Under the pieces are notes generated by a model. The model made no database searches, was not told the DNA's origin, and was given only the letters and a program-made list of their open reading frames with translations. From Candidatus Obscuribacter phosphatis (lineage in GTDB: Bacteria > Cyanobacteriota > Vampirovibrionia > Obscuribacterales > Obscuribacteraceae), in assembly GCA_001899315.1 (NCBI GenBank), contig MOYA01000001.1, positions 1,650,599 to 1,714,598 of the forward strand: a stretch of DNA of 64,000 nt. The letters are read 5' to 3'. A program made the translations under genes and the position numbers. Below, one piece after another: positions 1 through 64,000 of the stretch (positions are counted from its first letter, which is position 1; each line of letters starts with the position of its first letter).

Positions 1-1
1 G

Positions 2-2062
2 AGTTCGACCATGCTCTTGCCTTTGACGCCTCGTATTGACGATGCCGAATTGCCGCTCGAAGAAACACAAGAAAAGAGCCAAACACAAGGCAAGAGCCAG
101 CCTCAAGAAAAGATTCAGCCAACCAAAAGTCAGCCTGCTACAAAGCCATCGACTAGCCAACCCCCAGAAAGTTCTAAGCCTGAGACTTCTACAGGTGCCT
201 ATAAGAGTTCAGAAAGACTGGACGATGCCGGAGAAATTGGCGAACTCAAGCAAGAAGAGCCTAAGTTAGACACGTTAGAAACCACCGAGCTTAAGGACCA
301 ACCGAATCGGGTCAGTGCTGAAGGCTCTATTCCATCCGATAGTTCTTCCAGACTAGAGCTGGAAGTCTCGGAAGACGATCTGCGCATGGCCGAAATGGAC
401 GGCGGCGTCACCGAAGATACGACCCTGAAAGGCACAATTCAAATCGTCGCCGACGATACTGAATACGACCAAGACAAAAATACTTTCTTGGGCACCGGTA
501 ATGCTGTTGCCATCATCGGCGGTCAAAATTCAAAACTGGAAGCCGACCTCATTCTTTACGATCAAAACACCCAAATGATCGATGCTCGCGGCAATGTCAA
601 AATCTTGCGAGATGGTCAGCTCACCACAGGCAGCGCCTTTAAGTTCAATGTCAATTCCGACGAGTATCTAATCACCAACCCAGATACCGAATTGAATGGC
701 ACACAAGTAATCGCCCGCAGCGGTTACGGCGACAAGCAAAATCTCTCTTTCAAGAAGGGCAATCTCACCTTGCCTAAGCCCATCCACATGGGCAGAAATG
801 CCATGTGGGGCACACTCAGTACTGGTCAAGAAATTGCCGAGAAGGTCGCTCACCCCGATATCGTAGGCAAGCCCAGCTATACTTTCAAAGCGCGCAAGAT
901 GGTTTATGAGCGCTACAAAGATGTGGGCAACCTGACAGTTTTCGGCGGCAGAGTTTGCTTTGGCAAATTCAATGTGCCCATTCCTAAATTTGTCACCACA
1001 GTGGGCAACGAATCGAAGATTCGTATGCCAGTCAGTCCGATGCTGACAAACAACCTCATGTCCGGCGGTATCAATATAGGTCCCAGCTTCAATACGGCTG
1101 TGGGCAAGACCGGCGTTCTCAGTTGGGCTCCCATGGTCCAACTCGGTGGCAATTCGGTGAGCGGAGACACCTCCGGCGGCGGCATTGGTCTTTCAGGAAG
1201 AGTGGGCTTCTCAAACAGTCGAATCACCTCCAACCTAGCCTATGGTTCAGTGTCTAACCTGTTGGTGGCAGACTTCAGAGGCAAAATCAATAAGGACACC
1301 GTCTTCCAGGCTGGTATCAACCGCTTTATGAACGACGGTATGTTCGGCTTCACACGTCCACGCTTGCTGGCTGAAGTAGTGCATAACAAGAGCCTTTCTG
1401 TAAAAATACCCGGCATCGCCGGTGTCAACTTCAGATCATCCGGTGGCTGGGCCCAGGACAATCCGCAGCTAATCAACCTCAACTCCGACTATGCCGCGCT
1501 CTTCGGCGGTCCAACCACGGTAAAGACCCAGCCATCTGCCTTCCGGATACAAGAACAGATTTCGGTCTCCACCCAACCTATATTTGCCGTGGGTAACGAC
1601 AAATACGGTGCCAAAGCCTTCTTATTCGGCGGCTTAGGCGTAGGCGCCTATTCCACAGGCGAGGCCAGATCTTTGCTGCAAGGCGGACCCACTTTAGATA
1701 CAAGATTGAACAGACTGCACTTCCAGGTGGGCTATACCCAGTCGGCAGTGCGCGGTTCATCGCCCTTCTACTTCGACCGCTTTATTCAAGGTACTCGTTC
1801 AACCTATATCTCGGGTGATGTAAAAATCAATAAATGGCTCACACTGGGCGGTACCTACGGCTATAACCTCAACCTCAATCTGCCCTATCAAAAGTCTCTG
1901 TCGGCTGTGATCGGACAAGATGATCTGAAGCTAATGGTAACTAGAAACTTCATCACCGGTATGAACAGGGTCGGCTTCGACATCTTCTATGGTCAGCCTG
2001 TCGGCTTCAATAAACTTGTAATCAAAGGTAACCCAGATCACGGTAACTTGAGCGGTCTATAG
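2..2062 (+). CDS. LptD/OstA-like outer-membrane protein, 5' partial
   Basis: Probable LPS-transport protein of the LptA/LptD class, which carries lipopolysaccharide to the outer leaflet. The frame is open to the left edge. The first Met (position 11) lies in a Gln/Lys/Ser/Pro-rich linker with no signal peptide, so the real start is probably upstream of the window. Counting from that Met, residues 1-130 are low-complexity and charged. Residues about 140-230 form an OstA-type beta repeat (IQIVADDTEYDQDKN, then GNVKILRDGQL). Residues about 300-683 are Gly/Asn/aromatic-rich with alternating hydrophobics, as in a beta-barrel, similar in layout to the cyanobacterial DUF3769 LptD-like proteins. The family call is by motif and architecture. 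Barrel and membrane location are inferred. Confidence 0.7.
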   Translation, partial: SSTMLLPLTPRIDDAELPLEETQEKSQTQGKSQPQEKIQPTKSQPATKPSTSQPPESSKPETSTGAYKSSERLDDAGEIGELKQEEPKLDTLETTELKDQPNRVSAEGSIPSDSSSRLELEVSEDDLRMAEMDGGVTEDTTLKGTIQIVADDTEYDQDKNTFLGTGNAVAIIGGQNSKLEADLILYDQNTQMIDARGNVKILRDGQLTTGSAFKFNVNSDEYLITNPDTELNGTQVIARSGYGDKQNLSFKKGNLTLPKPIHMGRNAMWGTLSTGQEIAEKVAHPDIVGKPSYTFKARKMVYERYKDVGNLTVFGGRVCFGKFNVPIPKFVTTVGNESKIRMPVSPMLTNNLMSGGINIGPSFNTAVGKTGVLSWAPMVQLGGNSVSGDTSGGGIGLSGRVGFSNSRITSNLAYGSVSNLLVADFRGKINKDTVFQAGINRFMNDGMFGFTRPRLLAEVVHNKSLSVKIPGIAGVNFRSSGGWAQDNPQLINLNSDYAALFGGPTTVKTQPSAFRIQEQISVSTQPIFAVGNDKYGAKAFLFGGLGVGAYSTGEARSLLQGGPTLDTRLNRLHFQVGYTQSAVRGSSPFYFDRFIQGTRSTYISGDVKINKWLTLGGTYGYNLNLNLPYQKSLSAVIGQDDLKLMVTRNFITGMNRVGFDIFYGQPVGFNKLVIKGNPDHGNLSGL

Positions 2063-2097
2063 ACCGACTGGTGCTCTTGCCGGTTAGAATAGTGCTT

Positions 2098-2122
2098 TGC
2101 CTTGAGGAAGTAACCTCAGGCA
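2098..2122 (+). terminator. Hairpin after the LptD-like gene
   Basis: TGCC-T-TGAGG pairs with CCTCAGGCA around the loop AAGTAA: nine base pairs with one bulged T. It lies 36 bases after the stop of the LptD-like gene and before the ROK kinase. No T-run follows, so it is only a weak terminator candidate and may be a leader hairpin of the next gene. Confidence 0.3.
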
Positions 2123-2155
2123 GTATATCTAAACTCGCTTTAAAACCGGTACTGG

Positions 2156-3160
2156 ATGTTGGATAGCACAAGTATAGACAGCCTACTCAAGAACAACTTG
2201 CCGGCCCTCGGTATAGACCTGGGCGGAACCAAAATAAGAGCAGCTCTGGTCAAAGACGGAAGAGTAGTCTCTCAGCCAAGACAAATCGCTACCCCCAATG
2301 GAGCCGACAACATAATCAAGGGTATTGTCGATCTGGTGCAAGCCTTCCAACATGATGGAAACGAAGCGCAGTTCGGCATAGCCGGGGTGGGCATCGCCAC
2401 TGCAGGCATAGTCGATTGCAATACCGGTGAGATATTAGGTTCGACCGGCAATTTGCCAGGCTGGAGCGGCACATCACTCAAGAAAGTGATTGAAAGCCAA
2501 ATTTTACTGCCGGTGCACGTTGACAATGACGCCAACGCCGCCGCTTACGGTGAAGCCAGCGCACGCGGTCTGATGCACTCAAACTGCGTCGTGGCGGTCA
2601 CTTTAGGGACAGGCATTGGCGGCGGCTTGGTCATCAACGGCAAGATGTTTAGAGGCGCCCACTGGGCGGGGGGCGAAATAGGACACCTGAGACTGAACCT
2701 GGGCAATAAGCGTCTTTGTACCTGTGGTCTCTTTGACTGCTGGGAGGCTTATGGTTCGGGACGTGGACTAGCCGCCACAGGTAGAGACATATTGAGCGGC
2801 TTGAGCGCAGAGCAGACGCCGCTTGCCAAAGACATTGAAGGCTTGACCACCCATGCCATAGTAGAAGCTGCCAGAAATGGAGACATAGTCGGTAAGCGCA
2901 TTCTTCATATGTGGCATGAGCATGTGGCAGCCGGTATAGCCAGTCTTGCCCATATTCTCGACCCGGATCTTTTTGTCGTTACCGGTGGACTAGCCGACTG
3001 TGTCGATTTCGCCCTCTTGCAAGAGATGGTGGTAGATCGCGTACTGCCTCGTATCGGCGAAAAAATGACCATACACAAATCAGAACTAGAAGGGCTGGCC
3101 GGTATTATCGGCGCAGCCCAGCTGGTCTTGGATAATCTACTCGATAGAATCGCCGTCTAG
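2156..3160 (+). CDS. ROK-family sugar kinase (glucokinase-like)
   Basis: Likely phosphorylates glucose or a related sugar with ATP in the cytoplasm. The N-terminal phosphate loop DLGGTKIRAAL is at residues 21-31. GTGIGGG and the GAHWAGGEIGH segment carry the ROK sugar-binding and zinc His positions. The zinc cluster is CTCGLFDCWE, where the usual CxCGxxGCxE Gly is Asp. Length (334 aa) is normal for ROK kinases. ROK also includes repressors, but no N-terminal helix-turn-helix is present, so a kinase is favoured. The exact sugar cannot be read from sequence. It converges with the DUF4139 gene, the two stops being 16 bases apart. Confidence 0.85.
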   Translation: MLDSTSIDSLLKNNLPALGIDLGGTKIRAALVKDGRVVSQPRQIATPNGADNIIKGIVDLVQAFQHDGNEAQFGIAGVGIATAGIVDCNTGEILGSTGNLPGWSGTSLKKVIESQILLPVHVDNDANAAAYGEASARGLMHSNCVVAVTLGTGIGGGLVINGKMFRGAHWAGGEIGHLRLNLGNKRLCTCGLFDCWEAYGSGRGLAATGRDILSGLSAEQTPLAKDIEGLTTHAIVEAARNGDIVGKRILHMWHEHVAAGIASLAHILDPDLFVVTGGLADCVDFALLQEMVVDRVLPRIGEKMTIHKSELEGLAGIIGAAQLVLDNLLDRIAV

Positions 3161-3176
3161 AAAGACAGCCATTTAG

Positions 3177-4625
3177 CTACTTAGTTTCGATTGTATAGGT
3201 CAGCTTCTCTTCGGTATCAGGACTTACTTTCACCAAGAACTCAAAAGTGTGAGAATCTTTCTTGGTGTAGGGCAAACTAGACTTGAGTATTTTCCAGTCG
3301 CCGTAAGAATGCTCGACCACAGTAACCGTGACTGGTTCTTTCTTGTGATTGCGAATACTGAGGCTGAAGCTCTGACGCTGCACTCGATCGCTTACTTGCT
3401 CTTGGCTGGTTTGAATGCGGTTGCAGGCTATGTCAAAAGCATCACCGATATAGACCCTGACTTTCTCATCTTTAGGTGTATGGTCGATTTGATCTTCACC
3501 GACAAATTGCATGGCGCCGTCTTGGTCTTTCTTATAGACCCTGACTTTGCCCTTTGGTAGGGGCATACCAAGATTATTCTCTTTCGAATTATTCACTTCC
3601 AATCTGACATTGACTTTAATCTTCTCGCTGCCGTCTTCACCATACTCGGTGGCACGACCGCTTTCCATGACATAAAGTTTCTTCACCGGCACAGCCGAAG
3701 CATTGAAGAGTGTCAATTGCTTGGTCTCATTGTCGCGCACATCGGTGCGGCCCTTCAAACTATAGAGATGATACTCAGCAAAAGTCTGCTCGTTGAACTG
3801 TGGGGCAGCTGCATCAGCCGCCATCTCAGCCATCATCGGAGCGGCCGGTGCCGGAGGCGGCACATTGGCTACTTTATGAACATCGCCGGCCATAAGTTTA
3901 AGAGAGGCATCTTTATAGCTGGCACCGGACTTATTGTCGATGGTCACCCAGCTGGTTAAATCACAAGCACTGTCATCGCTATTAGCCACAGCCACATAGT
4001 CACATTTCCAATTTAGCCCCTGCGCTTGATAGCTGATTTCACTCTCATGACTACCAGCTTTGTCGCATTCCAACTTCCAAAGCAAAGATGGCTTAGAGAC
4101 CAGTCCTTCCGGCAGCTCGGCTAATTCCAATTCTCCAGAGGGACCAACCACAATGCCGCTGCTTGTTTTGAGAACTACAGACTGAGAGCGCTGCGAAAGA
4201 TTGCCGTCGCTATCGGCCACAGTCACCGCTGGACTAGAAAGCAATGTGCCTGTAAGCTCGCGCACAGCACCACCGGAAAGAAACTGTCTAAATTTGACAG
4301 TCTTGCCCAGGGACCGAGAGAGAATAGTGTCATTGTCCATAAGATCGTATTGATAATTCTGTTCTCTCACACTAACAGCATTGGGAGCAGTCAAAGAAGT
4401 AAAGCTCACCGAAGTGGGATCAATAGCGGCTGCAACATCTTCAAAACGCACATAGTTGATGCCGTCTTTGAGCTTAATGTCACGGCGATCTTTTATTAGA
4501 CCGAAATTTTGATTGTAGATAGTTATAGCCACGTCCTTAGATGGCGATACTTCCTCAGCAAAGGCGGGAAAAGATACCGCAAGCAATGCAAGAAGGGGCA
4601 AGACCGAGTGCTTCATTCTCTTCAT
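3177..4625 (-). CDS. Secreted DUF4139 protein, copy 1
   Basis: A 482-aa protein of unknown function. It begins with a signal peptide (MKRMKHSVLPLLALLAVSF, cleavage near FAEE) and is preceded by AAGAGG eight bases before the ATG. The body matches the DUF4139 pattern, with VAITIYNQNFGLIKDRR near the start and a conserved C-terminal region (KGKVRVYKKDQDG, DHTPKDEKVRVYIGDAFD) typical of this beta-rich family. A Pro/Ala/Met-rich stretch (VPPPAPAAPMMAEM) interrupts the middle. Unlike MuiA-type members it lacks a long coiled coil. It is the second gene of a tandem pair with a close paralogue 15 bases upstream, so the two are probably co-transcribed. Confidence 0.75.
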   Translation of the reverse strand: MKRMKHSVLPLLALLAVSFPAFAEEVSPSKDVAITIYNQNFGLIKDRRDIKLKDGINYVRFEDVAAAIDPTSVSFTSLTAPNAVSVREQNYQYDLMDNDTILSRSLGKTVKFRQFLSGGAVRELTGTLLSSPAVTVADSDGNLSQRSQSVVLKTSSGIVVGPSGELELAELPEGLVSKPSLLWKLECDKAGSHESEISYQAQGLNWKCDYVAVANSDDSACDLTSWVTIDNKSGASYKDASLKLMAGDVHKVANVPPPAPAAPMMAEMAADAAAPQFNEQTFAEYHLYSLKGRTDVRDNETKQLTLFNASAVPVKKLYVMESGRATEYGEDGSEKIKVNVRLEVNNSKENNLGMPLPKGKVRVYKKDQDGAMQFVGEDQIDHTPKDEKVRVYIGDAFDIACNRIQTSQEQVSDRVQRQSFSLSIRNHKKEPVTVTVVEHSYGDWKILKSSLPYTKKDSHTFEFLVKVSPDTEEKLTYTIETK

Positions 4626-4640
4626 TTACTATTCCTCTTA

Positions 4641-6110
4641 CTAATGCTTGATCTCAAGATCGTAGGTCACTTTACTTTCACCATTTGCCGGCACTTTGAC
4701 GGCAAACTCAATGGTATGGCTGTCTTTTTTGGTGAATGGTTGACTGCTGTTCACTACTTTCCAATCACCATAGGCATGCTCAATAACAGTGACGGTTACT
4801 TCTTTCTCTTTATGGTTGCGCAGTGATATCTCAAAGCTTTGTTTGAGCAGGCGCTGCGAAATTTGTTGATAGTTGGTCTGTTTGCGCTCGCCGACAATGT
4901 CGAAAGCATCACCTATATAAAGACGCACTTTCTCATCTTTAGGGGTATGGTCGATAAGGTCCTCGCCCACAAACTGCATGGCGCCATCTTGATCTTTCTT
5001 ATAGACCCTCACCTTGCCCTTCGGCATTGGCATACCAAGATTATTGCCCTGGGTATTGGCTATCTCCAATTTGACATTGACTTTTTGCCCTTGACCATTC
5101 GCCTGCCGATAATGATTGACCGAACCAGATTCAAAAACAAAAAGTTTCTTCACCGGCACCGAGGCTGCATTAAAGAGTGTCAGTTGCTTGGTCTCGTTAT
5201 TGTTTAGATCGGTCCGACCAGCCAAACTATAGAGATGATATTCAGCAAAACTCTGCTCGCTAAATTGCGGCGCCGCTGCACCTGCCATTGCTGACTTCAT
5301 TAAGGCGAAGCCTCTAGGCATGGCATTTTGAGTCACCCTATGCACGTCTCCCGCCATAAGTTTGAGTGAAGCCTGCTTAAAGCTTGCGCCCGATTTATTG
5401 TCGAGAGTAACCCAACTAGTCAAATCGCAAGCCGTATCATCATTATTGGCCACGGCCACATAGTCGCATTTCCAATTCATACCTTGGGTCTGATAGCTAA
5501 TTTCAGCACGATGCTCTCCACCTTTATCAGCCTGCAATTTCCATAGCAAAGACGGCTTGGCCACAAGACCACTAGGCAACTCAGCCAACTCAACTTCGCC
5601 GTTTGCACCAAGTACAATGCCAGATGGTGTCTTCAAAACAATAGCTTGCGATCTCTGCGAAATATTGCCATTGCTGTCCGATACTGTGACCAAGGGCGAA
5701 TTCAGCAAAGTGCCGCTGACTTCGTGCATGCCGCCGCCGGAATATTGTCTGATCTTTATTTCTTTGCCTACCGACTTAGAGAGAATAGTCGAGACATCCA
5801 TAAGATCGTATTGATAGTTTTGCTCTCTGACCACCACCGAATTTGGTGCTGTCAAAGAAAGAAAACTGACAGAAGTAGGATCAATGGCGGCAGCGACATC
5901 ATCAAATCGGAGGTTATTAATGCCCTCTTTCAGCTCGACTTTTCTTATATCTTTGACTAATCCGAAATTCTGGTTATAGACAGTGATTGCCACACTCTCA
6001 CCATCATTAGCCTTGTCTTTGCCCTTTTCTTTGGCATCAATGGCAAGCGCCGACATCTGCACAAGAGGTACAAGACTGAGGGCTAGAAAGGCACTGGTGC
6101 TGAATCTCAT
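4641..6110 (-). CDS. Secreted DUF4139 protein, copy 2
   Basis: A 489-aa paralogue of the next gene downstream, alike along its whole length (VAITVYNQNFGLVKD, DPTSVSFLSLTAPN, KGKVRVYKKDQDG, DHTPKDEKVRLYIGDAFD). The signal peptide is MRFSTSAFLALSLVPLVQM, followed by a Lys/Asp-rich linker (KEKGKDKANDGE). GGAG lies eight bases before the ATG. The central low-complexity insert differs from copy 1 (MPRGFALMKSAMAGAAA), which marks the diverging segment. It is the promoter-proximal gene of the pair. Function is unknown. Envelope location is inferred from the signal peptide. Confidence 0.75.
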   Translation of the reverse strand: MRFSTSAFLALSLVPLVQMSALAIDAKEKGKDKANDGESVAITVYNQNFGLVKDIRKVELKEGINNLRFDDVAAAIDPTSVSFLSLTAPNSVVVREQNYQYDLMDVSTILSKSVGKEIKIRQYSGGGMHEVSGTLLNSPLVTVSDSNGNISQRSQAIVLKTPSGIVLGANGEVELAELPSGLVAKPSLLWKLQADKGGEHRAEISYQTQGMNWKCDYVAVANNDDTACDLTSWVTLDNKSGASFKQASLKLMAGDVHRVTQNAMPRGFALMKSAMAGAAAPQFSEQSFAEYHLYSLAGRTDLNNNETKQLTLFNAASVPVKKLFVFESGSVNHYRQANGQGQKVNVKLEIANTQGNNLGMPMPKGKVRVYKKDQDGAMQFVGEDLIDHTPKDEKVRLYIGDAFDIVGERKQTNYQQISQRLLKQSFEISLRNHKEKEVTVTVIEHAYGDWKVVNSSQPFTKKDSHTIEFAVKVPANGESKVTYDLEIKH

Positions 6111-6187
6111 TTAACTGCTCCTATTTGGATATTTATCGGTCCAATTGACAATGCGAAACAGTTTAGTTTCGCTTAGTTTCGCTTCGC

Positions 6188-7387
6188 TTAGTTCTTTAGG
6201 GTGCGGTCGAAGAAATTGAGGGCTAGATCGATATTGGCGCCTTTTTCAATATCATGGCCAGCACTATCGAGTGGCACGAATTGCACCGGCGCTTGTCTTT
6301 GCGCTAAAGCCGCAGCAAATTTTTCGCTTTGACTAAAAGGCACAATGTTGTCTTTACGTCCGTGCACAATCAAGATATTGGGACAAAGACCAGAAACATA
6401 AGACATGGGGCTGGCTTGATCAGCCAAGCTCTTTTTGTTGGCAGCTTGACCGCCCAATAAAAGACTCAAAGACGCCATCGGCGAGCTGGTATCCCAAGCT
6501 TGACCAGGAATCGTCTCGGTGGCTAAAGCGTAAAGATCTGTGGGACCGCAAAAATCACAAACAGCCTTGACGTCTCGGCTGTAAGTTTTATCACCACTTC
6601 CTATATCCAGCGAACCCACTTTAGCCGAGGCACCCATCAAAGCTACCAGATGACCGCCGGCCGACGTGCCCCAAAGCCCGATACGACCGCCGTCGATACT
6701 AAACTTAGAAGCATTGGCCTTGATATAACGCAAAGCAGTGTTCAGGTCTTCCATCTGGGCGGGAAAAATTCCGCCCGGCTCTTGGGCTAGGCGGTAATTG
6801 ACCGTGGCAACAGCAAAGCCTCTCTTTACGGCAGCCCCCAACCAAGTTGGTCTAGCAGCCGGTCGATTGGTCCAACCACCGCCGTGCACATAAATAATGA
6901 GGGGGAAATTGCTGCCGCTCTCAGGAGTGTAGAGACTCATTTGATGAGCAAGATCCAACTTGCCGGGCTCATAGCTAAAGTTCTCCAGGCGTTTCATCTT
7001 GACGCCGTTCAAACGAGTTAGAACCTGCGCCGGCAGACGGTCCTTGATTGACTCAGGCAGCCTAGCATTAACCTTATCAAGCAAGGCTTGTGTGTTGCCG
7101 ATATTGAGATTGCCGCCTTGTTTAGACACCTGCCTATCGATTTCTTTCTTGATTTTCTCTTGCAGATTGTCAGGGACTTTGCCTTTCAGCTTACTGAACA
7201 CCGAGCCGGCTGCCCGGTCAAGCAGAGCATCAAGCCCAGAAGAGTTGCCAGAGGCATTGTTTACGGTGCTCCCAAGCGCAGAGCTGGTTGAGTTCTGAGC
7301 TTCTGCCGGCAAGGCCAAAACTAAAGTTGTCAAAAGTGACAGCAAAACCATCTTTCTGCAAGACGGTAAAGCAGACTGAAAAACCAT
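6188..7387 (-). CDS. Secreted alpha/beta-hydrolase (esterase/lipase-like)
   Basis: Probable carboxylesterase of the HGGG type, acting outside the cytoplasm. I place the start at the ATG at 7387, not at the in-frame GTG ten codons upstream, because it has GGGG about ten bases before it and opens a signal peptide (MVFQSALPSCRKMVLLSLL, cleavage after AEA). Residues 30-140 are a helical linker rich in Lys/Asp/Leu. The catalytic domain follows: oxyanion HGGGW at 168-172, nucleophile Ser in GTSAGG at 242, Asp in GRKDNIVP and His in SAGHD near the end. All triad residues are present. The substrate is unknown. It is divergent from the TPR gene at 7498, sharing a 110-base intergenic region. Confidence 0.8.
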   Translation of the reverse strand: MVFQSALPSCRKMVLLSLLTTLVLALPAEAQNSTSSALGSTVNNASGNSSGLDALLDRAAGSVFSKLKGKVPDNLQEKIKKEIDRQVSKQGGNLNIGNTQALLDKVNARLPESIKDRLPAQVLTRLNGVKMKRLENFSYEPGKLDLAHQMSLYTPESGSNFPLIIYVHGGGWTNRPAARPTWLGAAVKRGFAVATVNYRLAQEPGGIFPAQMEDLNTALRYIKANASKFSIDGGRIGLWGTSAGGHLVALMGASAKVGSLDIGSGDKTYSRDVKAVCDFCGPTDLYALATETIPGQAWDTSSPMASLSLLLGGQAANKKSLADQASPMSYVSGLCPNILIVHGRKDNIVPFSQSEKFAAALAQRQAPVQFVPLDSAGHDIEKGANIDLALNFFDRTLKN

Positions 7388-7497
7388 TGAAAATACCCCG
7401 GAGCAATATTGACCCACAAGTGAAGGTATATTCTACGAGCCTTGACAAGCGATTAGCTCATATTTACAAAAACGCCGATTTGAGTACAATCCATAAG

Positions 7498-8724
7498 ATG
7501 ATTAAAGCAAATAAGACCGCTATTTTGTTGATTGCGCTTGCCCTTTGGCAAGTTAATAACCTGCCGCCTTCAATTGCCGCAAAAAAACAAGCAAACAGCG
7601 AGCGCTCTCACCACAAGAAAACTCTGTCCGACTGGAACTTTCTCACTAAGTATGGCGGACGCTCGACAAACGAACTAATACGCGACAAAAGTTTTGTCTC
7701 TCTATTAAAGGCAATTGCGCCGGAACACAATAATCTGGTGGAATCAGGCTCTAGCTTGGTAGATAGCGCCTTCGACCGAATGGGTGGACCACCCGATTCA
7801 ATCAAGATAATTGAAAACCGTTATGTGATTGTTTCGGCATCGATGAATAATTTTGCCCCGGCAAAATGTTTATTGCTTTGCGATATAGCCGGCAAAAAGG
7901 GGCTGATTGCTCTTACCGACGGCGAAGAATGGCCTTCACTTTATCTGATCTCAAAGCAGTACGACGCCATCGCTGACTGCCCTCAACTCTTCCAAGCCGA
8001 ACTTAACGACTGGCTCAATCGAGAGCGGGTGCCGCTTTTAAGCAGGGTCTATGTCTCGAAAAAAGGCGTCGGCAAACGCGAAGAATTCGATAAACTAAAC
8101 TCACTTTCAAAATTGATTGAAAGACAACCTGACTACAAACTTTACGAAAGACGGGCTGATTTGCTCGCCGAAAGCGGAAAGTTGCGCGAGTCGATTAAAG
8201 ACTATGACAAAGTTATTGAACTTTGTCCAGCTGACAATAAATTGACTCTCAGTCGCGCCTATGCCGCCCGAGCAACAGCACTGAAAGCTGACAATAAATT
8301 ACAAGAGGCACTTAGCGATCTCGATCAGGCAATCAAGCTCAACCCATGCACTTATGAAGCCGCTTCTTACTTTGCGCGCAGAGGCATGATCTATGAACTG
8401 CTCAATGATAACGAAAGAGCGCTTAGCGACTTCGATGCAGCCATCAAAGCGAACAAAGGTTATCCGGGCTATTTGCAAAGAGCCCTATTTTTCCACCGCC
8501 TCAATCAGAACGATAAGGCTATGGAAGACTTGAATGAAGAGCTGAAAAAATGCGGTTCTTATCTTAAGCCTAAAATTTTGCGCACTAAAGCTGAGATACT
8601 TGTCTGTCAAGACAAGCTTAATGAAGGTCTGCAAGCCATAGACCAAGCAATCAAGCTGGAACCGTCTTCTAAAGAAGCACTCTTGCTGGAGAAGCAAATA
8701 AAGAAAAGACTCAATTCTAAATAG
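7498..8724 (+). CDS. Secreted TPR protein
   Basis: A 408-aa protein with an N-terminal signal or anchor segment (MIKANKTAILLIALALWQV). This ATG is preferred over the longest frame from 7288, whose first 70 codons would overlap the oppositely oriented hydrolase gene and carry no signal. The central part (about 60-210) is unlike any family I recognise. The C-terminal half is four to five tetratricopeptide repeats with the usual Ala/Gly/Pro periodicity (ALSDLDQAIKLNP, ALSDFDAAIKANK, GLQAIDQAIKLEP). It probably scaffolds protein contacts in the envelope. Its last 8 bases overlap the convergent lpxC. Confidence 0.75.
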   Translation: MIKANKTAILLIALALWQVNNLPPSIAAKKQANSERSHHKKTLSDWNFLTKYGGRSTNELIRDKSFVSLLKAIAPEHNNLVESGSSLVDSAFDRMGGPPDSIKIIENRYVIVSASMNNFAPAKCLLLCDIAGKKGLIALTDGEEWPSLYLISKQYDAIADCPQLFQAELNDWLNRERVPLLSRVYVSKKGVGKREEFDKLNSLSKLIERQPDYKLYERRADLLAESGKLRESIKDYDKVIELCPADNKLTLSRAYAARATALKADNKLQEALSDLDQAIKLNPCTYEAASYFARRGMIYELLNDNERALSDFDAAIKANKGYPGYLQRALFFHRLNQNDKAMEDLNEELKKCGSYLKPKILRTKAEILVCQDKLNEGLQAIDQAIKLEPSSKEALLLEKQIKKRLNSK

Positions 8725-9547
8725 AGAGAGATTTCCTAAGCTTGCCGGCGATATCGACGTCCATCTCATGACCGCCTTTGATGCTAATAAAGCGGGCTTT
8801 GATACGCAGTGGGTTTACACCCACCAGGGCCAGATCGCCAATTAGATCGAGCAGTTTATGACGCACTGGTTCATCAGGGTGCTTGAGCGGCATCGTAAAG
8901 CCGTCATCGGTCAAACTGACCACATCTTTATCGAGACCCAACATCTTATGCTCTTGCAACATGCCGAAAGTGCGGTTCTCATAAATGTCTTTGATGTCTC
9001 GACTGCTGTCCCAACTCTGCCATTTCTGACCAATGAGAGGATGCTTCCAATCCATCAGGTAAGTGACCGAGAACTTCTCAGCCGGTATGGCAATAAGACT
9101 TCTATCGCCTCTCTCTACAGTAATCGTCTCCTTTAACTCCAGATCAGCCGACACTGCACCTCTGGCGATACCACTGGCTTCAAAGAGACGAATCCAAAAC
9201 TCAGAGCTTCCATCTCCCAAAGGCATCTCGGGACCATCTACGTAGACATAAGCATCATCTAGCCCCCAAAGCACAGCCGCGCATAGAAAATGCTCGACGA
9301 TGCAAAGTCTGATGCGGTCGACACCCAGTACCACGTTGCGCAAAGTATTGACGACCATGTCAGCCCGAGCCGGCACCTTTACCACATCACCCTGGCCATC
9401 GGGCAAGAGAAAAACTATACCGGTGCCTTTAGCAGCGCCGAAAATCTCGACTAAAACTTCCTGCTTAGAGGTCAGACCAGGTCCCTCAAAACTAGCCAGT
9501 CTATCTCCCAGGTCAAGCTTTTTTCTCAAATCTTCGGCAACTGCCAT
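8717..9547 (-). CDS. lpxC: UDP-3-O-acyl-N-acetylglucosamine deacetylase LpxC
   Basis: Zinc enzyme of the committed step of lipid A synthesis, removing acetate from UDP-3-O-acyl-GlcNAc. Active-site motifs are all visible: EH at 85-86, H230 and D234 (VRHKLLDLIGDLALVG) as the other zinc ligands, NRTFGM, and the general-base His260 in GGHEMDVD. Length, 276 aa, is slightly short of the usual 300. GGAG lies eight bases before the ATG. It follows lpxD by 25 bases on the same strand and is the last gene of the outer-membrane block, so LpxD-LpxC are probably translated from one message. No fabZ or lpxA follows, unlike the enterobacterial order. Confidence 0.93.
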   Translation of the reverse strand: MAVAEDLRKKLDLGDRLASFEGPGLTSKQEVLVEIFGAAKGTGIVFLLPDGQGDVVKVPARADMVVNTLRNVVLGVDRIRLCIVEHFLCAAVLWGLDDAYVYVDGPEMPLGDGSSEFWIRLFEASGIARGAVSADLELKETITVERGDRSLIAIPAEKFSVTYLMDWKHPLIGQKWQSWDSSRDIKDIYENRTFGMLQEHKMLGLDKDVVSLTDDGFTMPLKHPDEPVRHKLLDLIGDLALVGVNPLRIKARFISIKGGHEMDVDIAGKLRKSLSI

Positions 9548-9572
9548 GACATTTCTCCGTTTCTTTTTTATC

Positions 9573-10700
9573 TTATTTGGTGGCCACTTGCTTCTCTAAA
9601 ATCTGCTGCTCAAGCAAAGCCAAACGCTTTTTCAGATCTTTCACATCATCAAGAACTCTAGGCATGCGCTTTACTGCCGCCACCTGACCAAAGAAATCAC
9701 GGGCGTTCACAGCCGGCACACCGGCGTGTATCTCACCAGATGCGATATCGCGCATGGCGCCGGAGCCCCCGACCAAAACGGCATCAGATGACATGGTGAC
9801 ATGATCAGAAAGGCTTGAGCTGCCCGCCACCACCGAGCGATCACCGATATTGCAAGAACCACCGATGGCGGCATTACCGATAATCATTACTTCCCGGCCG
9901 ATTCTATTATTGTGTGCCACCATGACCAAATTATCGATCTTGGTTCCGGCACCAACTACGGTGGAGCCCATAGTAGCTCTATCAATGGTGGCATAAGAAC
10001 CGATCTCGACATCATCGTCGAGCACCACATTGCCAATCTGGGGAATCTTCAAGAGTGGGTTCGGCTCGCTAGATAGATTCTTTTCTCCGCGCTTGCTTTT
10101 CTCAAGGTTGGACTCATTGGCTGTGACATAACCAAAGCCGTCGGCGCCGATGCCGGCACCTTGCTGCAAAATGACTCGATTACCAATTTTGCAATAATCG
10201 GCAATCAAACAAGCCGGATGAATGAGACAGTCTTCGCCGATGGTCACCTCTCCGCCGATAACAGTGTGCGACATGACGATTGTGCGAGCGCCAACTTTAG
10301 ACTTGGGTCCGATCACTACATAAGGACCAATGGCGGCGCTTTCAGAAACCTCGGCGCTCTCATCGATTACGGCAGTGGGATGAATACCGACCGGCGGTGT
10401 ATAGCGCTTTGGCTGCAGAGCGGTGAGCACTCTTTGAATAGCAAGGTTAGGTCTGTCGACTAAAACCATATTGCGATCGGGGTGCATTTTTTCAGCACCA
10501 GTTGGTGCAATTATGGCTTTGGCCTTGCAACTGCCCAGGTCTTTGATCAATTTCTCGTCATAGACAAAGGCGAGATCATCTTCACCGGCATGCAGAGGTG
10601 AAGGAGAAACAGTCGAAACTTTGACACTTCCATCACCATGAACACGTCCGCCGATAAGCTGAGCGATCATGGCTATGGGCATTTCCTGGGGCAGTCGCAT
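9573..10700 (-). CDS. lpxD: UDP-3-O-acylglucosamine N-acyltransferase LpxD
   Basis: Adds the N-linked acyl chain to UDP-3-O-acyl-glucosamine in lipid A synthesis. The N-terminal uridine-binding domain (residues 1-105) is followed by a left-handed beta helix of hexapeptide repeats (about 108-330, e.g. VIDESAEVSESAAIGPYVVIG) and a C-terminal helix ending in a Lys-rich tail. The catalytic His in MVAHNNRIG is present. AGGAGGT precedes the ATG by four bases. The 375-aa length is a little longer than the E. coli enzyme because of an insert with KSKRGEKNLSS in the helix domain. An intrinsic terminator separates it from the upstream skp gene. Confidence 0.92.
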   Translation of the reverse strand: MRLPQEMPIAMIAQLIGGRVHGDGSVKVSTVSPSPLHAGEDDLAFVYDEKLIKDLGSCKAKAIIAPTGAEKMHPDRNMVLVDRPNLAIQRVLTALQPKRYTPPVGIHPTAVIDESAEVSESAAIGPYVVIGPKSKVGARTIVMSHTVIGGEVTIGEDCLIHPACLIADYCKIGNRVILQQGAGIGADGFGYVTANESNLEKSKRGEKNLSSEPNPLLKIPQIGNVVLDDDVEIGSYATIDRATMGSTVVGAGTKIDNLVMVAHNNRIGREVMIIGNAAIGGSCNIGDRSVVAGSSSLSDHVTMSSDAVLVGGSGAMRDIASGEIHAGVPAVNARDFFGQVAAVKRMPRVLDDVKDLKKRLALLEQQILEKQVATK

Positions 10701-10726
10701 AAGACCTCCTGAATTTCAGATTTAAG

Positions 10727-10756
10727 AAAAAGGACTCACGCGAACGCAAGCCCTTT
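10727..10756 (-). terminator. Intrinsic terminator between skp and lpxD
   Basis: On the minus strand AAAGGGCTTGCG and CGTGAGTCCTTT form a 12-bp stem (with G-U pairs) closed by a TTCG tetraloop and followed by TTCTTAAA. It sits 24 bases after the skp stop and 26 bases before the lpxD ATG. It would end or attenuate transcription from bamA-skp before lpxD-lpxC. Confidence 0.7.
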
Positions 10757-10779
10757 CGTTGATTTAAACCAGTTACTGG

Positions 10780-11286
10780 TTATTTGCTTGCGGGGGTAGC
10801 AGCCGGAGCGGTGCTGACCTGAGCCAGACGCTTGACTACACCTTCGGTGATGTCGGTTCCGCCAAGCAGAACAGCACCTTTCATGAACACTGTTTCGAGC
10901 TTACGGCTTTCAGCTTCAGCCTTGATAGCCGAATCGATGTCGGTCTCAAGTGAAGTTTCGAGCGACTGAGCACGGGTCTGAGCCTTCTTGTACTCTTCGT
11001 CGATTCTGCTCTGCAGTTTCTTCTGCAAACCTTCCAGTTCAGCCTGGGGCTTTTTGGCTAGCTTGGCTTCTTCGTATTGTTTATTCGATTCTTCCAAGAG
11101 CTTTCTGACAGAATCTTCAACTCTCTTGAGTTCATCAGCAGCTTTCTGAGCTTTTCCAAAGCTAGTGATGACCTTTTCACGATCGACTACGCCTATAGCC
11201 GATTTAGAAGCATTTTGAGCCATGGCAGGCATTGCCAAGAAGGCGAGAGCCAAGGCGGAAGCAAAACTTTTCTGAACGTATTGCAT
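10780..11286 (-). CDS. Periplasmic chaperone of the Skp/OmpH family
   Basis: Probable holdase chaperone that shields outer-membrane proteins in the periplasm. The start is the ATG at 11286, with GGAGAG six bases upstream, opening a signal peptide (MQYVQKSFASALALAFLAM, cleavage after AMA). An in-frame start 30 codons upstream would hide this signal. The mature part opens with the Skp strand (SAIGVVDREKVITSFGKAQKA) followed by a long coiled coil rich in Lys/Glu/Gln/Ala (about residues 45-130), the tentacle region. A Thr/Pro/Ala tail ends the protein. It lies directly downstream of bamA (95-base gap), as in the classic bamA-skp-lpxD order. Confidence 0.85.
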   Translation of the reverse strand: MQYVQKSFASALALAFLAMPAMAQNASKSAIGVVDREKVITSFGKAQKAADELKRVEDSVRKLLEESNKQYEEAKLAKKPQAELEGLQKKLQSRIDEEYKKAQTRAQSLETSLETDIDSAIKAEAESRKLETVFMKGAVLLGGTDITEGVVKRLAQVSTAPAATPASK

Positions 11287-11381
11287 TCTTCTCTCCAAAG
11301 AACTAATCAAAACACACAACTGCGTCTTGGGGCAGTTTACACCATTTGCAAAGCTCGCTGCCTGAAATCCAGACAAGCTAT

Positions 11382-13379
11382 TTAAAACTTCTCACCAAAG
11401 CCTATGGTCAGCCTTGGAACATTACGACCGAGGACAGAAGAGATAATTGGTAGACCGTAATCGATACGCACCAGACCAACCATGGGCATATTCACCCGCA
11501 AGCCCAGTCCAACTGAAGCCCCCATACTATTGCGTGATAGCAAACTATTGGTGATGCCGTTACCCATAACCTGTCCAAAATCGGCAAAGGCAACAGCTTT
11601 GACGTTCTTCTTAACAGCTCTAAAGACAGCATTTGTTTCAGGCAGCGGTATCTTTGAGCGAACTTCAGCGGTGGCCATGAGCATGCCGGCGCCTGTACCC
11701 AAGTCAGAGAAAGCTCGGTAGCCACGCACACCATTCCATCCACCCAAGCGGTACTGGGCAAATTGGGGCAAGCCGCCGACAGATGTACCGCCTTGAGCAT
11801 TCAGTGCAAGAGTGACACCCTTGCCGAGCGATTTGTAAGTGGAAGCACTGGCACCAGCCTTGAGAAAACCACCCGAGAAGCCGGCGGAAGGACTAGCCGA
11901 AAGCTTGATGAAACTGCCTTTGCTGGCATCGATGGCGCTGTCTCTAGTATCTCTTGTGATGGAAGGATTAACCGTAAGATAGGCGCCACCCTTCAGTTGG
12001 TTATTGCGATATTGCTCAGCCAACTGTCCAGCCTGCAGCGAGTTGGCAGCCAAACCTGTTTCAAGAGCACGACTGGTCATACTGGTGAGAATACTTTGGT
12101 TTTCGGCAATATTAGCCATATTGCGCAAAGTAGTCTGTTCGCCAATCAAGCCTAGATTAGCCGACCAAGCGCCTTTGAGCGGCTTGCTGAAAACCACGCT
12201 GGCACCCAATGTACGCTGCATGGCCTGGTCGATAAACATTGAACCCATGTTGCGACCAAAGCCAGTCACAGCCATAGATGTATTGGTTCCCTTCAAGTTA
12301 GGTTCAATAAAGGAAGCTTCTAGGTTATAGGTGCGTCCGGTCGGCATAAATGTTGTACCGGCGTTATTAATCGAGTTGCTCATGCTGTTCAGCGTGCCTG
12401 AGCCAATCTGCGAACTCAAACTGATAACCTGACCACGCCCTCTAAAGTTGCCATCAGAAAAGCTCATCGAACCGAAAGGACCAGCCACAGAGTCGACACC
12501 ACCGCCGACACCGACTGAGGCGGTGCGCTTTTCGTCCACTTCGATCTTGAGGGTATATTTGTCTGGATTAGTCGCCGAGGGCACAACTGAGCGGCGTATA
12601 TCTTGGAAATAACCGTTGCCGTAGAGTTTACGTAGATCAGCGGTTAACTGTTTTTCGTTATAGACTTCGCCTGGTTTGAGCTTGATGGCATTCTTGATGA
12701 TAAAGTCTTTAGTCTTTTTATTGCCGCCGATTTCGATACTATCAAGCGAACCCTCAGAGATCTCCAGTTCCACTGAGCCATCGGGATCATCTTTGACACC
12801 GGTCACTTTGGCTAGAACAAAACCTTTCTCATGATAAGCCTGCTCCACTTTTTCGATAGCGGCTGAAAGAGCATTGATATTTTGCGGTTTACCAAGCTGA
12901 TCGTTGAAGAGTTTGCTTATCTCCTCAGTGGATATCGCCTGGTTGCCCTTGATTGAAAACTGAGTAATCGGTGCATTTTCCTGCACGCGAATTTTGAGCA
13001 AAATGCCAGAGCCGGTCAACTCTGGATTGACCTGCAAAGATTGATCATCAAAATGACCGAGACCGTTTATCGCTTTCAGATCTTCCATGACCTGATCGCG
13101 GTCGAATTTATCGCCCTTGCGTGTCTTCACCACACTGGTGATGTCTTCAGTGGGAATGAGACGATTGCCTTCAATCCTTACTTCATCGACCAGATACTGC
13201 CCTTCTGCCTGGGCAGGCAAAGCCAAAGCGAGCGAGCTGTGCACCGCAAGTAGTATCAAAAGCAGACCAGTCCTCCGACCTGCTTTTGCCTGTTTCAAAT
13301 TTGTCTTGCCGCTGATAAACAAATCAAAGCTCGATAGATGCGAACCCGTCAATTTTAGCACGACGAAAGAGCATGCCAA
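11382..13379 (-). CDS. bamA: Outer-membrane assembly factor BamA (Omp85)
   Basis: Inserts beta-barrel proteins into the outer membrane. POTRA domains cover about residues 60-280 (VDEVRIEGNRLIPTEDI; ITQFSIKGNQAISTEEI; LDSIEIGGNKKTKDFII), each with the typical G-N turn. The rest is a 16-strand barrel with the lid motif QYRLGGWNGVRGYRAF (VRGY/F signature) and a terminal strand ending in GFGEKF with the C-terminal aromatic. Three POTRA repeats are visible, as in cyanobacterial Omp85, rather than five. The start is unclear: no ATG precedes the signal peptide (AGRRTGLLLILLAVHSSLA). TTG codons at 13379 or about 26 codons later are the candidates. Confidence 0.9.
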   Translation of the reverse strand: MACSFVVLKLTGSHLSSFDLFISGKTNLKQAKAGRRTGLLLILLAVHSSLALALPAQAEGQYLVDEVRIEGNRLIPTEDITSVVKTRKGDKFDRDQVMEDLKAINGLGHFDDQSLQVNPELTGSGILLKIRVQENAPITQFSIKGNQAISTEEISKLFNDQLGKPQNINALSAAIEKVEQAYHEKGFVLAKVTGVKDDPDGSVELEISEGSLDSIEIGGNKKTKDFIIKNAIKLKPGEVYNEKQLTADLRKLYGNGYFQDIRRSVVPSATNPDKYTLKIEVDEKRTASVGVGGGVDSVAGPFGSMSFSDGNFRGRGQVISLSSQIGSGTLNSMSNSINNAGTTFMPTGRTYNLEASFIEPNLKGTNTSMAVTGFGRNMGSMFIDQAMQRTLGASVVFSKPLKGAWSANLGLIGEQTTLRNMANIAENQSILTSMTSRALETGLAANSLQAGQLAEQYRNNQLKGGAYLTVNPSITRDTRDSAIDASKGSFIKLSASPSAGFSGGFLKAGASASTYKSLGKGVTLALNAQGGTSVGGLPQFAQYRLGGWNGVRGYRAFSDLGTGAGMLMATAEVRSKIPLPETNAVFRAVKKNVKAVAFADFGQVMGNGITNSLLSRNSMGASVGLGLRVNMPMVGLVRIDYGLPIISSVLGRNVPRLTIGFGEKF

Positions 13380-13415
13380 GATGTTTCTTGAAGGGATGCA
13401 ACCTTAGCTGAAATT

Positions 13416-13452
13416 TATAAAAAGGGAGCCGCCCGTAGGCAACTCCCTTTCA
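13416..13452 (-). terminator. Intrinsic terminator after the aldehyde dehydrogenase gene
   Basis: On the minus strand AAAGGGAG and CTCCCTTT form the stem, with inner GCC/GGC pairing possible, followed by TTTATAAATTT. It lies about 50 bases after the stop of the aldehyde dehydrogenase gene and ahead of bamA, so it isolates the two units. Confidence 0.75.
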
Positions 13453-13498
13453 TTTTCTTAACTGACACTAATCAGTTGGCTCTGCATTTTCATGCAGG

Positions 13499-15007
13499 TT
13501 ATTCCTGATTTTCGAACCAACCGACGGCGATGGGGTCGAGATTGATATTGATCTGTTTCACCTCGGTATAGGCCTCTAGTCCGAAAGTGCCCAGTTCGCG
13601 CCCCCAACCGCTTTGCTTGTAGCCGCCCCAGGGGCATTCGGTATAGGTATTGTGATAGGCGTTCACCCAGGTGATGCCGGCTCTCAACTGCTTAACCACC
13701 TTATGAGCGCGGGTGATGTCTTTGGTGAATACGGCACCAGCCAGACCATAGTCTGAATCATTTGCCAGTTCAACAGCTTCTTCTTCGCTCTTGAACTTCT
13801 GCACCACCACCACCGGTCCGAATATTTCTTCTTGCACAATGCGCATTTCTGACTTTACGTCTTTGAAAATAGTCGGGCTGACATAGAAGCCTTCGCCAAA
13901 CTTATCGCCTTTCAGCCTTTCGCCGCCGGTGACCAATTTGGCACCTTCTTTCTTGCCCACTTCGATATATTCGAGAACCCGTTTCATTTGGCTTTCAGAA
14001 ACCAAAGGACCCATCTCGGTTTCATCTTCCAGACCAGGACCGACTCTAATTTTTTGCGCTCTCTCCGCCATTTTCTTGACAAAGCTTTCATAGATGGAAT
14101 CTTCCACAATCATGCGCGAACCGGCAGAGCAGACCTGACCCGAATTGCAATAGATGGCAAAGAGGGCATAATCGACCGCCACATCAAGATCAAAATCCGA
14201 GAAAACGATCATGGGAGACTTGCCGCCAAGCTCCAAGGTGACTTTCTTGAGATTACCCAGAGCGGCTGCGGCAATCAATTTACCGGTCTTGACACTACCG
14301 GTGAAGGCAATTTTGTCGACCAGTTTAGATTCGGCTATCGGTTGACCTACTTTGGGACCATCGCCCAAAACAATATTGACGACACCTTCGGGCAGACCGG
14401 CTTGCTGCAAAAGCTCAGCCAGACGCACAACGGTCAAAGGTGTAAATTCAGATGGCTTGAGCACGCTGGTGTTGCCGGCGGCAAGACAGGGGGCAAGCTT
14501 CCATGCAGCCATCAAAAGCGGATAGTTCCAGGGAATAATCTGGCCGCAGACACCAATAGGCTCACGCACGATGCTGGTTACTGAAGGAGCCGGGACATCA
14601 ACAGTGGTGCCGGTGGGCTTGGTGATAAGTCCAGCATAATAGCGGAAGCAATTAGCACTATCGGCGATATCATAGCGAGTTTCACGCAGGGGCTTGCCGC
14701 CGTTCAAAGTTTCTAGTTCAGCCAGTTCATCGGCATTGGCATCGATAAGCTCGGCTATCTTGAAGAGTGTCTGCGCTCTTTCAAAGGCAGTGAGACGCGG
14801 CCAGGGACCTTTGTCAAAGGCACGCCGAGCGGCTTTGATTGCCTCCTCAACCTGACTGGGAGAAGCCTCCGCCACCTTAGTCAAAACTTTTCCGTTAGCT
14901 GGATTGACAAGGGAGCGCTCGCTTTCACCGTCCTGGAACTTGCCGTCGATAAACAACTGCCATTTGCGATCAACCTTGACTTTGGGCGCCGTAAGGGTCT
15001 GAGCCAT
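13499..15007 (-). CDS. NAD(P)-dependent aldehyde dehydrogenase
   Basis: Oxidises an aldehyde to the acid with NAD(P)+. It has all landmarks of the ALDH superfamily: IIPWNYP, the cofactor-binding Lys in LKPSEFTP, GSVKTG, the general-base Glu in LELGGKSP and the catalytic Cys in NSGQVCSAGSR, then EEIFGPVV near the C-terminus. Length, 502 aa, fits the betaine/retinal-type class. The C-terminal WGGYKQSGWGRELG is also typical of betaine-aldehyde-like members, but the substrate cannot be fixed by reading. GAGGTAGG precedes the ATG. It is a single-gene unit with its own terminator. Confidence 0.92.
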   Translation of the reverse strand: MAQTLTAPKVKVDRKWQLFIDGKFQDGESERSLVNPANGKVLTKVAEASPSQVEEAIKAARRAFDKGPWPRLTAFERAQTLFKIAELIDANADELAELETLNGGKPLRETRYDIADSANCFRYYAGLITKPTGTTVDVPAPSVTSIVREPIGVCGQIIPWNYPLLMAAWKLAPCLAAGNTSVLKPSEFTPLTVVRLAELLQQAGLPEGVVNIVLGDGPKVGQPIAESKLVDKIAFTGSVKTGKLIAAAALGNLKKVTLELGGKSPMIVFSDFDLDVAVDYALFAIYCNSGQVCSAGSRMIVEDSIYESFVKKMAERAQKIRVGPGLEDETEMGPLVSESQMKRVLEYIEVGKKEGAKLVTGGERLKGDKFGEGFYVSPTIFKDVKSEMRIVQEEIFGPVVVVQKFKSEEEAVELANDSDYGLAGAVFTKDITRAHKVVKQLRAGITWVNAYHNTYTECPWGGYKQSGWGRELGTFGLEAYTEVKQININLDPIAVGWFENQE

Positions 15008-15203
15008 GACCTACCTCACTAGTACTTGCTAATATCTCACCTTGATTTGGAAATTCTCACCCACCGTTCAGGCGCATGTTTAAGCCCAGAGCCGCCCCGT
15101 TAGAGGCATTTGGACCGTGCTTAGAAATTTCCCAAGAGTGCGGCAATCATAGCATTTATGCAACAATTATTTAGATTCCCCAAAAAATTAACAGCTTCAG
15201 ATA

Positions 15204-15866
15204 ATGGCAACCCCAACCAAACCAAAGAGAAACTATCCCGGCACCTTCATTACGCTGGAAGGCCCTGAGGGCGCCGGAAAAACCACCCAGGTCAAGCTGC
15301 TTTCTCAAAAGCTTGATGCTCTGGGGATTGCCCATGTCATTACCAGAGATCCCGGCGGCACTCCCTTAGGCAAGCAAATACGCCGAATACTACTCACCCC
15401 GGGCGGCACAGTCTCACCCATGGCCGAACTATTGCTCTACCAAGCAGACCGAGCCCAGCATGTCGACGAATTGATCATGCCGGCCCTTATGGAAGGCAAG
15501 TTAGTCATTTGCGATCGCTTTATCGATTCCACAGTGGCCTATCAGGGTTATGGCCGGGGTATCGATATGGAGACAATCAAGACTCTCAACCAGATGTCCA
15601 CAGGCGGTCTGCTTCCTGAATTGACGATTCTTTTCGACCTGGAAAGTGAAAAAGGTCTGGGCAGATTGCACCCGGGCGGACACGACCGCTTAGAAAGAGA
15701 AGCGATTGAGTTTCACCATAAAGTTAGACAGGGCTATCTCAAGCTGGCAGAGGAAGAACCGCACAGATTTTCGATTATTGACGCAACAAAGGCACTATCT
15801 GCTGTACAGGAAGACTTACGCCGCATCATTATTGAGCACTTTTCAGACCGCTTTTCTATTGTTTAA
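15204..15866 (+). CDS. tmk: Thymidylate kinase
   Basis: Phosphorylates dTMP to dTDP in the cytoplasm. The P-loop GPEGAGKTT is at residues 20-28. The DPGGTPLG substrate loop, the DRFIDSTVAYQGYGRG motif and the LID region (GRLHPGGHDRLE) follow in the standard order. Length (220 aa) is normal. No good Shine-Dalgarno site is visible before the ATG. The ten N-terminal residues (MATPTKPKRN) are an extension ahead of the core. Its end overlaps the convergent secreted Gly/Tyr/Pro-rich gene by 11 bases. Confidence 0.93.
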   Translation: MATPTKPKRNYPGTFITLEGPEGAGKTTQVKLLSQKLDALGIAHVITRDPGGTPLGKQIRRILLTPGGTVSPMAELLLYQADRAQHVDELIMPALMEGKLVICDRFIDSTVAYQGYGRGIDMETIKTLNQMSTGGLLPELTILFDLESEKGLGRLHPGGHDRLEREAIEFHHKVRQGYLKLAEEEPHRFSIIDATKALSAVQEDLRRIIIEHFSDRFSIV

Positions 15867-16629
15867 CCCGCTGAGCAATCTCGTTGGAAAGATTGTCTAG
15901 GTCGCGTCGAATCTCGTTTTCATAGTCGCTATCTAGAGTTCCACCTTGGGCAATGCGATAGCTGCGCTCTTTATTTTGAATGTCGGTGGCTCTTCTCTTC
16001 AAATGCGTATAATCGGCATCGCTGATTTTGCTGTCTTTTTTGGCATCTTCTAAAAACTTGAAGGTATCACTGAACTGCACCGAGACAGGCGGCTGCTTAG
16101 CAACAGGCTGCTCTTGCGAATTGGGGGCGACATAAATTGTATTGACCAAGCCCTGTCCAAAGCCGCTAAAGCCGGGATAGTAGGGATAGTAATAGCCGCT
16201 GGGAGCCCGCCACATATTGCAATTGACATTGCCCAGGCGGAAGGAGAAATTAGCCCCGCCCATTGGGACAGGCGCGCCGATATTGCCCGCAAACATGGGA
16301 TTGATGGTGCCGTACATGCCGGTATTAGTGCCTGGTATGGCACTGGGCAGCAAGCCGGTGCCCATACCAGGATAAACACCCGGATAAACTCCGGGATATG
16401 AGCCCGGATAAGCTCCGGGATAATAACCAGGATAAGTACCCGGCATAAAAGTAGCACCGGGAACCTGCTGGGTCGGAGCCCAACCGCTGTAGGGGCTGCC
16501 TAATGTAGATTGAGCTTGAACCGGCAAAGCAGACAATACAAAAGTAGCTAAACCAAAGACCAAAAAGCTTCTAAAGACAGTCTCTTTCAAAGAAACCGGT
16601 ATCCACTTCCTATTTCTATTTTTGAACAT
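15856..16629 (-). CDS. Secreted Tyr/Pro/Gly-repeat protein
   Basis: A 257-aa protein of unknown function. I choose the ATG at 16629 because GAGGAAGG lies five bases upstream and it opens a signal peptide (MFKNRNRKWIPVSLKETVF, then a hydrophobic core, cleavage after VQAQ). The central region has a short repeat based on YPG(A/S/V) repeated about six times, giving a flexible aromatic segment. More Gly/Tyr-rich sequence follows (APSGYYYPYYPGFSGFG). The last 70 residues are charged and helical (KFLEDAKKDSKISDADY), possibly a coiled coil. Surface or envelope location is inferred. The repeat region is the least constrained part. Confidence 0.65.
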   Translation of the reverse strand: MFKNRNRKWIPVSLKETVFRSFLVFGLATFVLSALPVQAQSTLGSPYSGWAPTQQVPGATFMPGTYPGYYPGAYPGSYPGVYPGVYPGMGTGLLPSAIPGTNTGMYGTINPMFAGNIGAPVPMGGANFSFRLGNVNCNMWRAPSGYYYPYYPGFSGFGQGLVNTIYVAPNSQEQPVAKQPPVSVQFSDTFKFLEDAKKDSKISDADYTHLKRRATDIQNKERSYRIAQGGTLDSDYENEIRRDLDNLSNEIAQRVKQ

Positions 16630-16732
16630 AAGAGCCTTCCTCAAATAGTTAGAACGGCTACGGCACTGACGCAATTGACGGTTGTCTAAATCTAGAAGAG
16701 TCTACTGAAAACTGTCTGATTTTAGTCTAGCT

Positions 16733-17146
16733 CTATTCGGGAGACTCTTCCAAATTGCTCTCATTTTTGACTTTAACAGTGAACTGATAATTGGTCTCTT
16801 CACCAATCATATGGGCACTGATAAGGCTCCAAAGAGAAAGGAAGCCAAGTGAATTGATGTTATAAACGCCGACTGGAGGCAAAGTATGGCTGACACAAAG
16901 GGTGATAAGACCGGGCAAAGAAGCTATACCGCAGACAGTGCCTAGTTTGCGAGCAACAACTAGAAAGGGTTTTGAGAGTCTATGGCGCATAGACCCCATG
17001 ACAAGCCCGGCAATAAGCAAAACTGTGGCAATGGCTAGACCATGTATGGCCAGGTCGAAAATAATATGGCAAATGATGCTGATGGCAGCACTTTGCACCT
17101 GGGCCACCACTTCACTAAAGCTAAAGTTGTCGAAGGCTTTTTCCAT
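16733..17146 (-). CDS. Small integral membrane protein, unknown
   Basis: 137 aa, not recognised. It has an amphipathic start (MEKAFDNFSFSEVVAQVQ) and about three hydrophobic segments (residues 20-32, 36-52 and 72-105), with a basic loop between the second and third (MRHRLSKPFLVVARK). The hydrophilic tail has acidic and Asn residues (KVKNESNLEESPE). AGAGACGG lies upstream of the ATG. It lies between two other minus-strand genes with gaps of 103 and 21 bases, so co-transcription with the TPR gene upstream is plausible. Confidence 0.55.
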   Translation of the reverse strand: MEKAFDNFSFSEVVAQVQSAAISIICHIIFDLAIHGLAIATVLLIAGLVMGSMRHRLSKPFLVVARKLGTVCGIASLPGLITLCVSHTLPPVGVYNINSLGFLSLWSLISAHMIGEETNYQFTVKVKNESNLEESPE

Positions 17147-17167
17147 ATTTCACCGTCTCTTGAAAGA

Positions 17168-18526
17168 CTATCTTACCTGTGTTTTAGCGCTTTCCTTGAG
17201 AATTTTGCCTAAATTCGTATAAGCTTCAGCGCATTCAGAGTTGCATTCGATGGCTTTCTTCCACTCTGCTACGGCTTGCTCTTTCTTGCCGAGTTTCATA
17301 TAAGCCAAACCTAAATTGTTATGGGCACTGGCGTCGCGAGGTGCATAACGCAAACACTCTAGATAAGCTTCTACAGCTTGCTCAATCAGTCCCGACTGAT
17401 AGAGCGCCACTCCAATATTGTAGTGCGCTTCCGGATAATCAGCCTTTAGACTCAAGGCTTGTTTCCAAACATTGACCGCCTCGTCGTAACGCTTCAGTTC
17501 ATATAGAGCAATGCCCAAATTATTGCGCGCCTGAGGATAAGCCGGATCTATCTTGAGTGCCCGCTCCAGCACATATATTGCCTCAGGCACCTGTTTCTCC
17601 TGCCAGAGCACCACCCCAAGGCAATTCAGCGAGTCGGTGTCGTCCGGATTCTTCTCTAAGAGTTCGTTCAGTATGGCTCTCGCCTCTTCATAGCGCCCTA
17701 GACCATCCAGACATTTTGCCTGACGCAGCTTTAGATCTTGGCCGAACTTGAGGCCGGCGCCGATGCAAAGCTTATCTGCCGTTTTATATTCAAGCAGAGC
17801 CTGATCAAATCTCTTCACCCGCCTCAAACAATCACCCAAATCGAAATGCAAATCACCCAGCAGGGTACTTGCTTTGGCTTCGGGCTGGGCTTTGCCCCCA
17901 TCTGCCGCAGCAGGCAGTGAGAGCGAACTTTTATAGATCTCGATCGCTTGCTGATAAGCGGCCACAGCCCCTTCATCGTCACCTTTTAGTGAAAGCACAT
18001 GACCTAGTTTGCGATAAGCATCAACACTGGGTGAAAGGCGTATGGCCCGGTACAGATTGCTGAGAGCCTCGTCATACTTGCCCAAAGCAATCTGGCAAGC
18101 GGCCATGTTGCATAAAGAAACGTCATTAGCGCCCGAACGCCTCTCAAGCTCTCTTAAAGCTTCCACCTGATTGCCCTTTAGACGATGCACACAGGCAAGA
18201 TTGTTGGAAGCAGAAAGATTTCCCGGTTCTCGGCGCAGCACTTCCTTCAACTTAATCTCAGCCGCATCGAGACGACCGGCATTGATGTCTTGAGAAGCAG
18301 ACTCGAAAATATCGCGACTGGAGACAGTATCAAGATTAAGATCGCTGTAAGAAACATTGGCGTCCGACACTGGCACGGTTAACTCGAAGCCGGAAACATC
18401 TGCATTGGGCGGAGTCTTACTGTCTGGTTCGGCGCCTAAGGCGGGAGCCATATTAAGTGCCAGGACACTTACGACAAATAGAAAGTAACCGGCGCCATAA
18501 AGCGCTCTTAATCTGGTTTTAGACAT
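17168..18526 (-). CDS. Secreted TPR-array protein
   Basis: A 452-aa protein with a signal peptide (MSKTRLRALYGAGYFLFVVSV, cleavage near ALGAEP) followed by about nine tetratricopeptide repeats running to the C-terminus. The C-terminal ones are the most regular (AIYVLERALKIDPAYPQARNN, AVEAYLECLRYAPRDASAHNN) and resemble the O-GlcNAc-transferase-type TPR (NNLGIALYELKRYDEA). No enzymatic domain is attached. A role as an envelope scaffold is inferred. It is divergent from the small secreted gene at 18574 with only 47 bases between the starts. Confidence 0.8.
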   Translation of the reverse strand: MSKTRLRALYGAGYFLFVVSVLALNMAPALGAEPDSKTPPNADVSGFELTVPVSDANVSYSDLNLDTVSSRDIFESASQDINAGRLDAAEIKLKEVLRREPGNLSASNNLACVHRLKGNQVEALRELERRSGANDVSLCNMAACQIALGKYDEALSNLYRAIRLSPSVDAYRKLGHVLSLKGDDEGAVAAYQQAIEIYKSSLSLPAAADGGKAQPEAKASTLLGDLHFDLGDCLRRVKRFDQALLEYKTADKLCIGAGLKFGQDLKLRQAKCLDGLGRYEEARAILNELLEKNPDDTDSLNCLGVVLWQEKQVPEAIYVLERALKIDPAYPQARNNLGIALYELKRYDEAVNVWKQALSLKADYPEAHYNIGVALYQSGLIEQAVEAYLECLRYAPRDASAHNNLGLAYMKLGKKEQAVAEWKKAIECNSECAEAYTNLGKILKESAKTQVR

Positions 18527-18549
18527 GACTTATATACTACTCTCCTTTC

Positions 18550-18555
18550 TATAAT
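18550..18555 (+). promoter_or_regulatory. Possible -10 element of the 18574 gene
   Basis: A perfect TATAAT lies 18 bases before the ATG at 18574 and just ahead of the AGGAGGTG ribosome-binding site. The only -35-like hexamer (ATGACT, 18525-18530) is 19 bases upstream and overlaps the start of the divergent TPR gene. Transcription from here would give a very short leader. Confidence 0.35.
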
Positions 18556-18573
18556 TAAGACAGGAGGTGGGTA

Positions 18574-19008
18574 ATGGCTAAAATAACAATCGAAAGCAGG
18601 CAGTTGATCAAGCTGTTGATGGGCACAGCAGTATTTTCTTTTGCCCTTGGTACTACATTTTCGGTGGCTCAATCACAAGAGACCTTTTTAGGCTCAGAGA
18701 AATTCGACAGGGCTCAAACAATGCTTCTCAATCTTTCTCATGGCAAAGGTTCGGCCGGCTATTTTCTTTTAGAGTCGGAACGTATGCAGAAAGAAATCAC
18801 CCACAACCTTGAAAGAGCACTCAGTCAAATAGTGCAGGTGGAAAAGACTTATGCCAAGTCTAAAGGTAAGCCGGACCAGAAGTATCTTGATGCCAGCCAA
18901 TTGCAATTGGTGAACGCCAGACAACGTTCGGAAGAGCTAACCGAATACATCTCGACTACTTTTAGACAGATGAAACGATCGGTCAAAGAGACTCTGCTCA
19001 AACCTTAG
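18574..19008 (+). CDS. Small secreted or anchored helical protein
   Basis: 144 aa of unknown function. A strong ribosome-binding site (AGGAGGTG) precedes the ATG by five bases. The N-terminus has a hydrophobic segment (LIKLLMGTAVFSFALGTTF) ending in VAQSQE, so it is a signal peptide or membrane anchor. The rest is predicted all helical and rich in Gln/Glu/Lys/Arg (SERMQKEITHNLERALSQIVQVEKTYAKSKG), likely a coiled coil. Its stop is 13 bases from the 3' side of the convergent tRNA gene. Confidence 0.65.
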   Translation: MAKITIESRQLIKLLMGTAVFSFALGTTFSVAQSQETFLGSEKFDRAQTMLLNLSHGKGSAGYFLLESERMQKEITHNLERALSQIVQVEKTYAKSKGKPDQKYLDASQLQLVNARQRSEELTEYISTTFRQMKRSVKETLLKP

Positions 19009-19021
19009 TTTCAAAAAAACT

Positions 19022-19093
19022 TGGCTCCGACTGGATTCGAACCAGTAACCAGGCGATTATGAGTCGCACGCTCCACCGTTGAGCTACGGAGCC
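19022..19093 (-). tRNA. tRNA with CAU anticodon (Ile2 or Met)
   Basis: A complete cloverleaf reads on the minus strand: acceptor GGCTCCG/CGGAGCC, D stem GCTC/GAGC, anticodon loop CTCATAA (CAU), T arm ACTGG-TTCGAAT-CCAGT and discriminator A. CCA is not encoded. G1-C72 pairing rules out initiator tRNA. The anticodon arm (CGACTCATAATCG) and the following CTGGTT resemble the E. coli Ile2 tRNA, whose C34 becomes lysidine, while the acceptor start (GGCT, CGTAGCTC) resembles elongator Met. Identity is left open. It lies 19 bases after the accC stop on the same strand, and a T7 run (19013-19021 region) follows directly, acting as a probable transcript end. Confidence 0.93.
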
Positions 19094-19112
19094 GTTGGCA
19101 CTATTGTAACCT

Positions 19113-20465
19113 CTATTTTGCTTCCTGCAGCGTCATATGTTTTTCAATGAAGTCGGTAGTTACATCACCGGCAGCGAAAACAGGATGAGCGAGCACTTCT
19201 TGATGGAAGGGTATAGTCGTCTTGATTCCGGTCACGGCATATTCATCGAGAGCTCTTTGCATGCGCTCAATCGCCTCTTGACGATTTCGTCCCCAGGCAA
19301 TCAACTTGCTTACCAATGAATCGTAATATGGCGGTATGACATAACCAGGATAACAATGGCTGTCTACCCGCACACCGGGTCCGCCGGGCGCGATATAGGC
19401 ATCCACCCGACCAGGAGAAGGCAGGAAGTTACGAGCCGGATCTTCGGCATTGATACGGCATTCGATAGCATGCCCCGAGAACTTGACGTCTTCTTGTCTA
19501 AGAGAAAGTTTCTCACCGGAAGCAATACGAATCTGCTCCTTAATCAAATCGCAGCCGGTAATCATTTCGGTGACCGGGTGCTCCACCTGAATACGTGTAT
19601 TCATCTCCATGAAATAGAAATCTTGTCCGGCAAGAATAAACTCCACCGTACCAGCACCTTCATAGCCAATTTCCTGAGCGGCAGCCACTGCGGCAGCGCC
19701 CATGCGGGCACGCAATTCAGGGGTAAGGGCCGGGCTGGGGGATTCTTCGATAAGCTTTTGGTGGCGTCTTTGTACCGAGCAATCGCGCTCACCCAGGTGA
19801 ATACAATTACCATAGCTGTCGGCCATGATCTGAATTTCGACGTGTCTTATTGGGCGCAGATACTTTTCAATATAAACGCCGCCGTCGCCGAAAGCAGCCG
19901 AAGCCTCACTGCGAGCCGAATTGAGTGCATTTTGCAATTGCCCGGCATCAGAGGCGATACGCATACCGCGGCCGCCACCACCAGCGGTTGCCTTGATGAT
20001 CACCGGGAAACCAATTTCTTTGGCCAATTTCTCGGCCTCGGCATCATCGTTTATCAAGCCGTGGCTGCCTGGAACAACCGGCACACCGGCTTTACGCATA
20101 CTTTCACGGGCTGTCGACTTGTCGCCCATCGAATTTATGGCATGGGCACTGGGACCAATAAACTTGATGTGATGCACGCCGCAAATCTCGGCGAAATTGG
20201 CTTTCTCAGAAAGGAAACCATAACCCGGATGGATGGCATCGGCACCGGTAACCACGGCAGTAGAGATAATGGCTGGTATATGCAGATAACTGCGCACACT
20301 CTGGGGCGGACCGATGCAATAAGCTTCATCGGCGAGCTTAACGTGCAAAGACTCAGAGTCGGCTTGAGAATAAACCGCCACAGTTCTAATGCCCAGCTCA
20401 CGACAAGCCCGAATTACTCTCAGGGCAATCTCGCCGCGGTTGGCAATCAGTACCTTTTCAATCAT
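19113..20465 (-). CDS. accC: Acetyl-CoA carboxylase biotin carboxylase subunit
   Basis: ATP-dependent carboxylation of biotin on AccB, the first half reaction of acetyl-CoA carboxylase. The start ([19 protein letters not shown]) is canonical. The Gly-rich ATP-grasp loop (GGGGRGMR), [29 protein letters not shown] with the metal-binding Glu/Asn and catalytic Arg, and the C-terminal domain are all intact. 450 aa is the standard length. It follows accB by eight bases, and a tRNA gene follows it. Confidence 0.96.
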
Positions 20466-20473
20466 TGTTTAGA

Positions 20474-21010
20474 TTAGCCTTTCGGATCCACTAAGAAGAG
20501 AGTTTGACCGTATTCAACAGTGGTACCGTTCTCGGCACAGATTTTGACAATCTTGCCGCTCACTTCAGAGGGAAGATCGTTCATCAGTTTCATGGCTTCG
20601 ATAATGCAGACTGTTTGTCCCACCGAGACGCGGTCGCCTACCTTTACGAAAGCAGCGGCGGTGGGCGAGGGCGACTGATAGAAAGTGCCTACCATTGGCG
20701 AAGTAATCGCCACTGTGTTGGCAGAGCTAGCCTCTTCAGCCACCGGTTCCGGTTTCTCAACCTTGGCAGGAGCAGGCGGTGCAGCCACTGCCGGAGCCAC
20801 AGGCGGAGGAGTGCCGTCGATGCCACCATTGTGGTGCAGAGGAGGCATCGGTCTCATGTCTCTCGGCAGAGGAAATTCGATAGTGCCAGCCAATTGCTTT
20901 TCTTTCTTAACTGTTATGCGCTGGTCACCGAACTCGATTGTAAGCTCGGTCACATCAGTGGAGCTAACAATACCGAGGAGCTCCTTTATTTGTTGCAAAT
21001 CTATTTTCAC
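20474..21010 (-). CDS. accB: Biotin carboxyl carrier protein of acetyl-CoA carboxylase
   Basis: Carries the biotin that is carboxylated by AccC. The C-terminal biotinyl domain has the EAMKLMND motif, with the biotinylated Lys at residue 141. The middle is a Pro/Ala linker ([23 protein letters not shown]). I choose the GTG at 21010, not the ATG 15 codons upstream, because the family starts with [13 protein letters not shown]-type sequence and AGGGA lies seven bases before the GTG. 178 aa is then close to the usual size. It sits between efp and accC, a common bacterial arrangement. Confidence 0.93.
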
Positions 21011-21055
21011 GACTTTTCCCTGAATTGACTCGAAAGCTGAACCGTAAAGTCTCAA

Positions 21056-21616
21056 TTAGACTCTGGTCAAATATTTACGGCTTCTGGTATCGACCTTGAT
21101 TTTGTCGCCCACTTTGACGTGAAAAGGCACAGTGATGGTGGCACCAGATTCAAGAGTGGCAGGTTTGCCGCCGCCTGAGCTGGTGTCGCCTCTTTCATCG
21201 GGAGCAGTTTCAGTCACTTCCAGTTCCACGGTGTTGGGCAATTCCACACCGATGACCCGGTCGTTGTAACGAAGAACAGTAATACCTTCCAGACCCTCTT
21301 TCATGAACTCTACCGTGGAGCCAATCTGCTGAGCAGTCATGTCCATCTGTTCGAAGTTGACCTGGTCCATCATGGTGTAATTTTCACCACTTCTATAAAG
21401 ATATTGAAATTCCGATTTCTCAACGTTGGCAGTGGGAAGCTTTTCACCAGCTCTGAAAGTCTGTTCAAGGACGTTGCCGGTCTCTACGTTTTTCAGCTTG
21501 GTTCTAACAAATGCCGCACCTTTACCCGGTTTGACATGCATAAATTCAACAACTTGCCATATACCGTTGTTGTATTCGATGGTGACGCCGGTACGAAAAT
21601 CGTTACTTGAAATCAT
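21056..21616 (-). CDS. efp: Translation elongation factor P
   Basis: Rescues ribosomes stalled at proline runs. The ATG at 21616 is chosen (GGGAAG four bases upstream). It gives the canonical start MISSNDFRTGVTIEYN and 186 aa. The KOW domain carries the loop KPGKGAAF with Lys32 at the position that is modified in species with EpmA, or used unmodified in some phyla. Two OB domains follow, with the closing KVDTRSRKYLTRV signature. First gene of the efp-accB-accC cluster. Confidence 0.95.
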   Translation of the reverse strand: MISSNDFRTGVTIEYNNGIWQVVEFMHVKPGKGAAFVRTKLKNVETGNVLEQTFRAGEKLPTANVEKSEFQYLYRSGENYTMMDQVNFEQMDMTAQQIGSTVEFMKEGLEGITVLRYNDRVIGVELPNTVELEVTETAPDERGDTSSGGGKPATLESGATITVPFHVKVGDKIKVDTRSRKYLTRV

Positions 21617-21792
21617 AACTTCCCAAATTGCTCCAGTATGCTTTGCGCGCGACAACGACAAAATGTAGTCAAGAAGATTCTCGACTCAAGACGAATGATT
21701 CTAACATCCATATAGGGGACGTTTCTTTTATTGCAAACGGTTGCAAACTAATTGTGCCAAAGGTGGAAAGCGCCAAAGTCTGGGCTCGCCAC

Positions 21793-21801
21793 TGATATAA
21801 T
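21793..21801 (+). promoter_or_regulatory. Extended -10 promoter of valS
   Basis: TGATATAAT matches the extended -10 consensus TGnTATAAT and lies 76 bases upstream of the valS ATG. No clear -35 is seen, as is normal for extended -10 promoters. The leader has no T-box features (no specifier stem or antiterminator was found). Confidence 0.55.
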
Positions 21802-21877
21802 CGGGCTTCCAAGAGAAAGGACAGCTTGATGCTGAGGCTCTGGCTGCGGTCCGGCCAAGAAGATCGAAGGAAAGTTA

Positions 21878-24595
21878 ATGACTAACAGTTTGGACAGTAA
21901 AGTGAACAGTAAAGATGATTTTAATAAAAATAGCTCAGCCTATTTGCCGGTTGAGGTAGAGAAGCGCTGGACCGAATATTGGCATGAAAACAAACTCTTC
22001 GATCTGGATGTGCATCCTGACAAGCCGCGTTTTTCAATAGCTTTGCCCCCGCCCAACATTACAGGGAATTTACACATGGGCCACGCCCTGAACGGCACTT
22101 TGCAAGACGTGCTGATCAGACTGAAGCGTATGCAGGGCTATAACGTTCTTTGGCAACCAGGCACCGACCATGCCGGCATTTCCACCCAGATGGTGGTTGA
22201 AAGAAAACTGAAGGCAGAAGGCAAGAACAGACACCAGCTGGGTCGCGAAGCTTTCATTGAAAAGGTTTGGGAATGGCGCAACCAGTACGGCAACCAAATA
22301 ATGGCGCAGTACAAAAGCCTGGGCGTTTCTTTCGGCTGGGATCGGGTCGCCTTCACAATGGATTCAGGCTATGTCAAAGCCATTTACAAAGCTTTTGTCA
22401 CCCTCTACAAAGAGGGCTACATCTATAGAGGCAATCGTGTCACCAACTGGTGCCCACGCTGTCTCACTTCTCTTTCAGATCTGGAAGTAGAGCATGAAGA
22501 AACTAAAGGACATCTCTTCTGCATCAAGTACAAACTGCAAGACGGCAGCGGTGTTCTCACCGTTGCCACCACCAGACCGGAAACTTTGTTTGCCGACGTA
22601 GCGGTGGCAGTGCATCCAGAAGACGATCGCTATCAGTCATTCATCGGCAAATCAGTCTTGCTGCCCCTCACCGGTAGAGCTATACCGGTTATTGCCGATA
22701 GTTATGTCGAGCGCGATTTTGGTACCGGCTGTCTCAAAATCACACCGGCACATGACGCCAATGACTTTGAAGTTGGTCAACGCCACAATCTTGAAAAACC
22801 GGTGGTCATAGACCAGCACGGCAAACTAATGCAAAGCGAATTGGTCCCAGAGTTTTTGCATGGCAAAGAAAGATTTGCCGCCCGCAAAGAAACAGTTGAA
22901 GCTTTGAAAGAAGCCGAACTGCTGGCTGAAGAAAGAGAATATGTCAATGGCGTAGGTCACTGCGAACGTTGCAACACAGTGATCGAGCCCCTGCTTTCAG
23001 ATCAGTGGTATCTGAAGATGAAAGAGCTTGCCGAGCCGGCCATTCAGGTGGTGGAAGAAACCAGAGTGCAGTTCATCCCGGAACGTTATTCTTCCACTTA
23101 TTTAGATTGGATGCGCAACATAAGAGATTGGTGCATCAGCAGACAACTCTGGTGGGGACACCGCATTCCCATCTGGACCTGCAGCAAATGCGGCACCATA
23201 GATGCTTTTGAAGAAGCCCCGACCAGCTGCGGCAAATGCGGCGCCGGTGACTCTGAGCTGAAACAAGATGAAGACGTGCTCGACACCTGGTTTTCGTCGG
23301 CGCTCTGGCCCTTTGCCACTCTAGGCTGGCCTCAAGATACAAAAGAATTGAAACTCTTCTATCCAACCACGGTACTTTCCACTGCCCGCGAAATCATCAA
23401 TCTCTGGGTAGCGAGAATGATCTTCATGTCGATGAAGTTTCTCAAGACCATACCGTTCAAGCATGTCTTGGTGCACCCGGTCATACAGACTGCTGACGGC
23501 AAACGTATGTCTAAGTCGAAGGGTAATGCTATTGATCCTCTCGATATGATCGCCAAATATGGTGCCGATGCCAACCGCTTTTGGTTCACATCGGTGGGCA
23601 TCAAAGGCGATCAAGATGTTCGCTTCAGAGAAGAGAAGCTGGACGAATACAAACGCTTCGCCAACAAACTCTGGAATGCCGGTCGCTTCACCCTCTTGCA
23701 ACTGGAGGGCTTTGAGCCCAAAGGCATCAATACAGAAAAATTGACCTTGGCAGATAGGTGGATCTTGCACCGCTACAATGTCACACTCGACCTGCTGGCC
23801 ATGTATTTTGCCGACTACGACTTCGATAATGTGGCGCGCACAATCCACGAATTCACTTGGGATTGCTTCTGCGATTGGTATCTAGAAATAGCCAAAATTC
23901 AGCTGGCTAAAGAAGCCAATGGCGGCGATGGTCAGACCAAGGCAGTATTACATACGGTGTTCGAAGGCTTGTTGCGGGCCTTGCACCCGATCATGCCTTT
24001 CATCACCGAAGACCTCTGGTCTAGAGTACCTAAATCAAGCTTCTTCCCTAAAGACTTCCAGTCGATAATGTTCGCTCCCTATCCCCGTCCAGATGAAAAT
24101 TTCATCGACGATGAATCGGAAGAGAAAATGGAATTTCTCATCAGAGTAATACGTTCGATAAGAAATATCAGACAGACTTACAATGTGCCGGCATCAGCCG
24201 ACGCCGAAGTGATGATCACCTGCCAGGACGAAGACGAAATGCAGACTCTGGCCACCGGCAGTGAATACATCGAAAGATTGGCCAGGGTCAATCCTCTCGA
24301 TATTTCGATGGACTGCAGACCGCCCCAGATGGCAGCCTGTGAAGCAGTTTCTTCTGTGAATATCTATGTGCCCCTGGCTAAATTGATTGATGTGGGCAAA
24401 ACCAAAGATAAACTCAACCAGAGACGCCAGGCACTTGAAAAAGAAATGGCCAAAGTCAATCAAATCATTGGCAATGCCGACTTCAAGTCGAAAGCGCCAC
24501 CTGAAAAAGTGAAAGCTATAGAAAGCCAGAAAGAAGATCTCGACAAACAGTTGGCTTCAATAGACTCGCAACTGGCGGTTCTAGATAAAAGCTAG
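21878..24595 (+). CDS. valS: Valyl-tRNA synthetase
   Basis: Charges tRNA-Val in the cytoplasm. The HIGH motif is HMGH in PPPNITGNLHMGHALNG and the KMSKS motif is RMSKSKGN. The CP1 editing domain (TTRPETLFADVAVAVHP) identifies ValS, and a zinc knuckle (CSKCG...CGKCG, near residues 435-455) lies before the catalytic DVLDTWFSSALWP. The C-terminal coiled coil (KLNQRRQALEKEMAKV) is the ValS-type tRNA-binding arm. 905 aa is standard. AAGGAAAG precedes the ATG. Confidence 0.97.
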   Translation: MTNSLDSKVNSKDDFNKNSSAYLPVEVEKRWTEYWHENKLFDLDVHPDKPRFSIALPPPNITGNLHMGHALNGTLQDVLIRLKRMQGYNVLWQPGTDHAGISTQMVVERKLKAEGKNRHQLGREAFIEKVWEWRNQYGNQIMAQYKSLGVSFGWDRVAFTMDSGYVKAIYKAFVTLYKEGYIYRGNRVTNWCPRCLTSLSDLEVEHEETKGHLFCIKYKLQDGSGVLTVATTRPETLFADVAVAVHPEDDRYQSFIGKSVLLPLTGRAIPVIADSYVERDFGTGCLKITPAHDANDFEVGQRHNLEKPVVIDQHGKLMQSELVPEFLHGKERFAARKETVEALKEAELLAEEREYVNGVGHCERCNTVIEPLLSDQWYLKMKELAEPAIQVVEETRVQFIPERYSSTYLDWMRNIRDWCISRQLWWGHRIPIWTCSKCGTIDAFEEAPTSCGKCGAGDSELKQDEDVLDTWFSSALWPFATLGWPQDTKELKLFYPTTVLSTAREIINLWVARMIFMSMKFLKTIPFKHVLVHPVIQTADGKRMSKSKGNAIDPLDMIAKYGADANRFWFTSVGIKGDQDVRFREEKLDEYKRFANKLWNAGRFTLLQLEGFEPKGINTEKLTLADRWILHRYNVTLDLLAMYFADYDFDNVARTIHEFTWDCFCDWYLEIAKIQLAKEANGGDGQTKAVLHTVFEGLLRALHPIMPFITEDLWSRVPKSSFFPKDFQSIMFAPYPRPDENFIDDESEEKMEFLIRVIRSIRNIRQTYNVPASADAEVMITCQDEDEMQTLATGSEYIERLARVNPLDISMDCRPPQMAACEAVSSVNIYVPLAKLIDVGKTKDKLNQRRQALEKEMAKVNQIIGNADFKSKAPPEKVKAIESQKEDLDKQLASIDSQLAVLDKS

Positions 24596-24671
24596 GGAAA
24601 AACCCAGATAGGCAAAAGCTTACCTAGATAAGCTAGATAAGCCTCATCTTTATCTACACAACTTTATCTAT

Positions 24672-25601
24672 TTATTGATTCAATACCGCTTCCACAGTAT
24701 TGGAGTCTATCTGCTGGCCGCCCTCGTCAGGCACTCGCCCGCCAAGGAAGATGGCACCGGCCGGCAATACAATAGCGCTATGACCTACCCGTGCCTCGTG
24801 CAACTGCCCGGCCACAAAGTACTTTTCTTTTACCGGGTCGAAGACTTCGACAGTGCTTACCAAGTCACCGGGGGCTTCATTAGTCTGGTTGCCGATACCG
24901 CCACTTACCAGAATCTTGCCGCTAGGCAGCCGCGTCAAAAGGAATTCACGTCTAAAGAGTGCCATTTTGCCGACTGTTTTGATCGTGCCGCTGCTCGCAT
25001 CAAACAGTTCCACATCAAGAGCCGCAGCATTGCCGGTGGTGATACCACCAAGAATCAAAACACGATTGGCATCAACATTGATCATCCTATGTTCTCTCCG
25101 AGCTTGGTGCAAACTAGGCCCGGGCAAAAGCTCAGAACGAATCAGATTATAGAGATAGGTCTTGGCCGTGGGTGATTCAGTTATGCGATCGATTCGACCA
25201 TAAGAACCACCGCCCAATAAAGCCATCTCCTTGCCATAGGCTGCACAGGCGAAATTGCGCAAGAAAGGCAAAATTCTCACCACCCGGGCAAGATATTCAT
25301 CATTAGCCAGATCATCCAAAAGCCAGCTGGCTTCGTTGGGACTATACATGCCTTTGCCGAGCGATTGACCAGCCAAGATTACCTTAACGACACCGGTATA
25401 GGGTTGATCTTTCTCGGTCAAATCGACATCAAGTCCCATTAAATCTTTGGTCTTGAGATCCGACAGGTTATAGATTTCTGAATAGTAATTGAGTCTCTTC
25501 TTTGCCACTACCTGTGGTTTAGAACTAGTGCAAGCCGATATTGAACAGAGCAAAAGAGCCATGAACGAAACAGGCAGAAGAGCCGAGCCGAGCGCTGTCA
25601 A
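24672..25601 (-). CDS. Kelch-repeat lipoprotein
   Basis: Probable outer-membrane or periplasmic lipoprotein with a kelch-type beta-propeller. The signal ends in a lipobox (SISAC), and the Cys is followed by TSSKP. Kelch repeats with paired Gly are visible from residue 140 on (GGITTGNAAALDVELFD, GGIGNQTNEAP, HSAIVLPAGAIFLGGRV). About three to four are present, fewer than a closed six-blade propeller needs, so it may be a partial propeller or pair with another subunit. The start is doubtful: TTG at 25601 lacks a basic N-region. ATT seven codons further upstream would provide one (QRFL). Confidence 0.65.
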   Translation of the reverse strand: MTALGSALLPVSFMALLLCSISACTSSKPQVVAKKRLNYYSEIYNLSDLKTKDLMGLDVDLTEKDQPYTGVVKVILAGQSLGKGMYSPNEASWLLDDLANDEYLARVVRILPFLRNFACAAYGKEMALLGGGSYGRIDRITESPTAKTYLYNLIRSELLPGPSLHQARREHRMINVDANRVLILGGITTGNAAALDVELFDASSGTIKTVGKMALFRREFLLTRLPSGKILVSGGIGNQTNEAPGDLVSTVEVFDPVKEKYFVAGQLHEARVGHSAIVLPAGAIFLGGRVPDEGGQQIDSNTVEAVLNQ

Positions 25602-25662
25602 GAACCTTTGAATTTTGACTACATCCTGCTTTAAGTGAGAGACCTTTTGCTATTGTATTGCA

Positions 25663-27681
25663 ATGAATAGGCTTAAGAAACTAAAGGTTCGCTTCTTTAA
25701 ATGGTTCTTCCAAGGCATGAACCAGAAAGGTCTTCATGCCAAACCAGATTCGTGGTGGAAAGTCATGTGCCTGGTTGGCACAGACTATTTCTCATCTATG
25801 GGCTTTCAACCTTCCATCTCTTTTGCTGCGGCTGGCTATCTTGCCCCTTTAGCCACACTCAATTTGATCATCCTTACCCTTTTCGGTGCCCTACCGACCT
25901 ATTTCTTGGTCAGTAAAGAAAGCCCTCACGGACAGGGAAGCTTTGCCATATTTGAACGCCTTTTGAAAGGCTGGACAGGTAAGACTCTAGTCTTGGTTTT
26001 ACTCGGTTTTGCTTTCACCGATTTCGTTTTTACTATAACTATGTGCGCCGCCGACGCCACCGCTCACATCGTAGAAAACCCTCTTACTCCCTCAATCTTT
26101 CAAAATAGACTACTTACTACTTTGCTTTTGATCTTGAGTCTCGGTCTCATATTCCTCAAGGGTTTTTCAGAAGCAATCAAGGTCTCTTTCTTTCTTGTGG
26201 TCTTTTATTTGGCGGTAAATACAATAGTTATTAGCGTTTGCCTGAGCAAATTGCTAAGTTCACCGGTGCATTTCACTGAATGGTTTAACCATCTGCACCA
26301 AGAGCATAGCTCTTATCTGGACATGTTCAAGACCGCCGCCATAGTCTTTCCCCAACTAGCTTTGGGCATGTCAGGCTTTGAAACCGGCGTGGCTGTGATG
26401 CCCTTAGTTAAGTCAACGGCTCAGGGCGCATCGCAAACAGCTAAGACGATAGAAGACTCTGCGGCAACTGCAGCCGATAGTTTAGACCCTCATAAAGAAG
26501 AGATTGAAGAGAGCGAAGAAGAGCAGCAGGAGAAAGAGAAAGCCTGCCTGCCCGGGCGCATTGCCAACACGCGCAAGTTACTCTTTACCGTTGCAATAAT
26601 TATGTCTATCTTTCTAATGCTGGGCAGCCTCACTACAACCTTACTCATTCCAGCTGAACTCTTTCAACCCCACGGTAAAGCCGATGGTCGAGCCCTGGCC
26701 TATTTGGCTCATCTTTACTTGGGCGAGGGCTTTGGCACCATATACGATATCGCTACTATTCTTATACTCTGGTTTGCCGGCGCTTCGGGTATGGCCGCTC
26801 TGCTTAGTCTAGTGCCGCAATATTTGCCGCGCTACGGCATGGCCCCTGATTGGGCCAAAGCTCGGCGCCCCCTGGTAGTCTTCTTTACTCTGGTATCGCT
26901 AATAGTGACCGTCGCCTTTAAAGCCGACGTCGACAAACAAGCAGGCGCTTTTGCCACGGGTCTCTTGGTCATGATTACCTCAGCAGCTGTGGCCGTGACC
27001 ACCTTGGTCTGGAAACAGGGCTTCTGGAAGCGTCTAGCCTTCTCAACCATCAGTCTTGTTTTCGTCTACTCATGTTTTGCAGTCATGCACGATCGTCCAG
27101 ACGGTCTCATTATTTCACTGCTCTTCATTGCCACTGTCCTTTTCACATCCTTTGTTTCTAGGGCGCTTCGCTCCACCGAACTGCGCATAGGCGACGTCAA
27201 ACTAAATAGTCGAGCCCTGCGCTTTATCAACGATTCGAGCCGCCAAGACCTGGGGGTTGTCCGCATACTAGCCCACAGGCCGGGGCCAAAAAGCTATAAA
27301 GAGAAAGAGAACGAAGCAAGAGAAACTCATAGTATTCAAGATCCCGAAGGTGACTTCATTTTTTTTGAAGTGCAAGTGAAAGACGTTTCTGAATTTATCG
27401 ACGAACATCTTGAGGTAAAGGGCAGAACTGTGGAGGGCTATAAGGTCTTGCGGGCAGAAAGCCCCTCGGCAGCCAATGCCATAGCCGCCTTACTGCTTCA
27501 TATTAGAGACTTGACCGGCAAGGTGCCTCATGTCTATTTCGAATGGAGCGAGGGCAATCCTCTATTTTATGTGCTCAAATATATTCTTTTGGGAGAGGGG
27601 GAAACGGCATTTCTAACAAGAGAGATACTAAGACAAGCTGAACCGAACAAAGAAAAGAGACCCAAAGTTCATGTTGGCTAA
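25663..27681 (+). CDS. APC-superfamily amino-acid permease-like transporter
   Basis: A 672-aa inner-membrane protein with about 12 transmembrane segments over residues 30-500. The first transport helices (GTDYFSSMGFQPSISFAAAGYLAPLATL and ESPHGQGSFAIFERLL) match an APC permease subfamily with conserved FTDFVFTITMCAADATAHIVENP. Residues 255-300 are an unusual, very acidic cytoplasmic insert (EEIEESEEEQQEKEKA). After the last helix a soluble C-terminal domain of about 165 aa follows (GDVKLNSRALRFINDSSR onward), as in some long members. The substrate is not known. It lies 15 bases before a receiver-histidine kinase gene on the same strand. Confidence 0.8.
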   Translation: MNRLKKLKVRFFKWFFQGMNQKGLHAKPDSWWKVMCLVGTDYFSSMGFQPSISFAAAGYLAPLATLNLIILTLFGALPTYFLVSKESPHGQGSFAIFERLLKGWTGKTLVLVLLGFAFTDFVFTITMCAADATAHIVENPLTPSIFQNRLLTTLLLILSLGLIFLKGFSEAIKVSFFLVVFYLAVNTIVISVCLSKLLSSPVHFTEWFNHLHQEHSSYLDMFKTAAIVFPQLALGMSGFETGVAVMPLVKSTAQGASQTAKTIEDSAATAADSLDPHKEEIEESEEEQQEKEKACLPGRIANTRKLLFTVAIIMSIFLMLGSLTTTLLIPAELFQPHGKADGRALAYLAHLYLGEGFGTIYDIATILILWFAGASGMAALLSLVPQYLPRYGMAPDWAKARRPLVVFFTLVSLIVTVAFKADVDKQAGAFATGLLVMITSAAVAVTTLVWKQGFWKRLAFSTISLVFVYSCFAVMHDRPDGLIISLLFIATVLFTSFVSRALRSTELRIGDVKLNSRALRFINDSSRQDLGVVRILAHRPGPKSYKEKENEARETHSIQDPEGDFIFFEVQVKDVSEFIDEHLEVKGRTVEGYKVLRAESPSAANAIAALLLHIRDLTGKVPHVYFEWSEGNPLFYVLKYILLGEGETAFLTREILRQAEPNKEKRPKVHVG

Positions 27682-27695
27682 ATGATAAAACCACT

Positions 27696-28784
27696 ATGAA
27701 AATACTGATTGCCGATAAAGACAATCAAGCGGTGAAGCTGCTTGATCTAATATTGAAAGAATTAAAATTTGAGCCCATCGTCTGCAATAGCGGTGAGGAA
27801 GCCTGGCGACGCTTCCAGTCCAATAATTTTCCGCCTGTCTTGATTATCGACCCAAACTTGCCCGATATTAGCGGCTTTGAACTGCTCAAGCGGGTGAGAG
27901 AAAGCCAAAAGGGCAAAGTCACCTATGTCATTTTTCTGGCACCGAGAGGCCTTAGAGAAAATCTCATAGCCGCCTATAACGCCGGGGTAGACGACTATAT
28001 AGTCAAACCCTTTTATGCCGAAGAAATGAAGGCTCGTCTGCGCTCTGCCAAAAGACTAGTTACTTTGCAGAGTAATTTGCTTGACCGAAACATCTTGTTG
28101 GAAGAAATGGTCTATGCCGTCACCCACGATATGAGGACGCCCCTTATCGCCATGGAAATGACCGGCAAGCAAGCCCAGGAAGGAATTTACGGCGATCTGC
28201 CTGAATCGTATAGAAAGATACTGAAAACCACTGAAGGTTCCCTGAAAGACTTGCTTTCAATGGTGGACAACCTTTTGCGGGTGGCACGCTATGAAGCGGG
28301 CAAAATCGAGAGGAATACTGAGCCAGTGGACCTGCATAAAATCTGCCAGGAATGTCTCGATGAACTGCGCCCGATTTATGAAAAGAAGAGTCTCAACGTC
28401 AAGCTCTTGCAAGACACATTAGAAGTAAAGCTGACAATTGTGCGCCAAGATCTGAAGCGAGTCATCTTCAACCTTCTGGATAACGCCATAAAGTTCACAC
28501 CGGCCCGAGGCTCAATTACTCTTTCAGTGCAAAGAGTGCAAGACAAAGTAATAGTCGGTGTGCAGGACAGTGGGCGGGGCGTGCGCGCCGAAGAGGCGAA
28601 AGAGCTATTCAACCGCTTTGCCAGAGCAAGCGGTGCCAGACATGCCCCGGGCACGGGGCTTGGGCTCTATATGTGCAGACGCATAATTGAAGCCCACGGC
28701 GGTATAATTGACTGTATTCCTCGCAAAAGCGAGGGCGAGGGAACCGGTACCACTTTCAGCTTTATGCTGCCCGTGCAAAACTAA
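27696..28784 (+). CDS. Response-regulator/histidine-kinase hybrid
   Basis: A 362-aa cytoplasmic signalling protein with an N-terminal receiver and a C-terminal kinase, the reverse of the usual sensor order. The receiver's phospho-acceptor is Asp52 (LIIDPNLPDISG) and its Lys104 is in IVKPF. The HisKA helix has His144 in AVTHDMRTPL. The ATPase has N (NLLDNAIKF), G1 (DSGRGV) and G2 (GTGLGLYM) boxes, all complete. There is no transmembrane sensor, so input must come through the receiver or a partner. It follows the permease gene by 14 bases, which suggests joint expression. Confidence 0.9.
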   Translation: MKILIADKDNQAVKLLDLILKELKFEPIVCNSGEEAWRRFQSNNFPPVLIIDPNLPDISGFELLKRVRESQKGKVTYVIFLAPRGLRENLIAAYNAGVDDYIVKPFYAEEMKARLRSAKRLVTLQSNLLDRNILLEEMVYAVTHDMRTPLIAMEMTGKQAQEGIYGDLPESYRKILKTTEGSLKDLLSMVDNLLRVARYEAGKIERNTEPVDLHKICQECLDELRPIYEKKSLNVKLLQDTLEVKLTIVRQDLKRVIFNLLDNAIKFTPARGSITLSVQRVQDKVIVGVQDSGRGVRAEEAKELFNRFARASGARHAPGTGLGLYMCRRIIEAHGGIIDCIPRKSEGEGTGTTFSFMLPVQN

Positions 28785-28807
28785 GTACAGCAAAACTGAG
28801 TAAAAAC

Positions 28808-29221
28808 ATGCCCCATCTTCGCGAAATAATTGCCGAAATCAAAAAACGTGGACTGTTCAAAGGGGTCTCTGTTTTCTTTGACCGCACTTTTTTGCATAGA
28901 GAAGACTCAAAAGAAAAGATCTCATCCGCTCGCATGACCAATAACCGCATGCAAGCCTTGGATGGGCAAGGTTATCGCGAATGCTATATGGAAAAAATAA
29001 AAGAAGTAGCACAGAGCGAAGCCTCAAGTTCAGCCAAAGAATACTGGTTTGGTGATGAGAACAAAGAAGGCGACGAGAAAAAAGGTGAAGAAAACAGTCC
29101 TTCTTGGGCTCGTCAGATACCAAATCAAGCCCGCATCACCAGCACCAGGATAAAGGCCTACACCGACAGCCTGGCTAAACCATCTGATATCGATGCCATC
29201 GACGAGCCGGATCAGAACTAG
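28808..29221 (+). CDS. Small charged protein, unknown
   Basis: 137 aa, not recognised. The first 80 residues are basic and helical (MPHLREIIAEIKKRGLFKG). The middle is acidic (GDENKEGDEKKGEENS), and the C-terminus is Ser/Asp-rich. No strong Shine-Dalgarno is visible. It follows the histidine kinase by 23 bases on the same strand and looks like the third gene of that unit. Confidence 0.5.
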   Translation: MPHLREIIAEIKKRGLFKGVSVFFDRTFLHREDSKEKISSARMTNNRMQALDGQGYRECYMEKIKEVAQSEASSSAKEYWFGDENKEGDEKKGEENSPSWARQIPNQARITSTRIKAYTDSLAKPSDIDAIDEPDQN

Positions 29222-29241
29222 TAGAAAACGTCGGTGAAAGA

Positions 29242-29937
29242 CTACAAAAGCCCTTCTTTCATAGCCTTCACAGCCGCCTGAGTACGCCCGGTCACCGAGA
29301 GCTTTTCGAGAATGTGCTCGACATGCGTGCGCACAGTAGAGATACTGATAATCAGTTTTTCACTGATTTCTTTATTGGAAAAACCTTCCACCATGAGCTT
29401 CAATACTTCTTTCTCTCTCTGAGAGAGTGAATCAGAAAGACTTGAACTTATGCCAGAACCAGAGCCAGAACTAGTAGCATGAGTCTTATCTGTCTCTTCT
29501 TGGGGCTTCCTTTGCATCTCAAAAACAGCAAGCACCTTGGAAGCTATCTTGGGGTCAATCCAGGCAGCCCCCTGACTAACCGAACTAAGAGCAATCTTGA
29601 TCCGCTCTGAAGCACTATCTTTCAAACAATAACCTTGAGCGCCGGCTGAAAGAGCGGCGAAAATTTCATCGTCATTGTCGTGCGATGTAAGCATAACAAT
29701 GTTAACGGCTGGTAAGGCAATCTTGATTTCACGGGTAGCATCGATGCCGCTTTTGTAGGGCAGACCAATATCCATGACAATCAAGTCTGGCTTTAGTTCA
29801 AGCGCCATCTGCACAGCTTCTTCGCCATCTTGAGCCTCGCCGACGACCTTGAATTCTCCCTGTCTTTCAATGACCGAGACCAGGCCCTGCCGCATCAGGT
29901 CGTTATCTTCAACAATTAACACATTCTTGCTAGTCAT
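29242..29937 (-). CDS. NarL-type LuxR-family response regulator
   Basis: DNA-binding two-component regulator of 231 aa. The start is the ATG at 29937 (MTSKNVLIVEDND). The longer frame only adds a non-homologous extension. The receiver carries Asp56 (LIVMDIGLP) and a Lys in YCLKDSA. The helix-turn-helix (LSQREKEVLKLMVEGFSNKEI to STVRTHVEHILEKL) is the canonical LuxR_C domain. The linker is Ser/Gly-rich (SSGSGSGISSS). It is encoded on the opposite strand, convergent with the kinase unit, so whether they are partners is open. A TATAAT 13 bases before the ATG suggests a leaderless or very short leader. Confidence 0.93.
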   Translation of the reverse strand: MTSKNVLIVEDNDLMRQGLVSVIERQGEFKVVGEAQDGEEAVQMALELKPDLIVMDIGLPYKSGIDATREIKIALPAVNIVMLTSHDNDDEIFAALSAGAQGYCLKDSASERIKIALSSVSQGAAWIDPKIASKVLAVFEMQRKPQEETDKTHATSSGSGSGISSSLSDSLSQREKEVLKLMVEGFSNKEISEKLIISISTVRTHVEHILEKLSVTGRTQAAVKAMKEGLL

Positions 29938-29969
29938 TCTAACCATTATAGACCATAGTCTTAATAGGT

Positions 29970-30001
29970 TTGACAGGCTTAGCCGCCTATGAAAGTATAA
30001 T
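29970..30001 (+). promoter_or_regulatory. Possible promoter of the penicillin-binding protein gene
   Basis: TTGACA (29970-29975) and TATAAT (29996-30001) are both exact, but the 20-base spacer is three longer than optimal. It would start a transcript about 65 bases before the PBP ATG. A CCGGAG-containing leader follows. Confidence 0.35.
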
Positions 30002-30072
30002 CGGCGCATAGGTAAGATCAGCCATTCAGCCGGAGATAACGGCAACTAGAGGTCCGAGGAAGAGGTTAGGAG

Positions 30073-32160
30073 ATGTCCGACTTAAGACAGATGACTGGCA
30101 AGACCCATGCCAGAGATGTCTTTAAAGCACTGTTCAGTCTCACCAAGGCGATCTTGCAAGTCGTCCTTGTTTTCGGCACTCTTGGCGGTACAGTCGTCTC
30201 GCTTTTGGTTGTGCAAGAACTGGTAAAAATTCCAGATCTAAGTTATCTCAAAAACTATAAACCGGTTGATTCAATTGCTATCTACGATAAAGACGATCAG
30301 CTGATAGAAAGTGTTGATGCTGGTTTGCCCCGTACCGTCATCGCCTATAAAGACCTGCCCAGAGTATTGGTATTAGCGTTGATGGCAGCTGAAGACAAAC
30401 ATTTCTTTGAACACCATGGAGTTAGCCCACAGGGTATTTTGAGAGCCGTTTTAGCCAATGCCAAAGCCATGCAGATGAAAGAAGGCGGTTCGACAATTAC
30501 CCAACAACTGGCCAAAAATCTATTTTTTCTAGATGTAAAAAGAACCGGCATAATCAAAATAGCCGAAATGATTGTCGCAAATCGTCTAGAGGACAAGTTT
30601 TCAAAAGAAGAGATATTGTCTCTCTACCTGACCGAAATCTATTTCGGAGAAGGCGCACGCGGAATCGAGCAAGCAGCCCAAACCTATTTCGGCAAGTCAG
30701 CCAACGCGCTCAATTTACAAGAGTCAGCCTTTCTTGCCGGTATCATTCGCTCTCCTTCTTATCTTGGGCAGAAGAGTCATCGCAAGGCAGCTATCGAAAG
30801 ACAGAGACAAGTCTTGCAAGCCATGCAAGAAAGCAATTACATAACCATGGAAGCGATGATGAGAGCCGAGGCTACGCCGCTCGAATTCAGAAGAGCCAAA
30901 GTCAAAGAAAAGACTTATCCCTTTACCAAGTTTCCCTATTTCACATCTTATGTTTTGGAACAAGTAAAAGGTTCTTTCAGTGAACATGCAATTGGTCTAA
31001 ATGGACTGAAAATCTATACCACTCTGGACCCGGTGGCTCAAACACTGGCAGAAAAAACTTTGGCGCAGGAAATCAGACGTGCCCCTCTTGGAATTGAAGA
31101 AGAAGCACTAGTGGCTCTATCTACAAAAGACAGTGCCATAAGAGCCCTGGTGGGCGGAGCCCATGATTTTTGGCAAAATCAATGGAACTGCGCTGTCAAC
31201 CCGCATACGGCCGGTTCATCGATTAAGCCCTTTATCTATTTGACCGCCTTTATGGCCGGTATCATGACCCCGGAAAGCACAGTGCTGGACGCCCCCTTTG
31301 AAATGGATGATCAAGGCGGAAAATGGACACCCAAAAACTTTGACGGCAAGTATCTAGGCAATATTACAGTCAGAGACGCTCTTATGCAGTCACGCAACAT
31401 GTGTACCATCAGAGTAACCGAACAGGTCGGCATCAAAAGCGTGATCAGTACACTTGATTCGGCAGGAATTAAGTCGAAGATGAGCCCGACTCTAGCACTG
31501 GCCCTGGGCAGTTCGGCGGTGACGCCTCTGGAATTGGCCGGTGCCTATGCCACCTTGGCGCGGGGTGGACTAGCCACACCGCCTTGGACCATTCGCCGTA
31601 TAGAAGACGCGCGCGGCAAGATAATCAGCTATTATCAGCCTAGTATCTGCCGAGTCTTTCCACAAGAGCAAGTAACCTGGCTGACCGACATACTGCAAGA
31701 TGTTGTTGCCAGAGGCACCGGCACCTTGGCTAGACTGGACAGACCCACCGCCGGAAAAACAGGAACAGCCGATAAGGCAAAAGATATCTGGTTTGTAGGC
31801 TTCACACCAGATATGGTGACCTGCGTCTGGGGTGGCGGCGACGAAAAGAAAGACCTGGGCCGCAATGTCACCGGCGGTACAGTCATGGCTAGAGTTTTCC
31901 GCAATTTCAATGAGCGCTTTTACCAGGCGGTCAAGACACCGGAAGGTGAGCTTTTGACTTCTCGATATAACGACTTAGACAAACCGCATGAAGCAGTGAA
32001 ACCAATTAGTCACAGCAATGACGTGCCGCTTAGTGAAATCGACCCTTCTTATGCCTCGGCTCCAAGCTCTGGACAATATCAGAATCGCCCTAAAGCGGCG
32101 GCTCATGGACAAGCGGTGCGAAGCCAAAAGGGTATCACCGAATATAAGTGGGAAGAATAA
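30073..32160 (+). CDS. Class A penicillin-binding protein (PBP1-like)
   Basis: Bifunctional peptidoglycan glycosyltransferase and DD-transpeptidase of 695 aa. One N-terminal membrane segment (about 28-48) is followed by the GT51 domain with EDKHFFEHHG (107-116) and GGSTITQQLAKNLF (138-151). The transpeptidase motifs are SSIK (nucleophile Ser382, Lys385), SRN (440-442) and KTG (562-564), all intact. The C-terminus is a Ser/Pro/Gln-rich disordered tail. AGGAG lies just before the ATG. It should be anchored in the inner membrane and extend the cell wall. Its stop overlaps the convergent gene by 26 bases. Confidence 0.95.
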   Translation: MSDLRQMTGKTHARDVFKALFSLTKAILQVVLVFGTLGGTVVSLLVVQELVKIPDLSYLKNYKPVDSIAIYDKDDQLIESVDAGLPRTVIAYKDLPRVLVLALMAAEDKHFFEHHGVSPQGILRAVLANAKAMQMKEGGSTITQQLAKNLFFLDVKRTGIIKIAEMIVANRLEDKFSKEEILSLYLTEIYFGEGARGIEQAAQTYFGKSANALNLQESAFLAGIIRSPSYLGQKSHRKAAIERQRQVLQAMQESNYITMEAMMRAEATPLEFRRAKVKEKTYPFTKFPYFTSYVLEQVKGSFSEHAIGLNGLKIYTTLDPVAQTLAEKTLAQEIRRAPLGIEEEALVALSTKDSAIRALVGGAHDFWQNQWNCAVNPHTAGSSIKPFIYLTAFMAGIMTPESTVLDAPFEMDDQGGKWTPKNFDGKYLGNITVRDALMQSRNMCTIRVTEQVGIKSVISTLDSAGIKSKMSPTLALALGSSAVTPLELAGAYATLARGGLATPPWTIRRIEDARGKIISYYQPSICRVFPQEQVTWLTDILQDVVARGTGTLARLDRPTAGKTGTADKAKDIWFVGFTPDMVTCVWGGGDEKKDLGRNVTGGTVMARVFRNFNERFYQAVKTPEGELLTSRYNDLDKPHEAVKPISHSNDVPLSEIDPSYASAPSSGQYQNRPKAAAHGQAVRSQKGITEYKWEE

Positions 32161-33115
32161 TCTTTTCCAAACGTCCTGTTTGACTATACTCTAGAATTAG
32201 CTCTTGCCCAGTTTCTTTAGCCTTTTCCAAAATAGGCACCACTGCTAGTGTATCTAGACTATAGATCTTATCGGCCAAGACCTGGGGCGGCAGTGAAAAC
32301 TTGTCCAGTTTCTTGACTGCTAAGCGTCCACTTGTAAAAGAAATTGCCGCAATTAAACCATTGCCGTCCTTCTCAAGAGCCTTTAGTTTAGACCTTTCAG
32401 AGTTGTTTCGATCGACAAAGAGCTTTAGTTTCTCAGCCGAGAAAATTTTTCTCTTTCCAGCACCGTAGCCAATCAAAAGCGGAGTCTTGAGCCCTCGATA
32501 CTCTTTTAGGTTGACAGGCTTTTGCCTGTCGAGCCTGATTAACTCGGCGACGACATAAGACTTAGTCTTTTTCCCAACCTTGAAAGTCTCGATATCTTCA
32601 CTGACCAAAACAGCCGGACAAGAGTCTAATCGCAAAAGAGAGAGGCAACGGTAGTCTTTATCTAACGGTCCAAAGCTTTTGCGATCGACAAGAGCGTACT
32701 TATCTTTATTACTCAACAAAACTTGCAACCTGAGACGTGGCTCCGGTGAATTTTCAGCTAGAGTAGATACCAAAAGCAAGTCATTCTTGCCGTCTTTATT
32801 GAAATCAGCGACAAGACTATAAAAGTCGAAACAGTCTGCGCCTAAACAGGCCAGCGGAGAAGCATCATCTCTAAAAACCAATAGATCATCGGCCAATTTT
32901 AGTCTAAACCCGGCTCGATTGGACCCAGATAGATAGATGCCTTTCTCTGACTCAAGATCTCTGCGTGTTAAGAGTCGGCAAGGAGGGAAGAGCTTTTTTG
33001 CGTCGCTGTCGGCAATAACAGTAGGGATCACATCAGACTTGGCTAGTGAAGAAATAGAGGCAGAAAGCCAAAGACAAACTAAGAATAAGAGCTTGATTAG
33101 ATGCAGTTGCCTCAT
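32135..33115 (-). CDS. Secreted protein with a VCBS/FG-GAP-like repeat
   Basis: 326 aa with a signal peptide (MRQLHLIKLLFLVCLWLSASI, cleavage after SSLA). One calcium-binding-like loop is visible (ADFNKDGKNDLLLV), as in VCBS/FG-GAP beta-propeller repeats. The remainder is beta-rich with no family I can name. The start overlaps the end of the FAD-monooxygenase gene (gap of four bases), so translational coupling is likely. The 3' end overlaps the convergent PBP gene. Confidence 0.6.
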   Translation of the reverse strand: MRQLHLIKLLFLVCLWLSASISSLAKSDVIPTVIADSDAKKLFPPCRLLTRRDLESEKGIYLSGSNRAGFRLKLADDLLVFRDDASPLACLGADCFDFYSLVADFNKDGKNDLLLVSTLAENSPEPRLRLQVLLSNKDKYALVDRKSFGPLDKDYRCLSLLRLDSCPAVLVSEDIETFKVGKKTKSYVVAELIRLDRQKPVNLKEYRGLKTPLLIGYGAGKRKIFSAEKLKLFVDRNNSERSKLKALEKDGNGLIAAISFTSGRLAVKKLDKFSLPPQVLADKIYSLDTLAVVPILEKAKETGQELILEYSQTGRLEKIILPTYIR

Positions 33116-33119
33116 AAAA

Positions 33120-34283
33120 TCAAATCTTGTGTCCCATGATTTTGTCGATGGTGGGCATGCTGCCGCCCTTCATCACTGCACGGGTGAGGCTATCTCGATA
33201 CTTCATCCAAAGGGGATTTTCACTTTGATTAAAGCTGCCGGCTCGTCTTGAACTTCTAGTCACAAAAGAGGTCCGCCTCATTCTTCTTAGGCAAAAGCGC
33301 TCGAGCAAAGCCGACAGCTCAACGCCAAAACCAGGCTTAAGTAGCCGTCCGAGCACAACCGCGTCTTCTATAGCCATACAGGCGCCCTGACCTAAATTGG
33401 GAGTGGTGGGATGGGCGGCATCGCCCAAGATGAGGACATGGTTATCGGTCCAGTCATAGACAGGCTCGCGGTCATAGATATCATTTTTTAGTATAGTATC
33501 GGCATCGGTGGCATCGAGAAGTTCACCAACCAGGGCATGATAGCCCCTAAATCGAGCCAGCAAATAGCGTTTTCTTTCTCTGCCGTCTTCCACAACCCCG
33601 GCAGGCATATTGGCAGTGGCGTACCAAGCCATCTCGCCGTCATGGGTATGCAGCAAACCAAATTGTGCACCATCGCCATTGGTATGCCAGACTGCCCCCC
33701 TCGGTATGCGACTGGGGCTGAGAGGCGTCACGGCGCGAAAGCAGGTATAACCGCTATAACGCTTGCTCTGATCTACAAGCATTTGCTTGCGCACATTAGA
33801 ATTAAAACCATCAGCACCGATAAGCAGATCGGCTTCATAAACGGCTCCATTTTCGAAATAGGCGCTGACAATGCCGTTTGACTGCTTATAACGCAAAAAT
33901 TTATGCTTCAGCTTCACTTGGCATTTTTCATCCACCCCCTCGCGAAGGGCCTCAATAAGACGGCGGCGGTGTATAGTCCAAGACTTACAGCCTACTAGTT
34001 TCTCTAGACGCGCCAAGTCGACCGCACCAAGTACGGTACCACTGCTATCGAGAAAGCGAAAACTCTCAACCACACGTCCTCTTGACTGCACCGTCTGGCT
34101 AAGACCCAGTTCTTGCAGGGCATACATACCGTTTGACCAAAGGGTTAGACCGGCGCCTACTTCTCTGAGGCAATCGCTGCTCTCAAAAACCCGACAGGCT
34201 ATGCCTTGACGGCTTAAGGCAGTGGCCGTAGTCAAACCGGCAATTCCACCACCTATAATTATTGCTGTTTCCACCTTTTTCAT
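33120..34283 (-). CDS. FAD-dependent monooxygenase
   Basis: Flavoprotein hydroxylase of the UbiH/salicylate-hydroxylase class, 387 aa. The Rossmann motif is GGGIAGLTTATAL near the start. The second motif LLIGADGFNSNVRK carries the conserved Asp-Gly of the class. GDAAHPTTPNLGQGACMAIEDA is the FAD ribityl-binding motif. The likely role is hydroxylation or epoxidation of an aromatic or prenyl substrate. The precise substrate cannot be assigned. It is divergent from the DJ-1 gene, the two starts being nine bases apart. Confidence 0.88.
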   Translation of the reverse strand: MKKVETAIIIGGGIAGLTTATALSRQGIACRVFESSDCLREVGAGLTLWSNGMYALQELGLSQTVQSRGRVVESFRFLDSSGTVLGAVDLARLEKLVGCKSWTIHRRRLIEALREGVDEKCQVKLKHKFLRYKQSNGIVSAYFENGAVYEADLLIGADGFNSNVRKQMLVDQSKRYSGYTCFRAVTPLSPSRIPRGAVWHTNGDGAQFGLLHTHDGEMAWYATANMPAGVVEDGRERKRYLLARFRGYHALVGELLDATDADTILKNDIYDREPVYDWTDNHVLILGDAAHPTTPNLGQGACMAIEDAVVLGRLLKPGFGVELSALLERFCLRRMRRTSFVTRSSRRAGSFNQSENPLWMKYRDSLTRAVMKGGSMPTIDKIMGHKI

Positions 34284-34292
34284 GAGGATATT

Positions 34293-34883
34293 ATGCCCAG
34301 ATTGTCCGGTTCAAAAGAAATTCTGATGATAGTCGGCGATTTTGTCGAAGATCTGGAGGTGATGGTGCCCTACCAGATTTTGCTCATGCACGGACACAAG
34401 GTAAAGGCTGTATCGCCCGGAAAACGCAGCAAAGAGAAAGTAAAGACTGCCATACATGATTTTGAGGGTGATCAAACCTATACAGAAAAGCGGGGGCACG
34501 ACTTTATGCTTACTGCCGATTTTGAAAAAATAGACCTGGATAAAATGGATGCCCTGGTTCTGCCAGGTGGGCGGGCACCCGAATTTCTCAGGCTCGACCC
34601 AAAAGTTTTAACCATGGTCAAGCATTTCTTTCAGCACAAGAAGCCAGTGGCTGCTATTTGCCACGGTTTGCAGATTCTCACCGCGGCGAAAGTATTGGAC
34701 GGCTATTCGGCCACGGCTTATCCGACAGTCAAACCTGAAATAGAAAGTGCTGGAGGCACTTTTGTCGAAGTCAGTGTCGGTTTCGACAATAGCCATGTCT
34801 GTCAAAACCTAGTCAGTGCCCCAGCCTGGCCGGCGCACCCTGCTTTTATGAAAGACTTTCTGGAACTTCTAGAGACCCAGTAG
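34293..34883 (+). CDS. DJ-1/PfpI-family protein
   Basis: 196 aa of the class-I glutamine-amidotransferase-like fold. The nucleophile elbow ICHG carries the Cys, with the acidic partner in FVEDLE near the N-terminus. It could be a deglycase, chaperone or protease-like protein, as usual for the family. GAGGA precedes the ATG, but those bases also contain the start of the opposite gene, so there is no room for a separate promoter in between. Its end overlaps the convergent exonuclease-fold gene by 15 bases. Confidence 0.88.
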   Translation: MPRLSGSKEILMIVGDFVEDLEVMVPYQILLMHGHKVKAVSPGKRSKEKVKTAIHDFEGDQTYTEKRGHDFMLTADFEKIDLDKMDALVLPGGRAPEFLRLDPKVLTMVKHFFQHKKPVAAICHGLQILTAAKVLDGYSATAYPTVKPEIESAGGTFVEVSVGFDNSHVCQNLVSAPAWPAHPAFMKDFLELLETQ

Positions 34884-35591
34884 GTCTTTGATCTTATCTG
34901 CAGTTGAAAGCTTAGGTTTGTAAAACTGGCCGGTCCAGCCCAGATTGCCTGTTTCAGCCGTGTTTGTTTTCTGACTGGAGGAAGCCATTTTATAAAGAGT
35001 GTCAATCAAACCACGGCACTGTGCCACAGCTGAGATCCCTTTGCTCTTAAGGGGCTGCAGCTTATAGTTGGCGCCGCCGGCATCAATTTCACCGACAAAG
35101 CGTGCATACTGATCTTTCAGGCTGTGACCGGTAAAGACAAAGGGTGGCTGTCCATATTTGACGCAAAGTTCATCAAAGAGAACCTGCACAGCCGACATGT
35201 CCCAGACCAATAGCTGCTTTCCATCAATAAGCCGGGAAAGAGCATGGGCAACGTCGCTAAAGGGTCTGGCATTGAAAACTATGGCTTGGTCAAGACCGTG
35301 TTGAGCAACAATCTGATTAGGCACTATTTCTTCTGGCTTGACTAGTGACTCAAAAAGAGTTTTGCCATCGGGGGTAAGCACCGCCAAAGAAACGAGCATA
35401 GGTTGGTCTAGACCATCGCCAGCCCGGTCTGGATGAATATAAGTCACCTTGGTACCGAAAAGTAGAAAATCGCTCGAATCGATCAAATAACGGGCCCAGA
35501 CGATGGCCTGATTGCGATCAATTACATTGGGATGATTGGAAGAGCTACCATTTGTATCGTTCTTGCTATTAGCGCCTTTTGCCGATTGCAT
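34869..35591 (-). CDS. DnaQ-fold protein with catalytic residues lost
   Basis: 240 aa with the DEDD exonuclease fold but not its active site. The middle aligns with the family (ESLVKPEEIVPNQIVAQHGL, then SRLIDGKQLLVWDMS), yet the first motif reads FGTKVTYI where IDTETTGL is expected. The second motif lacks the N-x-x-F-D pattern, and the third lacks the His/Asp pair (KGISAVAQCRGLIDTL). An exonuclease is therefore unlikely, and a binding role is inferred. GGGGAAG precedes the ATG by four bases. The N-terminal 25 residues are Asn/Ser-rich. Confidence 0.6.
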   Translation of the reverse strand: MQSAKGANSKNDTNGSSSNHPNVIDRNQAIVWARYLIDSSDFLLFGTKVTYIHPDRAGDGLDQPMLVSLAVLTPDGKTLFESLVKPEEIVPNQIVAQHGLDQAIVFNARPFSDVAHALSRLIDGKQLLVWDMSAVQVLFDELCVKYGQPPFVFTGHSLKDQYARFVGEIDAGGANYKLQPLKSKGISAVAQCRGLIDTLYKMASSSQKTNTAETGNLGWTGQFYKPKLSTADKIKDLLGL

Positions 35592-35655
35592 ATTCTTCCC
35601 CTAGGTTCTAACCAGATTTAGTTTAATAGCAGCGGCTTGCTAATAAATTAACTCT

Positions 35656-38280
35656 TTACAATGCATCGGTGCTGTATATACTGCGAATTGTCTCTTTGTC
35701 CCTTTCAGAAGGCTTAAGTGCACAGGCTTTCCAGTACATTACGTCCAATCCGTTGGGTGAATGGGGCAAACCTAAACCATGCCCAAATTCATGGATAAAA
35801 AGGGTGTAAAGATGAATTCGGGCATAGTTTGACAGTTCTTTGTCCGAACCGTCATAACTTTGACAGAAGACCCGAATATGAATCTTCTTCAACTCTCTTG
35901 TATCTTCACCCTTTTTCTTGCCATAGACCGCACTGCTGCGTCCGGCTGAGCCGTATGGTATATCAGTATAGGTAGTCACTCTTTCCACAAAGATATCAGC
36001 CTCTTCGGCCTTATCTACATAAACAACTTTGATGGGCGAATCAGCAAAGTCGGTCCATTCTGAAACAGCCTGCAACATCATGCTGCGCAGTTTGCCGCCA
36101 AAACCGTTGCGACGATTGTCAGGCAGAAAGACTCGCAGCGGCAATCTTTCCTTTTTGAAGAAGCAAGAATAGACATGGTCGTTATAGTGGGGAGTACGCA
36201 AAAGATTGCGGGTACTGAGATTGTATTTGATATCCCAGATTGACCAAAGATAGGTATCGCGAGTGGTGGCGACCTTTTCACTCTTATAGGCCAGTCTAAA
36301 ATACTTCAATGCTTGTCTAAAGTCACTTTCAGCCTGGGCAAAACGACCGCTCAAATCATGGCACATAGCTCGAGACTGATACCACATAGCCTGCACATTA
36401 GCAGGGTCTTCAGGATAACGTTCAATCATCTTTGAATAGTAATGGGCAGCAGCCTCATGGTGCATAGCATTTTGCTGACCCCAAGCCATTTGCCAATACA
36501 AAGCCTGAATTTGACTTTCTTCGACTTTGTCGCAAAGATTTAGTCTGAGATCTAACATGAACTGGTCGACAGCTAAGGCTGTGTCATAGTATTTGCCATT
36601 GACACAAGCATCGGCAAGACCTTGCAGAGCGTTGAGAATCAACCTTTTGCGCGTCTCGCCGCTTTCTTTATATTTAGCCTTAAGTAAAGCAAAAGCCAAA
36701 GAAAGACTCTTTTCATCGACCTCATTGTGCTCATCCAAATTTACTTTTGCACCGCTTAAACTTTCCACAGTGCGCAGATAATGAGCCCGGGCATCCGCTG
36801 TAGTCCAAGCAGCAATATAAGTGCGGCCCAAAACTTCATCGGTATCATAAACAATACTGCTATCCGGCTCAGGGTTTGCCCGCCGCCGCAAGCCTAGACA
36901 ATGACTAAAGTAGAAGCTTGCCTCATCGAAGTGCTCGCTCCACATGGAATTTTCTGCCAGATCATAGAGAAGCATGGTTTGAATTGAGCAATTATCACCA
37001 AGATAACGATCGGCAAGAAGAAAGCAAAGTCGATATAGACGACCAGACTCTTCAGCGCGACCGTCTATTTTGTCGATATAGGCGATAGATGCCAGTCTAT
37101 GCAAGACTAGCCCTAGTTTTATCTTTTCTTGTTCAGTCAATACTTTTGGCAGGTAGTCTTTTCCTTGCTCTAAGTCGGTCTGACAAAATTGTCTCGTTTC
37201 AAACTTGGAGAAATTTCCCTTAACTTCGTTTTCACACTCTGGAAGGGTGAGAGAATGCAGCTCTCGCCACTGTTCTTCTAGGAACAGCCCCTTCAATTCG
37301 TCTGTAACGGGTCGCAACCACTTGTCGCTAAAATGGAGCGAATTAAAGGCTTTCTCTAGATACTGTGAGCGCATCTCTGGCTCTTCGACAGTCATTCTGA
37401 TCAGCTTCTGCAAACAAGCAAGGGCGTAAAAATGTCTATCTGGATAGGTATCTTCGTAGAGCGTCAGAGCTTGAACAAGTTTTGCTCCATCATCACCGCT
37501 ATCTAGATAGGCAAGCGCGCCCAGAATGCTCTTGTCATAAGATTTTAAATCGACCAGATCTGTCTCTAGATCTGGCTTCTGTTCTGGCGTATGCTCTGGC
37601 TTATGTTCTAGATTTGACTCTGGCTGATTGGAAGCGACAGTGCCTGCCTTAAGTCTAGCCACAAGCCTCTCTGTTAGTGGATGAAGAGTAAAAAAGGCCT
37701 TATTTGATTTACCGACCTCGTCTAGGGCCGAGGCAAGATAACCAGCTTGCTTGACTTTGCCGACTGCTATCAAAGAAAGCAAGCGACGCAGGAAAAGCAC
37801 TTCCCGGTCGAGCGGTCTGCTCTTAGCCAATTCTTCCTGCCAAGTAAAGAGCTTTAGATAAGCTTTCAGTATATTGACCTTAGTGGCGCCGACAAACTGC
37901 AGCTGATTTAAATACAAGTCTTCTTTGAGTGACTTATTATCAGGCAGATAGATTTCTAGCTCAGATTGCAGCTTAGATAGACTCTTTCTATAAATACTCG
38001 TGTTAGAAAGACTACTGTTGGAAACACTCTTGTCGCTTGGAGCAAGATAGAGCATGGTGAGCGCATCGACATAAACATGCAGCATTTCGCTTTCTTTGAT
38101 CGTACCTTCACCCCAGTCGCTGCGATCTTCATTCCAGACGGAAATGGGCTCTCTTTCACCATAGAGATAGTGGTCATAAGAAGCCACTGCCGGAGAAGGC
38201 ATCAAAAAAGCAGTAAGAAGAGAGGCAAAAAGAGAAAGTAGAAAAGAAATTGGAAAAGAAAAAGCCAAAGAAGAACTCAA
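35656..38280 (-). CDS. Secreted TPR-metzincin metalloprotease
   Basis: Long secreted protein ending in a matrixin-like catalytic domain. The zinc site HEFGHGLGLPH (HExxHxxGxxH; first His about 830 from a start at 38280) and the Met-turn DVMY are complete, close to the C-terminus. The middle (about 200-650) is helical TPR-like sequence. The N-terminus is a hydrophobic signal (LAFSFPISFLLSLFASLLTAF) ahead of VASYDHY. The start is uncertain: the open frame continues to 38832, but that part runs antisense through the HEAT-like gene at 38410. TTG at 38280 is my choice. No basic N-region or ribosome-binding site supports it, and no ATG lies between 38202 and 38454. Confidence 0.65.
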   Translation of the reverse strand: MSSSLAFSFPISFLLSLFASLLTAFLMPSPAVASYDHYLYGEREPISVWNEDRSDWGEGTIKESEMLHVYVDALTMLYLAPSDKSVSNSSLSNTSIYRKSLSKLQSELEIYLPDNKSLKEDLYLNQLQFVGATKVNILKAYLKLFTWQEELAKSRPLDREVLFLRRLLSLIAVGKVKQAGYLASALDEVGKSNKAFFTLHPLTERLVARLKAGTVASNQPESNLEHKPEHTPEQKPDLETDLVDLKSYDKSILGALAYLDSGDDGAKLVQALTLYEDTYPDRHFYALACLQKLIRMTVEEPEMRSQYLEKAFNSLHFSDKWLRPVTDELKGLFLEEQWRELHSLTLPECENEVKGNFSKFETRQFCQTDLEQGKDYLPKVLTEQEKIKLGLVLHRLASIAYIDKIDGRAEESGRLYRLCFLLADRYLGDNCSIQTMLLYDLAENSMWSEHFDEASFYFSHCLGLRRRANPEPDSSIVYDTDEVLGRTYIAAWTTADARAHYLRTVESLSGAKVNLDEHNEVDEKSLSLAFALLKAKYKESGETRKRLILNALQGLADACVNGKYYDTALAVDQFMLDLRLNLCDKVEESQIQALYWQMAWGQQNAMHHEAAAHYYSKMIERYPEDPANVQAMWYQSRAMCHDLSGRFAQAESDFRQALKYFRLAYKSEKVATTRDTYLWSIWDIKYNLSTRNLLRTPHYNDHVYSCFFKKERLPLRVFLPDNRRNGFGGKLRSMMLQAVSEWTDFADSPIKVVYVDKAEEADIFVERVTTYTDIPYGSAGRSSAVYGKKKGEDTRELKKIHIRVFCQSYDGSDKELSNYARIHLYTLFIHEFGHGLGLPHSPNGLDVMYWKACALKPSERDKETIRSIYSTDAL

Positions 38281-38409
38281 AGAAGAAGCGGCAAAGTCAG
38301 CGGCTGAGAAGAAATCTCGCCTCTGGCGGCGCCAGTCACCCTGTTTCGCTATGCCGGTAAACTGGCATAACCTAGAGAAAGCACTTTTGTTTGGAATTGG
38401 AGAATTTTC

Positions 38410-38775
38410 TTGAGCTTGAACGACTTTGAAAATCAATTGGCAGGGCTTTTGCATTCGGTCGGCACGGCTACCCGCGGTGTATTCGGTGCCATAGACAAAA
38501 TGCTGTTTCAAGCTGTGATCAATGGTCTCAAAAGCGAGGACTTTGAAGCCGCCTCTATTTCGATAGACCAGCTTGCTAAAGAGAAAAAAACAATTTCCAT
38601 AGCACCTCTTTATCTTGTCTATAAATCTCATCCTAACCAGAGAGTGCGAGTCAAGGCCGGCGAAGCACTGAAAGCTTTTGGCCAAGACGAAAAAATCAGA
38701 GAATTGACCGAAGGAAAAGAGATAAAAGAAGCCATGAAAAGTCTTATCGAAGAGTTTGGCAACTTCAAAAGCTAA
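38410..38775 (+). CDS. Small HEAT-like helical protein
   Basis: 121 aa, beginning at a TTG with GGAG six bases upstream. The sequence is alpha-helical with a HEAT-like pair (YLVYKSHPNQRVRVKAGEALKAFGQDEKI) and an acidic/basic end (LTEGKEIKEAMKSLIEEFG). It is divergent from the metzincin gene and convergent with the calpain-like gene. No specific function. The start and the helical repeats are visible in sequence. Binding is inferred. Confidence 0.55.
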   Translation: MSLNDFENQLAGLLHSVGTATRGVFGAIDKMLFQAVINGLKSEDFEAASISIDQLAKEKKTISIAPLYLVYKSHPNQRVRVKAGEALKAFGQDEKIRELTEGKEIKEAMKSLIEEFGNFKS

Positions 38776-38816
38776 TTGGACATCTTTTCGGCATGGTCCT
38801 GTCATTATTTTCAAGG

Positions 38817-40520
38817 TCAAAATTTGCGCCATGGATTGGTATGGACGCCACCAATATTTGAATTCTGGGAATTCTGTGTTTTCTTGGCGTTTGGTGACTC
38901 GGCTTTGCCAGACTGCGGCGCTTCAAAGAAAAGCAGGCGAAAGGCTTTTGCAAAGGCTTCTGCCGTCAATTCAAGATCCAGACCAGCCACTTGTTCGTAG
39001 ATACTATTGATTTCAACAATGCCTCGATGCGGCTGCACCGACAAAACTGGATAGGGTCTGGGAGGCGGGCCTTTACCGGTATCGTCATGTGTGACGGCTA
39101 GAACAACCAAATTCTCACTGTTTAGAGTCAAAAGCTTTTCAAAGAGAGCAGCCGGCTCAAAATCAGCCACCACAAAATAAGAACTGGATGACATCGCTAA
39201 CGTCTCAATTGCCTGACAGGCTCGGCGAGCGACAAGAGAACGAGGCTTGCCGCTACCGGCAGTACTAAGCACGCTATTGAGAGGGCTTATCTTAGCTACA
39301 TAAATTCCGTATGCTTTCTCGAGCAGAGGGTACCAAAAGCCAAATTTATCAGTCATCCCATAACAATTCAGCTCTTCCGGGCGAGGGGGCATGACATCAA
39401 AAGGAGGGCGTCTTGAGCCGGGAAAACAAATTGAATAGGAACCATCAAGATTAATGCGAATCATGCGCAAAATAGCGCGAGGATTAAGACGAGCCAAAGA
39501 GCATACAGCGGCGGCGAAATAAGAATCACCGACGGGCGATAGCTTTACCGCATCTGCATTGATAGAGGTGAGCGGCAGATCGAGATTGGCGTAAAGCAGC
39601 CGCTTGGGTGAGGGCGTTTTGAAATATGAAAGCGGCGGAGTGTGCGGGGGAGCTTGCAGTTGACTAAAGGGCGCTTCTGGAGGTTCTTTGGTCTGAGCCT
39701 CTACAGGGACTTGTAATTGAGATTGTGAAAGAGCTTGGGGAGGCTCTTGGGTTCGAGCCTCAGGAGAAACAGGCTGGGCAGTATTCGGGCCAGCGGCAAT
39801 ATCTAGATTAACTGGACTGATTGGACTAGAGGCGCTGTTGTCTAGTACGTTCAAATCAATATGGTTTGTAGCAGCGCTGGACTCTTCGGGTCTGGTACCG
39901 TGGTCGGCAGGCTCGCGCCTGGTGCTGTATAAAGCCAAACGAAAGTCTTCAAAACTCAGAGCCGCCAGAGCATCTTTAGAGACAAGCCCCTGGACAAGCC
40001 GCTCATTCAAGACAGTTTCAGTGACTTGTAAGACCGACCGAACCAGCTCTTTTTCTGAGGCGCTTAAATCTTCAAGTTCGAGCACCTTGTTCATTTCATC
40101 AAGATCGACCAAAGAGTTGAAGTCGAGGTCGACCAGAGAAAAGACTCGCGAAAGCGACGACTCCAACTCTAGAGCCGCCATAGTATCGTAACGAATCACT
40201 ATGCTTGAGAAACGCTTATCTTCAATCAGGCGTAATGCCACAAGCTCTCTTTGGCGAGGAGAAGTGCGAATGTCCCGGTCGCTGAGACTATTTTTTTCAA
40301 TCCAATAGGGCTCACTGCGCTGATGTTCGACTTCAGCAACAGCGAGCACCGACTCAATTGTATCTTTCTCAAAGTCGGATTTTGACTCGGTCTGCTTGAA
40401 CCAATCAGGCAGACCAAATTCATAGTCCAGAGGCAAGGAAGTGTCGAAATTGTACTGGTAACCGCTGGCGGTGCCGGTGGCGACATCTTCCTGATCTGAT
40501 TTGCGCTTTTCGTCGGTCAA
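38817..40520 (-). CDS. Degenerate calpain-like protein with EF-hand
   Basis: 567 aa, starting at TTG 40520 with GAGGA five bases upstream. Residues 131-142 fit an EF-hand loop (Asp131, Asp133, Asn135, Glu142). Residues 205-310 are a Pro/Gln/Glu/Ser-rich linker. The C-terminal 330-530 resembles the calpain (C2) core: GDSYFAAAVCSLARLNP in place of GDCWFLAALASLA, then DGSYSICF, FWYPLLEKAYG and, at the His/Asn positions, YPVLSV and EINSIYE. The nucleophile Cys is Ser333, and neither the HAY nor the NPWG motif is present, so proteolysis is unlikely. No signal peptide is seen, so it is probably cytoplasmic. Confidence 0.6.
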   Translation of the reverse strand: MTDEKRKSDQEDVATGTASGYQYNFDTSLPLDYEFGLPDWFKQTESKSDFEKDTIESVLAVAEVEHQRSEPYWIEKNSLSDRDIRTSPRQRELVALRLIEDKRFSSIVIRYDTMAALELESSLSRVFSLVDLDFNSLVDLDEMNKVLELEDLSASEKELVRSVLQVTETVLNERLVQGLVSKDALAALSFEDFRLALYSTRREPADHGTRPEESSAATNHIDLNVLDNSASSPISPVNLDIAAGPNTAQPVSPEARTQEPPQALSQSQLQVPVEAQTKEPPEAPFSQLQAPPHTPPLSYFKTPSPKRLLYANLDLPLTSINADAVKLSPVGDSYFAAAVCSLARLNPRAILRMIRINLDGSYSICFPGSRRPPFDVMPPRPEELNCYGMTDKFGFWYPLLEKAYGIYVAKISPLNSVLSTAGSGKPRSLVARRACQAIETLAMSSSSYFVVADFEPAALFEKLLTLNSENLVVLAVTHDDTGKGPPPRPYPVLSVQPHRGIVEINSIYEQVAGLDLELTAEAFAKAFRLLFFEAPQSGKAESPNAKKTQNSQNSNIGGVHTNPWRKF

Positions 40521-40579
40521 GACAGTCCTCAGGCAAAGAAAAGAGTTTAGGATTCCAGCTCAGAAAATTCAGATTAACT

Positions 40580-41275
40580 TTACCAGCCTCCGCCTCCACC
40601 CAGCCAACGGCGTCCGCCCATAGGGCTGTAGCCATAGCCACCCATAAAACCATAGCCGCCCACCGAGTTGTAGGTGCCGTCTCTTGGGCAGTCCCCCCAG
40701 GCGGCTGCACCCATTTCACTCTTCAGTTCGTTATACATATTCATGGTCATTTGATTATTGAAACGCTGCTGATCACGGGCATCTTGCAGAGACTCACGCA
40801 TCGAATTTATGTCGTTGCCCAAGTTGGCCACTGTGGCGGTCTGCCCTTGTCTCAAATTGGCAATAGCCTGGTCTAGTTGAGCTATATAAGCCTGCTGCTT
40901 GGCTCGGTAGGCATCGTCTCGCTTAAGCCAAGACTCCAAGACCTGCAGTTCTTTATCAGAATTGCCGGTTTTGACCGGGGTACCGGCTTTCTTAGCTTTT
41001 TCCAGGTCTTGAATCCGCTTCTCGGCATAGAGCCTATACGTCTGATTTTTATTTTCCTGCTGGGCGAGCTCAGACTTTGCCGCCTGCTCTTCAGACTGAT
41101 ATTCCTGAATCATTGACTGGTCCATTCTTATCAAGTCTTTTTCATCGTTATAAATTGCCTGATTGCCGCCGGCTACTTGAGCTTGGGCGGCAGGTCCAAA
41201 AAAGGGACCCGGCATGAAAGAAAGACAACTTTGCGCAATGAGAAGAAGCGCGGATGATTTTATAACCTTCTTCAT
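40580..41275 (-). CDS. Secreted coiled-coil protein with Gly-rich tail
   Basis: 231 aa. The ATG at 41275 (GGGGGTAG upstream) opens a signal peptide (MKKVIKSSALLLIAQSCLSF, cleavage after AAQA). A long coiled coil fills residues about 45-170 (SMIQEYQSEEQAAKSELAQQENKNQTY, LDQAIANLRQGQTATV). The tail is Gly/Tyr/Trp-rich (GGYGFMGGYGYSPMGG, ending WLGGGGGW). A periplasmic or surface structural role is inferred from composition only. Confidence 0.6.
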   Translation of the reverse strand: MKKVIKSSALLLIAQSCLSFMPGPFFGPAAQAQVAGGNQAIYNDEKDLIRMDQSMIQEYQSEEQAAKSELAQQENKNQTYRLYAEKRIQDLEKAKKAGTPVKTGNSDKELQVLESWLKRDDAYRAKQQAYIAQLDQAIANLRQGQTATVANLGNDINSMRESLQDARDQQRFNNQMTMNMYNELKSEMGAAAWGDCPRDGTYNSVGGYGFMGGYGYSPMGGRRWLGGGGGW

Positions 41276-41421
41276 AACTACCCCCACAATTCTTCTAACA
41301 CCTATTATCTGTTCTACCACCCGGTCAGTTCAGTCCAAACCAAAGTAATGAAGTGTTAGTAAAAAGCAGGTAATAGCTCTGGTCGTTTAGTCGCTCAATG
41401 ACAGCCAGGCGAAACGCTTAC

Positions 41422-43146
41422 TTAATAAAAGGGACCCAAGCTGGCGCCAATGCCCGAAATACGATTCAGTTCGGTACAAAGAACCCTTAGCCGATCGAAA
41501 TCTGAGATATCCAGACCACTCCAAGGATTAGCCCCCTTAAGCAATTGAGAATCGGGGACTTCTAGCAAGACTTTTCCTGGAGGCAGCTTGAGCGATGCCG
41601 CCTCCACCAGGGTCTCTCCCTGGCTAATCTTTATTAACCGATCTTGACCATTTTCATTGAAATAGATTTGGCTGTTCAAAAGCCGACTCAACAGCTTGCT
41701 CTGTCTATAAAGCCTGGCGCACCCAGTCAACATGCCCTCGATCATCTCAGCAATCTGCTCGGCATCCATCACTTCCTCTTCTAAATCTTCATCTTCTAAA
41801 TCTTTTGAGAGGTCTTCTTGCTCTAGATTTTCTTGCTCTAAAAATTTTTCTCCATCTTGAATGCTTTCAAGGCTCTGAGATGGGTCGGCAAGCGAATCTA
41901 TTCTAGACGCCGCAGAATTAACCAAGGCAACTCTAGCCTCGGCACGCACGGCATTGAGATGGGCACGGTAGAAGGAAAGCCCGAGAGCAAGCAATTGCCT
42001 AGGCGAAAGGTTTTCAATGTCTAGGCCGTTGGTCTCAAGAAATAAAGCCACGCCATCTTTGATAACTGAAAGTTCGGCCAAATTGAAAAAGATTGATTCT
42101 TCAAAGGCGGCATTTCTAAAGGCATCGGCAAGCTCAAGAAAGGGAGTGAGAGCATCTGAGACGAAGGGTCCTAGATAGAACTCTTCTGACTGAACCAGAC
42201 TATATGCTGAAAAATCTCGATCATAAAACCGCAGCTCACGATAGCGACTGCGTAGTTGCCTGTTGTATGGAGGATCTAAGCGCTTAATCTCGTCGGTTTC
42301 GAGCAAAGCAGCTTCTAAAGGCGTTGCCACCACCTGAAATTGGAAGTCGTGAATCTGGCTAATCAACTCTTTTATTTTGCCGGACTTGCCTTTGCGACCC
42401 GTGAAGTAACTTTTGACTCTGTCCTTAAGCCGGGTGGCTTTGCCGACATACAAAACCTTACCTTGTTTGGAAATCATGCGATAAATGCCCGGCTTAGGGG
42501 GCAATTCTTTCAACTTGAGACGCTCAAGAGGTAAGTTGTAGGCACTGCTCTTTTCCTTTACAGCCTTGGGTAGGGGCGCTGAGAGAAATTGCAGCAATTG
42601 CTCCAGGTCACTGATGCCGGCTTCACTTTCCAGACGCTCGATTAGCTCTCGCCAGATAAAAGCTGTTGCTTGTACATGGGAAGCGCTGCGCTTTTCTTCC
42701 TCAATAGACTGCCCCAGATAACCACAAACAGCACGAATAGCTCGTGAAGGCAAATCAGGAAAGAGTCTCTTAGCGATCTGGCAAGTGCATATAAGCTCGA
42801 AAGGCAACCTGGACGGCTTGAAGAAATCGACCAGAAAACCTCTCTCAAACTGAGCATAATGAGCAACGGCAAACTTGATTTCAGGCTGCTTTAGTTGCGC
42901 TTTGAGGCGATTCAGCAACTTCTTTCGACTCAAGGCTGCCTGCATATCATCTTTTGTAATGCCGGTGAGCCGAGAAATACGCTCGGGTAGATCTTCATCT
43001 AGTTCAAGTAAGTGACTCTCAGGCGGACCAAGTATTTCAGCGCCTCTGACAAGCTGATAGCCAAGCTCGAGAATTTGACCATATTGCGGACTGGCGCCGG
43101 TGGTCTGACAATCGATGATTAGGACTGGTAATTCCTTTAGTTTCAG
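41422..43146 (-). CDS. DnaQ-like/GIY-YIG nuclease fusion
   Basis: 575 aa from a CTG start at 43146, directly behind the helicase stop (TAGGGGG then GCTGGTCTG). An ATG start at 42945 would cut off the first exonuclease motif. Residues 8-20 (VLIIDCQTTGASP) match the DEDDh motif I, but the metal-binding Glu is Gln (Q14). Motif II is HYAQFERG. Motif III (KRSASHVQATAF) lacks His/Asp, so this domain looks inactive. The GIY-YIG domain (residues about 218-300) is intact: GIY, YVG, Arg239, Glu283 and Asn295 are in place, as in UvrC/Cho. The rest is a Glu/Asp-rich insert and a helical end. Cho-like DNA-repair endonuclease activity is inferred. Confidence 0.75.
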   Translation of the reverse strand: MKLKELPVLIIDCQTTGASPQYGQILELGYQLVRGAEILGPPESHLLELDEDLPERISRLTGITKDDMQAALSRKKLLNRLKAQLKQPEIKFAVAHYAQFERGFLVDFFKPSRLPFELICTCQIAKRLFPDLPSRAIRAVCGYLGQSIEEEKRSASHVQATAFIWRELIERLESEAGISDLEQLLQFLSAPLPKAVKEKSSAYNLPLERLKLKELPPKPGIYRMISKQGKVLYVGKATRLKDRVKSYFTGRKGKSGKIKELISQIHDFQFQVVATPLEAALLETDEIKRLDPPYNRQLRSRYRELRFYDRDFSAYSLVQSEEFYLGPFVSDALTPFLELADAFRNAAFEESIFFNLAELSVIKDGVALFLETNGLDIENLSPRQLLALGLSFYRAHLNAVRAEARVALVNSAASRIDSLADPSQSLESIQDGEKFLEQENLEQEDLSKDLEDEDLEEEVMDAEQIAEMIEGMLTGCARLYRQSKLLSRLLNSQIYFNENGQDRLIKISQGETLVEAASLKLPPGKVLLEVPDSQLLKGANPWSGLDISDFDRLRVLCTELNRISGIGASLGPFY

Positions 43147-43155
43147 ACCAGCCCC

Positions 43156-46023
43156 CTAAGCGTCTTTCTCAAATGAGGACCAGAAACAATCGATATCTTT
43201 TACCAAACTGTTGGACACCAGATTATTCACCGAGCCACCATGCCAATCGGCAGGCATCGCCGCCAAATAGGTCCCCTCGGTGAAGCGTTTATCCATCAAA
43301 ACAATCAGCCCTCTGTCCGTGCCTGAGCGTATTACACGACCGGCAGCTTGAATAACTTTAGCCATAGCCGGATAGACATAGGCATAGTCGAAACCCTGAC
43401 CATATTGTTTTTCGTAATAATTGCGAATCTGCTCTCTTTCGAAATTAAAGTTTGGCAGACCCGGTCCGACAATAAGAGCACCGATGAGCATATCGCCAGG
43501 ATAGTCCACCCCCTCAGCGAAAACGCCCCCCTGCACGGCGAAAACAATTGTCGGCAGTCCCTGATTGAGACTTTCAATAACTTCTTTGGCGCGAGCTTTA
43601 GATATCTCGCTTTCCTGCTTCAGTAAGCGAAATTCACTGTTTTCATAGAGCTTGCTGGTGCGCTTATACACTTCCTCAAGGAAGGCGAAGCTGGGAAAGA
43701 AAACAAAGTAGTTTCCAATTTTGCGCGAAGTCAGTCGCAGAATTGCTTCTGCAATCTTCTCATAGTTCCGCTCTCGATCAGAGAACTTAGTAGAAACCTG
43801 AGGAATTACCAGAATTTTGCGATTCTCTTTAGGAAATGGGCTGAAATACTCGCGGCAGGAATAGCCCTCATCAAAACCACACAGTTTTCCAAAATATTCA
43901 AATGGCTTGATGGTGGCAGAAAATGCCACCACATGCGCAAATTCTTTATGCGCTAGCCTCAATCTATCGGAGGCATCGCAGCATACAACTTTCAAACACT
44001 CGTCATAACTCTCGCCAAAGTCTTTCTTACCATAAGCTCTGTTTTTTGTATAAAGATGCAGATAAGCCTCACCCTCATACGATAAAGCTTCTTGAAAGTC
44101 GCTCAGATAATTAGCCAATAGAATGATCGGATCTTGTATCTTGCGAAGCGAAGCTGCCGGCGAAGAGTTTGAATTTATCGAAGGGTTTGGATTTATCGAA
44201 GAATTTGGATTTATAGAAAGGCTTGGATTTATAGAAGAATTTGGGAGAATTTCCGGCTGCGTGGAATTTAATGGCGACATTGCTTCAAAGAGAGGCAACG
44301 AATTTATAGGAGCCAATGCAGCCAGCAGAGGCAACTGAGAAGCAGACTGAGATGCAAAAGTGGCAGCAGCGCCAGAAGAGGCAGCAGTTGCAGACCTAGA
44401 AGATGCGCTAGACGCGACAGATTCGTTAGATGAGTTGGATGCGTTAGATGAGTTGGAAGCGTTAGATGAGTTGGATGCGTTAGATGAGTTGGATGCGTTA
44501 GATGAGTTGGAAGATCCAGAAACTTTTGATGAACTGGAAAGACTTAGCGATTGCATCTGAGTGGAGATTGCATTGCCTTTACCTTTCATTCTCTCAAGCA
44601 TCAGCGCAGTCAGCTCAGTCCTAATCTTGTCGAATAGCTGCGGACTGATAGTAACCTTTGCTTCTTTCTTGCCGGCTACTTTTCCAACGCTCGAAATTGC
44701 AAACAAAGTTTCAGACAGAAGACTGCGCAGCTTAATCTGCTCGGTTACATTGAGAGAACTCAAATCACCAACGGACTCGACTATATGCGCCGATGAAAGT
44801 CCTTTGCTGAAATAATCACAGGCCCGTCCGGGCAAATTATGTGCTTCATCGATTACCAGATTGGGCTTTTGGTAGTCTTTAGAAAGACTATGAGTGAACC
44901 GACCAAGCGTATTCCTCGGCGAAAAAACATAGTTATAGTCGCCGATAACAAGATCAGCATTTTCGATGCTATCAAGAGACAATTCAAAAGGACAAACCTC
45001 ATACTTCTCACCCAACTTCTTGAATATCTCTTCAGACAAATTGACTCTTTGAGCCAATTTCGCAGTCTTCTCAAGCAGTTTTTCTCTATCGACTTTATCG
45101 TAGTAATCTCTTGCGTAATGACAATAGCTAGGATTGCAAATCACCTCTTCCTTAAGGCACATGCGAGCCTTGGCATTCAAAGTCAGCGATTTGATTTTGG
45201 TGCCATTCTTCCTAAGATGAGAGACGGCATCTTCGGCGGTGGCATGCTGCGAGTTCTTAGGCGTTACATAGATCAACCTTTGTCCCCGAGCCAAGGCTTC
45301 CTTAAGAGTCGGAAAAATTATGGCGGCTGTTTTGCCAAGCCCAGTGGGAGCCTGCACTAAACACTGATGAGAATGCTCAAGGTCATGACCCAAATCCTCA
45401 ATTAACTCTCGCTGTCCTGGTCGTGGATTTGGAAAGGGAAAGGACATACCAGCAGACAGAGACTCACGCCGACTGCGATTAGCCAATTCGTTTTCGACTG
45501 CCTGTTCTAGTTCAGCCAATCTCCGCGCGAGCCATTCTTCATACTCAACAAGGTCAAAGTTCACCAAAATTTCTTGTAGGTTTTCACCGGCAGTTCCGAC
45601 CACAAGAAAGCGCGTGGCTGGAATAACCTGTCTCTCTAGATAAACTATGTACGCGTACGTGGCGAGTTGCAAGCGATACGGATGACTGGAGTCACCCAGT
45701 CGAGCGATGAGATCAAGCGGATTCATGGCGCTCTTGATTTCTTCGATTAAGGGAATAGTTCCGTCCACGAAACCATCGGCACGTCCCGATACATTGAAAG
45801 TGAAGCGCTTACCTTCAAATTTATGGGCAAGCCTGTATTCGATTTTGTAAGTACCAAATTCTTTCTGTCGCTGTTTTTGAAGGCGGCTATGCCAGTCTCT
45901 GCCTTCAGCTGCAATCTTCTCGGCGCCACCGAAAATCTGGGCATACCCAGAGTTAGCCTCAATGCTTCCAGTCAAGGGAGACGGCAGGGCGAAATCTCTA
46001 ATCGAAATTGAAACTGATGACAA
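43156..46023 (-). CDS. PD-(D/E)XK nuclease-XPD/DinG helicase fusion
   Basis: 955 aa. Residues 1-190 hold a RecB/Cas4-like nuclease domain: GRADGFVDG (Asp83), EEIKS (Glu95, Lys97) and RLQLATYAY (Gln119). An XPD/DinG-type helicase follows. Walker A is PTGLGKT at 226-232, four Cys (289, 296, 301, 344) fit a 4Fe-4S cluster as in XPD, and the Walker B box is DEAH (392-395). Residues about 488-634 are a low-complexity insert (SNASNSS, SINPNS) in the helicase core. The C-terminal motifs (AAGRVIRS) are intact. Stop and next gene are coupled. A DNA-repair or defence role is inferred. Confidence 0.85.
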   Translation of the reverse strand: MSSVSISIRDFALPSPLTGSIEANSGYAQIFGGAEKIAAEGRDWHSRLQKQRQKEFGTYKIEYRLAHKFEGKRFTFNVSGRADGFVDGTIPLIEEIKSAMNPLDLIARLGDSSHPYRLQLATYAYIVYLERQVIPATRFLVVGTAGENLQEILVNFDLVEYEEWLARRLAELEQAVENELANRSRRESLSAGMSFPFPNPRPGQRELIEDLGHDLEHSHQCLVQAPTGLGKTAAIIFPTLKEALARGQRLIYVTPKNSQHATAEDAVSHLRKNGTKIKSLTLNAKARMCLKEEVICNPSYCHYARDYYDKVDREKLLEKTAKLAQRVNLSEEIFKKLGEKYEVCPFELSLDSIENADLVIGDYNYVFSPRNTLGRFTHSLSKDYQKPNLVIDEAHNLPGRACDYFSKGLSSAHIVESVGDLSSLNVTEQIKLRSLLSETLFAISSVGKVAGKKEAKVTISPQLFDKIRTELTALMLERMKGKGNAISTQMQSLSLSSSSKVSGSSNSSNASNSSNASNSSNASNSSNASNSSNESVASSASSRSATAASSGAAATFASQSASQLPLLAALAPINSLPLFEAMSPLNSTQPEILPNSSINPSLSINPNSSINPNPSINSNSSPAASLRKIQDPIILLANYLSDFQEALSYEGEAYLHLYTKNRAYGKKDFGESYDECLKVVCCDASDRLRLAHKEFAHVVAFSATIKPFEYFGKLCGFDEGYSCREYFSPFPKENRKILVIPQVSTKFSDRERNYEKIAEAILRLTSRKIGNYFVFFPSFAFLEEVYKRTSKLYENSEFRLLKQESEISKARAKEVIESLNQGLPTIVFAVQGGVFAEGVDYPGDMLIGALIVGPGLPNFNFEREQIRNYYEKQYGQGFDYAYVYPAMAKVIQAAGRVIRSGTDRGLIVLMDKRFTEGTYLAAMPADWHGGSVNNLVSNSLVKDIDCFWSSFEKDA
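44162..44245. repeat. 18-bp tandem repeat in the helicase gene
   Basis: About 4.6 copies of an 18-bp unit resembling gaagaatttggatttata. Because 18 is a multiple of three the frame is kept, and on the minus strand the copies encode repeats of the SINPNS type. Copies differ by one to four bases. Confidence 0.85.
44425..44514. repeat. 18-bp tandem repeat in the helicase gene (second)
   Basis: Five near-identical copies of gttagatgagttggatgc. On the minus strand they encode NASNSS-type repeats inside the helicase. Two copies have one different base (ggaagc for ggatgc). They are recent, and slippage would change the copy number without shifting the frame. Confidence 0.9.
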
Positions 46024-46441
46024 TTCTCACATATCTTCGTATGGTAGGACAGTTTTGATATTAGCCTGTCAAGCACAAATGGGTCAACGGCAAAACAAAA
46101 TAGCCTTAGCTGGGAAAAGGTGCAGAAGAGTTATACCGATATGGTTATTGCTTCGAGAAAAATCCTTCTTTCTGACTATTTCAGCATTACAGCCAATCGG
46201 AGATTAAATCCAGATTAAATCCAAACAGATGAATTAACTTACCAACCGAGGGCGCACTTTCATGACAACGCAAATTGTTTCGAAAATCATTGCCCCACTC
46301 AACAGTAAGCAAGCAAACCCAACCCTTGACTAGCCTTAACTGTTAAAATCAGCCACAACTCATTCTTGGGACACATTAGACGTGCCCAGAACTTTAGGCT
46401 TTGGACGAGATCAATACCTTCGGGGAGATAGAGAAAGTAAC
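46024..46441. other. Gene-free stretch between helicase and dnaK
   Basis: 418 bases without a convincing gene. I see no inverted GAGTGCTAA-type CIRCE element and no clear promoter for dnaK. The only -35-like TTGACT (near 46325) lacks a properly spaced -10. GGGGAGATAG lies just before the dnaK ATG as its ribosome-binding site. Dispersed A/T-rich segments are present. Confidence 0.6.
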
Positions 46442-48424
46442 ATGGCAAAGACTGTAGGCATCGACCTTGGTACCACAAACTCGGTAGTAGCAGTTATGGA
46501 AGGCGGCAGACCGACCGTTATCGCAAACACCGAAGGTGGTAGGACAACTCCATCGGTAGTTGCAATTACTAAAGCCGGCGAACGGCTCTGCGGTCTTTTG
46601 GCTCGCAGACAGGCTGTTGTAAACCCCACAAACACAATCTATTCCATCAAACGCTTTATCGGTAGAAGATTCGCCGAAGTAGCAGAAGAACTGAAGATAG
46701 TTTCCTACAAAGTGAAAGAAGCCCCAGATGGTGGCTGCCGTGTAGCAATCGGTGAGAAAGACTACACTCCGGAAGAGATCTCAGCGATTATTCTGCGCAA
46801 ATTGAAAGAAGATGCCGAGAAATATCTTGGAGAGAAAGTGACCACAGCGGTGATTACTGTTCCAGCTTACTTTAACGATTCGCAGCGTCAATCAACCAAA
46901 AATGCCGGCACAATTGCTGGTCTTGAAGTGCTCCGCATAATCAACGAGCCTACTGCAGCGGCTCTAGCTTACGGCGTCGAGAAAAAAGGCAAAGACGAAA
47001 CAATCCTCGTATTCGACCTTGGTGGCGGTACCTTCGACGTTTCTATCTTGGAAGTTTCAGATGGACTAATTGAAGTTAAGTCGACCAATGGTGATACTCA
47101 CTTGGGTGGTGATGATTTTGACCACAAGCTAGTGCAATGGATAGCAGAAGAGTTCCAGAAAGCGGAGTCAATTGATCTCCGCAAGGATCCACAGGCGCTG
47201 CAGAGACTGACAGAAGCCGCCGAGAAGGCAAAGATTGAACTTTCTTCAGTGACTGAGACAAACATTTCTTTGCCCTTCATCACAGCCAATGAATCTGGTC
47301 CAAAGCATTTGGATATGAAACTCACCCGCTCTAGATTCAATGAACTCACCCATGACCTTGTTGAACGTTGCAAGAAGCCGATTGAGCAGGCTCTTGCCGA
47401 TGCCAAACTTTCCTACAATCAGATTGATGAAGTCGTTCTGGTTGGCGGCTCGACCCGCATACCAGCCGTAAAAGAAATGGTTAAGAGCCTCACCGGAGGC
47501 AAAGAACCAAACCAGAGCGTCAATCCAGATGAAGTTGTTGCTGTTGGAGCCGCCCTGCAAGCTGGCGTTCTGGCTGGAGAAGTACACGATCTTGTCCTTC
47601 TGGACGTGACACCGCTTTCTTTGGGAATCGAAACCCAGGGCGGTATCTTTGCCAAACTAGTTGAGAGAAATACAACTATTCCTTGCCACAAGACCCAACT
47701 GTGCTCTACAGCTGAAGACAATCAAAATGCAGTAGACGTGGTTATTTTCCAGGGCGAACGCTCTATGGCTAGGGACAACAAAAAACTCGGAAACTTCAGA
47801 CTAGATGGCATTGCACCGGCTCCTAGAGGAGTACCGCGTATCGAGGTTTCATTTGACATTGATGCTAACGGCATCGTGCAGGTTTCAGCGAAAGATCTGA
47901 ACTCTGGTAAAGAGCAAAAGGTCACGATTACGGCGAGCACAAACCTGAGCAAGGAAGACATTGACAAACTAGTGAAAGAAGCTCAGGCGAACGCTGACGA
48001 AGACCAAAAGGTCAAAGCAATGGCCGATTTACGCAACGAAGTAGATGGTCTGGTCTATACAGTGGAAAAGCAAATGAGAGAAGCCGGTGAAGCACTGACA
48101 GAAGGAACTAAAGACAGTGCGCATTCCTTGATTGCAAAGCTGAAAGAAGCTGTAGGCAATAATGATGAAAGCCAATCTCGCGAAATCATGAATGAACTTC
48201 GTGGCCACATTGTCATCATGGATCAGGAAGCAAATCAGCACAGAAGCAAAGTTGCCGACGAAAAAGCAAAAGAAGCACAGGCTCAGGCTGAAGCTCAGAA
48301 AGACAGTTCTGCCGACGGCGGTGACTCCGCAAGCAGCACAGGCGAACAGGCTGGCGAAGCAGAGAGCAATGGCGCCGGACATGCAGAATCGCCCACAGAC
48401 TCAGAGCCGGCAAGCGCGACCTAG
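46442..48424 (+). CDS. dnaK: Chaperone DnaK (Hsp70)
   Basis: ATP-driven cytoplasmic chaperone of 660 aa. The start is the ATG at 46442 ([16 protein letters not shown]). An upstream in-frame ATG only adds 20 unrelated residues. The ATPase domain has [23 protein letters not shown] and the hydrophobic linker [13 protein letters not shown]. The substrate domain continues to about 540. The Ala/Gly/Glu/Ser-rich tail is long, about 45 residues ([21 protein letters not shown]), and ends in EPASAT. No grpE or dnaJ is adjacent, so it may be one of several copies. Confidence 0.97.
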
Positions 48425-48452
48425 AGCTTCGGAATATAATTTAAGATTTAAG

Positions 48453-48482
48453 GGGTTGGCTGCCTAAATTATTGGTCAACCC
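48453..48482 (+). terminator. Hairpin after dnaK
   Basis: GGGTTGGC and GTCAACCC form an 8-bp stem with one G-U pair around a 14-base loop, 28 bases after the dnaK stop. The following bases (GGTAATCTTTCAT) are only slightly T-rich, so this is a weak terminator. Confidence 0.35.
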
Positions 48483-48685
48483 GGTAATCTTTCATGTGAA
48501 AACAAGGGAACTGCTAGGTTTCTGCGCTAGAAGTCAATTTAGGATAAATAGCTTAAACCATACAAAGCAGGTCCAACGCAGGCGCCCTTCCACCGTAAAT
48601 GCTCCGAGTGATTCTTGGCTAAGCAGTATTGATGGAAAGCCAAGGCAATCTCCCCCAATAAATGGCAGGTAGGTCGAGTAAGAAA

Positions 48686-50341
48686 ATGAAACTGAAAAGA
48701 ACGTTAACCACTCTCATTTCCGTATCTGTCTCAATAACTGCGTCTTTTTCATCATTTGAAGCACCAACGGCACTGGCTCTCAATCCGCAGCCAAAAATCA
48801 AGGCTTCAAGCATGGATAAGATTCCTTGTATAAGGTGGGTAGACGACCAAGTTCCCGCCAAAGCAATTCTCTTTTGCATACATGGTCTAGGTTTGCATAA
48901 AGGTGTCTACGAAGAGCTTGGTCAGACTATGGCGCCAAAGGGAATAATTACCTACGCCATAGATGTAAGGGGATTCGGAGCCTGGGCAAAGAAGAATCCC
49001 AATGCCCAAGTTGATTTTGAGGGTTCTCTAGAAGATATCAAAAGAGCATTGTCCGACATAAGACGTATGCATCCTGGACTACCTGTTATTGTGTTGGGAG
49101 AATCAATGGGTGGAGCAGTTGCTATTCATGCAGCCGCGCAGAATCCTGATTTGATAGATGGCATCGTTTCTTCCGTGCCCGCAGGTGATAGATTCAGCAA
49201 CGTTGACTCTGGTCTAAAGATTGGCGTGCACGCAATTTTCGGAGGTTTCGACAAACCTATAGATGTCGGACCAATGGTGATCGGAAGAGCCACCAAGAAA
49301 GAAGATCTAAGAAGTCGGTGGGCGAACGATCCAATGGCAAGGACCAAGCTCAGTCCTAATGAGTTGATTGCCTTCCAAAAATTCATGGAAAAGAACTTTG
49401 ATAGCGCAGGCGCTATTAAAACTTGCCCGGTTTTATTCATCCAAGGCTGCAAAGACAAGCTGGTTCGCCCGGCAGGGACATGGAAGTTGTTCGACTCGCT
49501 GAGCACCCCAAACAAAGAGTTGGTTCTTTCAACCTCTGCGGAACACTTGATTTTTGAAGAAGGTCAGTTCAGTAAAGATGATATCGGATACGTTGTAAAG
49601 TGGCTTGATAAAGCAGTCATTAACAAAAGCACAGCGGAAGTGGCTGCGGCTTCGGAAAGTAATACCGATATGGAACAAAAAAAACAATCTGAGTCTGTTG
49701 CGCTTGCACCAGCCATAAAGGTTAAACCAGTTAATAAACCCCAACCTCAGACTCAAACAACTGACAACACTTTGAGCGAAGCCCCAGCGATCTCATACTG
49801 GATCGAACTCTATAGGGACGGCAAAATTTATCGCTGCAATAACAAAATGTCTTTCAAATCGGGTGATGCCATTAGATTTCATGTTATTCCGCAAACCGAT
49901 GGCTATGCCTACATAATGATGAAGCAGAGCTCAAGCGGTAAGAAAGCGCTGCTATTTCCGTCCAAGGTAACTGCAAACAATAATTTCATCAAAGCTGGGG
50001 TCGATTATCCGCTCCCTAACACAGATTGGCTAAGTTTCGACAATACACCGGGTACCGAAAAGGTTAGTCTGCTGTTCTCCAAGAATCGTGTTACCAGCGA
50101 AGCTGAACTCAACCCACCCTCCCATCTCACAGCCTACGTGGACAACGACATGACAGGCGCCAAAGACCTGGTTCCTACAAGGATGCAGCTATCATGGGAT
50201 GATCCCACTCCCGTAATCATGCCGGAACTTGGAGGGAATGAAAAACTTGCGCAGAATCCCGCAAAAAACAGCCTAGTTAAGGTGGTATTTAATGATCCGA
50301 CTGGACTATTGGCTGTAGATGTAGCACTGGCTCACAAATAA
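48686..50341 (+). CDS. Secreted alpha/beta-hydrolase with C-terminal DUF4384
   Basis: 551 aa. The signal peptide begins MKLKRTLTTLISVSV, so I use the ATG at 48686, which has GAG at -9, not the one eight codons upstream. The N-terminal half is a monoglyceride-lipase-like hydrolase: HGLGLH oxyanion region, GESMGG (nucleophile Ser140), GCKDKLV with Asp and AEHLIF with His. A Lys/Pro/Gln linker (KVKPVNKPQPQTQTT) leads to a DUF4384 domain at the C-terminus (ISYWIELYRDGKIYR, IRFHVIPQTDGYAYIMM). DUF4384 is commonly fused to caspase-like peptidases. Here the caspase-fold gene is the next gene downstream, 29 bases away. Confidence 0.78.
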   Translation: MKLKRTLTTLISVSVSITASFSSFEAPTALALNPQPKIKASSMDKIPCIRWVDDQVPAKAILFCIHGLGLHKGVYEELGQTMAPKGIITYAIDVRGFGAWAKKNPNAQVDFEGSLEDIKRALSDIRRMHPGLPVIVLGESMGGAVAIHAAAQNPDLIDGIVSSVPAGDRFSNVDSGLKIGVHAIFGGFDKPIDVGPMVIGRATKKEDLRSRWANDPMARTKLSPNELIAFQKFMEKNFDSAGAIKTCPVLFIQGCKDKLVRPAGTWKLFDSLSTPNKELVLSTSAEHLIFEEGQFSKDDIGYVVKWLDKAVINKSTAEVAAASESNTDMEQKKQSESVALAPAIKVKPVNKPQPQTQTTDNTLSEAPAISYWIELYRDGKIYRCNNKMSFKSGDAIRFHVIPQTDGYAYIMMKQSSSGKKALLFPSKVTANNNFIKAGVDYPLPNTDWLSFDNTPGTEKVSLLFSKNRVTSEAELNPPSHLTAYVDNDMTGAKDLVPTRMQLSWDDPTPVIMPELGGNEKLAQNPAKNSLVKVVFNDPTGLLAVDVALAHK

Positions 50342-50370
50342 TTGATCAGAAGCAGATTGAGGTTTAAACA

Positions 50371-52107
50371 ATGAGATTTTTGCAGTCCACTAGATTTATC
50401 AATATGGTGATCTTTGCTGGTCTAGTCAGTCTCAACAGCAACAGCGCAGCGTCTGCTGCAGATAATACAAACATGGCGAATCCTGCGAGTGGAGTCGAGT
50501 GGACCAAGATTCAGGATCTCAATCCGAATGCCACAGCTACAAATAGACCAATTAGGCAGAAATGGGCTGTGGTCATAGGTGCGGCAAAATTCAAAGAGAG
50601 CCGGCTCAATGGCATGGACTCGAAAATGGATATTGCCGCAAGAAACTTCGCTGCCTGCCTGAAGGATCCAAATGCAGGACGCTTTCCAGAGTCTCACGTC
50701 AAAACCCTGATAAATAGCGACGCTACACGTCAAAACATCTTGAACAATCTCGGCAAAGGCTGGCTGGGCAGCTTGGCTGGTCCGGACGACTTGGTTGTAG
50801 TCTTCATCAGCACCCATGGTTTTCCAACCACTGAGGGTAGCACCTATCTGAGCGCCTACGACTGTGCATTGGACAACGTCTATTCAACTTGCATCTCGAT
50901 GCAAAATCTGATGGATACCCTAAAGCAAGAGGTAAAAACAGATCGCATTGTGATGATATTGGAAGCGCCTTACAGCGGTGCCGCCGAGTTAACAGCAGGG
51001 GCCAAAGCACTTTTCAAAGGTAAAGCGATTGACACCGATAAAGTAGTGCTAGGAAAAGGCTACATAATAATGTCTTCGAGCAGACCAGACCAGATGACTT
51101 GGGGCAACTCATTTTCCAATAATCTAATAGCGGCGATGAAAGCGAACAATGGTCTCAATAATCTACAGCAGGTTTTTGCCGATGCTCAGGCAAGAACTGA
51201 GAATGACACTGCTACCGGTAATCCTTCGCAGCGAAAACAAACCCCCGTGCTCAAGAGCCAATGGCAAGGCAATGACCTTGTATTGGGTGCGCCAACTTTA
51301 GGCGAAGTGAAAGAGATTCCGGATAACGTTATGAACTATGTTGCAGCCGAGTCTCATTATTTGAAGGCAAATAACTTTGTGAGCCAGGGAAATTTTGACG
51401 AGGCGTTGAAAGAGTATGAAGCGGCAGCAACAGTCGAGCCTACCTATGCAGACGCAATTGGAGACTGGGGTGCGGTGCTTGCTATCAAGGGCGATTGGAC
51501 CGGCGCCATTCAAAAGTATAAGCGCGCCATAGAGCTAAAACCAAACGACGCACTATTCAGAGCAAATTATGCAAGAGCCCTTATGAAGTCAGGGCAGGAA
51601 GAAGAAAGCATTAAACAACTTGAACTCGCTTATCAGCTCAATCCAAAGGACAAAGTAATTTTATCGGCGCTAGCAGGCAAATGTATTGAAGCCGGCAACT
51701 TCGAGAATGCAATCACTCTGCTCGAGCAAGGAGCTTTTTTGTTTCCAAATTCTGCTCAACTGCACGACAAGCTCAGCTACGTTTTTGCAAAAGCTGGCAA
51801 CTTGAATCAATCAATAGCACACGCCAGAGAAGCAATCAAGCTCGATCCCAAACTAGTTTCCGCAAAAATGAATCTGGGTTCGGCATTGCTCACGAAAGGA
51901 AACGTAGAAGAAGCCAAAGAAGTCTATCAAGAGACTGCCGCACTTGAGCCCAATAACCCTGATGCCCACTACTTGCTGGCTACGACATTCGAAAAACTTG
52001 GGGACAAAACAGCAGCGAAACAAGAACTTACAACGTTTCTTGGACTAGCAAGAGAAAATGATCCGCGCCTACCCAAAGTAAAGGAAAAGCTCGAAACTCT
52101 CAGATAG
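50371..52107 (+). CDS. Secreted caspase-fold/TPR protein without catalytic Cys
   Basis: 578 aa with a signal peptide (MRFLQSTRFINMVIFAGLVS, cleavage after SAA). A caspase (C14) fold spans about 60-300: WAVVIGAAKF, then VVVFISTHG with His149, then the segment that should hold the catalytic Cys as LDACHSG but reads LEAPYSG, so Cys is replaced by Pro200. The C-terminal half has about six TPRs (ALKEYEAAATVEP to KEVYQETAALEPNN). Peptidase activity is unlikely, so binding is inferred. GAGG precedes the ATG. It follows the hydrolase-DUF4384 gene by 29 bases. Confidence 0.75.
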   Translation: MRFLQSTRFINMVIFAGLVSLNSNSAASAADNTNMANPASGVEWTKIQDLNPNATATNRPIRQKWAVVIGAAKFKESRLNGMDSKMDIAARNFAACLKDPNAGRFPESHVKTLINSDATRQNILNNLGKGWLGSLAGPDDLVVVFISTHGFPTTEGSTYLSAYDCALDNVYSTCISMQNLMDTLKQEVKTDRIVMILEAPYSGAAELTAGAKALFKGKAIDTDKVVLGKGYIIMSSSRPDQMTWGNSFSNNLIAAMKANNGLNNLQQVFADAQARTENDTATGNPSQRKQTPVLKSQWQGNDLVLGAPTLGEVKEIPDNVMNYVAAESHYLKANNFVSQGNFDEALKEYEAAATVEPTYADAIGDWGAVLAIKGDWTGAIQKYKRAIELKPNDALFRANYARALMKSGQEEESIKQLELAYQLNPKDKVILSALAGKCIEAGNFENAITLLEQGAFLFPNSAQLHDKLSYVFAKAGNLNQSIAHAREAIKLDPKLVSAKMNLGSALLTKGNVEEAKEVYQETAALEPNNPDAHYLLATTFEKLGDKTAAKQELTTFLGLARENDPRLPKVKEKLETLR

Positions 52108-52128
52108 AGGCATCTCACACCGGGCAGG

Positions 52129-52232
52129 TGCCACTGCCTAAGTAGTGAAACTGGCCCCTAAAATGCCACCGCCAAATTACTGAAACTGGCCCATTAAATG
52201 CCACTGCCTAGTTCTGAAACTGGTTCATAACC
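52129..52232. repeat. 35-bp tandem repeat, three copies
   Basis: Three head-to-tail copies of a unit starting TGCCACTGCC and including GAAACTGG, at 52129-52163, 52164-52198 and 52199-52232. Two are close and the third is one base shorter. They lie between the caspase-fold gene and a transposase-derived gene on the other strand. The spacing is not a multiple of three and no reading frame is shared. They could be terminal repeats of a lost mobile element. Confidence 0.85.
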
Positions 52233-52234
52233 AC

Positions 52235-53746
52235 CTAGCAAAAAATCGGGACAGACACCATAAGCGGTGAAACGAAACGAGTGATGCACTCTGCTTCCGG
52301 CTTGCCATTGACAAGACAGGCCTCGAAAACTCTTCTGAATTCGTAGTCGTCTAGCAATTCCGTTGAACACCACTCTTGCTCGACTGTGTTAGAGCGATCA
52401 GCTCGAGACCTTAGATGTTGCTTGTAATTTGGCTCTTCTTGTAAGGCGCCGGTCAACTTATTCAGCTGCAAGTATAGCGCCAAATATTTTCGACTAAGTC
52501 CAGAGAAAAGCCGCCGAATATTGCATTTGATATTCTCACTGAGTTGCTGAATGAGCCCTCCTTGTTCGCCCTCAGGTGAACAAATAGAACATCCATGATT
52601 AGAACACTGAAACCATTCGTAGAATGTTTCGCCTTCTTCAGACCCAGAAAGACTCTTTGATGCATCTGCCGCTCTTGCTCGCCCTTGTCTAGCATTTTTG
52701 TCTTGCTGGTTGAAATTGTGGCTGCCATTTGTTGAATGACTTTCGCTACAAAGACCGACAAAACCGCCGGCGAATGAACGAACAAATCCAAAAATCTCTA
52801 ACTCAGATAATTCAGCCAGAACCTCACTGGCTTCAGCTGCCAAAATCTCAATAAGTGAGTCAACTGTTCTTGGGGACTGTCGCAATAGGTCCATTAGTCT
52901 GTCTTTCAGGCTCGACGTACCAGCATCAATCATGATACCAATATCAGATGAGGAATCAGATGAATTACCATCTGCAGCGCGATCAGAAAGAGTATTGACG
53001 CCAATTCTTGATAAATTTGATGAAGCTGGCGAAGCCGATGGCAGTGCGGATGAAAAGGAATCTGAATTTATCGATAACGATGAATCAAAGGCACTGCAGT
53101 TGTTTGCTTGCCAGTCCGCTGCCGCTGCGTCACGGCATTCGCTGGTAGATTCTGAATCCTTAGGATGAGAAAAAGAGCTTAGATAGTCCAGATACTCTTG
53201 CCGTTCCTCCATACTGGGATGTGACTTTCGAACCGAGCAAACGCTTCGTTTAACGAACAGATCGACAAAGTGACTAGAGCCAACCTTCGGACCCGCACTA
53301 GACCAGACATTCTTTAGAACATGCAAAACATTCCAGTAAATCTCTAATGCGGTTGACTGTGATACGCCCACAATGAAACTAAACCACCTAGAGCTTACTA
53401 TCGCCCCTCTTCCAAAGAACCAAAATGCTGCGTACCAAGCCCTTAAATTGCTTACCCCTTCAAAGAAAGTACCGGTTGACACCCAATTGATAGCACCACA
53501 AGCCGAGCAAGAATACCGCCTCAAGTCCGAGCACAATTGATTTTTCGCGGATTGGCAAGACCGACAGGTCAAAGAGTTCGACTCATTGAGTGCAATATAA
53601 AGATCCTTGCGGCAAGATGCTTCATCTCTGAATTTGCAACAAAACGATGACCACGCTTCTTTAGCTCTCGCTCTTTCAGCAAAAGATTTGCGCTTATACA
53701 GGTCTATGCTCAGCAGAACTCGCAAATTATCGTGTTCGGGAAACAT
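52235..53746 (-). CDS. Domesticated transposase-like zinc-ribbon protein
   Basis: 503 aa. Residues 61-83 are a zinc ribbon (CRSC and CSAC), followed by TGTFFEGVSNLRAWYAAFWFF and a helix-turn-helix-like GVSQSTALEIYWNVL. This is the N-terminus of IS1595/ISXO2-type transposases, but no DDE nuclease follows. Residues about 281-332 form a DprA-type winged helix (LLRQSPRTVDSLIEIL, LSELEIFGFVRSFAGGFVGL). Cys clusters (CSNHGCSIC, 381-389) come next. It is not an ordinary transposase. A DNA-binding regulator is inferred. The last codons run into a repeat-like segment (GGTGTCTGTCCC on the minus strand). Confidence 0.6.
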   Translation of the reverse strand: MFPEHDNLRVLLSIDLYKRKSFAERARAKEAWSSFCCKFRDEASCRKDLYIALNESNSLTCRSCQSAKNQLCSDLRRYSCSACGAINWVSTGTFFEGVSNLRAWYAAFWFFGRGAIVSSRWFSFIVGVSQSTALEIYWNVLHVLKNVWSSAGPKVGSSHFVDLFVKRSVCSVRKSHPSMEERQEYLDYLSSFSHPKDSESTSECRDAAAADWQANNCSAFDSSLSINSDSFSSALPSASPASSNLSRIGVNTLSDRAADGNSSDSSSDIGIMIDAGTSSLKDRLMDLLRQSPRTVDSLIEILAAEASEVLAELSELEIFGFVRSFAGGFVGLCSESHSTNGSHNFNQQDKNARQGRARAADASKSLSGSEEGETFYEWFQCSNHGCSICSPEGEQGGLIQQLSENIKCNIRRLFSGLSRKYLALYLQLNKLTGALQEEPNYKQHLRSRADRSNTVEQEWCSTELLDDYEFRRVFEACLVNGKPEAECITRFVSPLMVSVPIFC

Positions 53747-53986
53747 CTTCGAATCCTCAGAAAACCATCTGTAATAGAAACGAAATTTGCGCCTAAAAAG
53801 TTCAATCTTTGAACATTAGAATTTTCCGGTTAGATTTAATGCAATATCCTGGTGACGAAGACCTGCCAAGAAGAACAAAAGCCAGTGCTATCTTTGATTT
53901 CTAGTAAACCGATACAAAGTTGCATCACGAAACAAGATAGCAATACCGATATGCAACGCCTACGCAAAGCAAGAAAGTTTTGAAGC

Positions 53987-54688
53987 TCAAGATTCAATCA
54001 AAAAGTTCACGGTGTTGCCGCCAGCCGCTATACCAGCTTTCAGCCCCTTCACTGTCAAAGCTATAAGTTGCTCAGCAGTTTCTCCTGAATCCAAACTAGA
54101 TCCGCCAACAGTGACTGTACAAAAGATTGCTGTATGGCCTAAATCCACCCCAAGATCTTCCATTCTTGTTCTGATTCGCTCGGCTGCAATCTCCGCTCCA
54201 GAGCGAGGAGTCTCTGGTAGTATCACGCCAAAACTATCATCCCGACACCGTCCGGCAACATCGACATCTCGGATACAGCTCAACAAAACCTTTCCGCAGG
54301 CAAGCACCACAGCATTCTCGCCCTGCAATCCATGATTCTCCACCACACGGTCAAGCCTATCTATGGTAACAAAGAGAAGAGAAAGAGGTCGATTATAGCG
54401 CCGAGCGCGCCTGACCTCATAATTTAATCGCTTATAGAAGCTCCAGAAGTTGTAGGAGTTTAGATCAAGAAGAGCTCTTCGTTCTACTTCCTCGTCTGTG
54501 AGATTCGGGTCTTCAATAGAACGATCGGCAAAAAGCTTTGTTTGTTCGGCTGGTAATTCAAAATCAGCGTTTTCTGAAAGTTCCCATGGAAACTGATTAT
54601 TGCGGGCCCTCAATTCAGCAAGTCTGCGTTGGAACAGGCGCTCTCGTTCTTCTTTTTCAGAAAGTCTTCTTTGACGATTCTCAGACAT
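53987..54688 (-). CDS. GGDEF-domain protein with degenerate signature
   Basis: 233 aa of the diguanylate-cyclase fold, no sensor or membrane segment. The signature GGDEF is RDDSF (residues 149-153), so it should not make cyclic di-GMP. The core (RRYNRPLSLLFVTIDRLDRV, LACGKVLLSCIRDVDVAG, ILPET, TVTVGGSSL) is recognisable. The first 70 residues are charged (EKEERERLFQRRLAELRARNN), probably a coiled coil. A nucleotide-binding or partner-binding role is inferred. Confidence 0.75.
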   Translation of the reverse strand: MSENRQRRLSEKEERERLFQRRLAELRARNNQFPWELSENADFELPAEQTKLFADRSIEDPNLTDEEVERRALLDLNSYNFWSFYKRLNYEVRRARRYNRPLSLLFVTIDRLDRVVENHGLQGENAVVLACGKVLLSCIRDVDVAGRCRDDSFGVILPETPRSGAEIAAERIRTRMEDLGVDLGHTAIFCTVTVGGSSLDSGETAEQLIALTVKGLKAGIAAGGNTVNFLIES

Positions 54689-54740
54689 CTAGATACCTGG
54701 CTCCAACAGTCCGACCAATTATAATCCCTAATCGTTCACA

Positions 54741-55385
54741 TCAACGATTTGAAGGTTTCGACGAACCAGACTTTGTCCCCTTCAACTGCCAGGCAAAGGA
54801 ACTTTCAGTACGTTCATCTTCCATATACTTAGAAACCATGTTCTGCTCAACATCGTGCGCCATGATTTGTGTTGAGTCTAGAGCTGGTCCAAACTTCTTC
54901 TCGACCGCTCGAAAGACTAGTTCAGATGCATCCAAAAGCGATTCGTGAATCCAACAGACCTGATATTTCTCAGTCTCAGCTTTAAACTTTGCAGAGAGGT
55001 CCGAATTCTCCCAATACTTCCTGGCAAATTCAGATCGCTTCTTGTATGGAATATAAGTGGTGAGAGATCTGTTTAGGTTCTGATTTTGACTCAATACAAA
55101 GTCGCGGTAGGCAAGAGCGAACTGTGCCTTCTGAAGTGGTGTGATAACTCTATACGGAGACTTGAAGAAGCGCGGATCTCGTCCACAAATCCACCCATCA
55201 GCAATAACCGCATCAGCCTCCTTAGTTATAGCCTCGACTTCATCAAGCTGAATATCTTCATAGAACTTTGCCGCGCTATCGCGCAGACTCTGGGCGCTAG
55301 GCGACATGCCTTCATCCTTAACCACGCAACCTGCCAAGAGAAAGCACAAAATAAAGGTTGTTGCCAATAGTCCCTTGTGGTTCAA
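54741..55385 (-). CDS. Putative lipoprotein
   Basis: 214 aa from a TTG at 55385 with AGGGGAG eight bases upstream. The reading frame goes 33 codons further, but the signal peptide (LNHKGLLATTFILCFLLAGC) fits only this start. The lipobox is LAGC followed by VVKDEG. The mature part is helical and charged (FYEDIQLDEVEAITKEADAV), with several aromatic/basic motifs and no domain I recognise. Likely lipid-anchored in the inner or outer membrane. The residue after Cys is Val, not Asp, which favours outer-membrane sorting. Confidence 0.65.
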   Translation of the reverse strand: MNHKGLLATTFILCFLLAGCVVKDEGMSPSAQSLRDSAAKFYEDIQLDEVEAITKEADAVIADGWICGRDPRFFKSPYRVITPLQKAQFALAYRDFVLSQNQNLNRSLTTYIPYKKRSEFARKYWENSDLSAKFKAETEKYQVCWIHESLLDASELVFRAVEKKFGPALDSTQIMAHDVEQNMVSKYMEDERTESSFAWQLKGTKSGSSKPSNR

Positions 55386-55949
55386 GTTTGTTTCTCCCCT
55401 ACAAGAAACCGCTCCAGAAGCCTTTTCACAGCCATACTTGACAATCCGTGATTGCCTACTCGAAATCAAAAACCAACGACTCACCTAACTGTCTTTGCCT
55501 TTGTCCCGCTTAAGAAATATCATCGCATCCTAGCTGCTGCCAAACTATCTGCTCTCCACAATTATCGAACAGTTATTGATACTTAGCGAACCCTAGCAAA
55601 CTATTGCAGACTTTCGCAGACTTTCGCGCATTAAGGAATTCAGAATTTTTGAAATAAGTCGCAAGAACTAACGAGCAAAAGTCTTTGGACGCAACAAATG
55701 ATAAAATTATGGCTCTAGAAGCACACTTTTAGAAACGGCAGTCAGAGCCGACTGAAATGAGGAGCAAGCTGAGTCCTTGACTAGCCCACCCTTAAGCTGC
55801 ATACCACTCGATGTCTTACTTAATCTTGAGAGACAACCAGAGAAGTAAAGAGCTATTCGGCATAAGACCTCAAGAAACCAGCAGAGAAAGATAGAAACAG
55901 CAATATATTCACTGATCAAAATCTAGAGCCGTTGTCGCCGGGGAAAAGT
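55386..55949. other. Intergenic stretch before the S1/DUF4388-like gene
   Basis: 564 bases that hold no convincing gene. Small direct repeats are seen (GCAGACTTTCGCAGACTTTCG near 55610). A minus-strand open frame at 55707-55919 has no ribosome-binding site and a poor composition. GGGGAAAAGT just before 55950 is the ribosome-binding site of the next gene. Confidence 0.5.
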
Positions 55950-57179
55950 ATGCCTAAACGAAACAAGCCGAATGCAGAGCAGTCCTCTAAGTCCTCTAAT
56001 TCTGCAAATTCTGCAAAGAAGAATCAGAACGAGAAAGATCTTGCCAAAAATTCGATGAAAGAGAGCCTGCCGCCCCCGGTTAGCCTGCCTCAAACTAATT
56101 CGAGCGAAAGTGAAAAAGCCGCTAGCATGCTGCCTGCTGTTAGTTCTTTTTCAGAAGAGCAGATGCAAGATTGGCAGTACAGGCCTGGTCAGTGCGTGAT
56201 GTGCAAAGTAGAAGGGCTTGAGCCGGGCGGCTACACGGCCACGATTCAAAGCAGTGTTCCACCTTCGGAACATGATCAACACCAGCACGGCAAGCCCAGA
56301 TTATCAGCTTTCTTGCCCAGCACAGAGACTTTGAAGATTGGACAAACTGTGCCGGCTACATTTGTTTGCATGCACAATAATCGCGCCCTGATGACCTTTG
56401 CCTTCATGTTGGGCACGACTGAACGTATTCAGTTGTCTACCGCACCAGACGAAGAGAACGCCTTTTCTATCTGGGTCGACAGCTACCCTTCATCGCAGAA
56501 GGCACGTCGCGCTGTCGATTTGATTATGCCGTCTGTTTCAGGCAAACTTTTCAGAGAGCTAAAATGCGCCCCTGAAACCACCGGTACTCTGCTGCAAGAA
56601 CTGGAACTAGCCAACTTTACTGGTTGCATCAAGGCGAGAAATGAAGAGCAGAAGTCACGCAGCGCTATGCTCATTTTGGATGGACGAATTGCCGGAGCAA
56701 TATACGGCAGGAAAGATGCGCATGAAACATTTCCAGTAGAGGCGGCTATCAAACTTATAAGAGAAGACCTACTTGATGGTGAGACATTCTTGCAAGTTTA
56801 CGAATTGCCTAGAGAAACGGTTTATTGCATGGCATCGCTTTTCTTGGGTTGTCCGATTATGCTTGAAGGCGGCACCCTTGCTGATAAATTCGAGACCACT
56901 CTCATGTCGATGAATTTAGCAGGAGAGACCGGCTGCTTTACCTATTCGAGAGACGGTATGCACACAGACAGCCTCATTTTCATACATGAAGGTAAACTAT
57001 TCGCCGGCTACGAAATAGCAGAACAGAAGTACATTGATAAGACCGATGCTCTGATAGATTCGCTCAAGCATTCAGACTCAGGTCAATTAGAAGCTCATCT
57101 ATTGCCGACACAACTTATGTCTTCGGCGGTGAAATTCGGTTACAAACTAGGACAAAGCAACACTCAAGGGAACAACTGA
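55950..57179 (+). CDS. S1-like/DUF4388-like (PATAN) protein
   Basis: 409 aa. The ATG at 55950 has GGGGAAAAG upstream and is preferred to a TTG six codons earlier. Residues 1-75 are basic and low-complexity (KRNKPNAEQSSKSSNS). Residues about 85-160 resemble an S1 RNA-binding barrel (CVMCKVEGLEPGGYTATI, IGQTVPATFV). Two repeats in the C-terminal part look like DUF4388/PATAN modules (GCIKARNEEQKS, MLILDGRIAGAIYG; GCFTYSRDGMHTD, IFIHEGKLFAGYE). PATAN-type domains usually sit in signalling adaptors. It is followed after 10 bases by the FadJ-like gene, so they are probably co-transcribed. Confidence 0.6.
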   Translation: MPKRNKPNAEQSSKSSNSANSAKKNQNEKDLAKNSMKESLPPPVSLPQTNSSESEKAASMLPAVSSFSEEQMQDWQYRPGQCVMCKVEGLEPGGYTATIQSSVPPSEHDQHQHGKPRLSAFLPSTETLKIGQTVPATFVCMHNNRALMTFAFMLGTTERIQLSTAPDEENAFSIWVDSYPSSQKARRAVDLIMPSVSGKLFRELKCAPETTGTLLQELELANFTGCIKARNEEQKSRSAMLILDGRIAGAIYGRKDAHETFPVEAAIKLIREDLLDGETFLQVYELPRETVYCMASLFLGCPIMLEGGTLADKFETTLMSMNLAGETGCFTYSRDGMHTDSLIFIHEGKLFAGYEIAEQKYIDKTDALIDSLKHSDSGQLEAHLLPTQLMSSAVKFGYKLGQSNTQGNN

Positions 57180-57189
57180 GTCTAGATAA

Positions 57190-59343
57190 ATGCAAAAGCA
57201 GACAGGTACCCACACCATCGCAACTGATAAACCAACTCTTACACCAGAAAAGCCTCTCGAACTGGATGACTTTCTGGTCGAGCTTGATCGCGAAGGAATT
57301 GCCTACCTATGGTTTAGCCGCCAGCAAGGCGCCAACGTTCTCGGCAGATCAACTCTTGATCAACTAAGGTTGATACTTTCAATTCTGAAATCTACTGCTG
57401 CTGTTAAGGGCGTTATCGTTGGCTCTAAGAAAGATGACCACTTCGTCTTTGGTGCCGACCTGCACGAAATTTTGCACTTTGCCGATGAGACAGCCGCTCT
57501 CAAGCTTGCCTCGGATGGACAGCAGGTTTTCAATGATCTTGCTGAACTTGGCGTTCCAACTCTTTCGATGATTCATGGACCTTGTTTAGGCGGCGGACTT
57601 GAAGCCGCACTCGCCACCAGCTATCGTCTCGCCAGTGATGCGCCCGAGACGCTGCTCGGCTTTCCAGAAGTCAAACTCGGTCTGATTCCTGGTTTGGGCG
57701 GCACCCAACGCCTACCCCGTCTTATCAATCTCAGAGCTGCCCTAGACTTAATTCTCACGTCATCGACAATTAGCGCCACAGAAGCGCTGAATTTAGGCAT
57801 CATCGATGCAGTGACGAGTAGAGGTGAATTGCTAGAAAAGGCAAAGAGCAAACTGAAAGAAATGATAGGAGGCGAAGCACCGCCGAGAGTGGCGCCTCAG
57901 GAGAAACCTGAAACTATCAAAAAATTATTTGCCACCATGGAAAGATCCTTTCGCATCAGATTCAAGAACCACTACCCGGCGCCATTCAAAGCCTTAGAAG
58001 CGGTCCGTAAAGCTCTAGAATCAGATTTGCAAGAAGGGCTTGATTTTGAAGCCCGTGCCTTTGCAGGACTGGCGGCCGGCACAACTTCGCGCAATCTCAT
58101 TCAGATATTCTTTTCGCAAGATTTCATAACCAGATCGGCAGAACGCAGTGCCAGCAAATTTTGTCCGAAACCGCCGCAGAAACTAGGCGTCATCGGTACC
58201 GGAGTCATGGCCACTGAGATAGTCAGGGTATGGTTGCAAAATATTCCAGAGGCTGAAATTTTTGCCAAAGCCAGTAATGACGAGAGAGCAGCAGAATTTA
58301 GACAACATTTTTCCGACTATGAAAATGTCAAAGTCTCCAGCGAAATGTCTATCTTAAAAGACTGTCAGATGGTTATCGAAGCCATTGTCGAAGATGTCGA
58401 GAAAAAGCAGAAAGTGCTGGCAGAACTAGAAGCACACGTTTCAAAAGAATGTGTCATCGCCACCAATACTTCATCGCTTGAGCTCTTGAATCTTGGTCAA
58501 GAACTGACTAAAACAGATCGTTTCGTTGGCACTCACTTCTTCTATCCAGTCGACAAAATGCAGTTGGTTGAAGTGGTAAGCCATCCGAACACAACGCCCC
58601 GCACATCAGCCTGTGCCATGTCTTTACTTAGCGCGATGAAGAAAACACCACTGAGCGTCAAAGACAGCCCCGGCTTTCTAGTCAATCGCCTGCTCACCGT
58701 CTATTTGATGGAAATGGGCAGACTCTGGCAGAATGGCTTTACTTTGTATCAACTAGAAGATGCTGCGGTTCGCTTCGGCTTCCCACTGGGACCGTTTACC
58801 TTGATTGACGAATTAGGACTCAATCTCTGTTTTTCAGTAGCCCACGAACTAAGTCGAAACTTTGGCGAAAGATTTAAAGCACCCCAATCGATGTTCAAAG
58901 TCTGGGAAGTTGGACACGCCGGTAAAGCTGATGGGAAGGGCTTCTTTATGTGGGACAAGAGCGGCAAGAAACTAGGACCATGCCCGGATGTTCTCTTCGA
59001 GCACGACCTAAAAAACGAAACAGTCAAATTAAGCCAGTCCGAATTAGACGAGTTGCAGAGAAGCTTCCTCATGCCGATGCTTGATGAAGCGGCTCGTTGC
59101 CTGGAAGAGAAGGTGGTCAGAAAGCCGCGCGAAATAGATCTATCTATGGTTATCGGCACCGGATTTCCAGCCTTCACCGGTGGACCGCTGCGCTACGCCG
59201 ACCATTTAGGCATACCTGAAGTGCTCAAGTCGATTGAAACAGTTTACGCTCGCACAGCTTTCAATCTGGAAAGACGCCCATGCGAATTGCTCTATTCAAT
59301 GAATGAATCGGGAAGGCGATTTTACTCATCGGGCAACTCATAA
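57190..59343 (+). CDS. FadB/FadJ-like beta-oxidation multifunctional protein
   Basis: 717 aa. The N-terminal enoyl-CoA hydratase/isomerase domain (about 30-230) has the oxyanion GADLHEI and GGGLEAALA with the catalytic Glu region (LGFPEVKLGLIPGLGGTQRLPR). A 3-hydroxyacyl-CoA dehydrogenase follows: NAD-binding LGVIGTGVMATEIVRVW, VIEAIVEDVEKKQKV, NTSSLELL and GTHFFYPVDKMQLVEVV with its His. The C-terminal dehydrogenase domain ends in FPAFTGGPLRYAD. It should perform steps two and three of fatty-acid beta-oxidation. A separate thiolase is not in the window. GADL rather than GADI is a common variant. Confidence 0.93.
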   Translation: MQKQTGTHTIATDKPTLTPEKPLELDDFLVELDREGIAYLWFSRQQGANVLGRSTLDQLRLILSILKSTAAVKGVIVGSKKDDHFVFGADLHEILHFADETAALKLASDGQQVFNDLAELGVPTLSMIHGPCLGGGLEAALATSYRLASDAPETLLGFPEVKLGLIPGLGGTQRLPRLINLRAALDLILTSSTISATEALNLGIIDAVTSRGELLEKAKSKLKEMIGGEAPPRVAPQEKPETIKKLFATMERSFRIRFKNHYPAPFKALEAVRKALESDLQEGLDFEARAFAGLAAGTTSRNLIQIFFSQDFITRSAERSASKFCPKPPQKLGVIGTGVMATEIVRVWLQNIPEAEIFAKASNDERAAEFRQHFSDYENVKVSSEMSILKDCQMVIEAIVEDVEKKQKVLAELEAHVSKECVIATNTSSLELLNLGQELTKTDRFVGTHFFYPVDKMQLVEVVSHPNTTPRTSACAMSLLSAMKKTPLSVKDSPGFLVNRLLTVYLMEMGRLWQNGFTLYQLEDAAVRFGFPLGPFTLIDELGLNLCFSVAHELSRNFGERFKAPQSMFKVWEVGHAGKADGKGFFMWDKSGKKLGPCPDVLFEHDLKNETVKLSQSELDELQRSFLMPMLDEAARCLEEKVVRKPREIDLSMVIGTGFPAFTGGPLRYADHLGIPEVLKSIETVYARTAFNLERRPCELLYSMNESGRRFYSSGNS

Positions 59344-60079
59344 GCCAGTCGACCATGGTATTTCCCGCAAAGATTAGCTGAAAAAAATTTGACATTGCCT
59401 TAAGCTGGCTTTACCTTCAATTGTATAGAAATCTAAAGGAAACCTATATATAGCTCTCTGCCCTGCGACGAGCAGTTCGAGAGTACTGCTAACTAATTGG
59501 CTGGTCCCCAAAGACACAACCAAATCAGTGAGCATGGCTAGTTTACGGTCAAAAATTCGCGCGACAGAATTTGTTTCGCTGATTGCACCGCCCCCATCCC
59601 CAGACCAATATTTAAACCAGCATGGTACCGAGCCTAGCTCGTTATCAGTACAAAGACAGGTGCCGCCAATGGAAGAAATTATTTGCATTTGCTCTATTCC
59701 GGTAATCTACGCCATGTCATTTGGACTAGGACGAATAGTCGACAATGTACTTGAAACTCGCTGGCCGACAGACTTCTAACCGAAAGGCGCCGGGAAACAC
59801 TTTAAGAGACGAAGGAAACAACAGACAGGCTCAGCCGGTCTGACGAGCTCGGTGCGGGCACTGTCTGACAAGCTCGGTGCTGACACGGGCTGACAAGCTC
59901 GGTGCTGACACGGGCTGACAAGCTCGGTGCTGACACGGGCTGACAAGCTCGGTGCTGACATGGGTTGACCAGCTCTGAATCAACGACACCAGATCAAACC
60001 AGGTCGAAAGGTCGTACCAGTTGAAAACAACGGCAGCGGCACTTGCCTAAGCGGTCAATTCTTCTATGTCTCTGTGTCA
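59344..60079. other. Repeat-bearing gap between fadJ-like gene and oxidoreductase
   Basis: 736 bases without a convincing gene. Open frames of 104 aa (minus, 59374-59688) and 83 aa (plus, 59528-59779) overlap each other and have no ribosome-binding site. The second half holds a 25-bp repeat (listed separately). Near 60031-60060 a segment (GGCACTTGCCTAAGCGGTCAA) resembles the 35-bp repeat at 52.1 kb. Confidence 0.6.
59840..59964. repeat. 25-bp tandem repeat, five copies
   Basis: Copies start at 59840 (degenerate), 59865, 59890, 59915 and 59940 and read ctgacaagctcggtgctgac followed by acggg. The three middle copies are identical. The 25-base period is not a multiple of three, so it does not look like a coding repeat. 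The heptamer GCTGACA occurs twice per unit. A weak sixth half copy follows to 59980. Confidence 0.9.
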
Positions 60080-61117
60080 CTATATCTTCACCACAATCTT
60101 ACCGTTCTGCTTGTTTGACTCCATATAGTCTTGAGCCAAACCAATATCGTTGAAGTCAAAAACACTATCAATGCGAGGTTTGAATGTCCCTTCGGCAATG
60201 CCAGTCAAGACATACTCTTTGCCAAGGGAAAAGCGCTTATCATCATGAGTAATTTGAAACATTGTATAGCCCGAAATCTTTAGCCCACGCTTGAGCGATA
60301 ACTGCAGGGGGAAGTTTGTCGTAGCCAGAGAAAGAGCACCATAGATAAATATCTGTCCTTCATAGGCGCATGACTTTGCGAGTGCCAACAAGAGAGGCCC
60401 AGCGACGGCATCAAATATGATGTCGGCTCCCTTTCCGTTAGTTATCTTTTGTACCTCAGCCACCAAGTTTTCTTCTTCGGTGACAATAACATGATCGGCA
60501 CCAGCATCTAGCAAGGACTGCTTCTTTGCCGCTGTCCTTGTAGTGGCAATAGAAACAGCTCCTTCTCGCTTAACTATTTCAAGAGCAGCATAGCCAACAG
60601 AACTTGAGGCTGCCGTAATCAGAACGTACTGACCAGCTGACACCGCCCCCAGTGCCTTGATTGCACCGTAGGCAGTCAAATAAGGCATCCATATCGAAGC
60701 ACCGGCTTCATCACTCAAAACCTCCGAACATTTTTCCACATAGCGCGCCGGAACTACAGCCCATTGACCATAGACGCCGTACTTTGTCTGAGAAAATCCA
60801 GGAATTGTGCTTACTCTGTCGCCGGGAGACAAGGAAGGAGAGATACTTTTTACCGCACTACCACAAGCAAGAACAGTGCCACAGGCTTCATAACCGATTC
60901 TAGAAGGAAAAGTATTTCGCTCTAGATACAGACCTTGTCGGAAGAGCACTTCGGCGCGGTTGAGACCAATCGTGCTTACCTTTATGAGCACTTCGTCTTC
61001 GGCCAAGGCTGGCGGCACAGCCTCCTCAAGCTTAAGCACAGAAGAAGCACCGTTCTCATAAATCCTCACAATTTGCCCAGAGCAATATGATTCTGAGCCT
61101 AAAGTAGTACTAGACAA
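60080..61117 (-). CDS. MDR-family NAD(P)H:quinone oxidoreductase-like
   Basis: 345 aa from a TTG at 61117 with AGGGGAAG upstream. An ATG 24 codons earlier gives a Cys/Arg-rich leader unlike the family. The medium-chain dehydrogenase GroES-like domain is followed by the Rossmann fold (VLITAASSSVGYAALEIVKRE, then GADIIFDAVAG). The catalytic zinc ligands are absent (RIGYEACGTVL where zinc enzymes have GHE), as in quinone oxidoreductases and enoyl reductases. It probably uses NADPH. The substrate is unknown. It is divergent from the ribokinase gene. Confidence 0.85.
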   Translation of the reverse strand: MSSTTLGSESYCSGQIVRIYENGASSVLKLEEAVPPALAEDEVLIKVSTIGLNRAEVLFRQGLYLERNTFPSRIGYEACGTVLACGSAVKSISPSLSPGDRVSTIPGFSQTKYGVYGQWAVVPARYVEKCSEVLSDEAGASIWMPYLTAYGAIKALGAVSAGQYVLITAASSSVGYAALEIVKREGAVSIATTRTAAKKQSLLDAGADHVIVTEEENLVAEVQKITNGKGADIIFDAVAGPLLLALAKSCAYEGQIFIYGALSLATTNFPLQLSLKRGLKISGYTMFQITHDDKRFSLGKEYVLTGIAEGTFKPRIDSVFDFNDIGLAQDYMESNKQNGKIVVKI

Positions 61118-61314
61118 AACTCTTCCCCTTTGAGACAGGCAAATACAGAGCCGGCACCGCACAACACATCCAGCCGATGCCAAAATCACACTAAAGATCT
61201 AAGCGAAAATCTCAGTAATGACCCCAGCAAAGCTCTAAAATAACCTCTCAGCGTTTCAATCGCATTAAATTGACGAACGAAACCAGTCAAACAACTATCT
61301 GGAGCTCATTGGCA

Positions 61315-62289
61315 ATGGAAAAGGCGAGACACATAGCAGTCATTGGCAGCCTAAGCATGGACCTGGTCTTGACCATGCCGAAGTTACCGCAGGTGGGTGA
61401 GACCCTAAAGGGTAACAGCTTCAATACCTTTGTTGGCGGCAAAGGAAACAACCAGGCCCTCGCTATGGCCCGACTCGGTGCAAAAACAGCTATGCTTGGC
61501 AAACTTGGTAAAGATGCCTATGCCGAGGCAATACTCTCCTGTCTGTCTGAAAATGGAGTGGAATGCCGACACATGCTCAGCGCAGAAACTGTGGGAACCG
61601 GCATTGCCAACATCTGGGTGAATGGCAACGGTGAAAACGAGATTGTCATCATCGCCAATTCAAATGGCGAGCTAAAGCCGTCTGATATAGACGAGCAAGC
61701 CGGTATCTTCGAAGATGCCACCCTTTTGGTTATGCAACTAGAGATTCCCCTTGAGACAGTCATATACGCAGCCGAACTAGCACGGGCCAAAGGCATTCCA
61801 GTCCTGCTGAACCCGGCACCAGCCCCCGTGGGCGGACTGCCGCAAGAACTCTTGAGCAAGATTAACTATATTGTCCCCAATGAGACTGAGACTGAAATAC
61901 TAACCGGCATAAATCCCAGCAATGAAGCAAAGGCGCTGGCGGCTGGTAAAGCGCTGCTCAACAAAGGAATAGGCTGTGCCATCCTCACTTTAGGCGCCAG
62001 GGGCGCTGTCATTATCGCCAAAGAACCATTTGAGAAAGCTGAAAATGATGCCGCAAACAGCATATTCTACAAATTCACACCGGCACCGCCCGTCAAAGTG
62101 ATTGATTCCACTGCAGCCGGAGACGCCTTTGTCGGCGGTATGGCGGCAGCGCTATCACGAGGAGAATCGTTGTCTCAAGCAGTAGCAGAAGGCTGCGCTG
62201 CAGGTTCTCTAGCCTGCACAAAGGCAGGGGCGGCGCCGAGCCTGCCAAGCCGTCTAGAACTGGACAAACTGCTCAAGCTTCCAGCTTAA
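61315..62289 (+). CDS. rbsK: Ribokinase-like PfkB sugar kinase
   Basis: 324 aa from the ATG at 61315, with GGAG ten bases upstream. A TTG 15 codons earlier is an alternative. The first signature is GGKGNNQALAMARLG and the second DSTAAGDAFVGGMAAALSRG, with the catalytic Asp in AAGD, as in ribokinases. Ribose is the likely substrate (NPAPAP, NETETEILTG), though other pentoses are possible. No transporter or repressor is next to it. It is followed by a TPR gene eight bases on. Confidence 0.85.
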   Translation: MEKARHIAVIGSLSMDLVLTMPKLPQVGETLKGNSFNTFVGGKGNNQALAMARLGAKTAMLGKLGKDAYAEAILSCLSENGVECRHMLSAETVGTGIANIWVNGNGENEIVIIANSNGELKPSDIDEQAGIFEDATLLVMQLEIPLETVIYAAELARAKGIPVLLNPAPAPVGGLPQELLSKINYIVPNETETEILTGINPSNEAKALAAGKALLNKGIGCAILTLGARGAVIIAKEPFEKAENDAANSIFYKFTPAPPVKVIDSTAAGDAFVGGMAAALSRGESLSQAVAEGCAAGSLACTKAGAAPSLPSRLELDKLLKLPA

Positions 62290-62297
62290 TAGAAGGT

Positions 62298-63122
62298 ATG
62301 AAGAATCAGTGGAAAAATCACTTCCGGTGTTGTCTGATACTGCTCTGTTTCGTATCAGCCTTTTGCCTGCAGCCAGCCAAAAGTGAGCCAAGGCGCACTG
62401 ACAGAGAGCAGTTTCAGAAATATGCCTCATCAAAGCAGGCAAACGGCGAAGCAATTAAAGTGTACAGCGCTGGTCTTAAGGCATATGAGAGGCAAGACTT
62501 TGCAGAGGCGATAAAACTGCTAAAGAAAGCAAATGGCATTGACGACAAATGTAGTGGCGCTCTTTATACGCTCGGTGCAGCTTATATGTGGGAAGACGAC
62601 TTTCAAAGCGCACTCGAAACCTATACGAAGGGCCTTAAGCTTTGCCCAAACGACGTGGAATTGAACTATAGAAGAGGGTTTGCCAACATTAGTCTGCTTA
62701 GATACAAGGAAGCCATTGTTGATTTGCAGAAAGCGCATAAACTAGCCCCCGACCGTGGCGACATTTTGGTCCTAGAAGGCAAGTGTCACAGAGCTCTCGG
62801 GCAAACAGGCTTAGCGGTTAAAGCCTATGAGGAGGCAGCCAGGCTTAGTCCCAGGGATGAAGAAACACTCTTAGCCCTAGCAAATCTTTACTTGGACGAT
62901 AAAAGCTTCGAAAAAGCCTTAGTGACGGCTCGCACGCTCACTTCATATTACAAGGACATCGGCGAAGCTTATGGAATCGCCGGCAAGGCCCTGATGGCTC
63001 TCAAAAGATACAAAGAAGCTGAGAAAGAATTTGACCGAGCTATCGCCTGCGGCACAGAATTTGGAGCACAATTTCTAGGTCTCAAGAAAGAATGTCATAA
63101 GCTTGCGGGTAAGAATAAATAG
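62298..63122 (+). CDS. Secreted TPR protein
   Basis: 274 aa with a signal peptide (MKNQWKNHFRCCLILLCFVSA, cleavage after PAKS) and about six TPRs from residue 50 to the end (YSAGLKAYERQDFAEAIKLLKK, AVKAYEEAARLSPRDEETLL, KEAEKEFDRAIACG). AGAAGGT lies directly before the ATG. It is eight bases from the ribokinase stop, so probably in one transcript. Role is unknown. Confidence 0.75.
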   Translation: MKNQWKNHFRCCLILLCFVSAFCLQPAKSEPRRTDREQFQKYASSKQANGEAIKVYSAGLKAYERQDFAEAIKLLKKANGIDDKCSGALYTLGAAYMWEDDFQSALETYTKGLKLCPNDVELNYRRGFANISLLRYKEAIVDLQKAHKLAPDRGDILVLEGKCHRALGQTGLAVKAYEEAARLSPRDEETLLALANLYLDDKSFEKALVTARTLTSYYKDIGEAYGIAGKALMALKRYKEAEKEFDRAIACGTEFGAQFLGLKKECHKLAGKNK

Positions 63123-63152
63123 TCAGAAAAATCTTGCAAAACCTGGCTTATT

Positions 63153-63208
63153 CAGGAAGCAGAATTCAGGAAGTAGAATTCGGGAAGTAGAATTCGGGAA
63201 GCAGAAAA
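63153..63208. repeat. 14-bp tandem repeat, four copies
   Basis: Copies of caggaagcagaatt at 63153, 63167, 63181 and 63195, with one to three changes each. They occupy the space between two TPR genes and run into the first in-frame codons of the next one. Confidence 0.85.
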
Positions 63209-63224
63209 GACAAGGGCAGAAGCG

Positions 63225-64000
63225 ATTATCAAGCCGCTAAGACTATACGCGATCATTTTGCTGGCTCAATTGCTTGGGCCATGCCTGCTTTCATTTTTGA
63301 CAGACAGCTTATCTGGAAATTTGCCGTTGATAAAGGGACTTGCTCATCTTGAGCGGCAGATGCAACTGCCTTCGGCTATGGCGCTGCCTCAAGCCAGTAC
63401 AAAAGAGAAAGCTGAAAGAAGTAAAAATGCGGCGACAATGGTGCCGGTTCAGGACAGGGACGCGACCGATCTTTCAAAGTCGAAGGCGAAAACAAGTGCA
63501 AAGGAAACAAGCAATGCGATAAGGCTGAAGGCAAGCACTATAAAGGACGCTTTTAAGCTTGCCGATTCAGCTGAGACTCAAGGGCAAGAACAAGAAGCCA
63601 TATCGCTCTACAAGGACTTGCTCGAACGGTTTAGTAAAACCGATCCGACTAACCCTAAGTTGCCTCGCGCTGAAGCCCGAATTGCCAGATTGCACCTGCT
63701 GAATAACGAATACGATAAGGCGAACGCCTATTACGATAGGCTGCTCAAACATCATCAAAGACTTGATGAAGATCCTGAGCTCATGGTCGATTTAGACGAT
63801 CTTTCTAATGTCTATCAGAAATTTACAAGCAGCAAAGAACATCATTTAGATTGTCTTATGCGCTCACTCAGCATCAGGAACTTTATCAATCCCAAGCATC
63901 CGCATCTACCTGAATCTTATCGATTGATAGCTAACTATCTATTAGGTCAAGGAGACAGCAAGCAGGCGCTTGCCTGGCTGGACAAAGCCATCGCCGTTGA
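63225..64000 (+). CDS. Secreted TPR-like protein, 3' partial
   Basis: Open frame to the right edge, at least 258 codons. It has a hydrophobic signal-like segment (IKPLRLYAIILLAQLLGPCLLSFL), a Ser/Lys/Ala-rich linker (AERSKNAATMVPVQDRDATDLSKSK) and TPR-like helices from about codon 112 (AISLYKDLLERFSK, DKANAYYDRLLKHH, ALAWLDKAIAV). The frame is open from 63177, yet no ATG, GTG or TTG precedes the signal. An ATT at 63225 would start exactly at its basic N-region. ATG at 63360 would lose it. The end lies beyond the window. Confidence 0.65.
   Translation, partial: MIKPLRLYAIILLAQLLGPCLLSFLTDSLSGNLPLIKGLAHLERQMQLPSAMALPQASTKEKAERSKNAATMVPVQDRDATDLSKSKAKTSAKETSNAIRLKASTIKDAFKLADSAETQGQEQEAISLYKDLLERFSKTDPTNPKLPRAEARIARLHLLNNEYDKANAYYDRLLKHHQRLDEDPELMVDLDDLSNVYQKFTSSKEHHLDCLMRSLSIRNFINPKHPHLPESYRLIANYLLGQGDSKQALAWLDKAIAV

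Follow-up and report, generated by a model that had tools for sequence, protein, structure and literature searches.

The bacterial DinG-like proteins include a subgroup named EndoDinG, whose representative is a protein of Bdellovibrio bacteriovorus HD100 with endonuclease/helicase activity stated as unpublished data (PMC11981726). The text of that review makes no mention of a GIY-YIG partner of EndoDinG (the term 'GIY' is absent from it); it does describe pExoDinG, a pseudo-exonuclease domain fused to a DinG helicase, which sets a precedent for an inactive domain of this fold in the company of such a motor. GIY-YIG proteins of the Cho+Exo and Cho-like+Exo kinds have also been described (PMC1564403; NCBIfam PRK07883 group). 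We have found two genes of these already known kinds, an EndoDinG and a DnaQ-GIY-YIG protein, side by side in a stretch of 64,000 nucleotides (the window, to which all coordinates refer). Matching contig records carry Candidatus Obscuribacterales/Melainabacteria in their titles. The literature searched, with subscription journals excluded, yielded no description of the pair, of the one-way dependence within it or of an exonuclease site lost throughout the paired lineage.

Gene 1 (43156..46023, minus strand; TTG start) encodes a predicted protein of 955 aa in which a PD-(D/E)XK nuclease is joined to an Fe-S helicase of the XPD/DinG family. Judged from its sequence, gene 1 is a member of the published EndoDinG subgroup: it has an N-terminal PD-(D/E)XK site (H-E-D-E-K), an Fe-S domain of the CCCC type, and the SF2 motors of XPD and DinG. 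The motor domains were recognized by Pfam (Helicase_C_2, 1.7e-40; DEAD_2, 8e-12; both above the cut-off), the helicase motifs are invariant, and the four Fe-S cysteines (C289, C296, C301 and C344; 44992..45159, minus strand) are invariant in 19 orthologues, in keeping with the Fe-S XPD/DinG-type helicase that an earlier note on this DNA had recognized. PDB matches include XPD and the Finegoldia magna DinG structure 9kqh, to which the profile match is full-length (8.7e-143). The N-terminal 195 residues (45439..46023, minus strand), assigned as a Cas4/RecE-like PD-(D/E)XK domain, carry no Pfam name and have only a weak Cas4 match in NCBIfam (1.8e-3). The AlphaFold model of residues 1-200 has a pLDDT of 90 and resembles RecE, a Cas4-family protein, EXO5, MGME1 and AddAB, with 9kqh as the top match. 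H45, E62, D83, E95 and K97 are invariant in 19/19 orthologues. The residues that the earlier note had proposed as the nuclease site, Asp83, Glu95, Lys97 and Gln119, align to the family and are invariant both in these 19 orthologues and across 44 homologues extending into Firmicutes, among which E62 is likewise invariant and H45 is present in at least 90%. Gene 1 differs from the described EndoDinG in a long Ser/Asn-rich, low-complexity insertion in the helicase (44384..44536, minus strand), coded by 9-base repeats, and its product is longer than its relatives (955 vs 864 aa in the closest and 790-890 aa in most).

The helicase gene ends in TAG (43158-43156), which is followed by GGGGCTGGT and then, in the same frame, by a putative CTG start of gene 2 at 43146 (junction 43146..43158, minus strand). 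The nine-base spacing of the coupled genes noted earlier is thereby confirmed. The reading frame is open from the TAG onward, an AGGGGG that could be a ribosome-binding site lies a few bases upstream of the CTG, and no ATG, GTG or TTG occurs between the TAG and 42945, which leaves the CTG as the only plausible start. Since DnaQ motif I of gene 2 lies upstream of 42945, a standard gene caller would start 201 bases late and lose this motif. The CTG is present both in the window and in the nearest relative (genome G002, locus L062). The 25 codons from the CTG differ between the two by 9 synonymous and 0 non-synonymous changes, a pattern of sequence divergence which indicates that the stretch from the CTG onward is translated; one non-synonymous difference falls within the three intervening codons that follow the TAG. 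A start of gene 2 at the CTG, translationally coupled to the helicase, is thus the likeliest arrangement, although gene 2 may instead be made by readthrough of the TAG. In most relatives the two genes abut or overlap by a few bases and have ordinary starts, and because the genes of most relatives overlap out of frame, a fusion of helicase and gene 2 is not the rule.

Gene 2 (41422..43146, minus strand; 574 aa from the CTG) is predicted to encode a DnaQ-like pseudo-exonuclease, a GIY-YIG endonuclease and a C-terminal domain. Both named domains were found by Pfam (RNase_T, 9e-9; GIY-YIG, 1e-7), RNase_T in 34/36 and GIY-YIG in 36/36 gene 2 members. Of the four profile families suggested earlier for this locus, DEAD_2/Helicase_C_2, RNase_T and GIY-YIG were thus recovered, and the N-terminal nuclease of gene 1 went unnamed by Pfam. 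The closest named family of gene 2 is the PRK07883 group (NF005906), at 190 bits vs a curated cut-off of 495. Like the members of this group, the Cho+Exo proteins, gene 2 has a DnaQ-like fold at its N-terminus and a UvrC/Cho-type GIY-YIG domain after it; the match to NF005906 ends shortly past the latter, leaving the C-terminal part outside the family. It differs from them in having the DEDDh residues replaced in 36/36 members, in having no UVR motif, and in being tied genetically to a helicase.

The DEDDh positions of the DnaQ-like (RNase_T) domain (residues 1-190; 42577..43146, minus strand) were set by alignment to the PolC exonuclease 2p1j. In motif I D12 is kept and the Glu is replaced by Q14, in motif II the Asp is replaced by E101, and in motif III the His and the Asp are replaced by K152 and H157, respectively. 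By the same alignment to 2p1j, motif III is not to be read as H...T: its catalytic Asp falls on His157 and its catalytic His on Lys152. In an alignment of 36 rows from three bacterial groups, D12, Q14, H96 and E101 are invariant (36/36), position 152 is K, N or Q, and position 157 is H in 31/36 rows and Q or N in the other 5, and never Asp. Eight DnaQ-GIY-YIG cousins unlinked to this helicase (from two Actinobacteria, a Bacteroidota, Cupriavidus, Acidithiobacillus, Legionella israelensis, Bacteriovorax and Pseudobacteriovorax) have D-E-D-H-D intact in 8/8, and the Bacteriovorax genome G298 contains both the intact and the degenerate kind. The locus thus offers a natural experiment in which the exonuclease centre is intact in the unlinked cousins and has been lost alike in the paired lineage, in three distant groups. 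By its aligned residues, the DnaQ-like domain of gene 2 is a conserved pseudo-exonuclease, a nuclease by fold only.

The degree of conservation could be read differently: D12, Q14, H96 and E101 in 36/36 rows and H157 in 31/36, across three groups, are too conserved for a relic, and a domain that is alive would have a re-modelled active site with D12, E101 and H157 as metal ligands and a new specificity. We consider such an active domain improbable. With Gln in place of Glu in DxE, a metal ligand required by known DEDDh enzymes is missing; the His that acts as general base and the Asp of motif III have been lost as well, and the proposed ligand at position 157 is variable (Q or N in 5 rows). 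The earlier description of a DnaQ-like plus GIY-YIG protein is borne out for both domains by fold and profile. Its count of three nuclease-type domains was overstated: with DEDDh replaced, the pair combines a helicase and two nucleases predicted to be active with a conserved pseudo-exonuclease.

Two loci of Pseudobacteriovorax were observed beside this family. L218 (353-2110, minus strand) is a mirror image of gene 2: its DnaQ residues are intact, and those of its GIY-YIG domain have been replaced (Y233 to F, R243 to E, N295 to K). L217 (1208-2797, plus strand; genome G308) encodes a gene 2-like protein of the degenerate type (motifs DCQ and HYAGFE), which is one of the 36 rows; no helicase lies in the 4 kb of sequence covered there, and the EndoDinG of G308 is at a separate locus, L118.

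The GIY-YIG domain (residues 211-301; 42244..42516, minus strand) is UvrC-type, with 47% identity to the N-terminus of Bacillus caldotenax UvrC (1yd6), and it keeps all catalytic residues; Y222, Y233, G235, K236, R243, E283 and N295 are invariant. Unlike UvrC, gene 2 encodes no UVR motif, no RNase H-like second nuclease and no HhH. The UvrB-binding UVR motif was detected in 0/36 gene 2 members by a scan that finds it, as a positive control, in the UvrC of the window's own genome, where a complete UvrC is encoded separately. The Cys-rich C4 element that follows GIY-YIG in UvrC/Cho is missing: past residue 211, no column that is invariant or close to it holds a cysteine. After an acidic, low-confidence linker, a C-terminal alpha/beta domain (residues 460-565; 41452..41769, minus strand) has no Pfam match. 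The gene 2 model also matches the Staphylococcus aureus DinG structures 9ii8 and 8zef. The pair resembles ExoDinG and pExoDinG in that a DnaQ-like domain, sometimes dead, works with a DinG helicase, and differs from them in that the pseudo-exonuclease resides in a separate GIY-YIG protein and the helicase carries PD-(D/E)XK instead.

In order to follow the distribution of the two genes, three genome samples were used: 60 relatives, 144 Bdellovibrionota and 93 Legionellaceae. Gene 2 is accompanied by gene 1 in each of the 38 genomes that carry it (38/38) and adjoins it in 37/38; it occurs in 0/238 genomes of the three samples that do not have gene 1 (Fisher p per sample 4.5e-13, 1.5e-11 and 3.4e-7, with kinship ignored). 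Among the 60 relatives (Obscuribacteraceae) the helicase is present in 21 and gene 2 in 17, always adjacent. The Bdellovibrionota have the helicase in 34 genomes and gene 2 in 17, all among those 34; it adjoins the helicase in 16/17 and lies on a separate contig in one (G408). In Legionellaceae the same four genomes carry both genes, adjacent in 4/4. Geobacterales and others have the helicase without the partner. Of the matches listed for 244 genomes of the phylum, those outside the family cover the GIY-YIG (UvrC-type) or the DnaQ part only. A second EndoDinG-type helicase, split into two adjacent open frames, was seen in one Legionella genome (G296:C8:431367-433743). The co-occurrence in 38/38, the count of 0/238 and the helicase-only genomes together mean that gene 2 depends on gene 1 and not the reverse.

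Gene order is the same in Obscuribacterales, Bdellovibrionota and Legionella, with the genes overlapping or abutting, and in distant Bdellovibrionota the pair alone is kept while the other neighbors differ. Pairwise identities of the two proteins are correlated (r = 0.91, to which shared ancestry contributes), and the helicase tree requires 5 changes in the state of the pair vs 21.5 in shuffles. Kept order, adjacency, dependence and correlated divergence together give good support to a single functional unit made up of both genes. The earlier note had already treated them as one unit, and the pair was not found apart in most relatives. A shared promoter as the sole link between two genes of unrelated function is very improbable; the helicase is often alone and G408 has the genes on different contigs, as such a reading would have it, but gene 2 is never found in a sampled genome without the helicase, and adjacency is kept in three distant groups in which the other neighbors change.

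We hypothesize, giving it about even chances, that the pair is a DNA-damage processing module. UvrB brings UvrC to lesions via the UVR motif, and for a gene 2 protein without this motif the neighboring XPD-family helicase may act as the loader and lesion sensor that is otherwise missing. The Fe-S helicase would load on a single strand or fork, translocate, and stall at a lesion, as XPD does. The gene 2 protein would then be brought in, either by the helicase or at the 3' single/double-strand junction that the helicase opens, with the pseudo-exonuclease as a binding or positioning domain in place of UvrB; in its simplest role, the dead DnaQ fold would bind 3' ends, junctions or the helicase. 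The GIY-YIG domain would nick the damaged strand, the PD-(D/E)XK domain would trim or cut the unwound strand, and the gap might be left for (often translesion) synthesis. The physical complex, the type of lesion, the order and polarity of the cuts and the role of the dead domain are in this scheme what we infer from the domains and their conservation. A more specific version, in which UvrAB-independent excision or crosslink repair proceeds in a eukaryote-like manner, an XPD-type helicase verifying the lesion and a GIY-YIG domain targeted by the pseudo-exonuclease making the incision, is possible, and we put it forward tentatively. The EndoDinG proteins are widespread, and a partner that was not seen without them, carries an incision domain and a dead exonuclease domain and lacks the UvrB-binding motif offers a concrete hypothesis for the pathway in which they act.

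The surroundings of the pair in Legionella bear on this proposal. On three plasmids, which are related and thus not independent observations and which carry other cargo too, the pair has umuD and a Y-family polymerase next to it in 3/3, with dinB, an SOS-response-associated peptidase (SRAP) and Ku near it in 2/3 each; DNA ligase D (LigD) and UdgX occur in 1/3 each. Homologues of Ku, dinB, umuC and umuD are also near the pair on a related L. saoudiensis contig. In Bdellovibrionota, Ada/AlkA is found near it in one genome and an AlkB-type oxygenase in another. The Legionella plasmid context thus favors repair. The presence of Ku and LigD there would also suit a different role, that of processing forks or recombination intermediates and not excision repair, in which the pair would cut stalled forks, flaps or interstrand crosslinks with an Slx1-like GIY-YIG domain. 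The fold relatives of EndoDinG that act at forks and ends, Dna2, AddAB and EXO5 (PMC11981726), point the same way, but the GIY-YIG domain is UvrC-type and not Slx1-like in sequence, as its identity to 1yd6 attests, and no Slx4-like partner was seen; we regard this role as unlikely. Some findings speak against the damage-processing module. No LexA/SOS boxes of known types were found upstream of the helicase in 36 loci scanned, and the window neighbors of the pair, a divergent dnaK (found in 12 family loci), an alpha/beta hydrolase, a caspase-like TPR protein and unknowns, are not repair genes. Helicase-only genomes are also common, which means that gene 1 can act without gene 2.

The earlier note had left open a role against foreign DNA, in which the module would unwind and shred incoming DNA. 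Two predicted nucleases with a helicase, a patchy distribution with plasmid carriage, and generic PADLOC matches to DinG and DEDDh profiles would all suit such a defence system. The neighborhood does not: the PADLOC scan of the window neighbors gave weak, generic matches only and no defence cluster, no cas operon profile was matched among 10 window neighbors, and no CRISPR array or spaced repeats were found there, so that proximity to known defence genes was not borne out. The absence of cas genes and of a CRISPR array beside gene 1 also sets it apart from CasDinG of Type IV-A CRISPR. In Bdellovibrionota the neighbors are ordinary chromosomal genes that differ by species, gene 2 has no relatives in viral contigs, phage records contain helicase relatives only, from Firmicutes-type material, and the plasmid context is one of repair and translesion synthesis. 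We consider defence a rather poor prospect, and of the two roles named earlier for the module, repair is favored and action against foreign DNA goes unsupported. The pair probably acts as one DNA-repair unit and not in anti-virus defence.

An Rfam scan gave nothing near the pair. Several other features of the window were observed. The caspase-like neighbor (50371-52107, plus strand) combines a Peptidase_C14 caspase domain with TPR; by eye, EAPYSG stands where the catalytic Cys motif DxCHSG would be expected, which makes a dead protease probable. It was found close to the pair in 12 loci of the family. A small protein 6 kb from the pair (34869-35591, minus strand; PADLOC DEDDh 1e-4, RNase_T 21 bits) is a second possible degenerate DnaQ-like gene and was found in 6 related loci. 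The protein at 38817-40520 (minus strand; 6 loci), without a Pfam match, has the calpain-like stretches GDSYFAAAV and FGFWYPLLEKAYG, and the catalytic Cys is absent by eye. A short ORF at 38371-38772 (plus strand), kept in 7 loci, shares its position with the N-terminal portion of the ORF at 35656-38832 (minus strand), which was called as 1058 aa and whose true start is probably downstream. A tandem array of 25-base repeats occupies 59829-59975, in a region with no long ORF, and a 503-aa protein (52235-53746, minus strand) has a DprA winged-helix domain as its sole Pfam match.
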